Part shown: positions 1-60,626 of the stretch, piece by piece
Layout: every line of letters starts with the position of its first letter
Position numbering within the stretch: position 1 is the first letter of the stretch
Assembly (NCBI GenBank): GCA_902780235.1
Contig: CACZEL010000024.1
Coordinates: forward strand, 1 to 60,626
DNA: 60,626 nucleotides
Direction: 5' to 3'
From: an uncultured Bacteroidales bacterium
GTDB taxonomy: Bacteria; Bacteroidota; Bacteroidia; Bacteroidales; Paludibacteraceae
Translations under genes and position numbers: made by a program
The notes under the pieces: model-generated
Told to the model about the DNA's origin: nothing
The model's input: only the letters and a program-made list of their open reading frames with translations
Database searches by the model: none

Positions 1-1
1 T

Positions 2-241
2 GACCAGTACAAGGACGCTCTGCGTGCTGCAGTAGCTCTGACCGAGAAATCCCGCCATCATGCCGGGTGCATCGCTTATGATGTATTCCAGAGCGCGACA
101 CGCTCGGATGTGTTCATGTTCTGCGAGACATGGAAAGATGACGCTTCGCTCAAGGCTCATGCCGAAACGCCGGAGTTCAAGAAATACGTAGCCGAGATAG
201 AGGCTTGCGGTCAAATGAAGTTGGAACGATTTGAGTTTTAG
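2..241 (+). CDS. antibiotic biosynthesis monooxygenase (ABM)-type protein, C-terminal part
   Basis: Partial gene cut by the left window edge; the reading frame is open from base 2 to a TAG at 239-241. The visible 79 residues contain the ABM-fold signature region: a 'SRHHAGCIAYDVFQS' strand-turn, 'VFMFCETWKD' and 'LKAHAETPEFKKYV', as in the small dimeric ferredoxin-like-fold monooxygenases and YgiN-like quinol monooxygenases. Substrate cannot be deduced. The next gene (YbjQ family) starts 5 bases downstream, so the two are probably co-transcribed. Family assignment is confident; function is only general. Confidence 0.8.
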   Translation, partial: DQYKDALRAAVALTEKSRHHAGCIAYDVFQSATRSDVFMFCETWKDDASLKAHAETPEFKKYVAEIEACGQMKLERFEF

Positions 242-246
242 AGGCT

Positions 247-567
247 ATGATAGTTACTACTACACCGACCATTGAGGGTCACACCATTAAGGAGTACAAA
301 GGTCTTGTTTCCGGGGAGGTTATCTTCGGCATGAACTTCCTGAAGGACTTTGGCGCGTCGCTGCGTGATTTCTTCGGAGGACGTACCGACAGTTATGAAA
401 AGGCTATGCTCGAAGGACGCGAGACCGCGCAGAAAGAAATGCGCGAACGCGCCGAGCAACTGGGCGCCAATGCCATCGTGGGAGTTAGCTTTGGCTATGA
501 GACGATGGGTCAAGCCAACAGCATGATTATGATCTCCATCAGCGGCACAGCTGTTGTGATTGAGTAA
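247..567 (+). CDS. YbjQ/UPF0145 family protein (heavy-metal-binding domain fold)
   Basis: A 106-residue protein, the usual length of the YbjQ (UPF0145) family. Family features seen: N-terminal 'MIVTTTPTIEGHTIKEYKGLVSGE', central 'DFFGGRTDSYEKAMLEGRETAQKEM' and the glycine/alanine-rich 'LGANAIVGVSFGYETMG' followed by a strand ending in 'GTAVVIE'. These small cytosolic proteins form oligomers; a metal-binding role is proposed from structure, not proven. The stop codon overlaps the ATG of the next reading frame by one base (TAATG), so translation is probably coupled to the broken gene at 567. Confidence 0.88.
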   Translation: MIVTTTPTIEGHTIKEYKGLVSGEVIFGMNFLKDFGASLRDFFGGRTDSYEKAMLEGRETAQKEMRERAEQLGANAIVGVSFGYETMGQANSMIMISISGTAVVIE

Positions 568-799
568 TGAAGCTTGAGGAAGCCATAACGTATGCCATCA
601 TGTCGGATGGTCATGGAAAGACGACTGACCAGATAGCCGCCGCTATCAACCGCAATGGTTGGCACATCCGCAAGGACGGCAAGCCTGGCACATCCGCAAG
701 GACGGCAAGCCTGTGACGAGCGCACAGGTCTATGCCTGCATTTGCCGCTATCCCTCAATCTTCACCAAGGAAGCCGGACGGATTTGTGTAATGTTATGA
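567..799 (+). pseudogene. HARE-type winged-helix small protein, frameshifted by a tandem duplication
   Basis: Starts at the ATG that overlaps the YbjQ stop. It reads 'MKLEEAITYAIMSDGHGKTT' then 'DQIAAAINRNGWHIRKDGKP' and then goes out of frame because a 26-bp segment (661-686) is directly repeated at 687-712; translation stops at 714-716. Removing one copy restores a 68-residue protein that continues 'VTSAQVYACICRYPSIFTKE' and stops at 797-799. The restored protein looks like a HARE/HB1-ASXL-type winged helix (the family pattern 'GKPVTSAQVY.CI.RYP..F'). The duplication could be real or a sequencing/assembly error. Confidence 0.7.
661..712 (+). repeat. 26-bp perfect tandem duplication
   Basis: Bases 661-686 and 687-712 are identical. 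The unit is not a multiple of three, so it breaks the reading frame of the HARE-type small gene. Both copies sit exactly head to tail, as expected for replication slippage or for an assembly duplication. Confidence 0.97.
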
Positions 800-806
800 C
801 ATTGAT

Positions 807-1280
807 ATGGCACAGAAGATACAAAAGACGAATGTGTGTCGGTTGCTGGATGCAGCAGGGATTGCGTATGAACTGATTGAATACGCTGTGGATGAGTCGG
901 ACTTGAGCGCGACGCATGTGGCGGAACAGTTAGGCGAGGATGTGGATGCCGTCTTCAAGACCATCGTGCTGGAGGGCGATAAGACCAAGCATTTTGTATG
1001 TGTCGTGCCGGGTGCGTGTGAGGTGGACTTGAAGAAAGCGGCTCGTGCCAGCGGCAACAAGTCCTGCAAACCGATTCCGCAGAAAGAACTGCTGCCGCTC
1101 ACAGGTTACATCCGTGGCGGATGTTGTCCGATTGGTATGAAGAAGCCTTTCCCGTCGTACATCGACGAGACCTGTCTGCTGCATGAGAAGATTTATGTCT
1201 CTGCGGGTCAGCGCGGCATGCAACTCCGCCTCGCTCCGCAAGACGAATATGTACCATTAGAAGTAAGCGATTTGATATAA
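807..1280 (+). CDS. ybaK: Cys-tRNA(Pro)/Cys-tRNA(Cys) deacylase YbaK/EbsC family
   Basis: A 157-residue YbaK-type editing domain. Seen: 'KTNVCRLLDAAGIAYELIEY', 'DVDAVFKTIVLEGDKTKHFV' (with the conserved lysine of the KT motif), 'GACEVDLKKAARASGNK' and the glycine-rich 'LTGYIRGGCCPIGMKK'. In the family this free-standing domain hydrolyses Cys mischarged on tRNA(Pro), acting in the cytosol together with ProRS. The start is the only ATG giving the full domain, 7 bases after the restored stop of the preceding broken gene. It probably belongs to the same small plus-strand transcript. Confidence 0.95.
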   Translation: MAQKIQKTNVCRLLDAAGIAYELIEYAVDESDLSATHVAEQLGEDVDAVFKTIVLEGDKTKHFVCVVPGACEVDLKKAARASGNKSCKPIPQKELLPLTGYIRGGCCPIGMKKPFPSYIDETCLLHEKIYVSAGQRGMQLRLAPQDEYVPLEVSDLI

Positions 1281-1281
1281 T

Positions 1282-1449
1282 ATGCATCGTACCATCCGAC
1301 TTGCGACATATGATGACATCCCTGCTATCATGCCGGTAATAGATGCGGCGCGGGAGATGATGCACGCATCTATTCACGAAACAACAAAATTTAACAGATA
1401 TATATCAAGGCATTTAAGGATAACTAAAGACCATAATGGAAAAATTTGA
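1282..1449 (+). pseudogene. GNAT N-acetyltransferase, N-terminal remnant only
   Basis: Begins 1 base after the ybaK stop. The first 27 codons read 'MHRTIRLATYDDIPAIMPVI' then 'DAAREMM', the standard first strand and helix of a GNAT acetyltransferase. Homology then ends abruptly near base 1370; the frame drifts through unrelated AT-rich sequence and stops at 1447-1449, inside the start of the next gene. The acetyl-CoA binding region is absent, so it cannot be a working enzyme. Confidence 0.7.
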
Positions 1450-1963
1450 AGAACAGATACATGGCGACTTACAGCAGTACTTGCTGAGCGTGAATGAAAT
1501 TGACGAGCGTCTGCCGGAATGCCCGGATGTGGAGGGCAAATGGGAGGCAATTGCGAATGCGTATATCCCAGACGGAGTACGTGAGTTTCAGAATTATCCG
1601 CTCGCGTCGCTCGGGTGGATGATGTATATCGGCATGGCGCTGGCGAAGATGTGGGATGACGATTGGCAGTACTACGCTGCGAAAGATGACTTGTATGTTT
1701 ATCTGCGTGACAAACGTGGCTATGACGCGATGGACGAGTATATCCGCAGAGACGTGCTCAAACTCAAAGGCAAGGATTTTGCGATGACCGAAGAGCTCGT
1801 TAGCGAGTGTGCCTCACGAGTGCATAACACGCTGATGCATCAGGACATCGAACCGGGCACCAAAGAGGCTTTCCTTGCCTACGTCGCTTGCTTGCATCAG
1901 TTGTACCTCTTTGGCGTTGCTGTACAACTCAAACGCATGGGCTACCACATGACAAGAATATAA
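1436..1963 (+). CDS. conserved hypothetical protein, 175 residues
   Basis: I do not recognise the family. It is an acidic, probably soluble, mostly helical protein with no signal peptide. Notable stretches are 'DVEGKWEAIANAYIPDGVRE', the hydrophobic 'YPLASLGWMMYIGMALAKMW' followed by 'DDDWQYYAAKDDLYVYLRDK', and 'ASRVHNTLMHQDIEPGTKEA'. Codon use matches the neighbours and the frame is long and clean, so I take it as real. It is followed after 17 bases by the DUF6512 gene, suggesting one transcript. Confidence 0.75.
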   Translation: MEKFEEQIHGDLQQYLLSVNEIDERLPECPDVEGKWEAIANAYIPDGVREFQNYPLASLGWMMYIGMALAKMWDDDWQYYAAKDDLYVYLRDKRGYDAMDEYIRRDVLKLKGKDFAMTEELVSECASRVHNTLMHQDIEPGTKEAFLAYVACLHQLYLFGVAVQLKRMGYHMTRI

Positions 1964-1980
1964 AATATAGTGATTATACT

Positions 1981-2472
1981 ATGACACGAAAAGAAACAAT
2001 CATAGCAACGATCTTGCTAATCATTTTCGGAACAAGTATGCACTTTGTGCATCATGTTCCGTTCTTCAATCATTTCCTGGGCTATATCTTTCCCGTGACG
2101 GAGAGTGTGATGGCGCACATGAAGATGGTGTTTTACCCGATGCTTTTACTGAGCATCTATCTGTGCATTTTGCACCGCGACATCCGCGAGATAGGCGCTC
2201 CTATCTTGGGCGCATTGGCCGTTATGCCACTCATCGTAGCCGCATTCTTCAGTTATTGGGTCTTCGTGCGCCATGAGTTGATGCTTTTGGATATCGTTAT
2301 CTATATCGCTTCGATGGTCGGCGCAGTACATCTTGCTAATCGTTGGCGGACTTGTTCGTTTGTGCAGCGCCTCTGGCCACTGTGGCTAGTGCTCATCGTG
2401 CTGGCTATCATAGCTATCGGCGTGTTGACCTATCACGCACCTAACTGGATCATCTTCGCAGATTTAGGATAA
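1981..2472 (+). CDS. DUF6512-like integral membrane protein
   Basis: A 163-residue membrane protein with about five hydrophobic segments: residues 7-25, 45-64, 72-92, 98-116 and 133-155. The signature 'FLGYIFPVTESVMAHMKMVF' followed by 'YPMLL' matches the DUF6512 pattern (F.PV.ESVWEHLK..FFPMLL). Function of the family is unknown. I chose the ATG at 1981 because the family motif follows at the usual distance; an upstream ATG at 1888 would lie inside the previous gene and adds an unrelated leader. Confidence 0.82.
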   Translation: MTRKETIIATILLIIFGTSMHFVHHVPFFNHFLGYIFPVTESVMAHMKMVFYPMLLLSIYLCILHRDIREIGAPILGALAVMPLIVAAFFSYWVFVRHELMLLDIVIYIASMVGAVHLANRWRTCSFVQRLWPLWLVLIVLAIIAIGVLTYHAPNWIIFADLG

Positions 2473-2485
2473 TATGAACTGAAGT

Positions 2486-2536
2486 ATGACACCCAAACTC
2501 TTCTTTCAAGCGCTAACGAAGTTCGTTATAAAGTGA
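2486..2536 (+). pseudogene. isoprenylcysteine methyltransferase-family gene, first codons only
   Basis: A 16-codon frame 'MTPKLFFQALTKFVIK' and stop. Related membrane methyltransferase-family proteins in this phylum begin with a very similar 'M..KLFFQALTKFL' before the first membrane helix. Everything after this segment is missing. The match is short and made by eye from memory of the family, so the identity is tentative, but the pattern agrees with the neighbouring truncated genes. Confidence 0.45.
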
Positions 2537-2554
2537 TACCATTTATTTGGTAAT

Positions 2555-2641
2555 ATGGAATCCGATAGAATCATATTGCGCCCATGGCGGGAGAGTGATG
2601 CAGGAGCCGGGCAATGGGTTCCGGCTATAAAAAAGAGGTGA
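2555..2641 (+). pseudogene. RimJ/RimL-type GNAT acetyltransferase, first codons only
   Basis: The frame starts 'MESDRIILRPWRESDA', the conserved opening of RimJ/RimL-type acetyltransferases (ILRPWRESDAEAL). Homology stops after 16 codons and the rest runs into the terminator of the tRNA operon on the other strand, ending at 2639-2641. Third truncated 5' gene end within 1.4 kb. Confidence 0.6.
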
Positions 2642-2665
2642 TTTCCGAAGAAACCACCTCTTTTG
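2628..2665 (-). terminator. intrinsic terminator of the tRNA operon
   Basis: On the minus strand, directly after the tRNA-Leu(GAG) 3' end, AAAGAGGTGG pairs with a CACCTCTTT arm around a nested TTTC-TTCG-GAAA hairpin with a UUCG tetraloop, followed by a run of T. Classic rho-independent form. Confidence 0.85.
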
Positions 2666-2749
2666 TGCGCAGGATGAGACTCGAACTCACACGATCTTGC
2701 GACCACTACCCCCTCAAAGTAGCGTGTATACCAATTTCACCACCTGCGC
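2666..2749 (-). tRNA. tRNA-Leu (anticodon GAG)
   Basis: On the minus strand the acceptor 5' GCGCAGG pairs with 3' CCTGCGC, discriminator A at 2666. D-arm region 'GGTGAAATTGGTATACAC', anticodon stem-loop CTACT-TTGAGGG-GGTAG giving GAG, a long variable arm as in class II tRNA, and T-loop GTTCGAGTC. CCA is not encoded (A is followed by CAAAA). First position of the cluster nearest the terminator. Confidence 0.93.
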
Positions 2750-2756
2750 TTTTGGG

Positions 2757-2838
2757 TGCCCAGAACAGGACTCGAACCTGCACACCTCGCGGCATGCGCA
2801 CCTGAAACGCACGCGTCTACCAATTCCGCCATCTGGGC
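2757..2838 (-). tRNA. tRNA-Leu (anticodon CAG)
   Basis: Acceptor GCCCAGA with partner TTCTGGGC (first pairs GCCCAG/CTGGGC), discriminator A at 2757. The anticodon arm TGCGT-TTCAGGT-GCGCA shows CAG; long variable arm 'TGCCGCGAGGTGTG'-like region; T-loop GTTCGAGTC. CCA is not encoded. Eight bases separate it from the next tRNA-Leu. Confidence 0.92.
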
Positions 2839-2848
2839 AAAAAAAAAG

Positions 2849-2921
<73 letters not shown>

Positions 2922-2976
2922 AATTTTTTTTGACTCTAAAAGTTAGATCAATGCCCTCGTTAACCGAAAGCGGGTG

Positions 2977-3007
2977 CAAAAGTACTGCTTTTTTTTGACA
3001 TGACCAA
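2977..3007 (-). promoter_or_regulatory. Bacteroidales-type promoter of the tRNA operon
   Basis: On the minus strand a TTGG element (3005-3007 core), 20 bases, then TACTTTTG (2984-2977). It reads into tRNA-Gly 56 bases downstream. The spacer and flanks are almost the same as in the acpP promoter at 38668 and the sRNA promoter at 31436. Confidence 0.85.
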
Positions 3008-3056
3008 ATTTTTTTGAAAAAAAATGCAAAAAAAGTGCATTTTCTTGTCTTTTTCC

Positions 3057-3087
3057 TTGAATATTCCAAATATTTGTAGTAAATTTG
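3057..3087 (+). promoter_or_regulatory. Bacteroidales-type promoter of the DUF2147 gene
   Basis: TTG at 3057, 20-base spacer, TAAATTTG at 3080-3087, ending 19 bases before the ATG at 3107. Back to back with the tRNA promoter, so the region is a divergent promoter. Confidence 0.8.
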
Positions 3088-3106
3088 CAGCGAAAATCGG
3101 TAAATT

Positions 3107-3535
3107 ATGCAAAAAATCGGGTACACACTACTCCTTTTATTATTATGTATGTACGCACACGCGCACGTGAACAGTATTTTAGGCGACTGGAAGACGATCG
3201 ATGACAAGACCGGCGAACGGCGTGCCGTCGTGACACTCTACCAAGGTACGGACGGACTCTATTACGGTAAGATCAGCAAGATGCTGATGTACACCGAACT
3301 GGATCTGAAATGCGAGGCATGCAAGGATGCCGACCATAACGCACCCATCGAAGGCTTGGTCATTATCCGCGGCATGCACGAGAAAGACGGCGAACTGGTC
3401 GGAGGAAAAGTGCTCGATCCGGAGAGCGGTAAGTTCTACTACGGAAAGATTTACCTCAAGAACGGGAAATTGGTACTCCGCGGGTCCTTGGACAAACGCG
3501 GCTTTTTAGGACGAAACCAAACGTGGGAAAGATGA
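3107..3535 (+). CDS. DUF2147 secreted protein
   Basis: A 142-residue protein with a signal peptide (about residues 1-19, hydrophobic LLLLLLCMYA then AHA) and a DUF2147 domain: 'ILGDWKTIDDKTGERRAVVT' at the start, 'DGLYYGKISKML' in the middle, and the ending 'LRGSLDKRGFLGRNQTWER', which matches the family's 'GCL.....G.sqtW.R'. DUF2147 proteins are predicted periplasmic lipocalin-like proteins of unknown ligand. Two cysteines (LKCEACKD) form a CxxC in a position that often varies. Single gene with its own promoter. Confidence 0.92.
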   Translation: MQKIGYTLLLLLLCMYAHAHVNSILGDWKTIDDKTGERRAVVTLYQGTDGLYYGKISKMLMYTELDLKCEACKDADHNAPIEGLVIIRGMHEKDGELVGGKVLDPESGKFYYGKIYLKNGKLVLRGSLDKRGFLGRNQTWER

Positions 3536-3608
3536 TTGGTAATTGGTCATTGGTCGTTGGTCATTGGACTTCTCAAACGACAAACGACTAACGACGAACG
3601 ACAAATAG
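3534..3608. repeat. 7-bp repeat array between DUF2147 gene and rdgB
   Basis: Five degenerate heptads of the form NNTTGGT followed, after a short centre (CTTCTCA), by four heptads of the form AACGACN. The array fills the whole intergenic region from the DUF2147 stop to just before the rdgB ATG. Same unit family as the array encoding the YidD N-terminus at 32630. Confidence 0.85.
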
Positions 3609-3614
3609 AAAGGT

Positions 3615-4286
3615 ATGAAGTTAGTATTTGCAAGCAATAATGCGCATAAGTTGGACGAGGTAAGGCAGATCATGCCTGCCGATGTGGAAGTACTGAGCCT
3701 CAGCGAGATCGGTTTCGAACAAGAGATCGAAGAGACCGGAGAGACTTTGGAGGCTAATAGCGAGATAAAAGCCCGCACGGTGGCGGCTTTTATAGGTGAA
3801 AGGTTAAAAGTGAAAGGTGAAAGGATAGACGGCGTGTTTGCGGATGATACGGGATTGGAGATTGATGCCTTGGGCGGCAAACCGGGTGTATACACGGCAC
3901 GGTGGTACCGTTTGAATGATGGAATGAGCGCGGCTGCGCCGCTCAATGATGAAATGATGATCTTTGCGGCCAATCGGGCAAAGGCTTTGCAAGAACTGAA
4001 AGGCGAAACCGACCGAGGAGCGCAGTTTAGAACCGTGATCACACTGATATTAGTCGAAAGAGAAAAGACCGCTTTGCTCAAAGAAAAAAGAACTATTCAG
4101 GTGAGCGGTATCGTTCGCGGACGGATCGCGGAAGAGGAATACGGACAAGGCGGTTTCGGGTACGACCCCGTCTTTATTCCCGAAGGCTACGACAAGACCT
4201 TCGGCGAACTGCCGGCAGAAATAAAAAACAGTATCAGTCATAGGAGTCGCGCCTTGCAAGCGCTCGTAAAAACGTTAAAACGTTAA
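3615..4286 (+). CDS. rdgB: XTP/dITP diphosphatase (non-canonical purine NTP pyrophosphatase)
   Basis: RdgB/HAM1 family enzyme that hydrolyses XTP, dITP and ITP to the monophosphate, keeping deaminated purines out of DNA. Seen: N-terminal nucleotide loop 'LVFASNNAHKLDEVRQIMP', 'ADDTGLEIDALGGKPGVYTA', and the C-terminal 'GYDPVFIPEGYDKTFGELPA' with 'KNSISHRSRALQAL'. At 223 residues it is longer than the usual 190-200. The excess includes 'ERLKVKGERI' (about residues 62-72), which is the translation of heptads AGGTGAA/AGGTTAA at 3794-3827, and a second insertion 'ERLKVKGE..NDGMSAAAPLNDEMM' region before the helix. The C-terminal VKTLKR comes from the hairpin-array sequence at 4264-4286. Confidence 0.94.
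   Translation: MKLVFASNNAHKLDEVRQIMPADVEVLSLSEIGFEQEIEETGETLEANSEIKARTVAAFIGERLKVKGERIDGVFADDTGLEIDALGGKPGVYTARWYRLNDGMSAAAPLNDEMMIFAANRAKALQELKGETDRGAQFRTVITLILVEREKTALLKEKRTIQVSGIVRGRIAEEEYGQGGFGYDPVFIPEGYDKTFGELPAEIKNSISHRSRALQALVKTLKR
3794..3827 (+). repeat. 7-bp repeat array translated inside rdgB
   Basis: Degenerate heptads of the form AGGTGAA (four to five units) inside the coding frame, giving about 11 extra residues next to the ADDTGLE motif. The frame is kept, so the protein tolerates the insert. Confidence 0.7.
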
Positions 4287-4339
4287 AATGGTTTGTTTCA
4301 CAAACGTTAAATAGTTAAGATGGTTTTACTTCGTAAAAC
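4264..4339 (+). repeat. hairpin-spacer array at the rdgB-porZ junction
   Basis: Spacer GTTAAAACGTTAAAATG (4274-4290), hairpin GTTTGT-TTC-ACAAAC (4291-4305), spacer GTTAAATAGTTAAGATG (4306-4322), hairpin GTTTTAC-TTC-GTAAAAC (4323-4339). Both stems are perfect with 3-nt loops, both spacers are 17 nt. The ATG that closes the second spacer (4320-4322) is the porZ start codon. Same architecture as the larger array upstream of trmD. Confidence 0.85.
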
Positions 4340-7300
4340 GTTATATATAATAGTTGCCTTGTGTGTGGCGATGAGCATACATGCAGAGGCATGGCGGACG
4401 CATTTTGCGTACAACAACGTGACGCAGATCGCGTTGGGTTCGGACGTGGTGTATGCCTTGTCCGACGGCAGTTTATTCAGCGTCAACAAACAGACGGAGG
4501 CCGTCAAGGTCTATAACCATCAGTCAGGTCTGCACGGAACAGGTATCACCTGCATCCATTACGACGCCCTCGGTTCGCAGTTGCTCATCGGTTACAGCAA
4601 CGGTCAGATCGACCTGCTCACCTCGAACGGCGTCCGCTATATCGGCGACCTGTACGACAAGGACATGACCCAGCGCAAGACGATTTACAACGTCACTCTC
4701 CAAGGTCGAACAGCCTATCTCTCTACCCCTTACGGCGTCCAGACGATGGATATGCGCGAGTACAAGTTAGTGGATAGCTACTGGCTTCGTCCCGGCGGAC
4801 AGGAGATCGAAGTGAAGGATGTGCTGCTGACCAAAGACAGTATCTATGCCTTCACGGACGACAGTCTCTTTTGCGCCAAGCAGACCGATAACCTCGTCGA
4901 TTATCGGGTATGGAAGCGCGAGAAGAGCGGTCGAGTGTCGCCGGACACCGAGAAAGGTGCGCATTACAAGGACGGTTCTGATCACTGGTACCGCGGTTAC
5001 GAGGAAGGTATCATCCGTCAGACGGCTACGACCCGCCTGACCTACAAGCCACAAGGACCCTTGACGAACAAACCGTACTACCTGTCGGTAATAGGCAATG
5101 AGGTGATCATGCTGCAGGGAGGTCGATGGACCGCGTCGCACCAGAACCCGGGTCATGTCATGCGACTGGTGGACGGCACATGGCATAACATATCCGCCGA
5201 GAGCATTCAGCAAGCCACCGGCGCCGCTTATGTACTCGACTTCATGAACGCGGCCGTCGATCCGGCAGATGCCAATCATTATTTCGTAACCAGTTACGGA
5301 ACGGGTCTCTATGAGTTCCGCGGCGATCAATGCGTCGGATACCGCTTGGCAGATGACGTGATCAAAGCGATCATCCCGACCAATCCGGCGCGTTACACCC
5401 GCCTCCTGGGTGCGCATTACGACTCCGCCGGTCGGTTATGGTTCTTGGACGCAGGCGTCGATCAGCCGGTCTATGTGCAGCAAGGTACGCAGACCGTCGG
5501 TTTGCCGCTCGTGATCAACGGTGTACCGAAGAGTTATGAGGTGATCGGCGACCTCTTGATCGACCGTCGCAACGAGCAACATAAATGGATCAGTATTGCC
5601 TACAAGGGTTCGGGAATGGTACTGCTCAACGACGGCGGCACACCCATGGACGCTTCCGACGATGCCGCTTTCTTCCGCGGCGAATGGACCAACCAGAACG
5701 GACAGACCTTCAAACCAACCAGTATCTTCGCCCTCTGCCAAGACCGGCAGGGACGTATCTGGATGGCTACCGACCAAGGAGCAGCCTATATCGACGCCAC
5801 CACGGATTTCCTGCAATCGGATGCGATCATCCAACCGGACGTGATGGACACGAACGGCGAGAACCCGATCAAAGGGGTACGTATCAAAGCCGTTTGTCAG
5901 GACGCCGACGGACAGATCTGGATCGGCAGCGAGAGTTTAGGCGTCTATGTGCTCAACGAGGCAGCGACCGAGATCGTCGCACATTACACCACCGATAACT
6001 CCGCCATGTCCGGCAACGGCATCCTCTCCCTGAGCAGCGCCACCGACGGACGGGTCTTCATCGGCACCTCCGAAGGACTGGTCGAATACGACCCGAACGG
6101 ACACGGAGAAGGACTGAACGGATCCACGGATGAGGGAATGAACGGATTAGAGGAAGGCAGCATGCTGAACTGGAAACTGCATTTCTCTTACTTCAACCCG
6201 CAAGAGATAGCCGCCACACCCGAAGCGATCTACGCACTGGCCAACGGATCGCTGTTCAGCGTCAACCGTGCCGATGAATCGATCACCTATTGGAACAAAT
6301 CCACCGGTTTGACCGGTACCTCGGTCAGCCATATCGCCTATGACGCCACCACCGAACAGCTCGTGATCGCGTACGAGAACGGGCAAGTGGACCTGCTGAG
6401 CGCGAACGGCAAGGTCGTGCAGATGCCCGACATAGCCTTGAAAGCCGGTTCGATAGACGTAGGCGTACGCGACATATGCGTCGGATCGAAACACACCTAT
6501 TTCGCGATGTCGTTCGGTATCGTGGCTATTCAAACCAAGAAAGGCGAGGTGACGGACACCTATTATATCGGCGACGATGCCGCGGCCATCACCATTCAGC
6601 AGGTGGCGGAGATGGGTGACTCCCTCTATGCTTTCTCCTTCGACAAGCTCTATCGCGGTGCGCTCAAAGACAACCTCGTCGATTATTCGTTCTGGCAGAG
6701 CGAGACGATCCCGTTTGACGAGGTCGAACAAGCCTGCGTCTATAAGGATCAACTGTACGTGCTGGCGCACGACTCGCTCTACCGACGTGACAAGAGCGCT
6801 TGGTTGCTCGTTCACCCGGACCCGCTGGATTGGATCCATGTGAGCGACGGACAGCTGCTGACGTACCAACGCGGCACGGGTATGCTCTACCTCGCGGACG
6901 ACGGCAGCATGCGCGGCTTGACCAACTCCTATATCGCTACTGACGGTGTCTATACGAACGGCGAGTACTGGCTTGCCGAAGAAGAGCGCGGACTGATTCG
7001 GCTCGGCAGCAGCGGGGACACCCGTCTCATGCCAGACGGACCGATGACTAATTTCGGTTATCATCTCGACATCGCCCATGACCGTCTGTATGTTTCTCCC
7101 GGCGGACGTTGGGCTACGGAGTATGTCCGGGACGGCGCAATGAGTATCTATGACGGACATAACTGGATCGGTATCCCCTGGCAACAGACTTGGGCCGCTT
7201 CGGGTCATGCCATCCGCGACGTGGTCCAATACGCCGTCGATAGATCCGATCCGGGACATTTCTTCGTCGCTACCTACGGTACGGGTGTGTTCGAGTTCCG

Positions 7301-8390
7301 GGACTACATGGCCGTTCAGCATTACGATCCGTCCAACAGCAGCTTAAGCAAAGTGAATGCCTCGGTGGACGAGTATTACTTCACCCGTACGGACGGCGCT
7401 ATGATGGACGAGCAGGGCAACCTGTGGGTACTGAACGCGACCGAGTTGGGTCGTCCGCTTCATGTTCGCACGCCCGACGGCTTATGGTACGCCTTCCGAT
7501 TGAGAAGCAACGGCATGGACTTATCTTTCGAGACCCCGGCAGGTATATGGACCGATCATCGTAAGGGACAATGGAAATGGCTGATGAACCAACGCGGTAA
7601 GCCTCAGCCCTCTCTGGTACTCTTCGACGACGGCGGTACACCTACCTACAACGGCGACGACCGCTGCATCGCCCGCAGTTCGTTCATTGATCAGGACGGC
7701 AAGCAAGTGAGTCCGTCGTTTTTCTTCAGTTTTGCGCAAGACCAAAACGACCGCATATGGGTCGGTACCGACAAGGGTATCATCTTATTCCCGAAAGAGA
7801 CCGATTTCTTCAACTCGAATGCCTGCCGGCGTATCATCATCCCGCGTAATGACGGCACAGGTTTGGGCGATTATCTCTTAGGCGACGAGCAGATCAAGTG
7901 CCTCGCCGTGGACAGCGGCAACCGCATGTGGATCGGTACCGCCAACTCGGGTCTGTACCTGATCGAAGATGACACGATCACCGTAGCCCATTTCACGGAG
8001 ACCAACAGTCTGCTGCCGTCGAACAGCGTGCAGTCGATCGCTATCATGCCCAAGACCGGTGAGGTGTTCGTCGGTACGGATCGCGGTATCGCGTCCTACC
8101 GCAGTGACGCCAGCGAAGCGAAAGCAGACATGAGCGAAGCGTATGCCTACCCCAACCCCGTGCGTCCTGACTACGGCGGCTATATCAGTATCACCGGCCT
8201 GATGGACAACACGGTGGTCAATATCATCGATGCCGGCGGCAACCTGGTCTGCAAGACCCGCAGTCACGGCGGCACCGCTGTCTGGGACGGAAAACTGCCG
8301 GACGGCAGACGCGCTACTCCGGGCGTCTATACGGCCCTTTGCAATGCCGAGAAAGGGCATGCGGCGGTGAAGATTTTAGTGATTCGATAA
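4320..8390 (+). CDS. porZ: PorZ-like type IX secretion attachment-complex protein, with internally duplicated propeller region
   Basis: A 1356-residue secreted beta-propeller protein. Signal peptide about 1-22; first propeller region starts 'AWRTHFAYNNVTQIALGSDV', a typical PorZ opening, with repeated two-component-regulator-propeller strands such as 'DGQIWIGSESLGVYVLNE'. At residue ~615 the same opening recurs ('LNWKLHFSYFNPQEIAATPE' then YALANGSLFSVN), and a full second region follows. Residues ~1275-1356 are a type IX C-terminal domain ('AYPNPVRPDYGGYISITGLM' to 'VKILVIR'). Known PorZ proteins are roughly 750-800 residues with one such region; they sit at the cell surface with PorU/PorV and help attach cargo to A-LPS. 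Here four propellers are predicted. The start codon lies in a hairpin array, so the first codons (MVLLRKT) encode one hairpin. Confidence 0.82.
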   Translation: MVLLRKTLYIIVALCVAMSIHAEAWRTHFAYNNVTQIALGSDVVYALSDGSLFSVNKQTEAVKVYNHQSGLHGTGITCIHYDALGSQLLIGYSNGQIDLLTSNGVRYIGDLYDKDMTQRKTIYNVTLQGRTAYLSTPYGVQTMDMREYKLVDSYWLRPGGQEIEVKDVLLTKDSIYAFTDDSLFCAKQTDNLVDYRVWKREKSGRVSPDTEKGAHYKDGSDHWYRGYEEGIIRQTATTRLTYKPQGPLTNKPYYLSVIGNEVIMLQGGRWTASHQNPGHVMRLVDGTWHNISAESIQQATGAAYVLDFMNAAVDPADANHYFVTSYGTGLYEFRGDQCVGYRLADDVIKAIIPTNPARYTRLLGAHYDSAGRLWFLDAGVDQPVYVQQGTQTVGLPLVINGVPKSYEVIGDLLIDRRNEQHKWISIAYKGSGMVLLNDGGTPMDASDDAAFFRGEWTNQNGQTFKPTSIFALCQDRQGRIWMATDQGAAYIDATTDFLQSDAIIQPDVMDTNGENPIKGVRIKAVCQDADGQIWIGSESLGVYVLNEAATEIVAHYTTDNSAMSGNGILSLSSATDGRVFIGTSEGLVEYDPNGHGEGLNGSTDEGMNGLEEGSMLNWKLHFSYFNPQEIAATPEAIYALANGSLFSVNRADESITYWNKSTGLTGTSVSHIAYDATTEQLVIAYENGQVDLLSANGKVVQMPDIALKAGSIDVGVRDICVGSKHTYFAMSFGIVAIQTKKGEVTDTYYIGDDAAAITIQQVAEMGDSLYAFSFDKLYRGALKDNLVDYSFWQSETIPFDEVEQACVYKDQLYVLAHDSLYRRDKSAWLLVHPDPLDWIHVSDGQLLTYQRGTGMLYLADDGSMRGLTNSYIATDGVYTNGEYWLAEEERGLIRLGSSGDTRLMPDGPMTNFGYHLDIAHDRLYVSPGGRWATEYVRDGAMSIYDGHNWIGIPWQQTWAASGHAIRDVVQYAVDRSDPGHFFVATYGTGVFEFRDYMAVQHYDPSNSSLSKVNASVDEYYFTRTDGAMMDEQGNLWVLNATELGRPLHVRTPDGLWYAFRLRSNGMDLSFETPAGIWTDHRKGQWKWLMNQRGKPQPSLVLFDDGGTPTYNGDDRCIARSSFIDQDGKQVSPSFFFSFAQDQNDRIWVGTDKGIILFPKETDFFNSNACRRIIIPRNDGTGLGDYLLGDEQIKCLAVDSGNRMWIGTANSGLYLIEDDTITVAHFTETNSLLPSNSVQSIAIMPKTGEVFVGTDRGIASYRSDASEAKADMSEAYAYPNPVRPDYGGYISITGLMDNTVVNIIDAGGNLVCKTRSHGGTAVWDGKLPDGRRATPGVYTALCNAEKGHAAVKILVIR

Positions 8391-8391
8391 G

Positions 8392-10089
8392 ATGTCAGAC
8401 AAGACCAAAACGATCCTGCGCAGTGCCGTATTATTCCTGATACTGCTCTTCCCGAACGTCTATGCGTGCTTTATGGCGAGCGACCTCGGTTCGCCCGTCA
8501 AAGCGCTCGCGTACCTGTTAGTGGTCTGCGCAGGGCTCGCCTTGCCGATGCTGTTCTTCCGCAGGCGGACCTACTTCATCGTAGTGGGTATCTTAGGCTT
8601 GTTCGGCGCACCCATCGAGATCGCCAGTTTATATCTGAACCATAACCCTGCCACCGCTACTTTTGTCGGTCTTTTCTATGCCACCAACTGGCGGGAGGTA
8701 ATGGGTATCATCGAGGTCATATGGCCCTTGGCGATCATCTTAGTCGCTGTCTGGGCAGGTTATTTTCTCTTAGCAGCCCGTCAACCGAACGAATGGATCA
8801 TCCCTCAGCGGATCGGTCTATGGACGGCAGGCATCGGTCTCCCCGTGCTGTTCGCAAGCGCGATCCTGTTTTTCAGTCATTATGCACGGAACATTTACAA
8901 TTTGCAGGACAGGCGCGAAGTGGTCTCTTTCGCGAAAGAGTTGACCCTGATGAAGTTCTACAAGATCTACCCGTATAACATTTACCTCAATTCGTACCAG
9001 GTAGCCGCCGAACGAAAGCAGATGCTTCGGGCTCAGCAAGCCTTGGAGCCTTTCCGTTTCGGTCTCACGGCGCGGCAGGACTCTATGCCGGAACTCTATA
9101 TCCTTGTCATCGGCGAGGCGGCACGGAGCGAGAATTTTGGCTTGAACGGCTATGCGCGGCAGACAACCCCTCGGTTGAGTCGCCGGAAGAACATCGTCTC
9201 CTATCCCTATATCTACTCGCAGGCAGGAACGACCGAAGTGTCTGTGCCGCATATGCTGAGTCGTCTGCCCGTCACGCGCCATGAAGCGGTGTTCACCGAG
9301 AAGACCTTACCCGAAGCCTTTCAGGAAGCGGGCTTTGAAGCCTCATGGCTGACGAACAAGTCCCGCGCGCTCTATCTGCAACGGGTGTTAGATGGCATGG
9401 ACCGCCGTTTTGAGACGGGTAAGGACATGAGCGTCACCAATAACTACGACGGCTTGCTCTTGGATCCGCTGCAAGAGATCTTGGCAGCGGGCATCCCCAA
9501 ACAGCTGATCGTGCTGCACACGATGGGCAGTCATTGGCGCTATGACACGCGTTATACGGAGGACTTTGAAGTGTTCACGCCTGCCTTGGGTGAGGACTTC
9601 AACCTGCGGATGATCAACCCCGCCAACCGGCAACGGCTGGTGAATGCGTACGACAACACCATTCTTTATACCGATTGGTTCCTCGACTCGGTCTGCGCGC
9701 TCGCCGAGCAACAGCATCGACCGGCGATCGTGCTCTATATGTCCGACCACGGCGAGAACCTCTACGACGATGAGCGCCACTTAGTGCTGCATGGTAACTA
9801 CGGGGCAAGCCGGTGGCTGTTTCATGTACCGATGATCATCTGGTACAGCGATGAGTATGCCGCTTTATATCCCAATAAAGTTGCCCAACTGCAGGCACAT
9901 GCAGCCAGTCGCGACAACTCGTCCTTACTCTTTGCGTCCCTGATCGATGCTGCAGGGCTACACTATAAAAACGATACCGCGAGTGACGCGGCTATGCGTA
10001 CTCGCAGTATTTTCTCTTCGGATTATTGTGCTCCCGACACCCTCTTCGTCTTGACTACCGAAGGGGATTGTATCGTGCTGGAAGACTAA
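8392..10089 (+). CDS. lipid A phosphoethanolamine transferase (EptA-like, sulfatase fold)
   Basis: Inner-membrane enzyme predicted to move phosphoethanolamine to lipid A or another envelope glycan. Residues 1-175 hold about five membrane helices; the periplasmic sulfatase-fold domain follows. Seen: metal ligand Glu in 'LYILVIGEAARSENFGLNGY' (~240), catalytic Thr in 'YSQAGTTEVSVPHMLSRLP' (~280), 'IVLHTMGSHWRYDTRY', 'LYMSDHGENLYDDERHLVLH' and 'GNYG'. The start is 1 base after the porZ stop, so the two are an operon. The catalytic set is complete, so activity is expected; the acceptor is inferred from the family. Confidence 0.85.
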   Translation: MSDKTKTILRSAVLFLILLFPNVYACFMASDLGSPVKALAYLLVVCAGLALPMLFFRRRTYFIVVGILGLFGAPIEIASLYLNHNPATATFVGLFYATNWREVMGIIEVIWPLAIILVAVWAGYFLLAARQPNEWIIPQRIGLWTAGIGLPVLFASAILFFSHYARNIYNLQDRREVVSFAKELTLMKFYKIYPYNIYLNSYQVAAERKQMLRAQQALEPFRFGLTARQDSMPELYILVIGEAARSENFGLNGYARQTTPRLSRRKNIVSYPYIYSQAGTTEVSVPHMLSRLPVTRHEAVFTEKTLPEAFQEAGFEASWLTNKSRALYLQRVLDGMDRRFETGKDMSVTNNYDGLLLDPLQEILAAGIPKQLIVLHTMGSHWRYDTRYTEDFEVFTPALGEDFNLRMINPANRQRLVNAYDNTILYTDWFLDSVCALAEQQHRPAIVLYMSDHGENLYDDERHLVLHGNYGASRWLFHVPMIIWYSDEYAALYPNKVAQLQAHAASRDNSSLLFASLIDAAGLHYKNDTASDAAMRTRSIFSSDYCAPDTLFVLTTEGDCIVLED

Positions 10090-10674
10090 TCAACCTTTAA
10101 TCAGTTTCATGAACTCTTCGCGGGTCTTGGCTTGATTGAAGACACCGGTGAAGTCGGAGGTGACGGTCATGGCATGCTGTTTCTGCACGCCTCGCATCTG
10201 CATGCAGAGGTGTTCCGCCTCGATGACCACCATGACGCCCAACGGATCGAGGGTGTTCTGGATGCAGTCCTTGATCTGGGTTGTGAGACGCTCCTGAACC
10301 TGTAGGCGGCGGGCATAGACATCAACCACGCGGGCGATCTTACTCAAGCCCGTGATACGTCCGTTGGGGATGTAGGCTACATGCACCTTCCCGAAGAAAG
10401 GCAGCATGTGATGCTCGCAAAGGGAGTAGAAATCGATATCCTTGACCACGACCATCTGGCGATAATCCTCTTCAAAGAGGGCAGAACGCAGGATGGCTTC
10501 GGGGTCCTCCTTGTAACCTTTGGTAAGGAATTGCAAGGCCTTACCTACCCTATGTGGTGTTTTGATCAGTCCTTCGCGTTGCGGATCTTCGCCTATCTGC
10601 ATAAGGGTCGCTTCGACCGCTTTCTCGATCGCTGCCGTGACCTCCGGATTCGGATGAAATTCTTGCAAGTCCAT
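10090..10674 (-). CDS. folE: GTP cyclohydrolase I
   Basis: First enzyme of tetrahydrofolate/pterin synthesis: GTP to 7,8-dihydroneopterin triphosphate. 194 residues, normal length. Seen: '[20 protein letters not shown]' (zinc Cys and His plus catalytic His), '[20 protein letters not shown]', '[19 protein letters not shown]' (second zinc Cys) and 'TSDFTGVF'. Its ATG overlaps the TAA of the SPOR gene by one base. It meets eptA tail to tail with no gap. Confidence 0.97.
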
Positions 10675-11063
10675 TATTGCATTACTTGTATTTTATCGCG
10701 CACAATATAGGTATCTCCCATCAGATCGGGGAATTGCTGCACGAACAGTTTCTTGTATTCCTTCGCTTCTTCGTACGTCCGGAAATCACCGATACGCACT
10801 TTCCAGAACGGCGGTAAGTACTGGACATAGAGGGTCTGGCTGATCTTATCCTTCAGCCTCGTCTCCAGATCGAGTGCTTCGCCTTTTGCGGTCTGCTGCT
10901 GGTTGGACGAATAGACCTGCACGCGGAAGCCGTCTATCTCTACCATCTCCCGCTTGCCGTAAACCGCTTCGTCCAGCAGAACGGTCATCGTCGAGTCCTG
11001 AATGATCTGCACACCCGGCAGCGAGTCGAAGATGGATAATAATATGACTAAGATGATACTCAT
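10674..11063 (-). CDS. SPOR domain-containing protein
   Basis: A 129-residue protein with a hydrophobic N-terminus (residues 1-17) serving as signal or anchor and a SPOR domain at about 45-125: '[20 protein letters not shown]', '[20 protein letters not shown]' and '[16 protein letters not shown]'. SPOR domains bind peptidoglycan lacking stem peptides, usually at division sites. Operon partners are the TGS-kinase gene upstream and folE downstream. A 7-bp repeat array sits just before its start. Confidence 0.92.
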
Positions 11064-11066
11064 TTT

Positions 11067-11103
11067 TACTTTAGCTTTTGGCTGTTAGCTATTAGCCTTT
11101 TAC
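11067..11103. repeat. 7-bp repeat array upstream of the SPOR gene
   Basis: Heptads TTTAGCT, TTTGGCT, GTTAGCT, ATTAGCC on the plus strand, directly before the start codon of the minus-strand SPOR gene. Nearly the same array stands before the kdsA start at 13620. Confidence 0.9.
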
Positions 11104-11116
11104 AATTTTCATGCCG

Positions 11117-12811
11117 TTAATAGCGGAAGGACGAGCCACCGACGAACTCACGGAGGAAGGAGGTAGGCGGAATCTCACGCTCAGGGATGGGTACGAAATA
11201 CTGGAGGAATTTCAGCAGTCGATGTGCTTCTGTATATTCCTCGCAGAACTTAGGCACCTCCTGGAGGATCGGTTCGGCATGGCGTTTGAGCACCGCGAAC
11301 TCGAAGATCAGGGCGGAGTTGAACATGACATCCGCTTCTTCCTGGAAAGGATAGACCCATTTCATCTCTCCGCGTATGACGGACGGGCAACGGGCGATCG
11401 TCTCTTTCGCCGAGAATCCGCGGTACTTATAGTCGCGAACCACGCGTCTGAGCAGACGGATATCGGTTGTCGGGATCCAGTTATGATTGTCAATATTGAT
11501 GGTCGTGAGGGCCGAAACGAAGATCTTGAAGGTCAGGCTCTTGTCCACATCCGGCAGCACGCAGGGGTTGAGGGCATGCAGACCTTCGATCACCAAGACG
11601 GAATCTTTCTGCAGTTTGAGTTTATTGCCCTTGAAGACGCGTTCTCCTTTGGTGAAGTCATAGGTCGGCAGGGCTACCTCTTTGCCGTCTAACAGCTCAT
11701 GCATCTGCTGCTGGAAGAAAGGCAGATCGACGGCTTTGACGGTCTCGAAATCGTATTCACCGTTCTCATCCTTCGGTGTATCAACACGGTTGACGAAATA
11801 GTCATCCATGGAGAGCACCTCGGGTTTGATACCATCGACGAGCAGCTGAATCTGCAGACGCTTGGAGAACGTGGTCTTACCGGACGATGAAGGACCGGAG
11901 ATGAAGACGATCTTAGGCCGTTTCTCCGCGATTGCATCCGCTATCTGGGCGATCTTCTTCTCGTGCAGCGCCTCAGCCAGCTTGATCAGTTCGAAGGATT
12001 TCTTGGCATTACAAGCCACATTGAAATCACTTACATTATTGATATGCAACAGTTTATTCCAACGGTTGTACTCCTGGAAGATGGAGAACATTTTCTCTTG
12101 CGGGATCGAGTCCTCGAGGATGAGCGGGTTGGTACGGTTCGGGATACGAACGAGCATGCCGTCCTTGAAAGGCTCGATATCGAAGAGGGTGATATAGCCC
12201 GAACTGGGCAGCAGCACGTTCGAGTAATAATCAATGAAATCGCCCATGCGGAAGTACCGGCAGTAGGGGTTTCCGAGGGTCTCGAAGATAGAGGACTCGT
12301 TGTTGAATCGCTCGGCGAACATTTTGATCACCTCTTTGGTTTGCTTCTCCTCCTCTTCGATGGGTCGGTTCTCCGCCACGATCTGTTTCATTCGCTCCTT
12401 GATGGCGTTGATCATCTCCGGCGTAACGACAGGCGGTTCTTTCTCATCCTCCGGCATGGTGGCTTTGTCCGTGTGCCACTGAAGGGTGCAGTAATAACCT
12501 TTGCTGATCGGGTGCTCGACACGCAAGTCCATCTCGGGGAACAACTCATTCACCGCACAAGCCAACACCATGCCCAGCGTACGCACATAGACACGCATGC
12601 CGGAAGGCGAACTGGCGTCCAAGAATTCTACATCTTTGGGCTTATAGAGCAGAAAATCGAGGTTCTCCACCTTGTAGTTCACATGCGCCGCAATGATCGG
12701 GTACTTGAGTCGAATCCCCAAGAGGTCCTTGAGTTGAATCAACGAAATACCGCGTGGCACCTCATGATACGTGTGCGTGTTCTTGCAATAAACGGTGATA
12801 GTTGCTTCCAT
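11117..12811 (-). CDS. TGS-domain fused uridine kinase/phosphoribulokinase-family nucleoside kinase
   Basis: A 564-residue fusion found widely in Bacteroidota. Residues 1-65 form a TGS-like domain ('ITVYCKNTHTYHEVPRGISL'), 65-260 resemble the threonyl-tRNA-synthetase second additional domain region ('VNELFPEMDLRVEHPISKGY'), and 290-500 form a uridine-kinase P-loop domain with Walker A 'FISGPSSSGKTTFSKRLQIQ', 'EVLSMDDYFVNRVDTPKDEN' and the lid 'TDIRLLRRVVRDYKYRGFSA'. Substrate is not proven; a nucleoside kinase role is inferred. A canonical udk is also present at 43548, so this one probably has a different job. Confidence 0.9.
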   Translation of the reverse strand: MEATITVYCKNTHTYHEVPRGISLIQLKDLLGIRLKYPIIAAHVNYKVENLDFLLYKPKDVEFLDASSPSGMRVYVRTLGMVLACAVNELFPEMDLRVEHPISKGYYCTLQWHTDKATMPEDEKEPPVVTPEMINAIKERMKQIVAENRPIEEEEKQTKEVIKMFAERFNNESSIFETLGNPYCRYFRMGDFIDYYSNVLLPSSGYITLFDIEPFKDGMLVRIPNRTNPLILEDSIPQEKMFSIFQEYNRWNKLLHINNVSDFNVACNAKKSFELIKLAEALHEKKIAQIADAIAEKRPKIVFISGPSSSGKTTFSKRLQIQLLVDGIKPEVLSMDDYFVNRVDTPKDENGEYDFETVKAVDLPFFQQQMHELLDGKEVALPTYDFTKGERVFKGNKLKLQKDSVLVIEGLHALNPCVLPDVDKSLTFKIFVSALTTINIDNHNWIPTTDIRLLRRVVRDYKYRGFSAKETIARCPSVIRGEMKWVYPFQEEADVMFNSALIFEFAVLKRHAEPILQEVPKFCEEYTEAHRLLKFLQYFVPIPEREIPPTSFLREFVGGSSFRY

Positions 12812-12852
12812 GTTATAACGAGTTAACGAATGAACGAATTAACGAGTTATCG
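12812..12852. repeat. 8-bp repeat array at the kdsA 3' end
   Basis: Octads AACGAGTT, AACGAATG, AACGAATT, AACGAGTT, ATCGAATT. It occupies the gap between the TGS-kinase start and kdsA and extends into the last codons of kdsA (NSITR). Confidence 0.85.
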
Positions 12853-13618
12853 AATTTATTTCAAGTGCTTGTTTGAGCAGGTTCTCCATATCGGAGAGGC
12901 GGACTTGGTTGGCGGCATCAGAGATAGCTTTGTCGGGATCGGGATGGGTCTCGATGAAGAGACCGTCGATACCTACAGCCAGCGCCGCGCGCATAAGGTA
13001 CGGGACCATGGCTCTGTTGCCGCCGGTGATACCGGCCTGCGAAGAGGGTTGTTGCACGGAGTGGGTAGCATCAAAGATAACCGGGCAGCCGAAACGTCTC
13101 ATCTCCACGAGCGAGGTCATATCGACGACGATACGTCCGTAGCCGAAGGAAGAGCCGCGTTCAGTGAGCCACACCTTGCCATCCTTGGCAGCGTTCGGCG
13201 CTACCTGCTCGATCTTAGCGATCGCTCCTCCCATGTCCCACGGCGCCATGAACTGCCCTTTCTTGACGTTCACAATACGCCCTGTAACCGCTGCTGCCTG
13301 GAGCAGGTCGGTCTGACGACTGAGGAAAGCCGGTATCTGCAGCACGTCGGCTACTTCGGCTACCGGCGCACACTGATGACTCTCATGCACGTCGGTAAGG
13401 ATAGGCAGCCCGAACTGCTCCTTGACCTCCTGAAGGATACGCAGCCCTTCGTCCATGCCGATACCTCGCGCCGAAGCGGAGGTGCGGTTGGCTTTGTCAA
13501 AAGAGGACTTGAAATAGAGCGTTATACCGAGGTCGTAGCAGAGACGTCTGAGCGTCTCAGCCGTTTGGAGCACGATGTCTCGGCTCTCTATCGCGCAAGG
13601 ACCTGCAATCAGAAACAT
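12839..13618 (-). CDS. kdsA: 3-deoxy-8-phosphooctulonate synthase
   Basis: Condenses phosphoenolpyruvate with arabinose 5-phosphate to Kdo 8-phosphate for the LPS inner core. 259 residues, usual length. Seen: '[20 protein letters not shown]', '[20 protein letters not shown]', '[20 protein letters not shown]', '[17 protein letters not shown]' and '[17 protein letters not shown]'. The cysteine in the SRQTDLL region is absent as in many metal-independent forms; 'VNVKKGQ' rather than a Cys suggests a metal-independent enzyme, an inference. It lies in the long minus-strand cluster downstream of gyrB. Confidence 0.97.
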
Positions 13619-13619
13619 A

Positions 13620-13655
13620 GTACTTTAGCTTTTGGCTGTTAGCTATTGGCTTTTT
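13620..13655. repeat. 7-bp repeat array upstream of kdsA
   Basis: Heptads TTTAGCT, TTTGGCT, GTTAGCT, ATTGGCT between the kdsA start and the stop of the GH16-fold gene; nearly identical to the array before the SPOR gene. Confidence 0.9.
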
Positions 13656-14967
13656 ATTCTACAGAGCGATAAACGCGTGCCCACTGGATCTTGAGTTTGC
13701 CTTCTCCACCCTTCTCGTTCATCGGCAGCCAGCTCTGTGCCAAGAAGAACATAGCCTCTTGGGGCAGGCGGTTCGGCAGACGAAGAACCTCCATATCATT
13801 GACGTACCATACAAGTTCGTGCTTGGTCCAACGGAAGGTATAGACGTAGTACATCGAACGGAGCATACCTCGCAGATCTACCATCTGCGTACGGTCGCCG
13901 TTGACGAAGCCCATCTGGTGGATGTCGCCGTTGAAGTGATAGAGGGCGATCATCGGACTCTTGAGTTTACCTGTCGTAAGGCCGAAGAAATGATGCCCTG
14001 TACCCTGCGAACGCACTTTCGCCATGAACATACCTGACTCTTGAGCGAACGCCTCTTTAGTGTTCATCACGTCGGAGGTATAGTCGAACACATGCTCCAC
14101 GAAGCCGCGTTTCTCATCCCATGCAAGGGCTTTCTTGGACTCGTGACGTGTCTCGAGGTCCATACGGCCCTCTACAAAGAAGGTGTTCTTACCGTTGTTA
14201 TACGCCTGACGCTCGGACGTACGGGAGTGACCGTCCTTCATCGCGGGGTTGGCATAGCCGAATCCTGCTTGCCAGTTCTTAGACGAAGACATATCATCGT
14301 CGAAGGAAGGACGGAAGAGTTCAGCCCAGTCGATCTTCTCCTTGCGGGACTCATAGAAGAACTTTATATCCGCCGAGTTAGCGAGGGCGAGGTAACGTTG
14401 CTCGGTCTTGTACTCCTCGGAGTGCTCCCAACGTTTGGCATCGGCCCAGAGGGCATGACGTTTCTCGAACTCAGGCGTCTTCACCTCTTTCTCCAATACT
14501 GCCAATTGGGTCAGGAGCGGTGAGTTGAGCATGGTCATGTAGTTCTTGTAGTACGAGGAGTTATAGAGGCGGTAGTAAGTACGCAGACTACTATCGCTCC
14601 AACGCTCCTTGAAGCTGTTGATCTTCTGGAACTCCGGTGTCTCGCGGAACTTGAGGAAATCCTGGAAGACCGGATCGGTGAGTGCCTCTTGATAACGGCG
14701 ATACTCGCGCGAGTTGATAATATGCTCGTACGCCATCATTTTCTTGCCTTCCTCGGTATCTTTGTACTTGCGGTTGACAAGTTCATTCTTGCGCTCCTTA
14801 AACTCGCTGCTTTCAACGATTTTCTTTAACTCGACATACTCTGCGAGTTCGGGCGATTTCTCGATAGCGCGCCAGCGTTTAACACGCTCTTGCATGTCGT
14901 GAATGGTTTTCTCGAACGCTTCGGTCGAGAGCATTTTACCGGTTAATCTGGCAGTGAATAGGTTCAT
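13654..14967 (-). CDS. GH16/concanavalin-like domain protein with helical N-terminal repeats, no signal peptide
   Basis: A 437-residue protein. Residues ~15-220 are charged helical repeats with a recurring 'S.EF..Y..L...V.SPEF' pattern (for example 'ELVNRKYKDTEEGKKMMAYE', 'LTDPVFQDFLKFRETPEFQK'). Residues ~230-437 resemble the GH16/lectin jelly roll: 'GKNTFFVEGRMDLETRH', 'YYVYTFRWTKHELVWYVNDM' and the ending 'KIQWARVYRSVE'. The GH16 catalytic ExDxxE motif is not visible, and no signal peptide is seen, so a hydrolase role is unlikely. It may bind glycans or act as an intracellular scaffold. Clean frame, clearly a gene; function unknown. Confidence 0.8.
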   Translation of the reverse strand: MNLFTARLTGKMLSTEAFEKTIHDMQERVKRWRAIEKSPELAEYVELKKIVESSEFKERKNELVNRKYKDTEEGKKMMAYEHIINSREYRRYQEALTDPVFQDFLKFRETPEFQKINSFKERWSDSSLRTYYRLYNSSYYKNYMTMLNSPLLTQLAVLEKEVKTPEFEKRHALWADAKRWEHSEEYKTEQRYLALANSADIKFFYESRKEKIDWAELFRPSFDDDMSSSKNWQAGFGYANPAMKDGHSRTSERQAYNNGKNTFFVEGRMDLETRHESKKALAWDEKRGFVEHVFDYTSDVMNTKEAFAQESGMFMAKVRSQGTGHHFFGLTTGKLKSPMIALYHFNGDIHQMGFVNGDRTQMVDLRGMLRSMYYVYTFRWTKHELVWYVNDMEVLRLPNRLPQEAMFFLAQSWLPMNEKGGEGKLKIQWARVYRSVE

Positions 14968-14990
14968 ACTAATTTATGATTTATGATTTA

Positions 14991-15530
14991 TTATTTCAAA
15001 TTGATAATTTGGCCGTATAACTCTTCGAGAGAGTTGATAAAGACAGGTTTGTAATGTTCATCTTGCGGGATGAAATGCAGGTTTCGCATCAGCTCTATCT
15101 GCTGCTTGAGGGGCTCGTAGAAGCCTTTAAAGTTCAGCACGAAGGTCGGCTTGTGATGTTCGCCGACGATGGCAGATGAGGTAGCGTCCATCATTTCGTC
15201 CAGCGTACCGTAACTACCCGGCAGGCAGACGATGATATCCGCTTCGTCCCGCATGCGCTGCTTACGCTCGGACATATTATTGACCTCAATGAGGTAGTCG
15301 CAGTTCGTAGCGAGTCGTCCGGCGGCTTTGATACGCGGGGGGATGACACCCACCACATGCGCGCCCGCTGCCTTGGCAGCATCGCTCGTGCGCGACATCA
15401 GGCCTCCCGTTGCGCCACCATAGACGAGCGTGTGACCGTTTTGACCGATCCACTTACCCAACGCGTCACCGAGTTGCAAATACTCCTCCGGTATCACGTC
15501 TTTCGCGCTACAATAGACTGCTATTCTCAT
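14991..15530 (-). CDS. LOG family protein (nucleotide 5'-monophosphate phosphoribohydrolase type)
   Basis: A 179-residue Rossmann-like LOG protein. Seen: 'IAVYCSAKDVIPEEYLQLGD', 'HTLVYGGATGGLMSRTSDAA', 'VVGVIPPRIK', and 'MSERKQRMRDEADIIVCLPG'. The family's PGGxGTxxE signature appears as 'PGSYGTLDE' with Ser for the second Gly. LOG enzymes split cytokinin-riboside or other nucleoside monophosphates into base and ribose phosphate; the bacterial substrate is unknown here. Stop to GH16-gene start is 23 bases, so co-transcription is likely. Confidence 0.9.
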   Translation of the reverse strand: MRIAVYCSAKDVIPEEYLQLGDALGKWIGQNGHTLVYGGATGGLMSRTSDAAKAAGAHVVGVIPPRIKAAGRLATNCDYLIEVNNMSERKQRMRDEADIIVCLPGSYGTLDEMMDATSSAIVGEHHKPTFVLNFKGFYEPLKQQIELMRNLHFIPQDEHYKPVFINSLEELYGQIINLK

Positions 15531-15532
15531 AA

Positions 15533-15591
15533 ACTTTGGCTATTGGCTATTGGCTATTAGCTAAAAGCTAACGGCTAACAGCTAAAGTAAA
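15533..15591. repeat. 7-bp repeat array between LOG gene and gyrB
   Basis: Heptads on the plus strand: three of GGCTATT, then AGCTAAA, AGCTAAC, GGCTAAC, AGCTAAA. The first half is TT-rich and the second AA-rich, so the whole array is an imperfect inverted repeat able to fold as a long hairpin. It fills the gap between the LOG start and the gyrB stop. Confidence 0.92.
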
Positions 15592-17589
<1,998 letters not shown>

Positions 17590-17652
17590 TTATTTTATTC
17601 CTAATTATGTATGTGTACGCGCGTTTGCGCACTCGCGCACATAAATCGGCTG

Positions 17653-17683
17653 CAAAATTACAAAAAAAAATTGACATACACAA
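17653..17683 (-). promoter_or_regulatory. gyrB promoter
   Basis: Minus strand: TTG (17683-17681), 20-base spacer, TAATTTTG (17660-17653). It leaves a 5' leader of about 70 bases containing an alternating pyrimidine-purine run of CGCG and GCGC blocks. Confidence 0.85.
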
Positions 17684-17741
17684 TAGTGTATGCCATTTTT
17701 CTGCAATTTTTCTTGATTTTTTGCCTGTTTCAGGGGATTTG

Positions 17742-18089
17742 TCAAGCGATCATGGCTACCGCTTCGGCATGTAAAGGTGTGATGACAGAAACCGTTTCTC
17801 GCTGCTTTTTCGGGTGAACGGGCGAGAGGTAGAGTTGGTACACACGATGTCCCTTATGGAACATATAGCGCTTCTTCGTTTGCGGTCGGCAAATGACCCA
17901 ATAGCCCCATTTTTCGGCTTCAGGAAGGGTGTTTAAGCGGCCTGTCATGACCAGCATCTCGTCGCTATAGAAAATAACCTCTATGGACATTGACGAGGTG
18001 CGTTTGCGGCGATGCACGATCTCCGCGCCGAGTGTAGCTTTGAGGCGGAGATAGAAACGGTATAATATAGGGTGTATTTTGCAGTTCAT
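17742..18089 (-). CDS. hypothetical protein, 115 residues
   Basis: I do not recognise this protein. It is basic, soluble and without signal peptide ('FYLRLKATLGAEIVHRRKRT', 'VICRPQTKKRYMFHKGHRVY'). The central part 'IEVIFYSDEMLVMTGRLNTL' looks like two strands followed by a helix. A complete promoter lies upstream at 18282 but leaves an unusually long leader (~190 bases) with two strong inverted repeats. It may be a real small gene or a chance frame; no domain supports it. Confidence 0.5.
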   Translation of the reverse strand: MNCKIHPILYRFYLRLKATLGAEIVHRRKRTSSMSIEVIFYSDEMLVMTGRLNTLPEAEKWGYWVICRPQTKKRYMFHKGHRVYQLYLSPVHPKKQRETVSVITPLHAEAVAMIA

Positions 18090-18126
18090 TTTCGAGTTTT
18101 TACGTATGAAAAATCAACTTCACGGG

Positions 18127-18147
18127 ATAATATACATAGTATATTAT
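18127..18147. repeat. perfect 21-bp palindrome in the leader
   Basis: ATAATATAC and GTATATTAT separated by ATA form a perfect two-fold symmetric site 38 bases upstream of the hypothetical gene at 17742-18089. It could be an operator for a dimeric repressor or an RNA hairpin. Confidence 0.8.
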
Positions 18148-18240
18148 AGGTGTCTGTATGATACGATATTGGTCCGAGGCGATCTCAAAGCATTCCCGAA
18201 GCGTATCTAAGGCGCTCATAATTTTGCTGTTTTATTCCAA

Positions 18241-18264
18241 TAATGCATCAATTTTAGTGCATTA
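18241..18264. repeat. inverted repeat TAATGCA/TGCATTA
   Basis: Two perfect 7-bp arms separated by 10 bases, just downstream of the promoter at 18282-18313 on the minus strand; a candidate operator. Confidence 0.7.
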
Positions 18265-18281
18265 TAGAAACAAATCATCCG

Positions 18282-18313
18282 CAAAATTACAAAAAAGTTT
18301 TGAAATATGCAAA
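18282..18313 (-). promoter_or_regulatory. Bacteroidales-type promoter
   Basis: TTTGCATA (18313-18306) and TAATTTTG (18289-18282) on the minus strand, reading toward the 115-residue frame. Confidence 0.8.
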
Positions 18314-18338
18314 CTATTGGGGCACGAGAAAGCAGAAT

Positions 18339-18974
18339 TTATTCTATTGTTATTGGTTCGCCGAGGAAGTGAGGTTGTTTGTGTGTATAGACATCAAGAA
18401 CGGCTTTGGTACGGGCAAGCCATTCGCGAACGGTCATACGGATTTGCCAACGACGTAATTGTACATCGAGCGCATTGAAAGCTATGACATCAAGTCCTTT
18501 TCGGGTAGCGATATACAGCGCACGCTCGTTATGAAAGGGCTGCGAAATGATGGTAAAAGACGAAAGCCCGAAGACTTCTTTGGCACGAACCATCGAATCG
18601 TACGTACGAAAACCTGCGTAGTCGAGATAAATGACGCTATCGGGCACACCAGCGGCGATGAGATCCTCTTTGATACAGGTCGGTTCGTCGTACGTCGTGC
18701 GCGAGTTGTCTCCGCTGACCAGGATGCGCTCTATCTTACCAGCCTTGTATAGTGCCACACAGGCTTCGATACGACGGATATAAAACACATTAGGGTTTCC
18801 GCTTCTGCCTTTGGGGCTTGTTCCAAGAAGCACGCCGACACGCTTATACGGAATAGCAGAAACGTCATCGTACATTCTATCAGTAGCTGTATTAATGACC
18901 GCCCGGTTGCAGCAAATGACACCTATCGCCAAAATGGCAATTATGGAGAGGAATATGTAGAGAAGGCGTTTCAT
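18339..18974 (-). CDS. SanA/ElyC/YdcF-family (DUF218) membrane-anchored protein
   Basis: A 211-residue protein with one N-terminal membrane helix (residues 5-25) and a DUF218 domain facing the periplasm: 'RVGVLLGTSPKGRSGNPNVF', 'YKAGKIERILVSGDNSRTTY', 'AAGVPDSVIYLDYAGFRTYD', 'SFTIISQPFHNERALYIA'. SanA relatives affect envelope barrier function; the enzymatic activity is unknown. I start at 18974 (MKRLLYIF) because the promoter -7 box at 19002-19009 lies between this ATG and the upstream alternative. The leader from promoter to codon 4 is nearly the same as that of the gene at 20232. Confidence 0.92.
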   Translation of the reverse strand: MKRLLYIFLSIIAILAIGVICCNRAVINTATDRMYDDVSAIPYKRVGVLLGTSPKGRSGNPNVFYIRRIEACVALYKAGKIERILVSGDNSRTTYDEPTCIKEDLIAAGVPDSVIYLDYAGFRTYDSMVRAKEVFGLSSFTIISQPFHNERALYIATRKGLDVIAFNALDVQLRRWQIRMTVREWLARTKAVLDVYTHKQPHFLGEPITIE

Positions 18975-19001
18975 AGGGATGAAGTATAAATTTTTCGACG
19001 A

Positions 19002-19032
19002 CAAAGGTAGTAATAATTTTTGACATACGCAA
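19002..19032 (-). promoter_or_regulatory. promoter of the SanA-like gene
   Basis: TTGCGTA (19032-19026) and TACCTTTG (19009-19002) on the minus strand, then a short leader TCGTCGAAAAA to the ATG. Confidence 0.87.
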
Positions 19033-19057
19033 GAGAAATCGTTCTAAACTGCACAAA

Positions 19058-19128
19058 ATCGGCAACTTTGCAATTTTTCCTGTCTTCAGAATGCATTATT
19101 TTACATGGAATTGCCGATTGCAGTAACT
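19058..19128. other. inverted repeat in a 419-bp intergenic region
   Basis: The stretch 19033-19451 has no convincing gene. Its left part holds an inverted repeat ATCGGCAA (19058-19065) / TTGCCGAT (19121-19128), with partly matching flanks (TTTGCAATT and GATTGCA). Its right part holds a 33-bp repeat array and an orphan promoter pointing left. A short frame (MLKRKYATKQ) on the minus strand is too short to judge. Confidence 0.5.
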
Positions 19129-19167
19129 ATGTAACGTGCTACTGTTTAGTCGCATATTTTCTTTTTA

Positions 19168-19332
19168 ACATTTTTTCAAACGAATAATTTATGTATTATT
19201 ACACTTTTTAAAACGAATAAAATATGTGTATCCACACTTTTTAAAACGAAAATCGGTTGCAAAATTACACTTTTCAATTGAATTATGCAAATATTTTTTA
19301 CACTTTTCAATAAAAATTTTGTACCAGATTCA
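19168..19332. repeat. five tandem copies of a 33-bp repeat
   Basis: Copies start at 19168, 19201, 19234, 19267 and 19300, exactly 33 bases apart. Each begins ACACTTTT (first copy ACATTTTT); copies 1-3 continue with a CAAACGAAT/AAAACGAA core, copies 4 and 5 are more diverged after CACTTTTCAAT. The exact periodicity resembles iterons or a phased operator array. Confidence 0.78.
19260..19290 (-). promoter_or_regulatory. orphan promoter inside the 33-bp repeat array
   Basis: TTGCATA (19290-19284) and TAATTTTG (19267-19260) on the minus strand fit the consensus fully, but no gene starts between here and the next promoter at 19032. It may drive a non-coding RNA or be left from a lost gene. Confidence 0.6.
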
Positions 19333-19451
19333 AAAAGTAGACACAAAAAAATTAAACTATATTATTTTGCAAATTTCTACTATCTTAACCGTCTTATTTT
19401 GCAAATTATATGTCTGTCGGCTTATAGCCTATCGGAATACGGTTGGGCTCA

Positions 19452-20228
19452 TTAATGTTCATAGCCATCTACACGATACAATTTATCGAGTAGTTTTTGT
19501 TCTTGGTGTGTTTCTGCGGAACGGTACCAGACTTCGAAACGAGCAACGTAGTATTGCATAGGAGCACCTTCATAAATGACAAAATGTTTGTCGCTGACTT
19601 GGCAGCAAAAAGCGTTTTCAGCATAAGTAGGAGAAAGGGTGGAATGCTCTATTTTGTCAGCAGACAACGGGTCGTTCGTACCTGCTTCATAGCAACGCAG
19701 AAAAATATCCCCTGCCGGTAAGTCGTGATAGTAGAACGTATAGGCAAAACAACCCATAAAATCCGTGGACACTTGCAGCCAAGTTGTGCTATCTGATTCA
19801 TTGACAGCCTCATGACGCAAAGAACAAATATTGCTCTCCAAGTCATTTTCTATAGGGATATTATACGCTATCCCTGCGGGAATGGGATGAAAGAAAGCAT
19901 ATGGATCGGGATTTGTGATTCCTGCGAAGATCTGCGTTCCAAAGCCTATTACCACGGTAAGGATATTGATGCCAAGAAGCCCCATACATTCGGCAACATT
20001 CTTGTTTCTACGGAAGATTCCGAAGGTAGAAGCGAACATCAGTACTACGGACAGAAGGATAATACCACCGATAAGATACAATAGTCCTTCGACACAAAGC
20101 ATCAAAGGACGAGATGGCACAGCTACTAAAGTCAGTAAAGACAATACACCGAACAGACATAGTACCATTATCGGAAGAAACCACGGGTGATTTATCCCAA
20201 AGTTCCATATTTGTTGCAGGCGTTTCAT
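19452..20228 (-). CDS. hypothetical membrane protein (MKRL leader group)
   Basis: A 258-residue protein of unknown family. Membrane helices at about 17-36, 47-66 and 82-104, then a soluble domain with strands and cysteines ('ICSLRHEAVNESDSTTWLQV', 'YYHDLPAGDIFLRCYEAGTN', 'QYYVARFEVWYR'). The soluble part would be outside the cytoplasm if the last helix leads out. It begins 3 bases after the stop of the gene at 20232, which has the same organisation, so the two are an operon and may be functionally paired. Confidence 0.75.
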   Translation of the reverse strand: MKRLQQIWNFGINHPWFLPIMVLCLFGVLSLLTLVAVPSRPLMLCVEGLLYLIGGIILLSVVLMFASTFGIFRRNKNVAECMGLLGINILTVVIGFGTQIFAGITNPDPYAFFHPIPAGIAYNIPIENDLESNICSLRHEAVNESDSTTWLQVSTDFMGCFAYTFYYHDLPAGDIFLRCYEAGTNDPLSADKIEHSTLSPTYAENAFCCQVSDKHFVIYEGAPMQYYVARFEVWYRSAETHQEQKLLDKLYRVDGYEH

Positions 20229-20231
20229 AGA

Positions 20232-21053
20232 CTAATGAAATAGATTGTAAATATAGGTGCTATCTATGTGGTGTGACTGAAGGAATTGATCATTTGGGAA
20301 CGAGGCATCATGATCTATAGCACCGCCATCGAAAAGAAAGCATACTTCCCGAGAATAAGGGCATGCATGGATATTGTTCAATTGGACATACATCTCCTGT
20401 TCCGAATATGGATGGCGTGGAATTTCATACCAATATTTTCCAAAACCCCGATTTGCGAAATGGATATTGACCAAACTGTCCGGCATAAAAACAGTAAACT
20501 CACCTATATTGGCAGCCTTGTGCAGTTGTATAATGCGTTGAGCTTGAGACGCATCTATATCAAAAACGGTGTCCTCGGTAAAGATCCATATCGGGTATGT
20601 AATAATCCGGTTTCTTCCTGTTACCTTGCGCGTTTGCAAATGGTTGTTTTGGGTAATGACCAGTGCTGTACTATCCGGTAACGAAAGTGAATCCGTTGCA
20701 TAACGACACAAGTGAATAATGGCATCGCGGTTGGCGGTATATTGTTTCTCCATTCCGCTCGGGATGCGATTTGTGCCGGAAGGCAGGACATAGAACGTGA
20801 GAACAAGTAAAATAATGAGGGTACCATTCCAAATGAGTGTTACTTTGCGGAGTATCGGGTTGTCTTTTTGAAACAGCGCATAAATGGAGAGTCCGAGACC
20901 AACAGGTATAGTATATATCGCGATCAAAGAACTAATCCAAATAGGCAGAAACAAATCCACCTCATACAAACAGAAGAAGAGACAAAAAAGGAATATGTAT
21001 AAAGTATTGATAGTCAAAATGACATATGTAATAATAGGAACGAGGCGTTTCAT
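20232..21053 (-). CDS. hypothetical membrane protein (MKRL leader group)
   Basis: A 273-residue protein, unknown family. Helices at about 6-30, 34-60 and 72-92, followed by a soluble C-terminal domain ('HLQTRKVTGRNRIITYPIWI', 'VNIHFANRGFGKYWYEIPRH', 'VCFLFDGGAIDHDASFPNDQ'). The layout resembles its operon partner at 19452. Promoter and leader are at 21054-21112 and are near-copies of those of the SanA-like gene. A truncated copy of its first codons is found at 22251-22301. Confidence 0.75.
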   Translation of the reverse strand: MKRLVPIITYVILTINTLYIFLFCLFFCLYEVDLFLPIWISSLIAIYTIPVGLGLSIYALFQKDNPILRKVTLIWNGTLIILLVLTFYVLPSGTNRIPSGMEKQYTANRDAIIHLCRYATDSLSLPDSTALVITQNNHLQTRKVTGRNRIITYPIWIFTEDTVFDIDASQAQRIIQLHKAANIGEFTVFMPDSLVNIHFANRGFGKYWYEIPRHPYSEQEMYVQLNNIHACPYSREVCFLFDGGAIDHDASFPNDQFLQSHHIDSTYIYNLFH

Positions 21054-21081
21054 AGGAATGAAGTATATTTTTTTTCGACGA

Positions 21082-21112
21082 CAAAGGTACTATTTATTTT
21101 TGATATATGCAA
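21082..21112 (-). promoter_or_regulatory. promoter of the two-gene membrane-protein operon
   Basis: TTGCATA (21112-21106) and TACCTTTG (21089-21082) on the minus strand. Sequence from here to the fourth codon matches the SanA-like gene's promoter and leader at about 85 percent by eye. Confidence 0.87.
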
Positions 21113-21121
21113 GAAAAAAAA

Positions 21122-22231
21122 TTACGGTTCTAACTTCTTATACGTAAAATAGAAGGGCTTTTTGTCCGATGAGAACATGTGATTTTCAAGAGCGAGGACG
21201 AGTTGAACATCGAAATAGACCTGAATCTTCCTACCGGATTTGGTAGTAGCATCAAACATATCACACATCGTATTCGTTAAAGTCTGCATCTGAGGTTGTA
21301 CATCCATCAGGAAATTCATCAACGCGTATTCGTCAGCCACAGTCACTACGTGAATAGCAGTATATTCCGAATCGCCATCCCCGGTCACACCGATCGCATT
21401 AGCCAGTTGCGCGTACATGAATCCGTATTTGTTTGCGTTGGCGGCTTCTTTCAGCGTCATTGCCATCGAATAACGCACAACAATACCTTCTATATCCAGC
21501 GGATTCGATAGCAAATGACGATCCAAAAGGGCAACTAAGGCCTCCGGACCACCTTTCTCATAGGCTTCATTGATCTTTTTCATTCCCAAATTATCAGAAA
21601 GTGTGCCGTAAAAGGCCGAGCCATAGTAAACAGCTTGCACATCGCGGAGGCTCAACGTAGTATCTGCCGCCTGAAAACGTTTCATAAGGACATTGTATTT
21701 CTTCTTCCCCAACTGCTGAATCCCCTCATAGTCAGGCATTTGAAACACGCGTGCAGGGTGTTTGATCTTACGTACAGGCAGAGCCATGCACTTGATAAAA
21801 CTCATATTCGTCCATACCTTGTCTTTATCAAAATACAGTCCCCATCCTTCCAATTCATCGTACACTTCTGCCGACCAATAATAGCCGTTGGTAGTATCGG
21901 AAGACCAACCGCCCTGACAGCCCTTAATCGGCACAAGCGGAAGGAGGATTGAGTCACCTGTCACACCCACGATCGTATAACCGGTTCCATTCCACGTCCA
22001 TGTACAATTGTCCACCAACTCCCGAAATTCTTCCATACCAGGCATGTCCTTACCACGGAATTTCTCCACGGTCTCTTCAAACGTATATACACCGGGTTCA
22101 TTTTCCTCAGCCCACAAAATCCCACTCGGCAAGCCCAGATCCACATACCGCATGTCCTTTTGTACATCCTGTGCGTTCACTACTGCGCTATATACCACGC
22201 AAGCAATAAATAAGAAAAAAAACTTTTTCAT
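21122..22231 (-). CDS. secreted protein with Fibrobacter-paralogous-type domain and DUF4919
   Basis: A 369-residue secreted protein. Signal peptide residues 1-20 ('KKFFFLFIACVVYSAVVNAQ'). Residues ~25-155 match the Fibrobacter succinogenes major paralogous-type domain: 'YVDLGLPSGILWAEENEPG', 'FRELVDNCTWTWNGTGYTIV', 'NGYYWSAEVYDELEGWGLYF'. Residues ~165-365 resemble DUF4919 ('VQAVYYGSAFYGTLSDNLGM'). The combination is unusual. I start at MKK (22231) rather than the ATG at 22243, since the signal peptide begins there. Function unknown, probably outer surface or periplasm. Confidence 0.78.
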   Translation of the reverse strand: MKKFFFLFIACVVYSAVVNAQDVQKDMRYVDLGLPSGILWAEENEPGVYTFEETVEKFRGKDMPGMEEFRELVDNCTWTWNGTGYTIVGVTGDSILLPLVPIKGCQGGWSSDTTNGYYWSAEVYDELEGWGLYFDKDKVWTNMSFIKCMALPVRKIKHPARVFQMPDYEGIQQLGKKKYNVLMKRFQAADTTLSLRDVQAVYYGSAFYGTLSDNLGMKKINEAYEKGGPEALVALLDRHLLSNPLDIEGIVVRYSMAMTLKEAANANKYGFMYAQLANAIGVTGDGDSEYTAIHVVTVADEYALMNFLMDVQPQMQTLTNTMCDMFDATTKSGRKIQVYFDVQLVLALENHMFSSDKKPFYFTYKKLEP

Positions 22232-22250
22232 AGGATTTATCATTTATAAT

Positions 22251-22301
22251 TTATTTCCACCAGTTGATATCAGCAAGGAGAATAGGGACGAGGCGTTTCA
22301 T
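22251..22301 (-). pseudogene. truncated start of an MKRL-group gene
   Basis: A 16-codon frame, MKRLVPILLADINWWK, then stop. Its first six codons equal those of the gene at 20232-21053 and the sequence just upstream (TCCCTATGAAACGCCTCGT) equals that gene's leader. It looks like a broken 5' end left behind a functional promoter (22372-22402), which now probably drives the gene at 21122. Confidence 0.65.
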
Positions 22302-22371
22302 AGGGATAACGTTTTTATAAATCGTAAAATCATTTCACTTTTGCGGGTGTCGATCCATTCCCGAAACGCTG

Positions 22372-22402
22372 CAAAATTACAACATTTTTAGAATATATGC
22401 AA
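22372..22402 (-). promoter_or_regulatory. Bacteroidales-type promoter upstream of the MKRL remnant
   Basis: TTGCATA (22402-22396) and TAATTTTG (22379-22372) on the minus strand. Confidence 0.87.
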
Positions 22403-22449
22403 GTTTTTAAGCGAAATAATGCAATTTTATGTATTTTTTTCGATAAGTA

Positions 22450-23100
22450 TCACGACGGTATGCGGAGAAGGAGAGCTTTGGCAAGTTCTTCTGTATGTGA
22501 GGTACAACGGAGTTTGCGTTCGATGCCGTTCACCACGATAATCACTCGCGGAGTCAATGTAAAAAGGTCAGCTATATACACTTTCTCTATCGCTTTAATC
22601 GGTATAGACAAGTTTGTGGTCATGCAGAACAAGTCAAACTCCTGCACGATCAGTACATCTCCGTCAATGATATATCTGTTGCGTCGCGGCGCAAGAAAAA
22701 AAGGAAGCATAGCTACAACATACACGCACAGCGCAACGATATTATGGGTTACAGCCGGATAGCCGTTTTTGAACGGAATCAGCACAAGAAACACAAGAGA
22801 CGCTAAAATGATCCACGAGACAATTGGAAACCAATCAATTGAATTGCTGAAATCGAGATAGGTTTCCAAAGGTTTACTGCGTTCCTCTGCCGAAAGAGAG
22901 ATTTTCTTTTTGTACTGATTCGCCAACCACTCCCACAAGATCACCAATCCGCAGAAGCCAAAACAAATAACCATGTACCATTTCCGACAGCAGCCTTTGA
23001 CCGTGTTGAGTAGCCACAATACAAGGATCGCCATGATCAATGCTGAAACAAGTTTGGCAAGAACCAGAAGTTTGTTTTTCAGAGAAGCAGTCATAGTCAT
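22450..23100 (-). CDS. hypothetical membrane protein with PH-like C-terminal domain
   Basis: A 216-residue protein with helices at about 11-32, 39-58, 92-112 and 119-138 and a C-terminal strand-rich part ('RRNRYIIDGDVLIVQEFDLF', 'SIPIKAIEKVYIADLFTLTP', 'RVIIVVNGIERKLRC') resembling bacterial PH-like domains of small membrane proteins. Role unknown. It begins 1 base after the stop of the LuxR-like gene, so they are co-transcribed and possibly act together in the membrane. Confidence 0.75.
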   Translation of the reverse strand: MTMTASLKNKLLVLAKLVSALIMAILVLWLLNTVKGCCRKWYMVICFGFCGLVILWEWLANQYKKKISLSAEERSKPLETYLDFSNSIDWFPIVSWIILASLVFLVLIPFKNGYPAVTHNIVALCVYVVAMLPFFLAPRRNRYIIDGDVLIVQEFDLFCMTTNLSIPIKAIEKVYIADLFTLTPRVIIVVNGIERKLRCTSHTEELAKALLLRIPS

Positions 23101-23101
23101 T

Positions 23102-23560
23102 TCATTTTAATTTATGTGTAAAAAAGGGTAAAATCGCTTCATCCAACTGTGCAGCGGTAGTATTCATCCGCTGTGCGATCAGTTGACGACGTTTATAATA
23201 AGTCCGTTTGGACATATCCGTAAGTTGCAATATATCCGAATTGTCAACGCCAAGACCAATGAGTGTTACTACTTGCATATCGGTCTCCGTTAACGCAGGA
23301 TAGATGCGCTTAATTTCTTTGTTTTTATCAGCGAACAGGTTTTGCAGATTATCGAGTGCGTTCACATTCTTCTGCTGTTTGATCTGGTCAATTAGGATCT
23401 GATGACGCATTTGCTCCTCACGTTGAGAAATAACCATCTTGATACGAAGATCGGTCAGTTGGCGTTTCAGGAAAGCCACTCTATACCCGATTATACATAT
23501 AATAAGGAGTAGCACCTCCGCTATGGCCGCCAAAAGAATAATTGCGTTCATTGTGTCCAT
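23102..23560 (-). CDS. membrane-anchored protein with LuxR-type helix-turn-helix
   Basis: A 152-residue protein: membrane helix at residues ~5-24, a charged coiled-coil-like stretch 30-85 ('QREEQMRHQILIDQIKQQKN'), and a C-terminal HTH ('YPALTETDMQVVTLIGLGVD' then NSDILQLTDMSKRTYYKRRQ), like the LuxR-type HTH found in Bacteroidota regulators. It would be a transcription factor tethered to the inner membrane. The start at 23560 is set by the promoter at 23585-23615; an upstream ATG (23638) would precede the promoter. Targets unknown; its operon partner is the membrane protein at 22450. Confidence 0.8.
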   Translation of the reverse strand: MDTMNAIILLAAIAEVLLLIICIIGYRVAFLKRQLTDLRIKMVISQREEQMRHQILIDQIKQQKNVNALDNLQNLFADKNKEIKRIYPALTETDMQVVTLIGLGVDNSDILQLTDMSKRTYYKRRQLIAQRMNTTAAQLDEAILPFFTHKLK

Positions 23561-23584
23561 ATTTTTCGAATCTAAAATCTGCTG

Positions 23585-23615
23585 CAAAGGTACAATAAAA
23601 TATTGAAATATGCAA
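23585..23615 (-). promoter_or_regulatory. promoter of the LuxR-like gene
   Basis: TTGCATA (23615-23609) and TACCTTTG (23592-23585) on the minus strand, 24 bases before the chosen ATG. Confidence 0.9.
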
Positions 23616-23737
23616 GAGCTCATCGTACATCTTATCACACATCAAGCGCAAATACTATTTATAATTAGCTCATAGACAGACAGTTAGAAGGACTAACGAC
23701 ATTATGAGACATATCACAATTTCAGAAAAGAAAGGTT

Positions 23738-23753
23738 TTGGCACGATAATTGT
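23738..23753 (+). promoter_or_regulatory. sigma-54-like promoter
   Basis: TTGGCACG-ATAA-TTGT. The -24 element is perfect (TTGGCACG) and the spacing to the -12 element is correct; the -12 reads TTGT instead of TTGC. It is 73 bases upstream of the small basic secreted protein at 23826. No housekeeping-type TAnnTTTG box was seen in that interval. Confidence 0.5.
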
Positions 23754-23825
23754 TTTATAGATTTTAAACCGGTTTATTTAAGAGAGAAAAAGAGTGTTAA
23801 ACCCGTTAAAATGGAGGGCAAAGTT

Positions 23826-24125
23826 ATGAAAGCGAAAAGATTGTTGGTATTGGCAGTAGGAGCCATGTTGGTAATGAACGTAAGTGCGCAGGGCGCAAGA
23901 CGATTCGAGGGTAAAGGCAAAGGCAAACCGATACGGATGGAGCAGAAGATGGTTCGTTGCGAGCGGTGCCGTAAGATGATCGACCTGCGCAAGGAGGCAC
24001 GCTTCCATGAGTTCGAAAAGAGAGAAGCGTTCAGGCGGGAAGAATTCCGCAGAGGCGAGTTCCGAAAAGTAGCATTTCGCAAGGGCGATTTCAAGCGCCA
24101 CCACCGACACCACGGACGGAAATAG
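23826..24125 (+). CDS. small secreted Arg/Lys-rich protein with CxxC and pentapeptide-like repeats
   Basis: A 99-residue protein. Signal peptide about 1-21 ('RLLVLAVGAMLVMNVSAQ'), then a very basic chain: 'ARRFEGKGKGKPIRMEQKMV', a CxxC ('RCERCRKMIDLRKEARF'), and a run of five-residue units centred on Phe ('EAFRREEFRRGEFRKVAFRK'), ending HHRHHGRK. The units match 15-nt repeats in the DNA. I start at MKAK (23826) because the signal peptide begins there; an ATG at 23811 is also in frame. Unknown function; metal or polyanion binding is an inference from composition. A sigma-54-like promoter lies upstream. Confidence 0.72.
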   Translation: MKAKRLLVLAVGAMLVMNVSAQGARRFEGKGKGKPIRMEQKMVRCERCRKMIDLRKEARFHEFEKREAFRREEFRRGEFRKVAFRKGDFKRHHRHHGRK

Positions 24126-24152
24126 AAAAAAGCAGCTCAGGGCTGCTTTTTT
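24126..24152. terminator. bidirectional intrinsic terminator
   Basis: AAAAAAGCAGC and GCTGCTTTTTT form a perfect stem around a short loop, T-rich on both strands. It lies between the two convergent small secreted-protein genes. Confidence 0.92.
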
Positions 24153-24174
24153 CGTGTATTGATGAGGGTATGAC

Positions 24175-24585
24175 TTAATGTCGATGTCCGGGATGAACGG
24201 TATCCATAAGCGTGTCAAAATTACTGCGGAAAGTGAACACATCGCGCAGAGCATAATAGTCCTGCGGATTCTCGCAATAATCGTACGCAAAAATGAGGAA
24301 CGTGAGGCGGCTGTCATCGAACGAAAACGAACCCGCCAGACGAGCCAGATCGTCCACGCAGAAATGGCCAAGCACGACGCATAACTTAGCGATTTCCAAC
24401 TTTTTATCATCGAAAGACTGCTGGCTCATTACATGCATGGCCATATTCATTTGTTCGCGTGTGGCACACTCGATACGATGCCGCTCATGCCCTCTGTCGT
24501 GCGGACCGTTGTGATCATGACGATGTTGTGCGCCCGCCGTCATGGTCGAAAGCGCCAAAAGGAGAATAAAAAAGAGTTTTTTCAT
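24175..24585 (-). CDS. DUF4476 secreted protein with His-rich N-terminus
   Basis: A 136-residue protein. Signal peptide 1-19 ('FILLLALSTMTAGAQ'), then a histidine-rich stretch HRHDHNGPHDRGHERHR, and a DUF4476 domain at about 38-130: 'MAMHVMSQQSFDDKKLEIAK', 'LARLAGSFSFDDSRLTFLIF', 'YYALRDVFTFRSNFDTLMD'. The start at 24585 is fixed by the promoter at 24603. The His-rich part suggests metal binding (inference). Convergent with another small, His-ending secreted protein. Confidence 0.87.
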   Translation of the reverse strand: MKKLFFILLLALSTMTAGAQHRHDHNGPHDRGHERHRIECATREQMNMAMHVMSQQSFDDKKLEIAKLCVVLGHFCVDDLARLAGSFSFDDSRLTFLIFAYDYCENPQDYYALRDVFTFRSNFDTLMDTVHPGHRH

Positions 24586-24602
24586 ACTTCTGAATTTTGC
24601 GG

Positions 24603-24633
24603 CAAAGGTACTACATTTTTCTGATATACGCAA
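24603..24633 (-). promoter_or_regulatory. promoter of the DUF4476 gene
   Basis: TTGCGTA (24633-24627) and TACCTTTG (24610-24603) on the minus strand, 17 bases before the ATG. Confidence 0.88.
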
Positions 24634-24680
24634 ACAATTTTGACAAAAAGAAGAAATTTTGCACTTTTATTCTTAAAAAT

Positions 24681-24711
24681 TTGTATATATACAAAATTTT
24701 TCGTAACTTTG
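24681..24711 (+). promoter_or_regulatory. mdh promoter
   Basis: TTGTATATA at 24681, 20-base spacer, TAACTTTG at 24704-24711. The leader to the ATG (24786) contains AAAATTA heptads (24731-24756). Confidence 0.85.
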
Positions 24712-24785
24712 CGGGCTTTTTTGAAGAATTCAAAATTAAAAATTAAAAATTAAGAATTAATTATTGATTAAAAATATACACAATT

Positions 24786-25727
24786 ATGAGTAAAGTAACT
24801 GTAGTAGGCGCAGGAAACGTAGGTGCTACGTGCGCAAATGTGTTGGCTGTAAATGAGGTAGCTAACGAGGTATGTCTGATCGACATCAAAGAGGGTTTTG
24901 CAGAGGGCAAGGCCATGGACATCATGCAAACGGCTCAGCTGATGGGCTTTGACACCGTTGTTGAGGGTGTAACGAACGATTACAGCAAGACTGCCGGTTC
25001 GGACGTTGTTATTATCACTTCGGGTCTGCCGCGTAAGCCGGGTATGACACGTGAGGAGTTGATCGGTGTGAACGCAGGTATCGTAAAGAGCGTTTGCGAC
25101 CAGGTTCTCAAATACAGCCCGAACGCTATCCTCGTTGTTGTTTCCAACCCGATGGATACGATGGCTTATCTGACGCTGCACGCACTGAAGTTGCCGCGTA
25201 ACCGCGTGATCGGTATGGGTGGCGCATTGGACAGCGCACGTCTGAAATACTTCCTGAGCCAAGCTCTGAAGTGCAACGCGAACGATGTTGACGGTTTCGT
25301 GATCGGTGGTCACGGTGACACGACGATGATTCCGTTGACGAGCTACACGACCTACAAGGGTATCAACGTAAGCGAGTTCCTGAGCAAAGAGGAGTTGGAG
25401 AACGTGGTTAAGAGCACGATGGTAGGCGGTGCAACGCTGACCGGTCTGCTCGGCACGAGTGCTTGGATGGCTCCGGGTGCAGCTGCTGCTTCGGTAGCAG
25501 AGGCTATCATCAAGGACCAGAAGAAGATGATCCCGTGTTCGGCTGCCCTCGAAGGTGAGTACGGCATGAAGGACATCACGATCGGTGTACCTTGTATCAT
25601 CGGTAAGAACGGTATCGAGAAGATCCTTGAGCTGAACATCAGCGAGGAAGAGCGCGCTAAACTGCACGAGTCTGAGGCAGCTGTTCGCAAGACAACCGCA
25701 ATCCTGAAAGAACTTAACGTCCTCTAA
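24786..25727 (+). CDS. mdh: malate dehydrogenase
   Basis: NAD-dependent oxidation of malate to oxaloacetate, or the reverse in the fumarate pathway used by anaerobic Bacteroidales. 313 residues, LDH-like MDH group. Seen: 'KVTVVGAGNVGATCANVLA' (Rossmann), 'CLIDIKEGFAEGKAMDIMQT', 'SGLPRKPGMTREELIGVNAG', 'IVKSVCDQVL', 'VVVSNPMDTMAYLTLHA', and the catalytic His in 'DGFVIGGHGDTTMIPLTSYT'. The arginine pair of malate specificity is in 'LPRKPGMTREEL'. The spt gene follows 1 base after the stop. Confidence 0.97.
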   Translation: MSKVTVVGAGNVGATCANVLAVNEVANEVCLIDIKEGFAEGKAMDIMQTAQLMGFDTVVEGVTNDYSKTAGSDVVIITSGLPRKPGMTREELIGVNAGIVKSVCDQVLKYSPNAILVVVSNPMDTMAYLTLHALKLPRNRVIGMGGALDSARLKYFLSQALKCNANDVDGFVIGGHGDTTMIPLTSYTTYKGINVSEFLSKEELENVVKSTMVGGATLTGLLGTSAWMAPGAAAASVAEAIIKDQKKMIPCSAALEGEYGMKDITIGVPCIIGKNGIEKILELNISEEERAKLHESEAAVRKTTAILKELNVL

Positions 25728-25728
25728 T

Positions 25729-26913
25729 ATGGATCTTTTCGAAAAATGCGACCATTTTGAGACGCTCAAGCAAGTTCGCAAATTAGGTATCTATCCTTAT
25801 TTCCACGAGTTGGAAAGCCGTCAAGCCCCCGTGGTGAAGATGGAGAACCATCGTGTGATCATGCTCGGCTCGAATAACTACCTCGGCTTCACGGAGAACG
25901 AGGAGGTTATTAAAGCCGGACATGAGGCTTTGGATAAATACGGATCGGGCGTAAGCGGCAGCCGTTTCCTGAATGGTACGCTTGACCTGCATTTGCAGTT
26001 GGAGAAAGAGATCGCGGAGTTCACGGGCTACGAGGAGTGTATGACCTGCTCGACCGGTTTCCAGACGAACCTCGCTATCATCTCTGCCATCTGCGGTAAG
26101 GATGATTACATTCTCAACGACCGTGAGAACCACGCTTCTATCTACGACGCTTGCCGTCTGAGTTATGCGAAGGTACTGCGTTACCGTCACTCGGACATGC
26201 AAGATCTGGAGCGTCAGCTGAAATCGATTCCGGAGAATGCCGGTAAGCTGATTATCACTGACGGCGTGTTCTCCATGCGCGGCGATATCTGTAAGTTACC
26301 GGAGATCTGCGCGCTGGCTGAGAAATACGGCGCACGTGTGATGGTAGATGATGCGCACGGTTTCGGTGTACTTGGTCCCGGCGGTCGCGGTACAGCGGCT
26401 CATTTCGGTCTGACGGACAAGGTAGATATCACGATGTTGACTTTCTCGAAGTCCTTGGCTTCTATCGGCGGATGTATGTTGACGAGTCATCGCGTAGCCG
26501 ATTGGTTGCGTCACGTGAGTCGTCCGTTCATCTTCTCGGCATCTATCACGCCGTGTTCGGCTGCAACGGCTCTCGAGGCTTTGCATCAGTTGATCAAAGA
26601 CCCTGAGCGTCCGACACGTCTGATGAATATTGCCAAGTACTTCCAGAAACAACTCATCGCGAATGGCGTCAAGATCATCGAGGCACCGACGCCGATCGTG
26701 CCGATCTTCACCTACAAGACGCTGGATACGCTCTATTTCGGTAAGAAAATGTTCGAGGAAGGCGTCTATGTGAACCCGGTTATTGCGCCGGCTTGCGTAG
26801 AAGGCGAGTGTCTGTTGCGTACGACCCTGATGGCCACCCACACGGAGCCGATCATCGACGAAGCGGTGCAGATCATCGCACGTGTTCTGCGCGAAGGGGC
26901 ACCGGCTATGTAG
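25729..26913 (+). CDS. spt: serine palmitoyltransferase (alpha-oxoamine synthase family)
   Basis: PLP enzyme predicted to condense serine with palmitoyl-CoA to 3-ketosphinganine, first step of Bacteroidales sphingolipid synthesis. 394 residues. Seen: 'LGIYPYFHELES', 'GSNNYLGFTENEEVIKAGHE', 'SGVSGSRFLNGTLDLHLQLE', 'DGVFSMRGDICKLPEI', 'VDDAHGFGVLGPGGRGT', and PLP lysine in 'LTFSKSLASIGGCM'. The SKSLASIGG motif is characteristic of serine palmitoyltransferase, whereas aminoketobutyrate ligase has GKALGG. Followed by an SDR gene that could be the ketosphinganine reductase. Kbl is the less likely alternative. Confidence 0.82.
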   Translation: MDLFEKCDHFETLKQVRKLGIYPYFHELESRQAPVVKMENHRVIMLGSNNYLGFTENEEVIKAGHEALDKYGSGVSGSRFLNGTLDLHLQLEKEIAEFTGYEECMTCSTGFQTNLAIISAICGKDDYILNDRENHASIYDACRLSYAKVLRYRHSDMQDLERQLKSIPENAGKLIITDGVFSMRGDICKLPEICALAEKYGARVMVDDAHGFGVLGPGGRGTAAHFGLTDKVDITMLTFSKSLASIGGCMLTSHRVADWLRHVSRPFIFSASITPCSAATALEALHQLIKDPERPTRLMNIAKYFQKQLIANGVKIIEAPTPIVPIFTYKTLDTLYFGKKMFEEGVYVNPVIAPACVEGECLLRTTLMATHTEPIIDEAVQIIARVLREGAPAM

Positions 26914-26929
26914 CCACCCGCGCACTGAG

Positions 26930-26976
26930 TATAGTTAGTTATTACTTAGTTATTACTTAGATATTACTTAGTTATT
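26930..26976. repeat. 11-bp repeat array before the SDR gene
   Basis: Four copies of an 11-bp unit of form AGTTATTACTT (with one AGATATTACTT) fill the gap between spt and the SDR start codon. Confidence 0.88.
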
Positions 26977-27780
26977 ATGCCTACACTGGTTATTTCAGGT
27001 GGTAGCAGCGGTATAGGAAAAGCGACAGCCTTGCTCTTTGCGGAGCGGGGCTGGCGTGTTTTTGAGCTAAGCCGAAGGGATGTACCAAGTGACAAAGCAC
27101 AAGGTACAAAGGGGATGATCGTCCATGTGACTTGCGATGTAACCTCCGAAGAGAGTACCCGCCAAGCGATCGCAGAGGTGCTCAAACAGACGGAAACGAT
27201 CGATGTGGTCATCAGCAACGCCGGTTTCGGTATATCGGGAGCAGTTGAGTTCACCGCTATCCGCGATGCCCAGAAACAGATGGACGTCAATTTCATGGGC
27301 GCCGTACGTCTGACGCAAGCCGTACTGCCGCAACTACGCCAACAAGGTTTCGGTCGAATCATCTACACCAGCTCGGTAGCCGCAGTGCTGGCGGTACCGT
27401 ATCAATCGTTCTACTCCGCTTCCAAAGCCGCCATCAATGCGCTGGCGCTGGCGCTGGCGAATGAGGTTCGGGCGTTCGGTATCACGGTGAGTGTCATGAT
27501 GCCGGGCGATGTCAGTACGGGTTTCACCGACGCGCGCGAGAAGAGCGTCGCCGGCGAAGAAGTGTATAAGAGCGCGAACAAAGCCGTCTCTTCCATGGAA
27601 AAAGATGAACGCGGAGGCATGCAACCGATTCAGATGGCGAAGTTGTTCTGGCATATCGCTACCTGCCGCAGTCCGAAACCGCAGTATGTAGGCGGATTCA
27701 CCTACGGCGTGTTCTGCTTCTTGGATCGCATCCTGCCCAAACGGCTGGTTAACTGGATTGAGGGACAGATGTATAGTTAG
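26977..27780 (+). CDS. short-chain dehydrogenase/reductase
   Basis: A 267-residue classical SDR: nucleotide motif 'VISGGSSGIGKATALLF', 'VISNAGFGISGAVE', catalytic Ser and YxxxK in 'YTSSVAAVLAVPYQSFYSAS' followed by K. The C-terminus has a hydrophobic segment 'YVGGFTYGVFCFLDRILPKR'. Substrate not fixed by sequence; the position behind spt makes 3-ketosphinganine reductase a reasonable hypothesis only. Residues ~33-45 (VPSDKAQGTKG) are encoded by degenerate heptads at 27084-27113. Confidence 0.88.
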   Translation: MPTLVISGGSSGIGKATALLFAERGWRVFELSRRDVPSDKAQGTKGMIVHVTCDVTSEESTRQAIAEVLKQTETIDVVISNAGFGISGAVEFTAIRDAQKQMDVNFMGAVRLTQAVLPQLRQQGFGRIIYTSSVAAVLAVPYQSFYSASKAAINALALALANEVRAFGITVSVMMPGDVSTGFTDAREKSVAGEEVYKSANKAVSSMEKDERGGMQPIQMAKLFWHIATCRSPKPQYVGGFTYGVFCFLDRILPKRLVNWIEGQMYS

Positions 27781-27836
27781 CAGTTAGCTGTTAGCCATTA
27801 GCCGTTAGCTAAAAGCCAATAGCCAAAAGCCAAAGT
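27778..27836. repeat. 7-bp repeat array between SDR gene and ldcA
   Basis: Heptads GTTAGCA, GTTAGCT, GTTAGCC, ATTAGCC, GTTAGCT, then AAAAGCC, AATAGCC, AAAAGCC. It runs from the SDR stop codon to the ldcA ATG, with two opposite halves as at 15533. Confidence 0.93.
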
Positions 27837-28721
27837 ATGTTGAAACATATTCGCATAGTATCTCCTTCGGGAGCGATAGACCCCGCATATATCGACGGCG
27901 CGACGGAGCGTTTGCGCGCGTGGGGATATAAGGTAAGCGAGGGCGCGCACGCGCGTGACCGTTGGGGACGGTTTGCCGGCACGGACGAAGACCGTTTGGC
28001 GGATCTCATTGAGGCATTGCTCGATCCGTCGGTGGATGCTATCCTCTGTTCGCGCGGCGGGTACGGTTTGCAGCGGATCATCGACCATGTACCTAAGATC
28101 ACGAAGCCCATCATCGGTTTCAGCGACATCACGGCGTTGCATCAGTTGTCAGCGATCAGCGGTCAGTACTCCGTTCACGGGATCATGTGCAAACATATCG
28201 CGACACTACCCGAAGAGAGCGAACCGATACAGGCTTTGAAACGCTTATTAGCCGGCGAAGCGATCGAGTACCGTTGGGAGAACCATCCGCTCAACAATCC
28301 CGGTAAGGCTTGTGCTCCGATCGTAGGCGGTAACTTGAGCGTATTGTACGGGCTGCAGGGAACGAAGTTCGGTCTCACGCAGTCCGCCATCCGTGATCAG
28401 TTTCCGATCCTGCTCATCGAAGATATCGGTGAGCGGCACTATCATATCGACCGAATGATCCGCAACTTGCGCATGAGCGGTGTATTAGCGCATTTGAGCG
28501 GTCTGATCGTCGGACAGTTCAGCGACTGCGAAGACGATCCGCTGATGCAACAGACGGTTTATGAGACAATAAAAGAGGTAGTTGCAGATTACAACTACCC
28601 CATTCTCTTCAATGCGCCCTTCGGGCATGTGGAGCACAACTTGCCCTTATGGTTTGAACGTCATGCGTCCATCGACTGCGGCACGGAGAGTGTCCTGCGT
28701 CTGAACGGCCTCAAGATATAA
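27837..28721 (+). CDS. ldcA: LD-carboxypeptidase (peptidase family S66)
   Basis: Cytosolic enzyme of peptidoglycan recycling; releases D-Ala from murein tetrapeptides. 294 residues. Seen: 'IRIVSPSGAIDPAYIDGATE', nucleophile elbow 'AILCSRGGYGLQRIIDH', 'KPIIGFSDITALHQL', catalytic Glu in 'ILLIEDIGERHYHIDRMIRN' and catalytic His in 'NAPFGHVEHNLPLWF'. The last 75 bases also encode, on the other strand, the C-terminus of a 5'-nucleotidase-domain lipoprotein. Confidence 0.95.
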   Translation: MLKHIRIVSPSGAIDPAYIDGATERLRAWGYKVSEGAHARDRWGRFAGTDEDRLADLIEALLDPSVDAILCSRGGYGLQRIIDHVPKITKPIIGFSDITALHQLSAISGQYSVHGIMCKHIATLPEESEPIQALKRLLAGEAIEYRWENHPLNNPGKACAPIVGGNLSVLYGLQGTKFGLTQSAIRDQFPILLIEDIGERHYHIDRMIRNLRMSGVLAHLSGLIVGQFSDCEDDPLMQQTVYETIKEVVADYNYPILFNAPFGHVEHNLPLWFERHASIDCGTESVLRLNGLKI

Positions 28722-29390
28722 ATCACGAATCAGCAAATCGCTGTTCCAATAATCGACATACTTCGTCAAAGCGTCCATGTGATCTGCGCCGCCGGCAAGA
28801 TAATTGCTGGTGGCTACTTTATATAGCGCTTTGGTATTCAGTGCCTTACCGCCGATCTGCACATCCGCCACCTGATTATCGATAATCGTGACGCGCATCC
28901 CGGCAACGCCTTGACCGCCATAACGGGCAAATGACTCACAGAGCGCCAGTACATCTTCGCCTTTGAGCGTCAACACGACCAGCGCATTGTCGAACGGCAT
29001 CAGTTCGAACACATGTCCGCGCGTGATAGGGCCTTTTTTCCACGAACAACGCATACCGCCCATATTGACGATCGCGATATCCACCGGACCGGGATAGGCT
29101 TTCTTAGCCGCTTCCCACAAGGCATCGCTGGCCCAGTTGAGCATCGGACACTCGGGTTCAGCCACCCACAGATCTTCGGCCGCATAGCCGATCTGAACGT
29201 TCATCTCTGCCTCTAACGCCTCTTTGATCGGCTGCAGTTCGGCCACATAGTTCAGATCTTGTACTGCGTCCGCAGAAGCATCCACAGGGATGGCTTCGGT
29301 CGTGACGGAAGTAACTTTGACCTGCTTCTGACAAGCCACAAAAAAGGACAATGTAACAAGGTACAATGTACAAAGGATTACTTTTCGCAT
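28647..29390 (-). CDS. 5'-nucleotidase C-terminal domain lipoprotein (UshA-like, split form)
   Basis: A 247-residue lipoprotein (lipobox FFVAC, mature Cys at ~20) that contains only the C-terminal, substrate-binding domain of 5'-nucleotidases: 'NWASDALWEAAKKAYPGPVD', 'AIVNMGGMRCSWKKGPITRG', 'VFELMPFDNALVVLTLKGED', 'YKVATSNYLAGGADHM'. The metallophosphoesterase half is a separate gene at 38709. In many relatives both halves are adjacent or fused. Sits downstream of psuG with a 13-base overlap, so probably co-expressed with pseudouridine catabolism. Part of its signal peptide (CTLYLVTL) is encoded by degenerate heptads. Confidence 0.9.
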   Translation of the reverse strand: MRKVILCTLYLVTLSFFVACQKQVKVTSVTTEAIPVDASADAVQDLNYVAELQPIKEALEAEMNVQIGYAAEDLWVAEPECPMLNWASDALWEAAKKAYPGPVDIAIVNMGGMRCSWKKGPITRGHVFELMPFDNALVVLTLKGEDVLALCESFARYGGQGVAGMRVTIIDNQVADVQIGGKALNTKALYKVATSNYLAGGADHMDALTKYVDYWNSDLLIRDLYLEAVQTQDTLRAAVDGRMTFKP

Positions 29391-30292
29391 AAGGCTTTCG
29401 CTGTTTGAGCCGCAAGGCGGGCGTTATTAAGAACTAATTGAATATTGGCTGCGAGGCTGTCTCCGCCGGTAAGGTCCTTCACCTTCGCCAACAGGAAAGG
29501 CGTACATTGCTTGCCGTGGATACCGGCGTCGTCCATCTCTTGGAGAGCTTGTGCAATAGCGGCATCAATGACATCCTTCGGCATGGAGTACTGCTCAGGG
29601 ATCGGGTTCGTAACCAACATGCCGCCTTTGAGTCCGCAGGCTAACTTTGCCTTGAAGGCTTCCGCCAACTCTTCGGGCGTGTCGATACGATAGTCCACTC
29701 CAAAACCGCTATGACGGGTATAGAAAGCCGGCAGTTCGTCTGTACCGTACCCGATGACAGGCACACCCTTGGTCTCCAAATACTCGAGCGTCAGCCCCAG
29801 ATCAAGGATCGACTTGGCGCCTGCGCAGATGACCATGACAGGGGTCTGTGCGAGTTCTTCGAGGTCGGCAGAGATATCGAAGGTCTGTTGCGCACCGCGA
29901 TGAACGCCGCCGATACCGCCGGTAGCGAAGATCTTGATACCCGCCAGCGCCGCGATAATCATGGTCGTAGTAACGGTCGTCGCGCCATCTTCCTTACGCG
30001 CCAACAGAACGGGCAGGTCACGACGCGAAGCCTTGATGACCGCTTGACCTTTTTTGCCCAAGTACTCGATCTCTTCGGGCGTACAACCGGCTTTGAGTTT
30101 TCCGCCAATGATAGCAATAGTAGCCGGTACAGCTCCGTTCTCACGGATCGTCTGCTCCACTTTGAGCGCCGTCTCCACGTTCTGCGGGTACGGCATGCCG
30201 TGACTGATAATGGTTGATTCGAGTGCCACCACCGGCTTGCCGGCATTCAGTGCCTCTTGCACTTCCGGCGAGATAGATAAGTATGGATTCAT
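29378..30292 (-). CDS. psuG: pseudouridine-5'-phosphate glycosidase
   Basis: Cleaves pseudouridine 5'-phosphate to uracil and ribose 5-phosphate (reversible). 304 residues, standard. Seen: 'EALNAGKPVVALESTIISHG', 'MPYPQNVETALKVEQTIREN', 'PATIAIIGGKLKAGCTPEEI', 'ATGGIGGVHRGAQQTFDISA', 'VICAGAKSILDLGLTLEYLE'. The catalytic lysine and the Mn-site aspartate lie in these blocks. Partner of the PfkB kinase upstream. Confidence 0.97.
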   Translation of the reverse strand: MNPYLSISPEVQEALNAGKPVVALESTIISHGMPYPQNVETALKVEQTIRENGAVPATIAIIGGKLKAGCTPEEIEYLGKKGQAVIKASRRDLPVLLARKEDGATTVTTTMIIAALAGIKIFATGGIGGVHRGAQQTFDISADLEELAQTPVMVICAGAKSILDLGLTLEYLETKGVPVIGYGTDELPAFYTRHSGFGVDYRIDTPEELAEAFKAKLACGLKGGMLVTNPIPEQYSMPKDVIDAAIAQALQEMDDAGIHGKQCTPFLLAKVKDLTGGDSLAANIQLVLNNARLAAQTAKALCEK

Positions 30293-30302
30293 AATTTTTA
30301 CT

Positions 30303-30369
30303 TTGGCTCTTGGCTATTGGCTATTGGCTATTAGCTAAAAGCTAAAAGCTAACGGCTAACAGCTAAAGT
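30303..30369. repeat. 7-bp repeat array between psuG and psuK
   Basis: Nine heptads: CTTGGCT, ATTGGCT twice, ATTAGCT, AAAAGCT twice, AACGGCT, AACAGCT, then AAAG. It fills the gap between the psuG start and the psuK stop and is nearly the same as the array at 15533. Confidence 0.95.
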
Positions 30370-31266
30370 TTATAACAATATATTTGCGATATCGGGATTC
30401 ACTGCTTTAGGGCTCATGAGGGTTGCACGAGCGGCCATAAGGCCATACTGGGCGGTCTGCGGAAAATCAATCTTCTTCGCGTGCGCAAAGACCACGCCGG
30501 CAAGGAAAGCATCTCCTGCGCCTGTCGTGTTGACCACCTCTCCGGGCAGCGCCGGGAAGAGCCATTCTTCAGCTGCATTGCGGCAATAAACGCCGTCCGC
30601 TCCCAACGTGATATAGACATGTGCCACGCCTAAATTGAGCAAGGTTTGTGCAGCCTCCGCGTAAGTAGCCGTCTCTGTCACCGCAAGCGCTTCCTTTAGA
30701 TTCAACTTGAGGGTATGCAGGTACGGCAGTTTGGCTTTGCGAAGCGCGTTCACGACGCGATGTGCCTTCGTCGTACTGACGCCGTCAATGAACAGCGGCG
30801 CAGTCACGTTCTCCATCAGCCAACGAATGGCGTCCTCGCTGATATTGGTATCTGCTACAATATAATCGGACATATTGATCTCCCCGCTCCGCTTGGCAAG
30901 CCATTCGGGCGTGATCGTTCGGATCGCCTCCGTATCGGCAACTGCAGCGATCATCTCGCCGCTTCGATTGTTCAGACACAGATAGATACCCGATCGCAAA
31001 GACGACTCACGGTCAGACAGATGCACGTCAATGCCGATCTGCTTGCAGTAGTCATGAATGAGCCCGCCGAACAGGTCACCACCGAAGACGGTGAGTAACT
31101 GCGTCCGCGCACCGAGCAGCGATAAGTTATGCGCAATATTACGCGCCACGCCGCCGTATCCGACCTCTATATGTCCGGGATTGGAGTCTGCCGCAATGAA
31201 CGTATCATTGAGCGTTGCCGACATATCGACATTCGCACCTCCGATTACAGAAATAAGCGTTTCCAT
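30370..31266 (-). CDS. psuK: PfkB-family kinase, probable pseudouridine kinase
   Basis: Predicted to phosphorylate pseudouridine to the substrate of PsuG. 298 residues from METLISV; an ATG 15 bases upstream is possible. Seen: 'VIGGANVDMSATLND', 'GYGGVARNIAHNLSLLGART', 'YIVADTNISEDAIRWLMEN', and C-terminal PfkB signature 'VNTTGAGDAFLAGVVFAHAK' with catalytic Asp. Function is drawn from the family plus operon with psuG. Promoter at 31315-31345; octads of form CATTTACT lie in the leader. Confidence 0.9.
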   Translation of the reverse strand: METLISVIGGANVDMSATLNDTFIAADSNPGHIEVGYGGVARNIAHNLSLLGARTQLLTVFGGDLFGGLIHDYCKQIGIDVHLSDRESSLRSGIYLCLNNRSGEMIAAVADTEAIRTITPEWLAKRSGEINMSDYIVADTNISEDAIRWLMENVTAPLFIDGVSTTKAHRVVNALRKAKLPYLHTLKLNLKEALAVTETATYAEAAQTLLNLGVAHVYITLGADGVYCRNAAEEWLFPALPGEVVNTTGAGDAFLAGVVFAHAKKIDFPQTAQYGLMAARATLMSPKAVNPDIANILL

Positions 31267-31314
31267 GATACCATTTACCATTTGGTCATTTACTCATTTT
31301 CTCATTTTGCGCTG

Positions 31315-31345
31315 CAAAATTACAAAAAAAAAATGACATATGCAA
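31315..31345 (-). promoter_or_regulatory. psuK-psuG promoter
   Basis: TTGCATA (31345-31339) and TAATTTTG (31322-31315) on the minus strand. Confidence 0.88.
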
Positions 31346-31359
31346 GAGAAAAGTGTATA

Positions 31360-31431
31360 AAAACAAAGAAGGATGTCTCCCGACATCCCAATCTTTTTAC
31401 TTAACCTTAAATCTAATACCATGAAAAACAC
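31360..31431 (-). ncRNA. candidate small RNA with own promoter and terminator
   Basis: Minus strand: promoter at 31436-31469, then about 50 bases including 'GGTATTAGATTTAAGGTTA', then a terminator GGATGTC-GGGA-GACATCC followed by TTCTTTGTTTTT. The unit ends before the psuK promoter, so it is free-standing, about 70 nt. I have the impression that the TTAGATTTAAGG block recurs in Bacteroidales genomes, but cannot name the family. A short frame (MVLDLRLSKKIGMSGDI) crosses the terminator and could instead be a leader peptide. Confidence 0.55.
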
Positions 31432-31435
31432 GGTG

Positions 31436-31469
31436 CAAAAGTACTGCTTTTTGTTGACGATATGACCAA
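31436..31469 (-). promoter_or_regulatory. promoter of the candidate sRNA
   Basis: TTGG (31469-31466) and TACTTTTG (31443-31436) on the minus strand; the spacer is 23 bases, three longer than in the otherwise near-identical promoters of the tRNA operon and acpP. Confidence 0.65.
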
Positions 31470-31555
31470 ATATTTTGCAAAAAAAATGTTATAAAACACA
31501 AAAATGTCAATTTAAGTTTGCAAAACGATAGTATTACACCGTTATTTGCGATATT

Positions 31556-32236
31556 TTAGTTTTCTTCTAATAAATCGGGCCTTCTTTCGGCTGTATGCGC
31601 CAAAGACTGCTCGTACATCCACTCTTCGATCTTCGCCTGATGTCCGCTCAAGAGTATCTCCGGCACTTTCCATCCTTTGTACTCTGCCGGCCGCGTATAG
31701 ACCCCTGCTTCGAGCAGTCCGTCCTGGAACGAGTCATTAAGCGCTGACTCCACGTCGCCCAGCGCACCGGGCAGCAGACGCACGATAGCGTCTGTCATCA
31801 TCACTGCCGGCATCTCGCCGCCGGTAAGCACGAAATCGCCTATACTGTACTCGCGCGTGATAAGATGATCGCGCACGCGTTGATCCACACCTTTATAGTG
31901 CCCGCAAAGGATGATAATGTTCTGCTTGAGCGACAGACTGTTCGCCGCTTTCTGGTCAAAACGTTCGCCGTCAGGAGCGGTGAAGATGATCTCATCATAC
32001 TCCCGTTCGGACTTCAGATGGGAGATGCAGCGGTCGATCGGTTCTACCTGCAACACCATGCCTGCACCGAAACCGAAAGCGTAATCATCCACCTTACGAT
32101 GCTTATCCAGCGTCCAATCCCGCAAGTTATGCACGTAGATATCGCAAAGGCCTTTATCCTTCGCACGCTGAATAATGGAATGGTTCAACGGAGATTCCAG
32201 TAATTCGGGACAACATGTAATTATATCAATTCTCAT
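31556..32236 (-). CDS. trmD: tRNA (guanine-N1-)-methyltransferase
   Basis: Methylates G37 of tRNAs reading CNN codons, preventing frameshifts. 226 residues, trefoil-knot SPOUT fold. Seen: '[20 protein letters not shown]', '[20 protein letters not shown]', '[20 protein letters not shown]', and the knot '[20 protein letters not shown]' plus '[20 protein letters not shown]'. The start codon is 5 bases from a six-hairpin repeat array that forms its whole upstream region; no standard promoter was seen there. Confidence 0.97.
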
Positions 32237-32240
32237 ATTA

Positions 32241-32407
32241 GTTTTTCTTCGAAAAACGTTAAAAAGTTAAAATGGTTTTTACTTTGTAAAAACGTTAAAC
32301 TGTTAGAATGGTGACGTTGTCACGTTAATCGAAATAACGTTCGTAGAACCATCTTAACTGATTAACGTCCGAAGGACCATCTTAACCATTTAACGTGACG
32401 CAGTCAC
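32241..32407. repeat. six-hairpin array with 17-nt spacers, upstream of trmD
   Basis: Perfect hairpins with 3-nt loops: GTTTTTC-TTC-GAAAAAC (32241-32257), GTTTTTAC-TTT-GTAAAAAC (32275-32293), GTGAC-GTT-GTCAC (32311-32323), GTTC-GTA-GAAC (32339-32349), GTCC-GAA-GGAC (32367-32377), GTGAC-GCA-GTCAC (32395-32407). The first three are joined by spacers GTTAAAAAGTTAAAATG and GTTAAACTGTTAGAATG; the last three by the reverse complement, CATCTTAACTGATTAAC and CATCTTAACCATTTAAC. A central GTTAATCGAAATAAC joins the two halves, so the array is itself an inverted repeat. It fills the entire yidD-trmD gap. Confidence 0.93.
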
Positions 32408-32408
32408 T

Positions 32409-32666
32409 CTAAGGCACCGGATCATAGCCTGAACCGCCCCAAGGATGACAACGGCAGATACGCTTGATGCCAAGCCAGCCGCCTTTGAAAATGCCGTACT
32501 TGAGTACCGCTTCTACCATATACTGACTGCAAGTCGGTGTATAACGGCAAGCAGGCGGCGTCAAAGGAGAGATGAAAACGCGATAGAAATAGACCGGAAG
32601 AAGGAAGAATTTTCTGACGAAAATCTTCCATTTGTCGTTGGTCGTTTGTCGTTGGTCGTTAGTCAT
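32409..32666 (-). CDS. yidD: membrane protein insertion efficiency factor YidD
   Basis: Small membrane-associated protein that helps YidC insert proteins. 85 residues from the ATG that overlaps the rnpA stop (ATGA), the usual coupling of this pair. Core is canonical: '[20 protein letters not shown]', '[20 protein letters not shown]', '[14 protein letters not shown]'. The first 13 residues ([13 protein letters not shown]) are not family-like: they are the translation of heptads ACTAACG/ACCAACG/ACAAACG at 32630-32666. Confidence 0.95.
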
Positions 32667-32668
32667 TT
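32630..32668. repeat. 7-bp repeat array translated as the YidD N-terminus
   Basis: Plus-strand heptads TTTGTCG, TTGGTCG, TTTGTCG, TTGGTCG, TTAGTCA. The array spans the end of rnpA and the first codons of yidD. Same unit family as at 3534-3608. Confidence 0.88.
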
Positions 32669-33043
32669 CTCCGCTATTTTCTTCAGGGCTTTGCATATTG
32701 CTTTTTCTATGACCGCGTACGGTTGTTCTTCCTTATCCATGTAGTTGAAGGCGATCATGTAGTTATACCTCAAACCGTCATCGGTGGGATGGATTAAGAT
32801 ATCCTGATGCAGACGATAGGCTTCGCGCATCAGGCGGCGCAGATGATTGCGCTTCACGGCTCTTTTGAAGAGCGATTTCGGTGCCCAAACGAGTACTTGG
32901 GTATCCAAGGGAGACGCTTCGTTGGAGATGAGCGTCTGATAAGTCACACGAAGCGGCCACGCCGTAAAGCGTTTGCCATTTTTGTACAAAGCGGCGATGC
33001 GCTCTTGTCCGCAAAGTCTGCTATGTTTGGGGAAAGTTTTCAA
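32663..33043 (-). CDS. rnpA: ribonuclease P protein component
   Basis: Protein subunit of RNase P, which trims tRNA 5' ends. 126 residues. Seen: '[20 protein letters not shown]', and the RNR signature '[20 protein letters not shown]'. The frame opens with TTG at 33043 rather than ATG; no ATG is available before the conserved region. The TTG sits at the edge of a heptad array (33047-33083), so the start is inferred. Confidence 0.94.
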
Positions 33044-33046
33044 AAA

Positions 33047-33083
33047 CTTTGGCTTTTAGCTATTTGCTATTTGCTAATTCTCA
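33047..33083. repeat. 7-bp repeat array between rnpA and hemD
   Basis: CTTTGGC, TTTTAGC, TATTTGC, TATTTGC, TAATTCT; it includes the hemD stop codon. Confidence 0.88.
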
Positions 33084-33823
33084 TTCTTCTCCAGATAGTC
33101 CGCGATCGCCATAGGAAGGGATGCAAATTCTTTACCCGGTCCGGCTTCTATATCTACGCGGAAACCGGCATCATCCAATGCACGGATCGTACCTTCACCG
33201 AAAGCGGCGATAAGCGTCTTGCCTTGTTTCCAATGCGGGAAATTCTCGCAGAGCGACGTGACACCTGCCGGCGTAAAGAGACCGACAATATCGTAATCGA
33301 ACGGTTTGTCTTCCGGCCAAGGGGTGGTCACCGTGCGGTACATGATCGCCGGCGTTACTTCGACACCATTCATGGCGAACATATTGATATGCTCGTCTGT
33401 ATGGATATCGGACAATACCATAAGGTACTTCTCGTTCGGACGGCGGTGCATGGCCGGCAAGAGGTCGGCGAAGTTATTTCCCGATTCCGGGAAGAACACC
33501 TTACGTTTGCGATAGTTGATAAATTTCTGCAAGTACAGTCCCACTTGGTCGGAATTGCAATAATAATGCATCGTATCGGGGACAGTCAGACGCATCTCTT
33601 CGCACAAACGGAAATAATGCTCTGCGCCCAGTTTGGAGTTCAGGATAACCGCCGTATAATCCAGAGGATTGATTCGTTGCTGCCGAAACTCCCGTGCGCT
33701 CAGTCCTTCCACATGGATAAACTGGTAAAAATCGCACTCTACCCCGAACTGTTCTTCCAATCGGGTGTAGGGGTTATGCTCCGTTGTCGGATGCGGTTGA
33801 GAAAAAAGAATCTTTTTTATCAT
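33074..33823 (-). CDS. hemD: uroporphyrinogen-III synthase
   Basis: Closes hydroxymethylbilane to uroporphyrinogen III with inversion of ring D. 249 residues. HemD is poorly conserved; seen here are 'KKILFSQPHPTTEHNPYTRL', 'DYTAVILNSKLGAEHYFRLC', 'DTMHYYCNSDQVGLYLQKFI', 'DYDIVGLFTPAGVTSLCENF' and 'LIAAFGEGTIRALDDAGFRV', matching the Bacteroidota HemD form. The order DUF4271-hemD-rnpA-yidD is a conserved block in this order. Its start overlaps the DUF4271 stop by four bases. Confidence 0.88.
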   Translation of the reverse strand: MIKKILFSQPHPTTEHNPYTRLEEQFGVECDFYQFIHVEGLSAREFRQQRINPLDYTAVILNSKLGAEHYFRLCEEMRLTVPDTMHYYCNSDQVGLYLQKFINYRKRKVFFPESGNNFADLLPAMHRRPNEKYLMVLSDIHTDEHINMFAMNGVEVTPAIMYRTVTTPWPEDKPFDYDIVGLFTPAGVTSLCENFPHWKQGKTLIAAFGEGTIRALDDAGFRVDIEAGPGKEFASLPMAIADYLEKNEN

Positions 33824-34476
33824 AGGATAGATATCGTTTTTGCAGATAGATAAACGAGTCCTGCCATCGGCAGTAACTCTAACGTAAGCGTATAAGCCAA
33901 GACATACAACAATGCCTTGACACTACGCACATATTGCTGTACACTACGGACGAGCCATAGGATGAGGAACACTCCTGCCACGCAGATCAGCACCCAACGC
34001 GTTGCCGCTTGCGAGTCGATATGCAGGAACACCAACAACACCGGGTACAGCGCCGTGATCGTCAGTGTAAAGAGGTTCGAATAATGTTCATACATGTCGC
34101 CGAACGTACGGGACAGTTGGAAGGTATAGTCGATGAGGATGTTACACAGCATTTTCGCAAGGAACATGCCCACTACCATGCCACACACAGCGGCAAAAGC
34201 CACAAAAGAGAAACTTCCCGGTTCGCTGAAGCATAGACACAGGAGCAGAGCTAATGTTCCGATACGGAAGAGGGTGATAAGCAGTTGCGCCATCAGACTC
34301 GTCGGTGCATCTTTGTACGACCGTTCGGCACGCACGACGACCGACAACGGACTCTGCGCGATCACGCCCGGTTGCAACCACTCGCTAAGCACCGCGAAGA
34401 GGAACAGGGCGAACATCGTCCAGCCGCACCAAGGCGCGGACAAAGGGGACATGATATGTGCTATTCCTTCTCCCAT
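33820..34476 (-). CDS. DUF4271 integral membrane protein
   Basis: A 218-residue membrane protein with about six helices (near 18-38, 62-84, 90-112, 130-150, 158-175, 190-212), typical of DUF4271. 'VVRAERSYKDAPTSLMAQLL' and 'FLAKMLCNILIDYTFQLSRT' are family-like. Unknown function; always found beside hemD in this phylum, which hints at a link with heme supply or tRNA processing, unproven. Overlaps the U32 gene by 16 bases. Confidence 0.9.
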   Translation of the reverse strand: MGEGIAHIMSPLSAPWCGWTMFALFLFAVLSEWLQPGVIAQSPLSVVVRAERSYKDAPTSLMAQLLITLFRIGTLALLLCLCFSEPGSFSFVAFAAVCGMVVGMFLAKMLCNILIDYTFQLSRTFGDMYEHYSNLFTLTITALYPVLLVFLHIDSQAATRWVLICVAGVFLILWLVRSVQQYVRSVKALLYVLAYTLTLELLPMAGLVYLSAKTISIL

Positions 34477-35729
34477 AGATACATTTTATCACCGCGACGC
34501 ACGAGGCGATCGGTCTTGATGGCAAAAAACTGTCCTTTCTGAACCCTCTGTGTGAGTTGTCCTTTGTTGTCATGCAGGTCATGCGCCACACACTCATACA
34601 CGCCGGTCGTCTCACCGGTGATAAGCAGTTCCTGACCTTCCTCAATCGCATCCACCGCCTCCACAATGAACTCAGCCACACTGAGGTTCTTGAAGAAATT
34701 GGTACATTTGGCCGCGTAGATCTTCTTCCGCGTCGCTTTGTTTCCGTACGAATGAGTCCATTCGCCGAGTTTCTGTCCTTGGTAATACCCGTCCCAGAAA
34801 CCGCGGTTGAAGACCCGGCTGAGTCGTTCATTCCAATCAGCGATCTTCGGTTCGATGATCGCGTCTTGGGCATACTCGCCTCTCTGCCATGCTTCGACGG
34901 CCTCGCGGTAACAACGTACCACGGTATCCACATACTCTGCGCCGCGTGCACGACCTTCGATCTTAAGCACCCGAACGCCGGCATCCAGCATCTTATTGAG
35001 AAAATGAATGGTCTTCAGGTCCTTGGGCGACATGATATACTGATTGTCCACATCGAGTTCCAAGTCCGAAGACTTGTCCTTGACGGTATAACCGCGACGA
35101 CATACTTGCACGCACGCGCCTCGGTTGGCCGACAGACCGTAGTTATTGAGACTCAGGTAACACTTACCGCTCACCGCCATGCACAATGCGCCATGACAGA
35201 ACATCTCAATGCGGATCGGTTGTCCGTTACGGCCGCATATATGCTGCTCTTGGATGTCGCGATAGACAGAAGCCACCTGCTCCATGTTCAGTTCGCGGGC
35301 CAAGACTACCACATCTGCAAACTGCGCATAGAACTTCAGCGCCTCCGTGTTGGCGATATTGAGTTGGGTAGAGAGATGCACCTCCTGACCAATGCTGTTG
35401 GCATACTGCATGACGGCAATGTCACTCGCAATAACGGCATCCACGCCCACGGCATGCGCTTTGTCAACGATCTGATGCATCAGCGGAAGGTCTTCGGGAT
35501 ACATGACCGTATTGACCGTCAGGTAAGTCTTCACCCCTGCTTCTCGACACGTCGCCACGATAGTCGCCATGTCGTCCGTGGTGAAGTTCACCGAACTGCG
35601 GGCACGCATGTTCAGGTGCTCAATGCCGAAATAGACACTGGTAGCGCCCGCCTGTATAGCGGCCGCCAAACTCTCCCAGCATCCGACGGGAGCCATGATC
35701 TCGATATTTGAGTTTTCAGTTTTCAGCAT
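34461..35729 (-). CDS. U32-family protein (TrhP/YegQ-like tRNA hydroxylation protein)
   Basis: A 422-residue U32 'peptidase' family protein. Seen: 'IEIMAPVGCWESLAAAIQAG', 'SVYFGIEHLNMRAR', 'VHLSTQLNIANTEALKFYAQ', 'VVLARELNMEQV', 'EMFCHGALCMAVSGKCYLS', 'GACVQVCRRGY' with the cysteines that in TrhP relatives bind an iron-sulfur cluster. Members studied in other bacteria hydroxylate U34 of tRNA or C2501 of 23S rRNA; which applies is undecided. The first eight residues (MLKTENSN) come from the heptad array shared with the asd 3' end. Confidence 0.88.
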   Translation of the reverse strand: MLKTENSNIEIMAPVGCWESLAAAIQAGATSVYFGIEHLNMRARSSVNFTTDDMATIVATCREAGVKTYLTVNTVMYPEDLPLMHQIVDKAHAVGVDAVIASDIAVMQYANSIGQEVHLSTQLNIANTEALKFYAQFADVVVLARELNMEQVASVYRDIQEQHICGRNGQPIRIEMFCHGALCMAVSGKCYLSLNNYGLSANRGACVQVCRRGYTVKDKSSDLELDVDNQYIMSPKDLKTIHFLNKMLDAGVRVLKIEGRARGAEYVDTVVRCYREAVEAWQRGEYAQDAIIEPKIADWNERLSRVFNRGFWDGYYQGQKLGEWTHSYGNKATRKKIYAAKCTNFFKNLSVAEFIVEAVDAIEEGQELLITGETTGVYECVAHDLHDNKGQLTQRVQKGQFFAIKTDRLVRRGDKMYLWEKE

Positions 35730-35772
35730 TCAGTATTCAGCCTCTTGCAACTTTCGACTTTTGACTCTCGAC
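35700..35772. repeat. 7-bp repeat array spanning the asd 3' end and U32 start
   Basis: Heptads of form TTTTCAG/CATTCAG/TATTCAG, then GACTTTT/GACTCTC. It encodes both the last ~10 residues of Asd ([11 protein letters not shown]) and the first residues of the U32 protein. Confidence 0.82.
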
Positions 35773-36759
35773 TATATATTCGGCTATCTGTACGGCATTG
35801 AGTGCGGCACCTTTGCGGATCTGGTCGCTCACGCACCAGAAACTCAGGCCGTTCTCATCGGTCAGGTCCTTGCGGATACGTCCGATGAACACCTCATCTT
35901 TGCCGCTGAGGAACAACGGCATGGGGTAAATCTTGTTCTCCGGTTCGTCCATCAGCACGCAGCCCTGCGCGTTCGCAAAAGCAGCTTTCGCTTCCTCTAC
36001 GCTGATCGGTCGTTCGGTCTCGATCCACACGCTCTCGCTGTGGGCTCTTAGCGAAGGTACCCGCACACAGGTCGCACTCACCTTCACATCCGAATGCATG
36101 ATCTTACGCGTCTCGTGGTACATCTTCATCTCCTCTTTGGTGTACCCGTTGTCGGTGAACACATCGATATGCGGGATGAGGTTGTACGCCAACTGATAAG
36201 CGAACTTATTGACCGTCACGTCCTCGCCGTTGAGCACCTGACGGTATTGTGTCTCCAGTTCTTTCATCGCCTGTGCTCCTGCGCCCGATGCAGCCTGATA
36301 GGTCGCTACATGCACGCGAAGGATATGACTCAGTCGCTCAATCGCCTGCAGCGCTACTACCATCTGGATGGTCGTGCAGTTGGGGTTGGCAATGATATTG
36401 CGAGGACGGTTGAGGGCATCCGAAGCGTTCACTTCAGGTACTACCAACGGCACATCCTCGTCCATCCGAAAAGCGGATGAGTTGTCGATCATCACCGCGC
36501 CAAAGCGGGTGATATCCTCCGCATACGCACGTGACACACTCGCGCCCGCGGAGACAAAAGCAATATCGACGCCCTTGAAAGCGTCGTTGTGTTGCAGCAG
36601 TTGTACTTCGTACTCCTTACCGCAGAATTCATACTTCGTTCCGGCACTTCGCTCCGAGCCAAACAGTCGTAGTTCGGAGACCGGGAATTGCCGCTGTGCA
36701 AGCACAGCCAGCAACTCCTGTCCGACGGCGCCCGAGGCGCCTACAATAGCAATTACCAT
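35737..36759 (-). CDS. asd: aspartate-semialdehyde dehydrogenase
   Basis: NADPH reduction of aspartyl phosphate; branch point to lysine/diaminopimelate, threonine and methionine. 340 residues. Seen: '[20 protein letters not shown]', '[20 protein letters not shown]', '[20 protein letters not shown]', catalytic Cys in '[16 protein letters not shown]', '[15 protein letters not shown]', and '[20 protein letters not shown]'. The C-terminus is extended by heptad-derived residues. Confidence 0.97.
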
Positions 36760-36761
36760 GA

Positions 36762-36956
36762 TTAAGCCAAAGCAATAATCGTGTCAGCCTCTGCCTCCGT
36801 GAAAGAGATCTTACCCTCACGAGCCAGCCAACCGAGTGCCAGATAGAGCTCCTCATTCTTCAGCTTGGTAGCTTTCTTGAGTGCTTTCAAACCTTGCGCA
36901 CCGTTCTGCAACGCGCCCCATACGAGACCTGCGTTCTCACCAATTTTTGTAATCAT
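36762..36956 (-). CDS. winged-helix DUF2582-type small protein
   Basis: A 64-residue protein: '[20 protein letters not shown]' then '[20 protein letters not shown]' and '[19 protein letters not shown]', the winged-helix DUF2582 family. Such proteins are probably DNA-binding or protein-interaction modules; target unknown. The stop lies 2 bases before the asd start, so they are co-transcribed. Confidence 0.9.
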
Positions 36957-37006
36957 AATACCTTAAAATTTAAAAAAAAGTGACTAATACGAGTGATAGC
37001 AAAGGG

Positions 37007-38266
37007 TCACTCCTCCCATTTCTTAAATATCAGACATGCGTTGTGGCCTCCGAAACCGAAGGTGTTACTCAACGCATAATGGACATCACGTTTCTGCGCT
37101 TTGTCGAAAGTGAAGTTTATGCGGTAGTCGATCTCTTCGTCCACATCCTCCGGATCATGGTTGATGGTCGGCGGAATGATTCCTTCTTTCAACGCCATGA
37201 TACACGCCAAGGCTTCTACAGCGCCTGTTGCACCGATCAGATGACCTGTCATCGACTTGGTCGAGTCCAGATTCATCTCGTACACATGCTCGCCGAACAC
37301 ACGCTTGATGGCGTTCACCTCCGTGACATCGCCCAGCGGCGTCGAAGTACCGTGCGTATTGATAAAATCGATCTGTTCAGGTTCGAGCCCTGCGTCCTTG
37401 ATCGCCAGACGCATCACACGCTCTGCACCCTTTCCTTCCGGATCGGGAGCCGTCATATGGTATGCATCCGAGGTCATGCCGACGCCTACTATCTCCGCAT
37501 AAATCTTCGCTCCGCGCGCTTTCGCATGCTCGTAGTCCTCCAGGATCAGACAAGCCGCTCCTTCACCCAACACGAAGCCGTCACGACTCTTGGAGAACGG
37601 ACGACTGGCCGTCTCCGGACTGTCGTTACGGGTTGATAAAGCGTGCAGACTGTTGAAGCCGCCTACACCTGTATAGGTCACGTCCGCGTCAGCGCCGCCC
37701 GTAAGCAGCACATCCGCATGACCCAGCCGTATCTGGTCGAAAGCGGAGCCTACAGCATGCGAAGAAGACGAGCAGGCAGTAGATACCGAATAACTCGGTC
37801 CGCCCAAACCAAAACGAATGGAGATCTGACCGGCCGCGATACTCGGGATAGCTTTCGGAATCATGAACGGGTTAAAACGGGGCACGCCGTCTCCTTGCGC
37901 GAAGATGATCACCTCCGACTCGGTAGAGATCAGACCGCCCATACCGCTGCCCCAGATGACACCGACACGACTGCGATCCTCTTTGTCCAGATCCAACCCG
38001 CTGTCCGCCAAGGCTTCGTCCGCTACCCAAACGGAGAACTGCGAATAACGGTCCAACTTACGAGCTTCCTTGCGATCCATCATCGAGGTGATGTCAAAAT
38101 TCTTCACCTCACCCGCAAACTGGGTCTTGAAATTCGTCGCGTCAAAAGCCGTAATCGGAGCGATTCCGTTCTTTCCGTTTACCAACGCCTCCCAAGTCTC
38201 AGGAGCCGAATTACCTACCGGTGTCAACGCTCCGAGACCTGTCACTACTACTCGTCTCAACTGCAT
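37007..38266 (-). CDS. fabF: 3-oxoacyl-ACP synthase II
   Basis: Elongating ketoacyl-ACP synthase of fatty acid synthesis. 419 residues from MQLRRVVVTGLG. Catalytic triad visible: Cys in 'YSVSTACSSSSHAVGSAFDQ', His in 'FINTHGTSTPLGDVTEVNAI', and Lys/His in 'STKSMTGHLIGATGAVEAL'; ending 'SNTFGFGGHNACLIFKKW'. An ATG 30 bases further upstream gives a non-family leader and was not used. It follows acpP on the same transcript, separated by a terminator-like hairpin. Confidence 0.97.
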   Translation of the reverse strand: MQLRRVVVTGLGALTPVGNSAPETWEALVNGKNGIAPITAFDATNFKTQFAGEVKNFDITSMMDRKEARKLDRYSQFSVWVADEALADSGLDLDKEDRSRVGVIWGSGMGGLISTESEVIIFAQGDGVPRFNPFMIPKAIPSIAAGQISIRFGLGGPSYSVSTACSSSSHAVGSAFDQIRLGHADVLLTGGADADVTYTGVGGFNSLHALSTRNDSPETASRPFSKSRDGFVLGEGAACLILEDYEHAKARGAKIYAEIVGVGMTSDAYHMTAPDPEGKGAERVMRLAIKDAGLEPEQIDFINTHGTSTPLGDVTEVNAIKRVFGEHVYEMNLDSTKSMTGHLIGATGAVEALACIMALKEGIIPPTINHDPEDVDEEIDYRINFTFDKAQKRDVHYALSNTFGFGGHNACLIFKKWEE

Positions 38267-38285
38267 AAAATTATCCAATGTATAA

Positions 38286-38324
38286 ATAAAAAGCATACGA
38301 GTTTACAGTCTTCCCGTAAACTCG
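38286..38324 (-). terminator. attenuator-like hairpin between acpP and fabF
   Basis: CGAGTTTAC (38298-38306) pairs perfectly with GTAAACTCG (38316-38324); on the minus strand it is followed by TATGC and then TTTTTATTTAT. It would end part of the acpP transcripts and lower fabF relative to acpP. Confidence 0.75.
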
Positions 38325-38345
38325 CAAACCAATGTGTAAAGAGAA

Positions 38346-38585
38346 TTACTTCGCCAATTTACCCTCTACGTATGCGATTGCCTCGCCTACAGTACCGATC
38401 TTCTGGGTATCCTCATCCGGAATCTCGATTCCGAACTCCTTCTCGAACTCCATGATCATCTCAACGGTATCAAGAGAATCTGCACCCAGATCCGTTTGGA
38501 AATTAGCCTCGTTAGTAACCTGAGACAATTCTACACCAAGTTTATCAGCAATGATTGCTTTTACTTTACCTGCAACTTCTGCCAT
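38346..38585 (-). CDS. acpP: acyl carrier protein
   Basis: A 79-residue carrier of fatty acyl chains. Phosphopantetheine serine in '[20 protein letters not shown]'; '[20 protein letters not shown]' and '[20 protein letters not shown]' complete the family pattern. Strong promoter at 38668, the same extended type as the tRNA operon. Confidence 0.98.
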
Positions 38586-38667
38586 AATACTAAAAATTTA
38601 GTTATTTATAAATGTGTTTTTATAGTTTATTCAACTTATTTTTTCCGCGTAGTTCGGAAATTCGGTG

Positions 38668-38698
38668 CAAAATTACTGCTTTTTTTTGACATGACCAA
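38668..38698 (-). promoter_or_regulatory. acpP-fabF promoter
   Basis: TTGG (38698-38695) and TAATTTTG (38675-38668), 20-base spacer GTCATGTCAAAAAAAAGCAG-like, shared with the tRNA operon promoter. It overlaps no coding sequence; the metallophosphatase stop is 11 bases further right. Confidence 0.87.
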
Positions 38699-38708
38699 AT
38701 ATTTTTGC

Positions 38709-39539
38709 TTATTTTTCATTTTTGTCACCTAAATGTAGCACAATTTTACCCAAAAAGGCACCGCTCTTCGCCATTTGGCATACAGGAATACTGTCTCCAT
38801 CCAAATTGGCGACCCGTAAATTATCATATAATTTATGTGTGTGTCCTCCGATCACCACATCGATTCCGCGGGTCTGCTTCACCATCGCCACATCGCATAC
38901 ATCTTCCTCCGCTTTGCCGTACGTACCCATATGACTCAGACACACTACAATGTCGCATTTTTGCGCCCGTAAGGTATCCGCCATTCGTTGTGCCACCGGA
39001 TAGGGATCCAGATACACGGCAGGCTCGAAATTCTTGTCTGCGATAATACCCTTCGGGTCACAGCCCAAACCGAAAATACCGATCTTCAGTCCGCCCTTAT
39101 GCACGATGGCAAAGGGTTGCACCAAGCCATCAAGAGGCGTACCCGTTAAGTCATAATTGGCGCAAACAAAGGGAAATTTGGCGTGACGCACTACCATCGC
39201 CAAGGTGTCCAGACCGTTGTCAAACTCATGATTACCGAACGTAACGGCATCATACCGCATTCTGTTCATCGCCTCTATCTCCACTCTACCGCGGTAAAAA
39301 TTGAAATACGGCGTACCCTGACTGAAATCGCCGGCATCCACCAGCAGCAGGTTCTTATCCGCCTTACGCTCCTCGGCAATCAACCCCATGCGACGGGCAT
39401 ATCCGCATTGACCGTTATCCTTGGGTTCTACCTGCGAATGCGTATCGTTGGTATGCAAGATCGTCAGATGATCCGGCGTGCAAGCATTGAGACAAAAGAC
39501 CGCTACGCTCAAAGACAAAAGATAAAAGACTTTTTTCAT
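38709..39539 (-). CDS. metallophosphatase lipoprotein (N-terminal half of a split 5'-nucleotidase)
   Basis: A 276-residue calcineurin-like phosphoesterase. Lipoprotein signal with LNAC (Cys ~19). Metal-site motifs: 'LTILHTNDTHSQVE', 'LLVDAGDFSQGTPYFNFYRG', 'AVTFGNHEFDNGLDTLAMVV', 'IVVCLSHMGTYGKAEEDVCD', 'IDVVIGGHTHKLYDNLRV'. It lacks the 5'-nucleotidase C-terminal domain, which is encoded by the lipoprotein at 28647. Both are likely in the periplasm on a membrane, releasing nucleosides from nucleotides. Confidence 0.93.
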   Translation of the reverse strand: MKKVFYLLSLSVAVFCLNACTPDHLTILHTNDTHSQVEPKDNGQCGYARRMGLIAEERKADKNLLLVDAGDFSQGTPYFNFYRGRVEIEAMNRMRYDAVTFGNHEFDNGLDTLAMVVRHAKFPFVCANYDLTGTPLDGLVQPFAIVHKGGLKIGIFGLGCDPKGIIADKNFEPAVYLDPYPVAQRMADTLRAQKCDIVVCLSHMGTYGKAEEDVCDVAMVKQTRGIDVVIGGHTHKLYDNLRVANLDGDSIPVCQMAKSGAFLGKIVLHLGDKNEK

Positions 39540-39558
39540 GGCAACTATTTATTTTCAA

Positions 39559-41355
39559 CTAAAATCGTTTATTGATTTCTTCGTCCGACAAGATTGACAC
39601 GATCGCCTTGCCGTCACTCGTGCGGCGGTACTGCGGCAAAGCCATTAGACGCGTCACCAGATCGCGCATCTCGGGTTCGTTCAGAATCTTACCGTACGGG
39701 ATAGCACTCTGCTCCGCCAAAGCCAACGCAATCTGTTCGCGCCATTCGCGTTGCGTGTCGGCGCCCCGTTCACGAACCTGCTGTAAAATATGTTGCAGTA
39801 CCGGCACAGCCGACTGATTGGTCATCTGCGAAGGGATAGCCTGTATCGCATAACTGTCCGGACTCAACTGCTCCAAGTCAAAACCGATGGCTTTCAGATC
39901 CGGCAACAGCTGCACGAGCAATGCCATCTCGTCCGAGTTCAGCGGTAACACCTCCGGGAACAGCAGTTGCTGCATCGCTCCCTGCGTATGCTCCAGTTGT
40001 TCCAAGAACTGCGCATAGAGCACCGCTGTATGGGCACGATGCTGATTGATGAGCATCAACCCGTTCTCCACCGCTAGGAAGATATACTTACCCCCATACT
40101 GCCAGATCGGCGCCGATTCGATCGGAATATTCTGATCAATAGGAATATTCGGAGTATTCAGAGTTCTGACTTCTGACTTCTGAATTCCCTCATAGAGGCT
40201 CTCCCAGTTCTTCGGCGTCCGATCGGGATAGATCGCGCCGCGCGTATGGAAGGGGTTATAGGTCGGATCCACCGTCACATGCGGTGCAGCTACCGGCTGG
40301 CGGGTAGGTAACGGGATATCAATGCTGCTTGGAGCATCAAAATCGAGGGTGGGAGCAAGGGTGAACTTACCCAACGCTTCCCGCACGGACGCCATCAGGA
40401 TCTGGAAGATCGCCTGCTCGTCAGCAAACTTGATCTCCGTCTTCGTTGGATGGATATTGACGTCTATTGCCTCCGGCTCAACGGTGAAATAGATAAAGAA
40501 AGAAGGTTGGTAATCCGCCGTCAGCATGCCCGAATAGGCTGTCTGAACCGCCTTCAGAAAGTACGGATGGCGCATGTACCGACCGTTCACAAAGAAATAC
40601 TGCTCGCATTTTTTGGTGGCGTTCTCCGGTTTGATGACGAACCCGCGGATAGACACCAGTTCGGTCTCCGTGTTCACATCCACGAAAGCAGAGGTATAGA
40701 CGTTCTTCTTCGGATTACCGAACACCGCCTCGATACGTTGTTTCTCCGTACCTGCCGGCAGTTCCAACAGGATCTCGTCGTTATGCACGAACGTGAACGA
40801 CACCTTCGGATACACCAGCACGATATGGTAAAACTCGGTCAGCAGATTCCGCAACTCCGTCTGATCGGTCTTGAGGAACTTACGCCGTACCGGCACGTTG
40901 AAGAACAGGTTACTCACCTTGATATTCGTTCCTACGGGACAGGAGCACGGTTCTTGCCGCACCACATCCGATCCGTGGATCTCGATCAAGGTACCCGTCT
41001 CATCTTCAGCTCTGCGCGTGGTCATCTCCACTTGCGCGACCGCACAGATACTCGCCAAGGCTTCGCCGCGGAAACCCATCGTACGCAGACTGAACAAGTC
41101 CTGCGCCTCGCGGATCTTACTCGTTGCATGCCGTTCGAACGCCAGACGGGCGTCCATCTCGCTCATCCCCATGCCGTTATCAATCACCTGCAACAGCGTG
41201 CGACCGGCATCACGCACGATCACCTGCACACGGCTTGCGCCCGCGTCCAGACTATTCTCCACCAACTCTTTCAGACAGGACGCAGGCCGTTGAATGACCT
41301 CACCCGCCGCTATCTGGTTGGCTACGCTATCCGGTAAAAGATGAATGATATCCAC
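39559..41355 (-). CDS. mutL: DNA mismatch repair protein MutL
   Basis: GHKL ATPase coordinating mismatch repair. 598 residues. Seen: 'IAAGEVIQRPASCLKELVEN', 'DNGMGMSEMDARLAFERHAT', 'TMGFRGEALASICAVAQVEM', 'GTNIKVSNLFFNVPVRRKFL', 'NVHPTKTEIKFADEQAIF'. The C-terminal dimer domain is 'GLMLINQHRAHTAVLYAQFL'; the metal-binding endonuclease motif DQHA(x)2E(x)4E is not intact (NQHR, no Glu in place). The linker (about residues 390-410, QKSEVRTLNTPNIPIDQN) is encoded by degenerate heptads CTGACTT. Confidence 0.95.
   Translation of the reverse strand: MDIIHLLPDSVANQIAAGEVIQRPASCLKELVENSLDAGASRVQVIVRDAGRTLLQVIDNGMGMSEMDARLAFERHATSKIREAQDLFSLRTMGFRGEALASICAVAQVEMTTRRAEDETGTLIEIHGSDVVRQEPCSCPVGTNIKVSNLFFNVPVRRKFLKTDQTELRNLLTEFYHIVLVYPKVSFTFVHNDEILLELPAGTEKQRIEAVFGNPKKNVYTSAFVDVNTETELVSIRGFVIKPENATKKCEQYFFVNGRYMRHPYFLKAVQTAYSGMLTADYQPSFFIYFTVEPEAIDVNIHPTKTEIKFADEQAIFQILMASVREALGKFTLAPTLDFDAPSSIDIPLPTRQPVAAPHVTVDPTYNPFHTRGAIYPDRTPKNWESLYEGIQKSEVRTLNTPNIPIDQNIPIESAPIWQYGGKYIFLAVENGLMLINQHRAHTAVLYAQFLEQLEHTQGAMQQLLFPEVLPLNSDEMALLVQLLPDLKAIGFDLEQLSPDSYAIQAIPSQMTNQSAVPVLQHILQQVRERGADTQREWREQIALALAEQSAIPYGKILNEPEMRDLVTRLMALPQYRRTSDGKAIVSILSDEEINKRF
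40140..40195. repeat. 7-bp repeat array translated in the MutL linker
   Basis: Units GAGTATT, CAGAGTT, CTGACTT, CTGACTT, CTGAATT plus flanking AATATTC repeats. Located in the disordered linker between the ATPase and dimerisation domains. Confidence 0.75.
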
Positions 41356-41366
41356 TCCTTATTATA

Positions 41367-41603
41367 TTATAATAGCACGTAGAACGCAAAAATGAGCAAT
41401 CCCAGCAGTACGAGCCAGAACACCAACTTTGATTGCTTTTTCTTACGCAACTCAGTCATGTTCTTCTCATGCTCCTCACGGAAAGCCCCGCGACGAAGAC
41501 GCGCAAGTCTTTTATCCTTGCGCGCCTCCTTTTCCTCGTCGAAGTAAATGGGGCGATAATCCCATTCACGGGGTTTATTTACTTTCGGAAATAATACCGA
41601 CAT
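41367..41603 (-). CDS. small single-pass membrane protein beside mutL
   Basis: A 78-residue protein: charged N-terminal part ('FDEEKEARKDKRLARLRRGA'), likely helical, and one C-terminal membrane helix 'LVFWLVLLGLLIFAFYVLL'. Similar small proteins precede mutL in other Bacteroidales, so it is probably real; function unknown. Stop to mutL start is 11 bases. Confidence 0.82.
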   Translation of the reverse strand: MSVLFPKVNKPREWDYRPIYFDEEKEARKDKRLARLRRGAFREEHEKNMTELRKKKQSKLVFWLVLLGLLIFAFYVLL

Positions 41604-41605
41604 TC

Positions 41606-41682
41606 TTTTAGCTGTTAGCTATTAGCCATTAGCTGTTAGCCTATCCTACAAACCAACAGCCAATAGCCAAAGGCCAAAGTTA
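41606..41682. repeat. 7-bp repeat array between two minus-strand genes
   Basis: GTTAGCT, ATTAGCC, ATTAGCT, GTTAGCC, a centre, then AACAGCC, AATAGCC, AAAGGCC. Two opposite halves, as at 27778 and 30303. Confidence 0.93.
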
Positions 41683-43365
41683 CTTAACAATTGCTTGGAA
41701 CTCAGCGTCCTCAGCGAACTTAGCGAACTCGATGTCACGAGCTGCACGAGCCTTGAGGGCAGCGTCCTGAGCGATAGCCGACGTGAGGTTTGCGTAAACG
41801 GCAGCCTTGTCGTTGGTGCGAGCACCTACTACAGCCTTCAGGTAAGCAGTCGTTGCGTTCGGCTCTTTGACGTTAGCCAAGGTCTTTGCTGCACCGGCGT
41901 AGTCCTCATCGAGGATCTGCTGAACGGCAGCGTTGTTGGTAGCGTTCTCGCCGTATGCTTTCTTAGCAGCAGCATAGTCACCCTTCTGCGTATAGAGCGT
42001 ACCCATAGCTGCACTCAGGTTAGCCTTCGTACCTGCAGCCTTACCGAGGTGCTCCTCAGCTTTCTCGAGGTCGTTAGCTGCCATGTAAGCGATACCTGCG
42101 TTGTAGTTCACGTCCGGATCGTTCGGCTGGATCTCCAAAGCCTTCACGTAGCAACGGATAGCCTCATCTACGTTACCGCCGTCGAAATAGAGTTGACCCA
42201 TTCCGTTGTATGCGCGGTAGTCGTTGTAGAGCTCAGCAGCCTTCTGATAGATAGCCATCTTCTCTGCCTTGTCGTTCGTCAGGGTAGCTGCGTAAAGCAA
42301 CTCCTCAACGCTCAGTTGAGCCGGGTCGTTCTTAGCCAACTCGCTGATCTCCTCATCGCTCTTACCGATGATGTCGGTCGTCAGGATGAGACGGCTGCGA
42401 CGCAGTGCCGGCAGGATCTCGTCAGCGATGTTCTTATAAACAGCGCTCAGGTTCTTGATCTGTGCCTCACGCTCCTCAGGATCGCTGTACATAGAGAGCA
42501 CGCGCAGAACCAAGTCTTTGTCTTGCAGGTTGCTGTTCTCCATGGCTTTCTGGAAGCCTTCCCAGTCCTCAGCGGTGATATTGGACTCGATAGCGTTCGC
42601 TACTTTGTTCTTCTTGAGGTCTTTCTGCAAGAAGTTAGCAGATACTTTCTGACGGTTCTGAGCCAGTTTCTCGTTCAGGTCCATACCGCCATCCGGAGAT
42701 GCATAGCCGGAAACCTCGATCTTGTTGATCTCTTTCTTCTCAGCAGCCTTAGCGTCCTTGATGGCAGCCTTCAGGGCTTTCATCTCGTCGCTGTTAGCCT
42801 CTTTCGAACGCAGGTCAGCACTTTGGATGAGGAACTTGATATCAGCCTCAGTCAACTCCTGAATCACGCGTTGGAACTTGTCCGGAGTGCAAGCCGACTT
42901 GTTGTCGCTGGCTTTAGCCAAAGCGGAAGTAACAACTACACCATCAGCTACTTTCAGGTCAGGGATCTCGATCACCTTGTCGCCTACCTTAGCTTCGAAG
43001 CGCAGATAGAGCTCGGACTGGATCATAGCGGGAACATAATCGAACGAGCAGCTTTGGCTGTACTTACCACCTTTCTTGTAGTTAACCGTCTTGCCATTCT
43101 CTTTCGCCTTCTCACCTACATAGGTAACAGGCTCGCCGAGTGCCTCTTGACCGTCGTACTTCAAAACCGGAGTAACAACCAGCACACCTTTCTTGGCAAA
43201 TTTCTTCTCTGGGAACGTACCGGTGATCACAGCATCCACCTTTCCGCCCTTCAATACCAGCGGGTTCGGATTAACGGAGAGTTGCTCAGGATTCGGTAAC
43301 GTCTTGTTACACGATGCCAACACTACTACTGCAGCAATGAGGCTCAGAAATAAACTTTTCTTCAT
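41680..43365 (-). CDS. outer-membrane lipoprotein with OmpA-like and TPR domains
   Basis: A 561-residue lipoprotein: signal with lipobox VLASC (Cys ~19), a beta-rich N-terminal domain (about 25-150), an OmpA-like region at about 170-330 ('KKEINKIEVSGYASPDGGMD', LNEKLAQNRQKVSANFL), and TPR repeats from about 375 ('YNDYRAYNGMGQLYFDGGNV', 'AIRCYVKALEIQPNDPDVNY', 'AIAYMAANDLEKAEEHLGKA'). Probably sits on the inner face of the outer membrane and binds peptidoglycan. A structural or secretion-accessory role is possible, not shown. I start at MKKSLF (43365); an ATG two codons earlier also fits. Confidence 0.87.
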   Translation of the reverse strand: MKKSLFLSLIAAVVVLASCNKTLPNPEQLSVNPNPLVLKGGKVDAVITGTFPEKKFAKKGVLVVTPVLKYDGQEALGEPVTYVGEKAKENGKTVNYKKGGKYSQSCSFDYVPAMIQSELYLRFEAKVGDKVIEIPDLKVADGVVVTSALAKASDNKSACTPDKFQRVIQELTEADIKFLIQSADLRSKEANSDEMKALKAAIKDAKAAEKKEINKIEVSGYASPDGGMDLNEKLAQNRQKVSANFLQKDLKKNKVANAIESNITAEDWEGFQKAMENSNLQDKDLVLRVLSMYSDPEEREAQIKNLSAVYKNIADEILPALRRSRLILTTDIIGKSDEEISELAKNDPAQLSVEELLYAATLTNDKAEKMAIYQKAAELYNDYRAYNGMGQLYFDGGNVDEAIRCYVKALEIQPNDPDVNYNAGIAYMAANDLEKAEEHLGKAAGTKANLSAAMGTLYTQKGDYAAAKKAYGENATNNAAVQQILDEDYAGAAKTLANVKEPNATTAYLKAVVGARTNDKAAVYANLTSAIAQDAALKARAARDIEFAKFAEDAEFQAIVK

Positions 43366-43410
43366 ATGCATATAAATTTGTTAATTTATGTTATTTTCAA
43401 AAAATCGCTG

Positions 43411-43441
43411 CAAAGATACAATAAAAAATTCACATACGCAA
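43411..43441 (-). promoter_or_regulatory. promoter of the OmpA/TPR lipoprotein
   Basis: TTGCGTA (43441-43435) and TATCTTTG (43418-43411) on the minus strand; divergent with the udk promoter. Confidence 0.88.
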
Positions 43442-43469
43442 GAATTTTGTAAAAAAAGTAAATAAAAAC

Positions 43470-43500
43470 TTGCGTATATGCAAGAATTGTTGTAATTTTG
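43470..43500 (+). promoter_or_regulatory. udk promoter
   Basis: TTGCGTATA at 43470, 20-base spacer, TAATTTTG at 43493-43500. Confidence 0.88.
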
Positions 43501-43547
43501 TACCCCGAAATGAACAAATAGTAAATGACCAAATTGTAAATGGTTTT

Positions 43548-44168
43548 ATGTTTATCATCGGTATTGCGGGCGGCACCGGCTCGGGTAAAACAACGGTAGT
43601 CAAAAAACTCATTGAGCGCCTTCCAAAAGGCGAAGTGGTAGTCATTCCTCAAGATTCGTATTACAAGGACAGCAGTCATGTGCCGGTAGAGGAGCGTCAG
43701 AACATCAACTTCGACCATCCTGATGCGTTCGACTGGGATCTGCTCACCAAGCATATCGCGATGCTCAAAGAGGGCAAAGCCATTGAGCAGCCTATCTATT
43801 CGTATATCACCTGTACGCGTTCGAACGAGACGATCCATATCGAGCCCCGTGAGGTCATTGTCGTCGAAGGTATCATGGCGTTGCGTGAACCCAAGATGCG
43901 GGATCAGATGGATCTGAAGATCTTCGTGGACGCAGATGCCGACGAGCGCCTTATCCGCGTCATGAAGCGTGACGTCATCGAGCGTGGTCGTACCGCCGAG
44001 CAGGTCATCGAGCGCTACAAACGCGTACTCAAACCCATGCATGAGCAGTTCATCGAGCCTTGCAAACGCTTCGCCGATGTCATTGTGCCGCAAGGCGGAC
44101 ATAACAACGCCGCCATCAACATGCTCTCCAAGTTCGTTAAACAACAACTGCGGGAGAATAAAGACTAA
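43548..44168 (+). CDS. udk: uridine kinase
   Basis: Phosphorylates uridine and cytidine. 206 residues from MFIIGIAGG; an earlier ATG lies upstream of the promoter -7 box and was rejected. Seen: Walker A 'IGIAGGTGSGKTTVVKKLIE', 'VVVIPQDSYYKDSSHVPVEE', 'NFDHPDAFDWDLLTKHIAML', 'EVIVVEGIMALREPKMRDQM', 'RLIRVMKRDVIERGRT'. A 7-bp array at 44166-44195 links it to the chromate transporter pair. Confidence 0.96.
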   Translation: MFIIGIAGGTGSGKTTVVKKLIERLPKGEVVVIPQDSYYKDSSHVPVEERQNINFDHPDAFDWDLLTKHIAMLKEGKAIEQPIYSYITCTRSNETIHIEPREVIVVEGIMALREPKMRDQMDLKIFVDADADERLIRVMKRDVIERGRTAEQVIERYKRVLKPMHEQFIEPCKRFADVIVPQGGHNNAAINMLSKFVKQQLRENKD

Positions 44169-44196
44169 AAGCCAATAGCTAATAGCTAACAGCTAA
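44166..44196. repeat. 7-bp repeat array between udk and chromate transporter
   Basis: AAAAGCC, AATAGCT, AATAGCT, AACAGCT; the array ends at the start codon of the transporter gene. Confidence 0.9.
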
Positions 44197-44735
44197 TGTT
44201 CTGGCAACTTTTCTACACCTACCTCAAAATAGGCACCTTCACCATCGGTGGAGGCTATGCCATGTTACCCCTTATCCAACGCGAAGTAGTCGATGTGCGC
44301 GGATGGATCGATGAAGAGGAGTTTCTCAACATGATCGCTTTGGCCCAAGCCGCACCGGGACTCATCGCCGTCAACTCTGCCATCTTCATCGGTTGGCGTG
44401 TAGGCGGTTGGCGAGGCGTTTGCGGTGCAGTATTAGGTGCCGTGCTCCCTTCTTTCCTCATCATCCTTGCTATCGCCATGGTCTTTCAGGATTGGAAAGA
44501 ACTGCCGGCTGTCGAAGCGGCTTTCAAAGGGATTCGTCCTGCCGTCGTCGCCCTCATCGCAGCACCTTTGTTCAAGATGGCCAAGTCAGCCAAGATTGGT
44601 TGGCTCACCGCCCTCATCCCCATCGCCGCAGCCCTGCTCATCTGGCTCGGACATGTCAATCCCGTTTGGGTTATACTCGCAACGATAGTGATCACGCTAA
44701 CCGGTATAGCAATAAATGAGAAAATGAGAAAATGA
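44196..44735 (+). CDS. chromate transporter, half-size (first of a pair)
   Basis: A 179-residue CHR-family protein with one CHR domain: 'YLKIGTFTIGGGYAMLPLIQ', 'WIDEEEFLNMIALAQAAPGL', 'NSAIFIGWRVGGWRGVCGAV', about five to six helices. Short-chain CHR proteins work in pairs encoded side by side; the second half is 12 bases downstream. The substrate is annotated chromate in the family; in gut anaerobes another anion is possible. Confidence 0.93.
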   Translation: MFWQLFYTYLKIGTFTIGGGYAMLPLIQREVVDVRGWIDEEEFLNMIALAQAAPGLIAVNSAIFIGWRVGGWRGVCGAVLGAVLPSFLIILAIAMVFQDWKELPAVEAAFKGIRPAVVALIAAPLFKMAKSAKIGWLTALIPIAAALLIWLGHVNPVWVILATIVITLTGIAINEKMRK

Positions 44736-44750
44736 GTAAATGAGAAAATG
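44703..44750. repeat. 8-bp repeat array between the two transporter genes
   Basis: Units of form AATGAGAA (four copies, one AATGAGTA). It encodes the last residues of the first transporter (NEKMRK) and ends at the ATG of the second. Confidence 0.88.
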
Positions 44751-45344
44751 CTTTACTTCCAGCTCTTCATATCGTTCTTCAAAATAGGCCTCTTCGGTTT
44801 CGGCGGCGGCTTGGCGATTCTTTCATTGATTCAGATGGAAGTGGAGAGTCATGGTTGGATGACCCAGCAAGAGTTCGTCGATATCGTAGCGGTCAGTCAA
44901 GTGACACCCGGACCGATCGGCATCAACTGTGCAACTTATGTCGGTTATACCACTGCCGGCATATGGGGAAGCGTCCTCGCTACTTTCGCCATCGTCCTGC
45001 CGAGCCTCATCATCATGCTCAGCATCTGCAAGGCTTATTTCTGGTTAAAGAACCGCTTCCAAGGAAACCCCTATTACGAGCAGACCCTGCGTATGCTGCG
45101 CTTCACCGTCATCGGTCTCGTAGCCTCAGCAGCCCTTCTGCTCATCAAACCGACTAATTTCATTGATCCGATCTCATGGATCATCTTTGCCGTCGTCGCT
45201 TTCTTCACCATCCTGCCGAACTTCGTAAAAAAGAAAGGAGAAAGTCGTCTTTCAACTTTCACCTTTCAACTTTCAACTTATTTAAGTCACCCTATTCTAC
45301 TCATCGTTCTTGCCGGTCTCGCCGGATATATCATCTATCGTTAG
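44748..45344 (+). CDS. chromate transporter, half-size (second of a pair)
   Basis: A 198-residue CHR protein: 'FISFFKIGLFGFGGGLAILS', 'WMTQQEFVDIVAVSQVTPGP', 'GINCATYVGYTTAGIWGSVL'. Residues ~164-178 ('KGESRLSTFTFQLSTYL') are encoded by heptads CTTTCAA/CTTTCAC at 45249-45281 and lie between the last two helices. Its stop overlaps the stop of the helicase gene by 4 bases, tail to tail. Confidence 0.93.
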   Translation: MLYFQLFISFFKIGLFGFGGGLAILSLIQMEVESHGWMTQQEFVDIVAVSQVTPGPIGINCATYVGYTTAGIWGSVLATFAIVLPSLIIMLSICKAYFWLKNRFQGNPYYEQTLRMLRFTVIGLVASAALLLIKPTNFIDPISWIIFAVVAFFTILPNFVKKKGESRLSTFTFQLSTYLSHPILLIVLAGLAGYIIYR

Positions 45345-47587
45345 ACTCTCTCTAACTTCGCATGCGTCAGCAGCAATGTTTTCGTGCCTTGGGTATCGAA
45401 GTGAATCTCTATCTTGTCGTTCTCCGTCACCTCATCGCGATAGACCCGCACGACCGTTCCCTGTCCGAACACGCGATGGGCTACCCGATCGCCTGCATTC
45501 CATGACGAAGTAATCGGCGTCTGCTCTTGTCTGACAGGCGTTTTCGGAGTACTCATTGTAATCGGAATACTTGGAATACTCTGAATCTTCGGCATCGCCG
45601 GTATCTCCGGCGCAGTCTGACTTCTGACTGCTGACTGCTGAACACTGAAAAACCTCCGGTCAATATCATTGAAGAAACGACTCTGCGAAGCGAAACTGAA
45701 ACTACCGTTACGGAATCGCTGGCGGGCGAAACTCAAATGACACTGCTCCATCGCTCGCGTGATCGCCACATACAGCAGACGCCGTTCCTCTTCGATCTCA
45801 GAGGGCTTGACGGCAAACTGCGAAGGAAAGAGGTTCTCTTCCAGCCCCACGATGAACACTACGGGGAACTCCAAACCCTTGGCGGCATGAACGGTCATCA
45901 GCGTCACACGCTCCGTCGTGTCCGTCAGGTTGTCGTCCTGATCAGTCAGCAGACTCACCTCGCTCAGGAAATCCGTGATCGGCGTATAGTCGATGCCTTC
46001 TTTCGTGCGCTGATCGACGAACTCATGGATCGCCGTCAGTAACTCCTGCACGTTCTGCGCACGGTCAATACCTTCGGTTGAACGATCCACCGCCAAAGCG
46101 GTCATCACACCCGAGGTGCGCATCACCATCTCCGCGAAAGAGAAAGCGTCCATCTCGTCACTCTGCGCCGCATAGCCGTCGATCAGTTGGGCAAAAGCCT
46201 GCAGTTTCTTCTTCGTGCCGCTTGCCACCTCCAGCCCCGTCTCGTCGGGTTTGCGCATCACATCCAGATACGCACAATGGTTGGCTATCGCGTTCTCCGA
46301 CACTTTTTTCATTGTCGTCTCGCCGATCCCTCTGCCGGGAAAACCTACGATACGCAACAGCGCTTCATTATCGCGCCGGTTAACCGCCAGACGCAGGTAA
46401 CCCAACGCGTCCTTGATCTCCTTGCGCTGATAGAAAGAGGTACCGCCATAGATACGATAAGGGATATTGAGTTTGCGTAACTCGTTCTCTATCACACGAC
46501 TCTGCGCGTTTGTCCGATACAAAACAGCGAACGAGTCATAGCCCTTATGCCGCATGCGCTGGATCTTGGTCGCCACACCCAAGGCCTCCGTGCGGTCGTC
46601 CATATAGGCTTGCACGTTCAAGGGCTGTCCTTCGTCGTTCTCTGAATAAACAGTCTTCTCGATCTGATGAATATTCTTATGAATGAGCGAGTTAGCAGCA
46701 TTGACGATCGTCTGCGTCGAGCGGTAGTTACGCTCCAACTTAAACAGTTTGGCGTTCGGATAGACTTGACGGAAATTGAGGATATTGCGGATATCTGCGC
46801 CGCGGAAAGAGTAAATCGATTGCGCATCATCGCCCACCACGCAGATATTGTTCTGCGGTTCGGCGAGTTTCCTCACCAGCACAAACTGGATATAGTTCGT
46901 GTCCTGGTACTCGTCCACCAACACATACTGAAACTGCTGCTGATACCGCTCCTTCACTTCCGCACTGAGGTCCATCAGACGGATCATGTTGATCAGCAAA
47001 TCATCGAAATCCATCGCGTTGGCGGCTTTCAGTCGTGCCTGATAGAGCGCATAGACGGTAGCCAACTCATACATACGCGCCTCGCGGTCTTCGCGCAGCA
47101 ATTGCTGGTTCATCCCATAGGCATCGGGACTGATCCCGCTGTTCTTCGCCATCGAGATACGCGCCAGCACCGCCGTCCCTTTGTAGATCTTCTCATCCAA
47201 TCCCCGCTCCTTGCAGATCGCCTTGATGACCGATTTCTGGTCGGGCGTATCGTAGATCGAGAAATCGCGGGTGAAGCCCAACAGGTCCGCATAAGGTCGG
47301 ATCAAACGAACGCACACGCTGTGGAACGTACCCATCATGAGGTAACGGGCTTCGTCTCCCACCAGTTTCCGGATCCGCTCTTTCATCTCTCGGGCGGCTT
47401 TGTTGGTGAAGGTCAACGCCATGATTCGGCTGGCGGGCACGCCCTGTTGCAGCAAGTACGCGATACGGTACGTCAGTACACGGGTCTTACCCGACCCTGC
47501 ACCTGCTACAATCAGCGACGCACCTTCCGTACACGTCACCGCTGCCCGTTGGGCTTCATTCAACTGATCCAGAAAATTGATGCTCAT
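45341..47587 (-). CDS. pcrA: UvrD/PcrA-type superfamily 1 DNA helicase
   Basis: 3'-5' helicase of repair and replication. 748 residues. Seen: Q-motif/Walker A 'LNEAQRAAVTCTEGASLIVA' then GAGSGKTRVLTYR; 'MTFTNKAAREMKERI'-type block ('MALTFTNKAAREMKERIRKL'); 'VLVDEYQDTNYIQFVLVRKL'; 'CVVGDDAQSIYSFRGADIRN'; 'KLFKLERNYRSTQTIVNAAN'; 'VTLMTVHAAKGLEFPVVFIV'; 'EERRLLYVAITRAMEQCHL'. The region at ~660-705 is disordered and partly made by heptads CTGCTGA and TACTTGG-type repeats at 45545-45655. C-terminal Tudor-like 'WNAGDRVAHRVFGQGTVVRV'. Confidence 0.95.
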   Translation of the reverse strand: MSINFLDQLNEAQRAAVTCTEGASLIVAGAGSGKTRVLTYRIAYLLQQGVPASRIMALTFTNKAAREMKERIRKLVGDEARYLMMGTFHSVCVRLIRPYADLLGFTRDFSIYDTPDQKSVIKAICKERGLDEKIYKGTAVLARISMAKNSGISPDAYGMNQQLLREDREARMYELATVYALYQARLKAANAMDFDDLLINMIRLMDLSAEVKERYQQQFQYVLVDEYQDTNYIQFVLVRKLAEPQNNICVVGDDAQSIYSFRGADIRNILNFRQVYPNAKLFKLERNYRSTQTIVNAANSLIHKNIHQIEKTVYSENDEGQPLNVQAYMDDRTEALGVATKIQRMRHKGYDSFAVLYRTNAQSRVIENELRKLNIPYRIYGGTSFYQRKEIKDALGYLRLAVNRRDNEALLRIVGFPGRGIGETTMKKVSENAIANHCAYLDVMRKPDETGLEVASGTKKKLQAFAQLIDGYAAQSDEMDAFSFAEMVMRTSGVMTALAVDRSTEGIDRAQNVQELLTAIHEFVDQRTKEGIDYTPITDFLSEVSLLTDQDDNLTDTTERVTLMTVHAAKGLEFPVVFIVGLEENLFPSQFAVKPSEIEEERRLLYVAITRAMEQCHLSFARQRFRNGSFSFASQSRFFNDIDRRFFSVQQSAVRSQTAPEIPAMPKIQSIPSIPITMSTPKTPVRQEQTPITSSWNAGDRVAHRVFGQGTVVRVYRDEVTENDKIEIHFDTQGTKTLLLTHAKLERV
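45545..45655. repeat. degenerate 7- to 9-bp repeats translated in the helicase linker
   Basis: AGTCTGA, CTTCTGA, CTGCTGA, CTGCTGA, ACACTGA, next to ATCGGAATACTTGGAATACT repeats. The protein shows 'SVQQSAVRSQT' and repeated PAMPKIQSIPSIPI in this linker. Confidence 0.75.
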
Positions 47588-48462
47588 TCACTCCACTCAC
47601 TCCATGTCGCACCGAAATAGTACGTCAATGTATCTCCCAACTCATACGGACGAACAGCGACCAGATTGCCGTCCACTATATCCGTCAGCGTAGCACCCGG
47701 GGTCTTGACCGACAGTTGAATGCGTCCCTGACTGGTACTACCGTTGTAGTCATAGTTCATCCGTGCCGCCGTCTTGTCGCTCAGCGCATCTTCCTCGTAG
47801 AACACATAGCCTACCTCCGGGATCGTCAAGTGATAATCCACCGTGTCATGCAGATAGATGCCACCGCCCACCAAGAGGCTGTTGGCTATTGGCTCTTGGC
47901 TGTTAGCCGTAAGTACCACTTCCGCTTTGTTCTGCAACTGACCGGCCTCAGCGGTGATGGTGATCGACTCATGCAGGATATGACCTGCCACCAAGAGACT
48001 GTCGTACTCCAGCCGGAAAACGAACTTATCCGGCGTCTGCTCCAAGATCTCCCAACGGTCATACGCACCGCCGATCCAAGTTTGATATGTTTGAGGTTGT
48101 TGGATATCGTTTGAAGGAGTTAACACCACCAGACCACCCGCACCGCAAGTATGTCCTACTTTGTAGCAGTCCAGACCCTTACCGTAATTGATATGGTACG
48201 GCAGACCCAGCACATGCTCGCGGTAATAGAAACTGTCCACCACCAACTCCGGGCTCTTCTTCAGCCACAGGTCCACACCGTTCGACGGGTTCTCCGGTCG
48301 CAAGGCCGGACCATACATACGGAAGGCTGCATACTCGTTCTCCCAAGCGAAATCATCCTTCCGCTCAGGTACATACCGCCCGTACACCTTCGGCTGCACC
48401 GCCTCCTTCTGACACGCCATCAGAGACAGGAGCACGATTATTGAAAAAAGAATCTTTTTCAT
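47584..48462 (-). CDS. DUF4861 lipoprotein
   Basis: A 292-residue lipoprotein (lipobox LMAC, Cys ~17). DUF4861 pattern: 'YVPERKDDFAWENEYAAFRM', YGPALRPE, 'GLPYHINYGKGLDCYKVGHT', 'CGAGGLVVLTPSNDIQQPQT'. The family is found with uronate and pectin/alginate loci and is thought to act on unsaturated uronate-containing material, unproven. Located with kduD and an MFS transporter. Residues ~200-211 (TANSQEPIANSLL) come from heptads GCTATTG/GCTGTTA at 47880-47912. I start at MKKILF (48462); longer starts add the octad array. Confidence 0.85.
   Translation of the reverse strand: MKKILFSIIVLLSLMACQKEAVQPKVYGRYVPERKDDFAWENEYAAFRMYGPALRPENPSNGVDLWLKKSPELVVDSFYYREHVLGLPYHINYGKGLDCYKVGHTCGAGGLVVLTPSNDIQQPQTYQTWIGGAYDRWEILEQTPDKFVFRLEYDSLLVAGHILHESITITAEAGQLQNKAEVVLTANSQEPIANSLLVGGGIYLHDTVDYHLTIPEVGYVFYEEDALSDKTAARMNYDYNGSTSQGRIQLSVKTPGATLTDIVDGNLVAVRPYELGDTLTYYFGATWSEWSE
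47880..47912. repeat. 7-bp repeat array translated inside the DUF4861 gene
   Basis: GCTGTTG, GCTATTG, GCTCTTG, GCTGTTA, GCCGTAA: the same unit as the intergenic arrays, here in frame in a coding region. Confidence 0.85.
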
Positions 48463-48467
48463 TATCT

Positions 48468-48510
48468 TTTCGATATGTCGAGATGTCGAAATGTCGAGAT
48501 CTCGAAGATT
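48468..48510. repeat. 8-bp repeat array between kduD and DUF4861 gene
   Basis: CGATATGT, CGAGATGT, CGAAATGT, CGAGATCT, CGAAGATT; five octads filling the gap. Confidence 0.88.
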
Positions 48511-49321
48511 ATTTGGGTTGTCTTCCGATGTAAGCCAATATACCTCCATCCACATAGATAATCTGTCCGTTCACGGCATCGCTCGCGTGACTGGCGAGGA
48601 ACACTGCTGTGCCGCCTAACTCGTCCGCTTCCAACCAGCGGCCGGCAGGGGTCTTGGCGCAGATGAACGAATCGAACGGGTGCTTACTGCCATCCGCTTG
48701 CGGTTCACGCAGAGGCGCTGTCTGAGGCGTGGCTATATAACCCGGACCGAGGCCGTTGCACTGGATATTGTACTCGCCGTACTCCGAGCATATGTTACGC
48801 GTCAGCATCTTCAGTCCGCCTTTGGCAGCTGCATAGGCACTCACCGTCTCACGACCCAACTCACTCATCATCGAGCAGATATTGATGATCTTGCCTTCGC
48901 GGCGCTCCATCATCTCCGGCAGAACGGCTGCAGACACGATATACGGTGCCACAAGGTCGATATCGATCACCTGCTGAAACTCCTCTCGTTTCATCTCATG
49001 CATCGGGATACGCTTGATGATACCGGCGTTGTTGACGAGGATATGGATCGGTCCAACTTCCTCATGGATTCGTTCCACGAGCGCTTTGACCGCCACCTCG
49101 TCCGTCACGTCGCATACATAGCCATGCGCATTCGCAATACCTTCGGCGCGATAGAGTTCCATCGCCTTGTCAATAGATTCCTGACTGCGGGCATTGAAGA
49201 TGATATGCTCCGCGCCGGCCTGCGCAAACGCTTTCGCGATGGCAAAACCGATACCGTAACAAGCGCCCGTCACCCAGGCGTTCTTGCCTTCCAAACTGAA
49301 CAGATTCGTCATATCAATCAA
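48509..49321 (-). CDS. kduD: SDR, probable 2-dehydro-3-deoxy-D-gluconate 5-dehydrogenase
   Basis: A 270-residue classical SDR: 'NAWVTGACYGIGFAIAKAFA', 'HILVNNAGIIKRIPMHEMKR', 'INICSMMSELGRETVSAYAA' with YAAAK, and 'LGPGYIATPQTAPLRE' in the KduD/gluconate 5-dehydrogenase style. Predicted to interconvert keto-deoxy-uronates on the way to KDG. Placement between an MFS transporter (overlap 8 bases) and DUF4861 supports uronate catabolism. The exact substrate could also be gluconate. Confidence 0.85.
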   Translation of the reverse strand: MIDMTNLFSLEGKNAWVTGACYGIGFAIAKAFAQAGAEHIIFNARSQESIDKAMELYRAEGIANAHGYVCDVTDEVAVKALVERIHEEVGPIHILVNNAGIIKRIPMHEMKREEFQQVIDIDLVAPYIVSAAVLPEMMERREGKIINICSMMSELGRETVSAYAAAKGGLKMLTRNICSEYGEYNIQCNGLGPGYIATPQTAPLREPQADGSKHPFDSFICAKTPAGRWLEADELGGTAVFLASHASDAVNGQIIYVDGGILAYIGRQPK

Positions 49322-50567
49322 TCTTAATATCCTTATTCACGTTCTTCGATCCCCAGAGGGCATAAGCCAGGATATACGCTACGCCGATGATCGGCACGAT
49401 ATAACTGACCAGGCAGTTATGTGCGGCTACCATACTCTGGATATACGGTACGACACCGCCGCCGACAACCATCATCATGAAGATACCGCTCGCCTTGGCC
49501 GTGTACTTGCCCAGACCCTCGGTAGCCATATTGAAGATCGACGTCCACATCACCGACGTACACAGACCGCAGAGTACTAACAAGGTCGAAGCCAACGGCA
49601 CGGCGATCACCTCACCCTTGATCAGCGTCTTCGCCATGATGCTGTCGCCGATACAGATAGCGGCTACCATCAACGCGATCGCCACACTCGCTACGCAAAG
49701 CACCATCGTACGACTGCTGACTTTACCGCCGATAGCCGATCCTACAAAACGACCGATCAGCATCATGATCCAGTAACGTCCCGCAATCAGACCGGCTGCT
49801 GCAAAGCCCACTTTCGGCGTCAGATACGAGATGAGCGTGGCCGGGATACCGACCTCGACTCCTACGTAGAAGAAGATCGCGATCACACCCAGCGTCAGAT
49901 GACGGAACGACCATGGACTATGCTCGTAAACCACTTTCTCTCCCGTCTCCGTCGGCTCGGCAATAGGCGTCAGACGGATCACCAGATAGACAAACGCAAA
50001 GACGGCCATCGCGATATACAGCACGATATTGACATCGTCAATCTCCTTGCCTGCCAGACTCTCACCGATCAGCGCACCTACTAACATCGGTGTCAACGCA
50101 CCGCTCAGCGAGTTCAGCGTACCACCGATCATGTTCAGCTGGTTACCACGGTTACCTCCACCGCCCAACAGGTTCAACATCGGGTTAACCACCGTGTTCA
50201 ACATACATACGCAGAATCCGCAGATCAACGCACCCGCCAGATATACGGCAAAACTGTCGAACATACCGCTCGTCCATTGAATAGCGATACCGATGAAGCC
50301 CAGGAAGATAGCCGTCAGCGCCGTACGTTTGTATCCGTACTTCGACAGGAAATTGCCCGCCGGAATACCCATGATCAGGTACGCGAGGAAATTGAACAGG
50401 TTACCTAACATACCCATCCGCTCAGCCTGAGCCGGGTCGTCAAAAGAAGCACCCCAGATCTTACCTACCGGAGCCGCAAGGTTCGTCACAAAAGCGATCA
50501 TCGCATAGAGAAACATCATCGCGACGATCGTGATGATCTGCAAAGAGTTGGATTGTTTGTCTTTCAT
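49314..50567 (-). CDS. MFS sugar/uronate transporter (FHS-like)
   Basis: A 417-residue, 12-helix transporter. Features: 'VTNLAAPVGKIWGASFDDPA', 'YLIMGIPAGNFLSKYGYKRT' (loop 2-3), 'CVCMLNTVVNPMLNLLGGGG', 'RYWIMMLIGRFVGSAIGGKV', 'FNMATEGLGKYTAKASGIFM'. Resembles FucP-type sugar:proton symporters; neighbours suggest a uronate or unsaturated uronate. First gene of the operon with promoter at 50608-50638. Confidence 0.9.
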   Translation of the reverse strand: MKDKQSNSLQIITIVAMMFLYAMIAFVTNLAAPVGKIWGASFDDPAQAERMGMLGNLFNFLAYLIMGIPAGNFLSKYGYKRTALTAIFLGFIGIAIQWTSGMFDSFAVYLAGALICGFCVCMLNTVVNPMLNLLGGGGNRGNQLNMIGGTLNSLSGALTPMLVGALIGESLAGKEIDDVNIVLYIAMAVFAFVYLVIRLTPIAEPTETGEKVVYEHSPWSFRHLTLGVIAIFFYVGVEVGIPATLISYLTPKVGFAAAGLIAGRYWIMMLIGRFVGSAIGGKVSSRTMVLCVASVAIALMVAAICIGDSIMAKTLIKGEVIAVPLASTLLVLCGLCTSVMWTSIFNMATEGLGKYTAKASGIFMMMVVGGGVVPYIQSMVAAHNCLVSYIVPIIGVAYILAYALWGSKNVNKDIKID

Positions 50568-50607
50568 ATTGCGTAAAGTTTAAATTAGTTTCGCACATTT
50601 TGCGCTG

Positions 50608-50638
50608 CAAAATTACTACAATTATTTAATATATGCAA
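50608..50638 (-). promoter_or_regulatory. promoter of the MFS-kduD-DUF4861 operon
   Basis: TTGCATA (50638-50632) and TAATTTTG (50615-50608) on the minus strand. Confidence 0.88.
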
Positions 50639-50680
50639 GAGAAAAATGTTTTTTGTCTCATTTTGGGCTATTTTCATTCC

Positions 50681-51757
50681 TCAAAACGGGGCATCCAAAT
50701 CATCCGGAATATTGCTGAAGAGGACACCATTCATCGACATAGGCACGAACTCGGGCTCCTCGTTCTTCACCGCCTTATCGTATTCCGAGAAATCCAGCGC
50801 CAAGCCCAGTTGGGCAAACGCCTCGCGGACCTCATCCCATTTGGCCTGCATGATGATCGGATAGATGCGCTCGTGAAACTCCATGAACCGAATGAGGATT
50901 TCGGTTTTACCGAGCATGCCGAGCGACCAGACCATCGAACTGATGATCGGGATATCGCACAACGAATGGTCTTCGCCAAACGGTTTATGCTCCCTATCCC
51001 AATTAGGATCAAGCCGCCAAGGAGACTGGACGTAGTTCCAACCGATCGCTTTCAGCATATTCTGAAAGAAGAGGCGTTCCGCCGTCTCATTATCCACCTC
51101 CAGCGATTGGCGGGCAGACAGATAGAGGTACGCGCTATCGGAGAGTCGCTCCCTTTCCACGGAAAAATCAGCCGGCAGACGCAGACGGACCTGCAGGTAA
51201 TTGAAATCAACGGCCAGTGCCTCCCGATTGGTCAGGATGAACGCGTCGGGAAAATGATGCACGATGAGTTTGGCCGCCTCCTGGTCATGGTACTGCTGCC
51301 ACACCCGCTCCACGTCCGGCGCATAGACCTCATCCCAATGGTTGTCTATGTACTTGAGTGCGAACTTGCGATCGACAGAGGCATTATCCAAGAAAGCCAA
51401 AAGGACTTGTTTCTGCTCCTCAAAAGACAAGAACTCAACGCGTTTCTTCAGTTGCACCCGTGCAGCCACTTTCATCCCGCGCGTGTTGTACTCCTGCATC
51501 AACTGCTTGATGGTCTTATTGCGCGGAACGGGGTCATACTGATGGGCAAAACGCTCATCGGCCTTCACCTTGTTCTTCGCCTCGAAATAGATCCAGGAAG
51601 GTGCATCCGTTCTATCCTCTGCCAACGTCGGATCCTGCAAAGAGAGCACCATCGCATAACGTATCTTACCCGGGATGACATGTTCGCCGTTATTCCAATA
51701 CGGATCTCCAGTCCATTGATGCTGAATAAGTTGATTGTTTAATTCCTGTGCGGTCAT
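50681..51757 (-). CDS. hypothetical protein, 358 residues
   Basis: Family not recognised. Soluble, acidic, no signal peptide: 'MTAQELNNQLIQHQWTGDPY', 'IRYAMVLSLQDPTLAEDRTD', 'QLKKRVEFLSFEEQKQVLLA', 'WDEVYAPDVERVWQQYHDQE', 'PIIMQAKWDEVREAFAQLGL'. Mostly helical with long charged helices. The start is set by the promoter at 51782-51812; frames extending further upstream would begin before the promoter. Single gene, opposite end facing the adhesin terminator. Confidence 0.78.
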   Translation of the reverse strand: MTAQELNNQLIQHQWTGDPYWNNGEHVIPGKIRYAMVLSLQDPTLAEDRTDAPSWIYFEAKNKVKADERFAHQYDPVPRNKTIKQLMQEYNTRGMKVAARVQLKKRVEFLSFEEQKQVLLAFLDNASVDRKFALKYIDNHWDEVYAPDVERVWQQYHDQEAAKLIVHHFPDAFILTNREALAVDFNYLQVRLRLPADFSVERERLSDSAYLYLSARQSLEVDNETAERLFFQNMLKAIGWNYVQSPWRLDPNWDREHKPFGEDHSLCDIPIISSMVWSLGMLGKTEILIRFMEFHERIYPIIMQAKWDEVREAFAQLGLALDFSEYDKAVKNEEPEFVPMSMNGVLFSNIPDDLDAPF

Positions 51758-51781
51758 GGTTGATTCTGAATTTTGTGGCTG

Positions 51782-51812
51782 CAAAGGTACAACAAATTTT
51801 GCATATATGCAA
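51782..51812 (-). promoter_or_regulatory. promoter of the 358-residue hypothetical gene
   Basis: TTGCATATA (51812-51804) and TACCTTTG (51789-51782), 24 bases before the ATG. Confidence 0.9.
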
Positions 51813-51920
51813 GCGTTCGGGGATTTTTTTGATGGGCAGAATATAATTCTACGATTAGAGATTGCCAACAGTGCCATGCAAATTTTTAAAAGAAAACGGG
51901 CTAAAAAACGGTTGTATGCA

Positions 51921-51947
51921 AAAGAAGCCCTCACGATGTGTGAGGGC
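51921..51947 (-). terminator. terminator of the adhesin gene
   Basis: GCCCTCAC (51927-51934) pairs with GTGAGGGC (51940-51947) around GATGT; on the minus strand it is followed by TTCTTTTG. Confidence 0.9.
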
Positions 51948-51974
51948 CTCTTCCAACTAACTTTTTGTTTTGAT

Positions 51975-54900
51975 TTACTTTACACGTACGCCGCGAGCAT
52001 CAAAGATAATACCGTCATCACGAAGGATGTAGAACTGTCCATTGATAAGCACTTTGCGTGCGACATTGTTCGCGCTGTCAGATACATTTTGTATATCTGT
52101 CGGTAATGTTGACTGAGCAGGGATATACTCGATCTTGCTGACGAGCACGATACCGTTGGTGGTACTTGTATTGGCGAGATTCCAATACACTTGGATCGCA
52201 TAGCCTGCGCTCCATGGTTTACCGCTTTCGGCATTGATAGTCAACTCTTGCGCGGTCTTAGCGATCGTACCACCGTTGACGGTGTAGAGCAAGTTGGTGC
52301 AAGCGAGATCGCTATATACCTTGACACCCCAATTGTTGCACGACATGCCGCTCTTGGAGAACGATCCGGCAGGGAAAGTCACTTTGACGGACGCTATTTC
52401 ACACTCGAACGCGTTCTTGTTGACTACGTAAACCGGGTTAGCATTCGCCAAGTTGGTGTTCTTACCACCCATCTTGACGTAATCCCACTGTGCTCCGTTG
52501 TTCGCGCCACCGAAGACCGTCCAGTCGTTGTCGTATGTCCAACTATCCGTATAAGCAGTATGACTACCTGATTTCTTGGTGAAGTCACAAACGTACGGAT
52601 CGCATTCACTGCCGCCCTGCGGTTTAGCAGTTGCTGTGTACTGCGCAGTGTAGTCGGCATCGGCTGTAGCCGCCACGACAGCCGGACTCCAACCGCTGAA
52701 CGTATAGGTGTAGTTGGCATCCGCTGGTTTGGTCGGTGTGGCACCCGTGTATGACGGCATGGTTCCTTGCGCTACCTGACTGCTCTGGAGCACCGTACCG
52801 TCGTAATTGAGGAAACGGATGGTGTAATAGGTCGGGTCAACCGGAGTAGTGTTTCCGCAATCAGCCGTAAGAGTGAGGTTCTTGATTTCCCATGTAGCGT
52901 AATTCGATGACGTACTGGTGTATTGGAACGCAAAGACGGTGTTAACTCCCACCATGGACACCGGCACATTCACCGTCGCATCTACAAACGTCCAGTTAGT
53001 ATTTGACCCATAGGGCGAGATGGTCAGTTGTTGCCATTGTGAGGCAGCATAACTACCTAGATAGTTTGCCGTTACCCAGAGTGTGAGTTCATTAGCCGGG
53101 GTGCCTGCATATCTATGCGTATGCTGGAAAGTGAGCGTTACCGTCTCCATGTCGCTCAAATCTTTAGCGGGCGTCATGAGATGAGCGGTATAGCCGCCCT
53201 GTTTAGTTGCCTTGGAGCCATACTGGGCATCATATTTCCAAATGGTGGCATCATCCGTTGTCATCTCTCCCAGACTTCCGCTACCGGGCTGCAACCATGT
53301 AGCACTGATGTTCTCGCAGGCGGTTTGCTTTCCACGAGCGGTGAACTGCGCCGTATAGTCAGCATTGGCAGTAGCGGCAACGACAGTCGGACTCCAACCG
53401 CTGAACGTATAGGTGTAATTGTCATCCTCCGGTTTGGTCGGCGTGGCACCCGTGTATGAAGGCATGCTGCCTTGCGCTACCTGACTGCTTTGCAGTACGG
53501 AACCGTCCCAGTTGAGGAAGCGGATGGTGTAAGTGGTCGGTGCCACCACCTTGTAGTTTCGTGAACCGGACTTGCCGTATTTGGTACCGGTAGCCGTTAC
53601 TGTGGCAGTACCTTCGCTTACGCACTGAAGGACGGCGTATGCGGCATGGTAGTTGTTCAGCGTGGAATCTTCTGCGTACGGAATAACCTTCAGCACATTT
53701 TCATCGCTGCTCTGCCACGTGAACGGAGTCTGCGCTGCTGCCGGCGAAACATACGCTCCCACCAGATACTCCCAGTCCTTGTCAAGAGCAAGCACCGTTG
53801 AAGCTGTCATGGTAACAGACTGCCATGCTGTATTTCCGATCGGGCGTTTATTGTGTATCGTTCCATACACAACGACTGTCGGTGCTTTGATATTGAGCGT
53901 ACATTTCTTGGCGAAGCCGCCGTCTTCGGTCGTTGCAGTAATGATTGCGGTCTGGTTTGTGCTGGCAGTGACACGTACAAAGCCGTTTTCATCCACGGTG
54001 GCATAATTCACATTATTGCTGGTCCAATGAATCTTTTGGTTGGCAGCGTTGGCCGGAATAACCGATGCGTGCAGTTGGGTACTGTCACCGGTCAGGATCT
54101 CCACGCTGGTCTCTTGCAGCGTGATGCCCGTTACGGTTATCGGATCCGGACTGTTCTGAATCCCCGGATGGAAGACACGCAGCACGGGATAGCCGTCGTT
54201 GTAATCATCGTTGCGTGCCCATACGTTCTCAAAATCCCAACCTGCATAGGCGTTCATCGTGTGCATTTCGTAGGTGTTTTTAGCGCCTCTCGTTTTTTCC
54301 GGTTTGTCGACCAAGTCTTTGTTGTAATAACTGGTTGTTCCATACATACCGACTTTACTCGTTCGACCTGCGTTATAACAGTTAACCATTGGAGGCTCAC
54401 CTCCATAGATAAATTTACCAACTTGTTTGAGCGTATCGCGTTGCGTATGGTCGTCCTGATACATATCGATACGTGAGTAACAATTGACGACAGAATCCGA
54501 GACACTATAGATCAAACCTGCTTCCCAACCAAGAGTTGAAGAATATATTCGTCCGATGCCGTAGCATTGCTTGAATTTTGCGCTAAACGCATTACCTCCC
54601 AACATACCTAGCGCACTCATATCCTGCGTACTGCTATAATACCAGGAATGGTCATCGGCAACACCAATCGTATTATGGTGTTGTGCGTCAAGAACGGATG
54701 CTTCGACACCTACGTTTTGGATAACAGCATCGTCACCCGTCCATCCAAACAAACCACTCAACTCTATACCCGGCATACCTCCTTGCTCCACATACAAGCC
54801 ATAGATGACATGTCCCTGACCGTCAAACGTGCCGTTGAAGGCGACGGTGTACCGACTCTCACCTGTATAGCCGGTCATAGAACCGATGGATTTCCACGGC

Positions 54901-57854
54901 AGACCATACGCACCACGTCCCCAGTACTGCCAATCGGTGGTGTCGCAGAGCATGATATCGTTATCAAGCACAATGGTCTTTCCTGTAAAGTCACGCGACG
55001 CAGCTGTTTGTACTGCACTGCCGCTACTCCAATCGTAGAGACCGTTCTGCAGGGCTGCAAAACCGCGCAGTTGAGCTGCCGTTTGGATATGATACGTGCT
55101 GGTGAACTTGTTATCGAACGGCGTGATATCCACATCGAAACGCTGGTCGTTGATCCATCGTGCATAGAGTGTGATGTCGTTTTCTACGATGTCACTATAG
55201 AAATCAAAGATTTGCGTCAAGCCCGCGTCTTTGTACCAACCGGAGAACAATTGACCTTCCTTTAACGGACGAACGGGCATTTCAACACGGCTGCCCGGAA
55301 CAACCGTTTTGGACACAACAGCACTACCGCCGTTGCTTTCAAAGGTCACGATAGCCGGTGTATAACTCGGATTCTTTGTCAGTTTCGGATAGTTACCTTC
55401 CTGCCACTCCCAGTAATCCATTTGCAGTTCCTCGTTGTGCGAGGCATTCCAACACGAAACGGCGTAGTTGAGCAAGTTCACATATTCTTTCGATTGGAGA
55501 TAAGCCGTCGGGCGTACACCTCCGGGATTGTGACCGTCCGTGGTAATATTTGCCGCAGCACCGTCTTCAAACACGTTCCTATTATAGCCGTACGCATTGT
55601 TAATACCTGCTGATGAACCATCATTCAGTCTTCCCGTAAAGAGATAATTGACAATCGTATCATTATGCAGATAAACCTTGCCTCCCCATATATCACCGAT
55701 ATAACTTTCGTGACCGCTTACCTTAGCAGACGAAGTACAGTTCAGCCACAAACATTCACTCTCATCTCCGGCAATTGCCCCCACCGGATAACCGTATCCG
55801 TTCACAGAAGTGATTTGTCCGGACGTGTGGCACTGCAAGAAGAGTACTTGCGGGAAGTTAAACGTTGCCCCTACGGCGCCAGCCAAGATACCGGAAGTAT
55901 TACTTGCTACTACGTAGGCATCGGTGACGCCGAGATTGCGGATCGCCACCATATTGGTCGTTCCGTTAAATCCGGTACCGCCGATACTGCCGAAGAAACC
56001 CTGACAAGTACGGATATTGTCAATGTACATGTTCCGGACCTCGTGGAAATCTCCGTCATAGACACCGCGGAAAGCCGTTTCCACATCACCTGAGCGTTTG
56101 AAATGCGGGTGGGAGTGTACAAATCCGCCAATCGGCTCCCATTCTTCCGGCATCTGGTATTCCCATTGGGACATCGGCGCGTTGAGCGCAATATCTGCTG
56201 TCTGTTTGATATACTCGCCGCAGAAATCATAGCAACCGTGGTTGATCATCCAACGGAAGTTCTCCAACTGCGCCTTGTTGGAGATGAGGTACGGATTCTC
56301 TTTGGTTCCATCGCCACCGGCAAAGAAGACAGAGGTGTTTTTGACATATACACCTGTCGGTTGGGGTAAGCCGTTGCGCAACTCCCATTGGCTGGTTCCG
56401 AGGAAGGATGCACACATGTTCAATGTATCCACAAACGCTTGGCTATGCAGGTACGCGCTGCTTCGCGCTTCGCCGTAAGGACGAATATCAATCTGGTCGG
56501 TAGCAGACAACTCATCGTCATTGTACCAACAGAACGCATTCCGGCTAATAAAGGCTTCAGGGTATAACCAACTATACGTTTGATAACCGCTCCCTTTCAT
56601 AAAACCGCACGCTCCCGCACCAAAATTGGCCGAATTATAGATATACTTGCTGGTTGAGAAGCAGTTCAAAATAGTACCGGGGCCACGGTACGTTGCGTCT
56701 CCTGCATCTCCGTTTTGGCCTACAAAAGAAGCCATCGCAGGCTCAAAACCGGTTGTAGCAGAGATATCAATCAAATCACCGGTACAATAACTAGACTCGA
56801 TTCGTCCGATATTGACAACACAGAAACCCGAGGCTGCATAATATTGACCTCTGCTGGCAGCTGTAGCCGTTATATTACCCGTAGCTACACACTCGCGAAT
56901 CGTACCGTGGATATCATTGAGCCAACAGAAGCCACCGCCTCTACATCCGAATCCTTTACTATCTGTTAAACCGATGATGGCTACAGATGACTGACTTTGC
57001 TCAATCAGACCTTCATTGCGATAGACCAAACCGGCAGCACTGGTCCCCAACGGAGTTATTGTTCCCGTTGCAGTACAGTTGCGGATGACACCTCCTTGAT
57101 TATTGGTATAAACGAGTGAAGCGCCACCAGAGCCTTGCGTCGTGACATTAGCGGAGCTGTTCTCAATCAAACCATAGTTATAAGCAACGAGACCGGCAGG
57201 ATTCATATCTCCCGTTCCACGGAAATAGCCTTGCACATGGCAGTTGCGGACAACGGCACCGTCTGTGGTATTATTTGCCAAGAAAGACGTACCTTGTATG
57301 CCGCACATGTGCCCGTTCGCCATATTCAAGTTTTCTATAGTACCACCTCTCACATTGGTAAACAACGCATTGTTCCATGCATTCAAATCCAACGTACCGA
57401 TAAAGGCTGCCGGGTCAAAGAGTGGGTCATCCGGATCCCAGTCATCCCCCCAACCGGCACCGCCGTTGTAATAGAGGTTGTAGATCGTGTGACCGTCGCC
57501 ATCGAAGTGACCGCTGAAATAACTGTAGTCAGTAGTCGAACCTCCACCGCTTAGTTGCTGGCTGTTGGTGCGGGCAATAGGTATCCATTGCTTCCAGTTG
57601 GCGGTGTCCGTGTCATTGAAATTGGTCAGGTAGATATCCGCCGTCAGTTTGATGTACTGACCTGCGAAATCCTCTTTGTCCACGTTCGTGCGTTCCGCCA
57701 GACCGGCTAACTGCTCCGCCGTACCAATCAAGTACGGGTCGGATTGTGTACCCGAACCGCTGAACACTTTGTTACTCGTACCATTCCAGTACGTCTGTCC
57801 CTGTACTACGACCGCTATCAGCAGTCCTAATACGAAGAAGAGTTTCTTTTTCAT
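51975..57854 (-). CDS. giant secreted adhesin-like protein (GLUG, InlB B-repeats, BIG2, jelly-roll domains)
   Basis: 1959 residues. Signal peptide 1-20. Residues ~30-480, 510-810 and 900-1215 each carry beta-helix/GLUG-like units ('GHFDGDGHTIYNLYYNGGAG', 'FRGVYDGDFHEVRNMYIDNI', 'FNGTFDGQGHVIYGLYVEQG'). A Listeria-Bacteroides B-repeat is at ~830-895 ('FESNGGSAVVSKTVVPGSRV', YARW), BIG2 Ig-like at ~1238-1325 ('TLQETSVEILTGDSTQLHAS'), two further B-type repeats at ~1440-1510 and ~1675-1745 ('GTMPSYTGATPTKPADANYT'), each followed by a jelly-roll domain. The last ~35 residues (KVLINGQFYILRDDGIIFD) resemble a short tail seen on Bacteroidales secreted proteins and may be a type IX sorting signal. 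Likely cell-surface; ligand unknown. Confidence 0.88.
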   Translation of the reverse strand: MKKKLFFVLGLLIAVVVQGQTYWNGTSNKVFSGSGTQSDPYLIGTAEQLAGLAERTNVDKEDFAGQYIKLTADIYLTNFNDTDTANWKQWIPIARTNSQQLSGGGSTTDYSYFSGHFDGDGHTIYNLYYNGGAGWGDDWDPDDPLFDPAAFIGTLDLNAWNNALFTNVRGGTIENLNMANGHMCGIQGTSFLANNTTDGAVVRNCHVQGYFRGTGDMNPAGLVAYNYGLIENSSANVTTQGSGGASLVYTNNQGGVIRNCTATGTITPLGTSAAGLVYRNEGLIEQSQSSVAIIGLTDSKGFGCRGGGFCWLNDIHGTIRECVATGNITATAASRGQYYAASGFCVVNIGRIESSYCTGDLIDISATTGFEPAMASFVGQNGDAGDATYRGPGTILNCFSTSKYIYNSANFGAGACGFMKGSGYQTYSWLYPEAFISRNAFCWYNDDELSATDQIDIRPYGEARSSAYLHSQAFVDTLNMCASFLGTSQWELRNGLPQPTGVYVKNTSVFFAGGDGTKENPYLISNKAQLENFRWMINHGCYDFCGEYIKQTADIALNAPMSQWEYQMPEEWEPIGGFVHSHPHFKRSGDVETAFRGVYDGDFHEVRNMYIDNIRTCQGFFGSIGGTGFNGTTNMVAIRNLGVTDAYVVASNTSGILAGAVGATFNFPQVLFLQCHTSGQITSVNGYGYPVGAIAGDESECLWLNCTSSAKVSGHESYIGDIWGGKVYLHNDTIVNYLFTGRLNDGSSAGINNAYGYNRNVFEDGAAANITTDGHNPGGVRPTAYLQSKEYVNLLNYAVSCWNASHNEELQMDYWEWQEGNYPKLTKNPSYTPAIVTFESNGGSAVVSKTVVPGSRVEMPVRPLKEGQLFSGWYKDAGLTQIFDFYSDIVENDITLYARWINDQRFDVDITPFDNKFTSTYHIQTAAQLRGFAALQNGLYDWSSGSAVQTAASRDFTGKTIVLDNDIMLCDTTDWQYWGRGAYGLPWKSIGSMTGYTGESRYTVAFNGTFDGQGHVIYGLYVEQGGMPGIELSGLFGWTGDDAVIQNVGVEASVLDAQHHNTIGVADDHSWYYSSTQDMSALGMLGGNAFSAKFKQCYGIGRIYSSTLGWEAGLIYSVSDSVVNCYSRIDMYQDDHTQRDTLKQVGKFIYGGEPPMVNCYNAGRTSKVGMYGTTSYYNKDLVDKPEKTRGAKNTYEMHTMNAYAGWDFENVWARNDDYNDGYPVLRVFHPGIQNSPDPITVTGITLQETSVEILTGDSTQLHASVIPANAANQKIHWTSNNVNYATVDENGFVRVTASTNQTAIITATTEDGGFAKKCTLNIKAPTVVVYGTIHNKRPIGNTAWQSVTMTASTVLALDKDWEYLVGAYVSPAAAQTPFTWQSSDENVLKVIPYAEDSTLNNYHAAYAVLQCVSEGTATVTATGTKYGKSGSRNYKVVAPTTYTIRFLNWDGSVLQSSQVAQGSMPSYTGATPTKPEDDNYTYTFSGWSPTVVAATANADYTAQFTARGKQTACENISATWLQPGSGSLGEMTTDDATIWKYDAQYGSKATKQGGYTAHLMTPAKDLSDMETVTLTFQHTHRYAGTPANELTLWVTANYLGSYAASQWQQLTISPYGSNTNWTFVDATVNVPVSMVGVNTVFAFQYTSTSSNYATWEIKNLTLTADCGNTTPVDPTYYTIRFLNYDGTVLQSSQVAQGTMPSYTGATPTKPADANYTYTFSGWSPAVVAATADADYTAQYTATAKPQGGSECDPYVCDFTKKSGSHTAYTDSWTYDNDWTVFGGANNGAQWDYVKMGGKNTNLANANPVYVVNKNAFECEIASVKVTFPAGSFSKSGMSCNNWGVKVYSDLACTNLLYTVNGGTIAKTAQELTINAESGKPWSAGYAIQVYWNLANTSTTNGIVLVSKIEYIPAQSTLPTDIQNVSDSANNVARKVLINGQFYILRDDGIIFDARGVRVK
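52631..52822 (-). repeat. B-repeat DNA copy 2 in the adhesin gene
   Basis: Nearly the same DNA as 53341-53533: shared blocks such as CGGACTCCAACCGCTGAACG and TGCGCTACCTGACTGCT. Encodes 'TYYTIRFLNYDGTVLQSSQV' to YTAQYTATA. Confidence 0.88.
53341..53533 (-). repeat. B-repeat DNA copy 1 in the adhesin gene
   Basis: Partner of 52631-52822, about 710 bases apart, with a non-repeated jelly-roll domain between. Encodes 'TTYTIRFLNWDGSVLQSSQV' to YTAQFTARG. Confidence 0.88.
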
Positions 57855-57947
57855 AAGCGTTAGTTTTTTTAATTAGTATAATGGATTAGTAAGTAGTTTT
57901 TTCTAATATGGATACGAAAAAGCGCGGGCTTTCGCTTGCTTCAATTT

Positions 57948-58096
57948 GATACTTTGAGGTCTTCGACTACCTTATCTACCCAAATTTATACACGGAAAAC
58001 TCACGCTATCAACGTGAGCGTGCATAAACCGTACTTGGGTAAATAAAGAACCTTTCAGTTCGTGATACTTAAGAAGTGTCGAAGTTTCAAAGTATC
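57948..58096. repeat. nested inverted repeats around the adhesin promoter
   Basis: Region 57855-58230 has no gene. Outer arms GATACTTTGA..CTTCGAC (57948-57967) and GTCGAAG..TCAAAGTATC (58078-58096); middle arms TACCCAA (57977-57983) and TTGGGTA (58035-58041); inside, a TTTATACACG/CGTGCATAAA pair and a CTCACG/CGTGAG hairpin. A further GGCGCA..TGCGCC hairpin lies at 58124-58140. The consensus promoter sits between the middle arms. Confidence 0.75.
57981..58012 (-). promoter_or_regulatory. probable adhesin promoter
   Basis: TTG (58012-58010), 21-base spacer, TAAATTTG (57988-57981) on the minus strand, leaving a leader of about 120 bases. It overlaps the left middle arm of the nested inverted repeat. 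Confidence 0.6.
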
Positions 58097-58230
58097 AAGC
58101 TTTTCGGCTTATTACGCTTTTCTTGGCGCACGCTTGCGCCTGTATGTCTTATATATATTTTCACCGCTTTTTTACGCTGTCGGTGAAGTCAGAGCTGGGT
58201 TCCTGTTTTACGTCAGTGAGGGACGGTATT

Positions 58231-59052
58231 TTATGCTTTCAATATGTGTTTGCTTTCGACGTTCTCCAACACGGTCATTTGCTGGATAGCAATCTGGTTC
58301 AGTTTCTGCAGACGTTCGCCTTGTGGCAGACCTTCGTTGATAAAGACAGCATTGAGGTTCTCCATATTGCTCAAACAAATCAACTGGTTAATCGTCGCGT
58401 AGTCGCGTATATTGCCTTTATCCTCCGGATGGGCATCACGCCACTCTTTGGCTGTCATTCCGAACAAAGCTACATTAAGCACATCGGCTTCGTTGGCATA
58501 GATAAGCGAACGATGGTAAGCATCAATCTCCTGCGGTATAAGGTGCTCCTTAATTGCATCTGTATGAATATGGTAGTTGATCTTTGCCAATTCGCGCTTT
58601 GCTGACCAACCGAGTGCTTTTTGTTCCTCCTCTTTGAGGCGTTGGAATTCCTTAATCAAATAGAGCTCAAACTCAACAGACACCCAACTGGCAAACTTAA
58701 ATGCTATATCCCGCTGTGCATACGTACCTCCATAGCGCCCCGATTTAGCAATAAGTCCTACCGCATTTGTCGCTTCTATCCAACGGCTGGGAGACAAAGT
58801 GAAAGCATTCAAACCGGCCTGACTTCTAAACCCCTCGAATTCGAGGGGGTTAAAATTAGGGTTATTCAAAGCCTCCCAAATACCAAGATATTCAATAGTA
58901 TTCCTATTGCGCATCCAGTTTCCCACCACAGCATTGGGATCTTCTGCATTCTTCTGACGAGCAATATCCGTAATACAGATATAGTCCCATCCGTTCTGTG
59001 AAAACGAGCGGATAGTTGTGTCCTTGACGATTATTTCTTTTTGCTTTGCCAT
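58231..59052 (-). CDS. KilA-N domain protein
   Basis: 273 residues with a KilA-N DNA-binding domain at about 5-110: 'IIVKDTTIRSFSQNGWDYIC', 'ITDIARQKNAEDPNAVVGNW', MRNRNTIEYLGIWE, 'GLIAKSGRYGGTYAQRDIAF' and KFASWVSVEFELYLIKEF. The C-terminal part (115-273) has 'AYHRSLIYANEADVLNVALF' and GMTAKEWRDAHPE. KilA-N proteins are typical of phages and mobile elements and of their antirepressors. Start at MAKQKE is set by the promoter at 59070. Its closeness to the adhesin and the small mobile-type genes suggests an accessory island. Confidence 0.92.
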   Translation of the reverse strand: MAKQKEIIVKDTTIRSFSQNGWDYICITDIARQKNAEDPNAVVGNWMRNRNTIEYLGIWEALNNPNFNPLEFEGFRSQAGLNAFTLSPSRWIEATNAVGLIAKSGRYGGTYAQRDIAFKFASWVSVEFELYLIKEFQRLKEEEQKALGWSAKRELAKINYHIHTDAIKEHLIPQEIDAYHRSLIYANEADVLNVALFGMTAKEWRDAHPEDKGNIRDYATINQLICLSNMENLNAVFINEGLPQGERLQKLNQIAIQQMTVLENVESKHILKA

Positions 59053-59069
59053 AAAATGATTTTGCGCTG

Positions 59070-59100
59070 CAAAATTACTCAAAATATTTGAAATACACAA
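59070..59100 (-). promoter_or_regulatory. KilA-N gene promoter
   Basis: TTGTGTA (59100-59094) and TAATTTTG (59077-59070), 17 bases before the ATG. Confidence 0.87.
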
Positions 59101-59255
59101 GGATTTTAGCAATAAAATGAAAATTAATTTTGATTTTTTGCTACAAAGCCTTGTTATTTGCACAACTGTGCAAACGTAAATTCGGAGGGAACCCTCTGGG
59201 GCGTGCCGAAATTACGCAAATATTTTGCTCTCTTTGGATATGTTCTTATAATAAC

Positions 59256-59286
59256 AGAAAAAGCAGCCGTGATGACTGCTTTTCCC
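59256..59286 (-). terminator. intrinsic terminator after the small-gene module
   Basis: On the minus strand AAAAGCAG and CTGCTTTTT form a stem with a short loop and T tail, 20 bases after the stop of the gene at 59306. Confidence 0.85.
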
Positions 59287-59305
59287 TTTAAAGGGGGCAC
59301 GAGGG

Positions 59306-59608
59306 TTAATTGCCGTGTTGCTGATCATATTCAGCACCGCAAACAAGCCATAAATAAGCACGCATGGTCGTCTTGCCACCGGCAGTGTCCTTCTGGGCGA
59401 TGAAGGCTGCTTGGTCGGACGAGATGTGCTGCAGGTCGTCTGCACGCTCGGCTACCATCGCACGAACGGCTGCGAAACGAGCACGGACTGCGAGTTCCTT
59501 GGTGGTCGGTTGGGTAGCACGCTTGGTTTTCTTACGCAGATACAAGCGGTTACACTTATCGCTCTCGGTCGGGGCTACGCGGTGCGTGCCAAGGTCTACT
59601 TTTGCCAT
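59306..59608 (-). CDS. hypothetical protein, related to the gene at 59970
   Basis: 100 residues, basic: 'ESDKCNRLYLRKKTKRATQP' then 'TTKELAVRARFAAVRAMVAE'. It shares with the protein at 59970 a pattern (L/V)Y(L/F)R..K then P.TKE and RARFA.V.A.V, so they are likely paralogues. Function unknown; I associate similar pairs with small mobile-element modules in Bacteroidales, from memory only. Last gene before the terminator. Confidence 0.7.
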   Translation of the reverse strand: MAKVDLGTHRVAPTESDKCNRLYLRKKTKRATQPTTKELAVRARFAAVRAMVAERADDLQHISSDQAAFIAQKDTAGGKTTMRAYLWLVCGAEYDQQHGN

Positions 59609-59718
59609 AGTTAAAATTTGGTTTTGTGACCGTCCGCATGGCTTCTATGTATCCGCCAATCTTGACGGATCCCTATCGCCATACCTCCGATCGGGTTAAT
59701 AATTTTTAATTTTTAATT

Positions 59719-59925
59719 TTAATAAAGTTGTTTCTTCGAAGCGTCATACGACTCGATGGTCTTGGTCTGGATGATGGCGGAGGTATCTCCGCGTTGCCAG
59801 TACTCGGACTTGGTGGTGACGGTTCGGGTGACGTTGCAAGACGAGAGTCCGAATGCTGCACCCAGCGCCGTCAGCGCTGCTATCAGCACCGAGATGACGA
59901 TTTTGATAATTTGTTGTTTGTTCAT
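59719..59925 (-). CDS. small lipoprotein resembling 'smalltalk' proteins
   Basis: 68 residues: 'KIVISVLIAALTALGAAFGL' and SSCNVTR, a short lipoprotein-type signal with lipobox LSSC. The N-terminus resembles the very short smalltalk proteins of Bacteroides mobile modules, but this one has a 35-residue polar tail. It lies between the two paralogous genes, all on the minus strand. Confidence 0.62.
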   Translation of the reverse strand: MNKQQIIKIVISVLIAALTALGAAFGLSSCNVTRTVTTKSEYWQRGDTSAIIQTKTIESYDASKKQLY

Positions 59926-59972
59926 AATTTTTCAACTTTCAATCTTTAATTCTTTCACTCTTTCATTCTTTA
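59926..59972. repeat. 7-bp repeat array in the small-gene module
   Basis: Units TTTCAAC, TTTCAAT, CTTTAAT, TCTTTCA, CTCTTTC form a degenerate heptad array between two minus-strand genes; a related stretch is at 60318-60366, and a TTTTTAA repeat is at 59700-59720. Confidence 0.7.
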
Positions 59973-60311
59973 ATTCCCGATTTTGTTGCCATCGGCATCA
60001 TAATCGGAGTTGAGCTTGTGCATCGCGTAGCCGAACAGCGAACCAATCTTGTTCTGAGCCTTGTACTCAGCCACCAACTGGGTCTTTTGCTCGCTCGATC
60101 CTGCCAGAATCGCACGCACAGCCGCCGACACCTTCGCGAAACGTGCTCGCGCTGCCGTCTGCGCCGCACTCGGCTCTTTCGTGGACGGGTTACACAACTT
60201 GCCGGTATATACCTTACCGGTTTTCTTGTTCGTGCGGAAGTACACATCGCTGTGCTCACACACTTTCTTGCTCATACTCTCGATGAGCGCCATAGGCTTG
60301 ATTTCACTCAT
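59970..60311 (-). CDS. hypothetical protein, mobile-module type
   Basis: 113 residues: 'HSDVYFRTNKKTGKVYTGKL' then CNPSTKEPSAAQTAARARFA and a helical C-terminus 'VAEYKAQNKIGSLFGYAMHK'. Probable paralogue of the gene at 59306. No known domain. The conserved 'YFRTNKKTGKVYTGKLCNP' looks like a beta-hairpin and may bind nucleic acid (inference). Confidence 0.72.
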   Translation of the reverse strand: MSEIKPMALIESMSKKVCEHSDVYFRTNKKTGKVYTGKLCNPSTKEPSAAQTAARARFAKVSAAVRAILAGSSEQKTQLVAEYKAQNKIGSLFGYAMHKLNSDYDADGNKIGN

Positions 60312-60370
60312 AGTTTAGGTTTCTTTAATTCATTAATTCTTTCACTCCTTCACTCTTTAAATAGTTAGGT

Positions 60371-60625
60371 TCAGGCTTCCACCACCTCAAGGCGCACCTC
60401 TTCGTGATCGTGCAAGGCGCAATACAGCTCCATAAAGAACGCATCGCGTGCGCGATACTCAATAAGGTACAGCATCGAGCGGCGGAATTTTATCCCGAAA
60501 CAGAGACGATAGCGGCCGTCAATACGCCTCATACTCACAGGATAGATAAGCATCGCCGGAAGCGTTTCACCGAGACATGTCTCATACACGTCGCAGATGA
60601 TTGTCAGGTGTTCGTTATACCCGCC
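60371..60625 (-). CDS. hypothetical protein, 5' end beyond the window
   Basis: Frame open from the right edge to the stop at 60371, at least 84 residues: 'GYNEHLTIICDVYETCLGET' then LPAMLIYPVSMRRIDGRYRL and 'CFGIKFRRSMLYLIEYRARD'. No recognised domain. A GTG at 60589 could be a start, but the frame continues upstream, so the gene is taken as partial. Confidence 0.6.
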   Translation of the reverse strand, partial: GGYNEHLTIICDVYETCLGETLPAMLIYPVSMRRIDGRYRLCFGIKFRRSMLYLIEYRARDAFFMELYCALHDHEEVRLEVVEA

Positions 60626-60626
60626 C

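Follow-up and report, generated by a model that had tools for sequence, protein, structure and literature searches.

The window analysed here, a stretch of 60,626 nucleotides from an uncultured bacterium of the Paludibacteraceae (order Bacteroidales), carries on its minus strand yidD (32409..32696; Pfam YidD, 7.9e-31) and, downstream of it in the direction of transcription, trmD (31556..32236; Pfam tRNA_m1G_MT, 7.5e-57), and the junction between them is occupied by an array of six mini-hairpins (32241..32407). The trmD side of the array reads on the plus strand: hairpin 1 (GTTTTTC-TTC-GAAAAAC, stem of 7 bp, 32241..32257) forms the trmD-proximal edge and abuts exactly the first linker (17 nt, GTTAAAAAGTTAAAATG, 32258..32274), which is followed by hairpin 2 (GTTTTTAC-TTT-GTAAAAAC, 8 bp, 32275..32293), another linker (17 nt, GTTAAACTGTTAGAATG, 32294..32310) and hairpin 3 (GTGAC-GTT-GTCAC, 5 bp, 32311..32323). 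The orientation then flips at a centre of 15 nt (GTTAATCGAAATAAC, 32324..32338), and the yidD side reads on the minus strand, with hairpin 4 (GTTC-GTA-GAAC, 4 bp, 32339..32349), a linker (17 nt, GTTAATCAGTTAAGATG on the minus strand, 32350..32366), hairpin 5 (GTCC-GAA-GGAC, 4 bp, 32367..32377), a further linker (17 nt, GTTAAATGGTTAAGATG on the minus strand, 32378..32394) and hairpin 6 (GTGAC-GCA-GTCAC, 5 bp, 32395..32407), which adjoins the yidD stop codon; hairpins 4 and 5 have their GNA loops on the plus strand. All six perfect stems, with their loops of 3 nt (on the plus strand TTC, TTT, GTT, GTA, GAA and GCA), their GT start and their AC end, are confirmed where a sequence-only reading of this DNA had placed them, and a script with a minimum stem of 5 bp found four of the six again, both 4-bp stems lying below that limit. 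The same reading had given all spacers as 17 nt, which is right for four of the five intervals, two per strand, but not for the central turning point. The array folds better than every one of 200 dinucleotide shuffles, both as DNA, whichever strand is taken (z -3.67 and -3.20), and as RNA of the trmD-sense strand (z -4.80). An Rfam scan of the window gave four matches, none of them over the array. The Rfam FopS small RNA (RF04319, 73.3 bits) lies at 31358-31431 (minus strand), downstream of trmD in the direction of transcription, and in the N-terminal part of yidD (32631-32658) TTTGTCGTTGGTCG is present in two exact copies.

A second array of the same family lies at 4274..4343 on the plus strand, where it overlaps the end of a Ham1-family gene. 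It is composed of a linker (4274-4290), the hairpin GTTTGT-TTC-ACAAAC (4291-4305), a linker (4306-4322), the hairpin GTTTTAC-TTC-GTAAAAC (4323-4339) and a terminal GTTA (4340-4343), and its last linker and hairpin contain the ATG and first codons (MVLLRKTL...) of a PorZ-like gene (4320..8390, plus strand) whose protein has 1356 amino acids. Frames of at least 60 codons are opened by just five of 75 linker ATGs, those of the PorZ-like protein and of LpxK in G029, the closest species by TrmD, among them, and a general role of linkers as translation starts is rejected on this count. At several gene ends that read CGT TAA, the GTTAA of an array provides the stop codon. That arrays serve as start and stop codons seems to be a matter of co-option rather than the reason for the repeat. 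Palindromic elements of Rickettsia are palindromic repeats that contribute codons to proteins as in-frame insertions inside genes; the codons supplied here are start and stop codons at gene ends. Separately, in array-less relatives the gene after coaD seems to start inside coaD with an overlap of about 40 nt, as judged by eye (L187, L179, L202, L206), and in the genome of the window (G000) an array (L016) separates the two genes, the second of which gains a signal-peptide-like start.

Across the 2.28-Mb genome of the window, the linker GTTAAANNGTTARRATG is matched exactly 33 times and its reversed control never, and a looser pattern that tolerates two mismatches has 135 against 49 for the control. 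It is part of an octamer series, GTTAAANN, which also builds tandem runs (at the places listed for the looser pattern), and the plan of the unit is a hairpin GT..AC, the linker GTTAAANN GTTARRATG, the next hairpin and so on, laid out on one side or on two sides of a turning point. Further copies, whose absence would have spoken against the sequence-only reading, are abundant, and its description of a conserved linker carrying variable, self-complementary hairpins holds for a dispersed family present in G000 and many genus members. Exact linkers occur in 29 of 101 genomes, namely in 27 of 61 of the genus and in two of 40 from other families of the order (G070 and G092), and many of the 34 genus genomes without an exact linker are incomplete. 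The counts are patchy, with 33 in G000, 44 in G029, 35 in G001 and none in G003 (75% complete), although the TrmD of G003 is 96% identical to that of G000. Outside the genus, the linker alone matches in G070 and once in G092, and the linker followed by GT matches in one of 148 other genomes of the order, again G070, where by eye it marks a tandem run without a hairpin; this locus of another family (L237, G070:C108:8905-8961) consists of tandem GTTAAAAT/GTTAAAT-type repeats without the hairpins described here. A search of viral contigs for phage carriage with two hairpin-unit patterns gave no exact match.

Within 858 kb, 20 linker clusters were located, one inside an open reading frame, one unclassed and 18 classed by gene orientation. 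The classed clusters comprise 12 co-directional, 5 convergent and 1 divergent site, the last a miscall of yidD, and their siting is not clearly different from that of background gene pairs (471, 99 and 79, respectively). In eight of the 12 distinct centres of two-sided arrays, the core GTTACTATGCAGC precedes an end that is AAC or resembles TAAC, and this common core supports the dispersal of whole arrays; the centre of the trmD array is without it. The two-sided arrays of G001 (L244, L254, L264) are built around another centre (GATTA..CTAACTACTTAAC-like) and carry hairpins of a distinct type, as if each lineage had amplified its own version of the array. The repeat family is intergenic, specific to a single genus of gut-dwelling bacteria and apparently undescribed.

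To avoid choosing hairpins by their pairing, a slot was defined as whatever separates a linker from the next GTTA. From 138 contexts, 93 slots were obtained, 52 of them unique, while 45 contexts gave none (the octamer run continues or GTTA is out of reach). Perfect self-complementarity is seen in 44 of the 52 unique slots, and 185 of 191 inner pairs beyond the constant GT..AC are complementary, against a mean of 129.5 (sd 5.5, maximum 151) when the 3' arms were re-dealt 2000 times among slots of equal length. Thirty loci from two more distant species, G001 and G043, behave alike: pairing is perfect in 28 of 32 slots, and of the inner pairs 134 of 140 are complementary (shuffled mean 95.5, maximum 119). 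Loops of the form TNC, which are GNA on the opposite strand, occur at 99 of 125 linker-hairpin contacts (TTC 51, TGC 27, TAC 20, TCC 1), a hairpin flanked by two linkers being counted twice, and in 34 of the 52 unique slots. The bias is weaker in G001 and G043, where 15 of 32 slots have it and ten have 4-nt centres. The GNA loop is reported to give very stable DNA mini-hairpins (PMC6479982, citing Yoshizawa 1997), and the strand with the GNA triloop may be the one favoured for folding.

The 125 contacts involve 31 distinct stems of 4-9 bp, and inner hairpins recur, GTGCTTCGCAC and GTTTTACTTCGTAAAAC being counted 13 times each, so that the stems seem to owe much of their variety to copying. Two forms of one hairpin class are related by paired change, GTTTTGATTGCATCAAAAC in G000, G029 and G001 and GTTTCGATTGCATCGAAAC in G001. 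The earlier proposition that both arms of these stems had changed together is only partly borne out: much of the variety looks like copying from a repertoire, while a paired change in place is seen, by eye, at lgt. The facing linkers of two-sided arrays pair with each other because they are inverted copies. A large cruciform through such linker-linker pairing is predicted by folding and was not taken as selected, the variable NN of facing linkers being mismatched by eye.

The arrays come and go between close species. Ten of the 17 array loci of G029 have an orthologous stretch in the G000 sample; both species have an array at L088, L089, L096, L097 and L111, G029 alone at L090, L091, L092, L095 and L114, and G000 alone at trmD, ffh, porX, coaD and lgt. 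Around trmD, the combination of linker and hairpins is present in only two of 30 loci (L022 and L039), and what the sequence-only reading took for a replacement of the usual sequence upstream of trmD is more aptly described as an insertion into the short junction of yidD and trmD, whose filling changes from species to species. Short tandem repeats at this junction (L022-L051) differ greatly across the species of the genus, with CCCTAA-like runs at L029, octamers at L030 and L049 and a repeated copy of the yidD end at L038. At the position of hairpin 6, the GTGACTNCGTCAC hairpin is also present in G002, G054 and G103, and in a mismatched version in G004. Followed by GTTA, it stands directly 3' of the yidD stop codon at L022, L030, L032 and L043 (mismatched at L035), with or without the remaining array, and it varies mainly at the middle of the loop.

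Three of the five arrays common to G000 and G029 are identical at 284 of 286 positions (62/62 at L088, 71/71 at L089 and 151/153 at L111), against 336-337, 363-377 and 366-368 identical positions per about 400 in their respective flanks. L088 and L111 stand out clearly from their flanks, L089 only slightly, since its flanks are 91-94% identical and 71/71 is little above expectation. The array at L096 differs between the two species in octamer number and by substitutions, and that at L097 has lost its middle in G000 by an internal deletion. Simple descent with the same exact stems and no covariation, which the sequence-only reading had named as a refutation, does hold for some arrays of this species pair, but for neither the trmD array, which G029 lacks, nor the family, whose stems differ. 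That two shared arrays are far less changed than the genes beside them hints at a function in some arrays, which may be structural, as in REPs, and exerted at the ends of mRNAs.

The principal result comes from the array edges. A perfect stem that ends exactly at the first GTTA and measures 4 bp or more is found at 45 of 62 array starts, compared with 6.2% of 6000 random positions, and one of 7 bp or more at 20 of 62, compared with 0.18%; these starts, taken from the G000 sample and 17 G029 loci, include some G000/G029 orthologues, so that not all are independent, and a few weak linker matches. The other 17 starts are without a stem of at least 4 bp. At four genes, hppA, tpiA, prfB and ffh, the 3' end of the gene and a reverse copy of it make up the outermost hairpin (14, 12, 11 and 9 bp, respectively), and that edge stem was found in none of the array-less loci examined (28, 8, 8 and 7). 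The gene names at the edges are based on NCBIfam matches to fragments, mostly below full-length cut-offs, as expected for fragments.

In both array carriers at hppA, the coding sequence of VSFHL and AGGTGAAAACTAAC form the 14-bp stem. None of the 28 other loci has that arm (30 of 34 matches were taken as loci), their best stem of any kind being 7 bp, and the coding arm differs by one base in array-less G013 and G018. Elsewhere, the hppA end of G040 (L161) has a 7-bp palindrome at the stop codon and no array, which could be chance or an array-free copying event. At prfB of G029, GGAATTTCCGG is followed by CCGGAAATTCC and the stem of 11 bp compares with at most 4 bp in eight array-less loci. The coding arm is unchanged in array-less G000, G003 and G031; in G000 and G003 this identical arm leads without a gap to the start of the next gene (TAATGG), a junction that recurs in G036, where two bases of the coding arm are changed. 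The right end of the prfB array joins the old junction at TTA. The ffh stem of G000 (9 bp, against at most 5 bp in seven array-less loci) has a coding arm that is unchanged in array-less G029, and the tpiA stem of G029 (12 bp, against at most 3 bp in eight array-less loci) one that is unchanged in array-less G000; a tenth tpiA locus, in G030, bears an array of its own, whose stem is 5 bp long. For tpiA, prfB and ffh the edge script scores only arms extending 4 nt or more beyond the stop codon, and it is blind to coaD, lgt, porX, ruvX, rbfA and sppA, whose arms are coding.

Some joins of arrays show microhomology. At tpiA, TAATT, five bases of the new arm, is already present in the array-less junction of G000, and at porX, CCAAAG of the arm is already present in array-less G031; since these short matches predate the arrays, they could have served to prime the copying. 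At coaD, ruvX, lgt, sppA, porX and L095, coding sequence makes up all or part of both arms, thus some edge hairpins arose by adjusting existing sequence, and in several of the all-coding edges the palindrome is, as judged by eye, better in the array carrier. The perfect arms at lgt differ among three species (by eye GTCTCGAT/ATCGAGAC in G000, GTCTTGATA/TATCAAGAC in G030 and GTCTTGA/TCAAGAC in G002) with GTTAAATAG next in each. A new arm that is an exact reverse complement of the sequence beside it and is absent in relatives, as template switching would leave it, is seen at hppA, tpiA, prfB and ffh in comparisons of 8 to 30 loci per site, and is missing or unclear at coaD, ruvX, lgt and sppA. 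Hence, of the two causes that the sequence-only reading had offered for such an array, selection for structure and a mechanism that writes palindromes, the latter has direct support at four edges.

The dispersal of the family, its fixed linker, the perfect but variable hairpins, the presence and absence differences and the four reverse-copied arms are all observed. The reading that we prefer, with a probability of roughly 60%, is that the family is a REP-like intergenic repeat confined to the genus, and that fold-back (template-switch) copying writes its terminal hairpins on arrival at the end of a gene. At the sites examined, the array enters short gene junctions and adjoins the 3' end of a gene. 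Upon insertion, a single-stranded 3' end at the terminus of the gene would fold back, sometimes on the few matching bases already present (TAATT at tpiA, CCAAAG at porX), and would be extended by copying the gene end. Copying would then switch to array sequence beginning with GTTAAA, presumably supplied from elsewhere in the genome, and the array would rejoin the old junction through a TTA microhomology such as that at prfB. Copying, switch and join could take place in one event, during replication or repair. A hairpin made in this way would be born perfect through template switching, which is reported to create perfect hairpins (PMC8794818), and later copies of the array would carry a repertoire of such hairpins. 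Several observations count against this model, namely the edges with coding arms, the outer hairpins that resemble terminators, the 17 starts without a stem and the weaker TNC bias in G001 and G043. Moreover, if arms were rewritten frequently, shared arrays should drift, yet three of five are nearly identical.

One alternative is a non-autonomous element of the REP or IS200-IS605 type, in which a Y1 (HUH) transposase cuts single-stranded DNA by the TAAC/GTTA at the hairpin foot and moves hairpin-linker units. The constant GTTA at that foot, the frequent GNA loops on one strand, the prfB join at TTA and the intergenic siting all fit such an element, but by eye the transposase does not appear to follow the repeat. 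The profile PF01797 has no match in G000 (79% complete) or in array-rich G001, both incomplete genomes from which a gene may be missing, and a single match, below the cut-off, in G029. Of 71 genus genomes, 18 have it above the cut-off, among them several that lack an exact linker, and by eye its presence does not go with copy number. A transposase would also leave the arms copied from the flanking gene unexplained; we regard this account as unlikely, and a Y1/HUH transposase was rejected as driver, its presence by eye not tracking array number. A reverse transcriptase was also set aside as driver, PF00078 being present in four of eight array-rich and four of 13 array-poor genomes without evident association. 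Selection alone, which would make the hairpins functional DNA or RNA structures whose paired changes were kept by natural selection, is equally improbable. It would account for perfect pairing in so many different stems, for the shared arrays that changed less than their flanking genes, for the fold z-scores of the trmD array and for the paired difference at lgt, but by itself it gives no reverse copy of 9-14 bp of coding sequence at four unrelated genes, absent in array-less relatives. Nor does it sit well with the 34 of 61 genus genomes, many of them incomplete, that have no exact linker, or with a trmD-junction array in just two of 30 loci.

The repeat might instead insert beside hairpins that were there before, such as terminators, and the outer hairpins at L019 and on the right side of L111 do resemble ordinary terminators. 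In addition, the GTGACTNCGTCAC hairpin stands at yidD in other species without an array of the trmD type, and the sppA and lgt arms overlap coding quasi-palindromes that are partly present in array-less relatives. This order of events is contradicted at hppA, prfB, ffh and tpiA, where the array-less relatives examined have no comparable hairpin and where, at prfB, the TAATGG junction of array-less G000, G003 and G036 leaves no room for one, which makes it a poor candidate for the family at large. The least probable account, to which we give hardly any credence, is an artefact of assembly or binning. The named records are nearly all metagenome-assembled genomes and palindromes can confuse assemblers, but arrays at orthologous places match between genomes of separate species, and one exact hairpin unit occurs in nine contigs from seven separate assemblies of several projects. 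The contigs, two of which, from one isolate, are of goat rumen origin, are assigned to uncultured Bacteroidales or Paludibacteraceae, and with them the suspicion of an assembly artefact raised at the outset falls away.

In open-licence full text searched for palindromic repeats of Bacteroidetes, repeats of Paludibacteraceae and intergenic repeats of Bacteroidales, no title or abstract matched a Bacteroidota repeat of this form, in line with the sequence-only reading. A likeness to the attC sites of integrons, whose box is GTTRRRY, was dropped because the box polarity does not seem to fit. A close likeness exists with REP/BIME sequences, described as small intergenic palindromes, often in opposed pairs and often with very short loops, that have a short constant end tag (PMC3733652). 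CGTC-tagged REPs, reported in Bacteroidetes in the same source, differ in tag from the linker-hairpin repeat, and REP/BIME families are there defined by a GTAG or CGTC tag together with stem and loop sequences (PMC3733652), whereas in the present family constancy lies in the linker and the stems are free to vary. The slots read ATG-GT..AC-GTTA, with CGTT at the foot and no constant CGTC or GTAG, and the 31 distinct stems among 125 contacts give no stem consensus; GNA-triloop mini-hairpins are found in most, not all, cases (15 of 32 in G001/G043). Unlike REP/BIME, the present hairpins have GTTA at their foot, no Y1 transposase tracks the repeat as far as the eye can judge, and some outer hairpins use the sequence of the neighbouring gene.

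Further studies (PMC7202029, PMC8604942) reportedly deal with replication template-switch mutations that create or repair hairpins. In such mutations, reverse-complement copying in one step yields a perfect stem or corrects a stem that was imperfect (PMC8794818); the mutations described there are scattered, whereas here the event appears tied to the boundary of a specific repeat family. Hairpin elements of sponge mitochondria are likewise scattered, lineage-specific intergenic invasions by hairpin repeats, but they are mitochondrial, and the abstract mentions neither a fixed linker nor gene-copied arms (PMC2800124). The coding palindromes of Nematomorpha mitochondria are similar in being perfect inverted repeats over coding sequence with the protein kept, but they are mitochondrial, reach 284 bp and lie inside genes, and the abstract gives no link to dispersed arrays (PMC6649704).

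Taken further, these comparisons raise the tentative idea, which we hold to be less probable than its negation, of a new class of repetitive element, whose terminal inverted repeats would not be carried along but written at insertion by reverse-copying the end of a host gene, which would regenerate perfect hairpins on a fixed linker and which would enter gene products through stop and start codons (LpxK, the PorZ-like protein).

The gradual paired mutation of a hairpin requires a broken intermediate, and the origin and upkeep of perfect hairpins is an old question. The family described here offers natural pairs of sites with and without an array, which let one read the template, a coding sequence that is conserved, together with its copy and with the form that lacks an array, and with dozens of arrays per genome the template-switch route becomes testable in bacteria. 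At several sites its outermost hairpins are apparently a rare natural record of the writing of hairpins into genomes, and its arrays show repeats turning into the starts and ends of genes for housekeeping proteins. They also carry a warning: where copies differ by paired changes, this is not necessarily proof that structure was selected.
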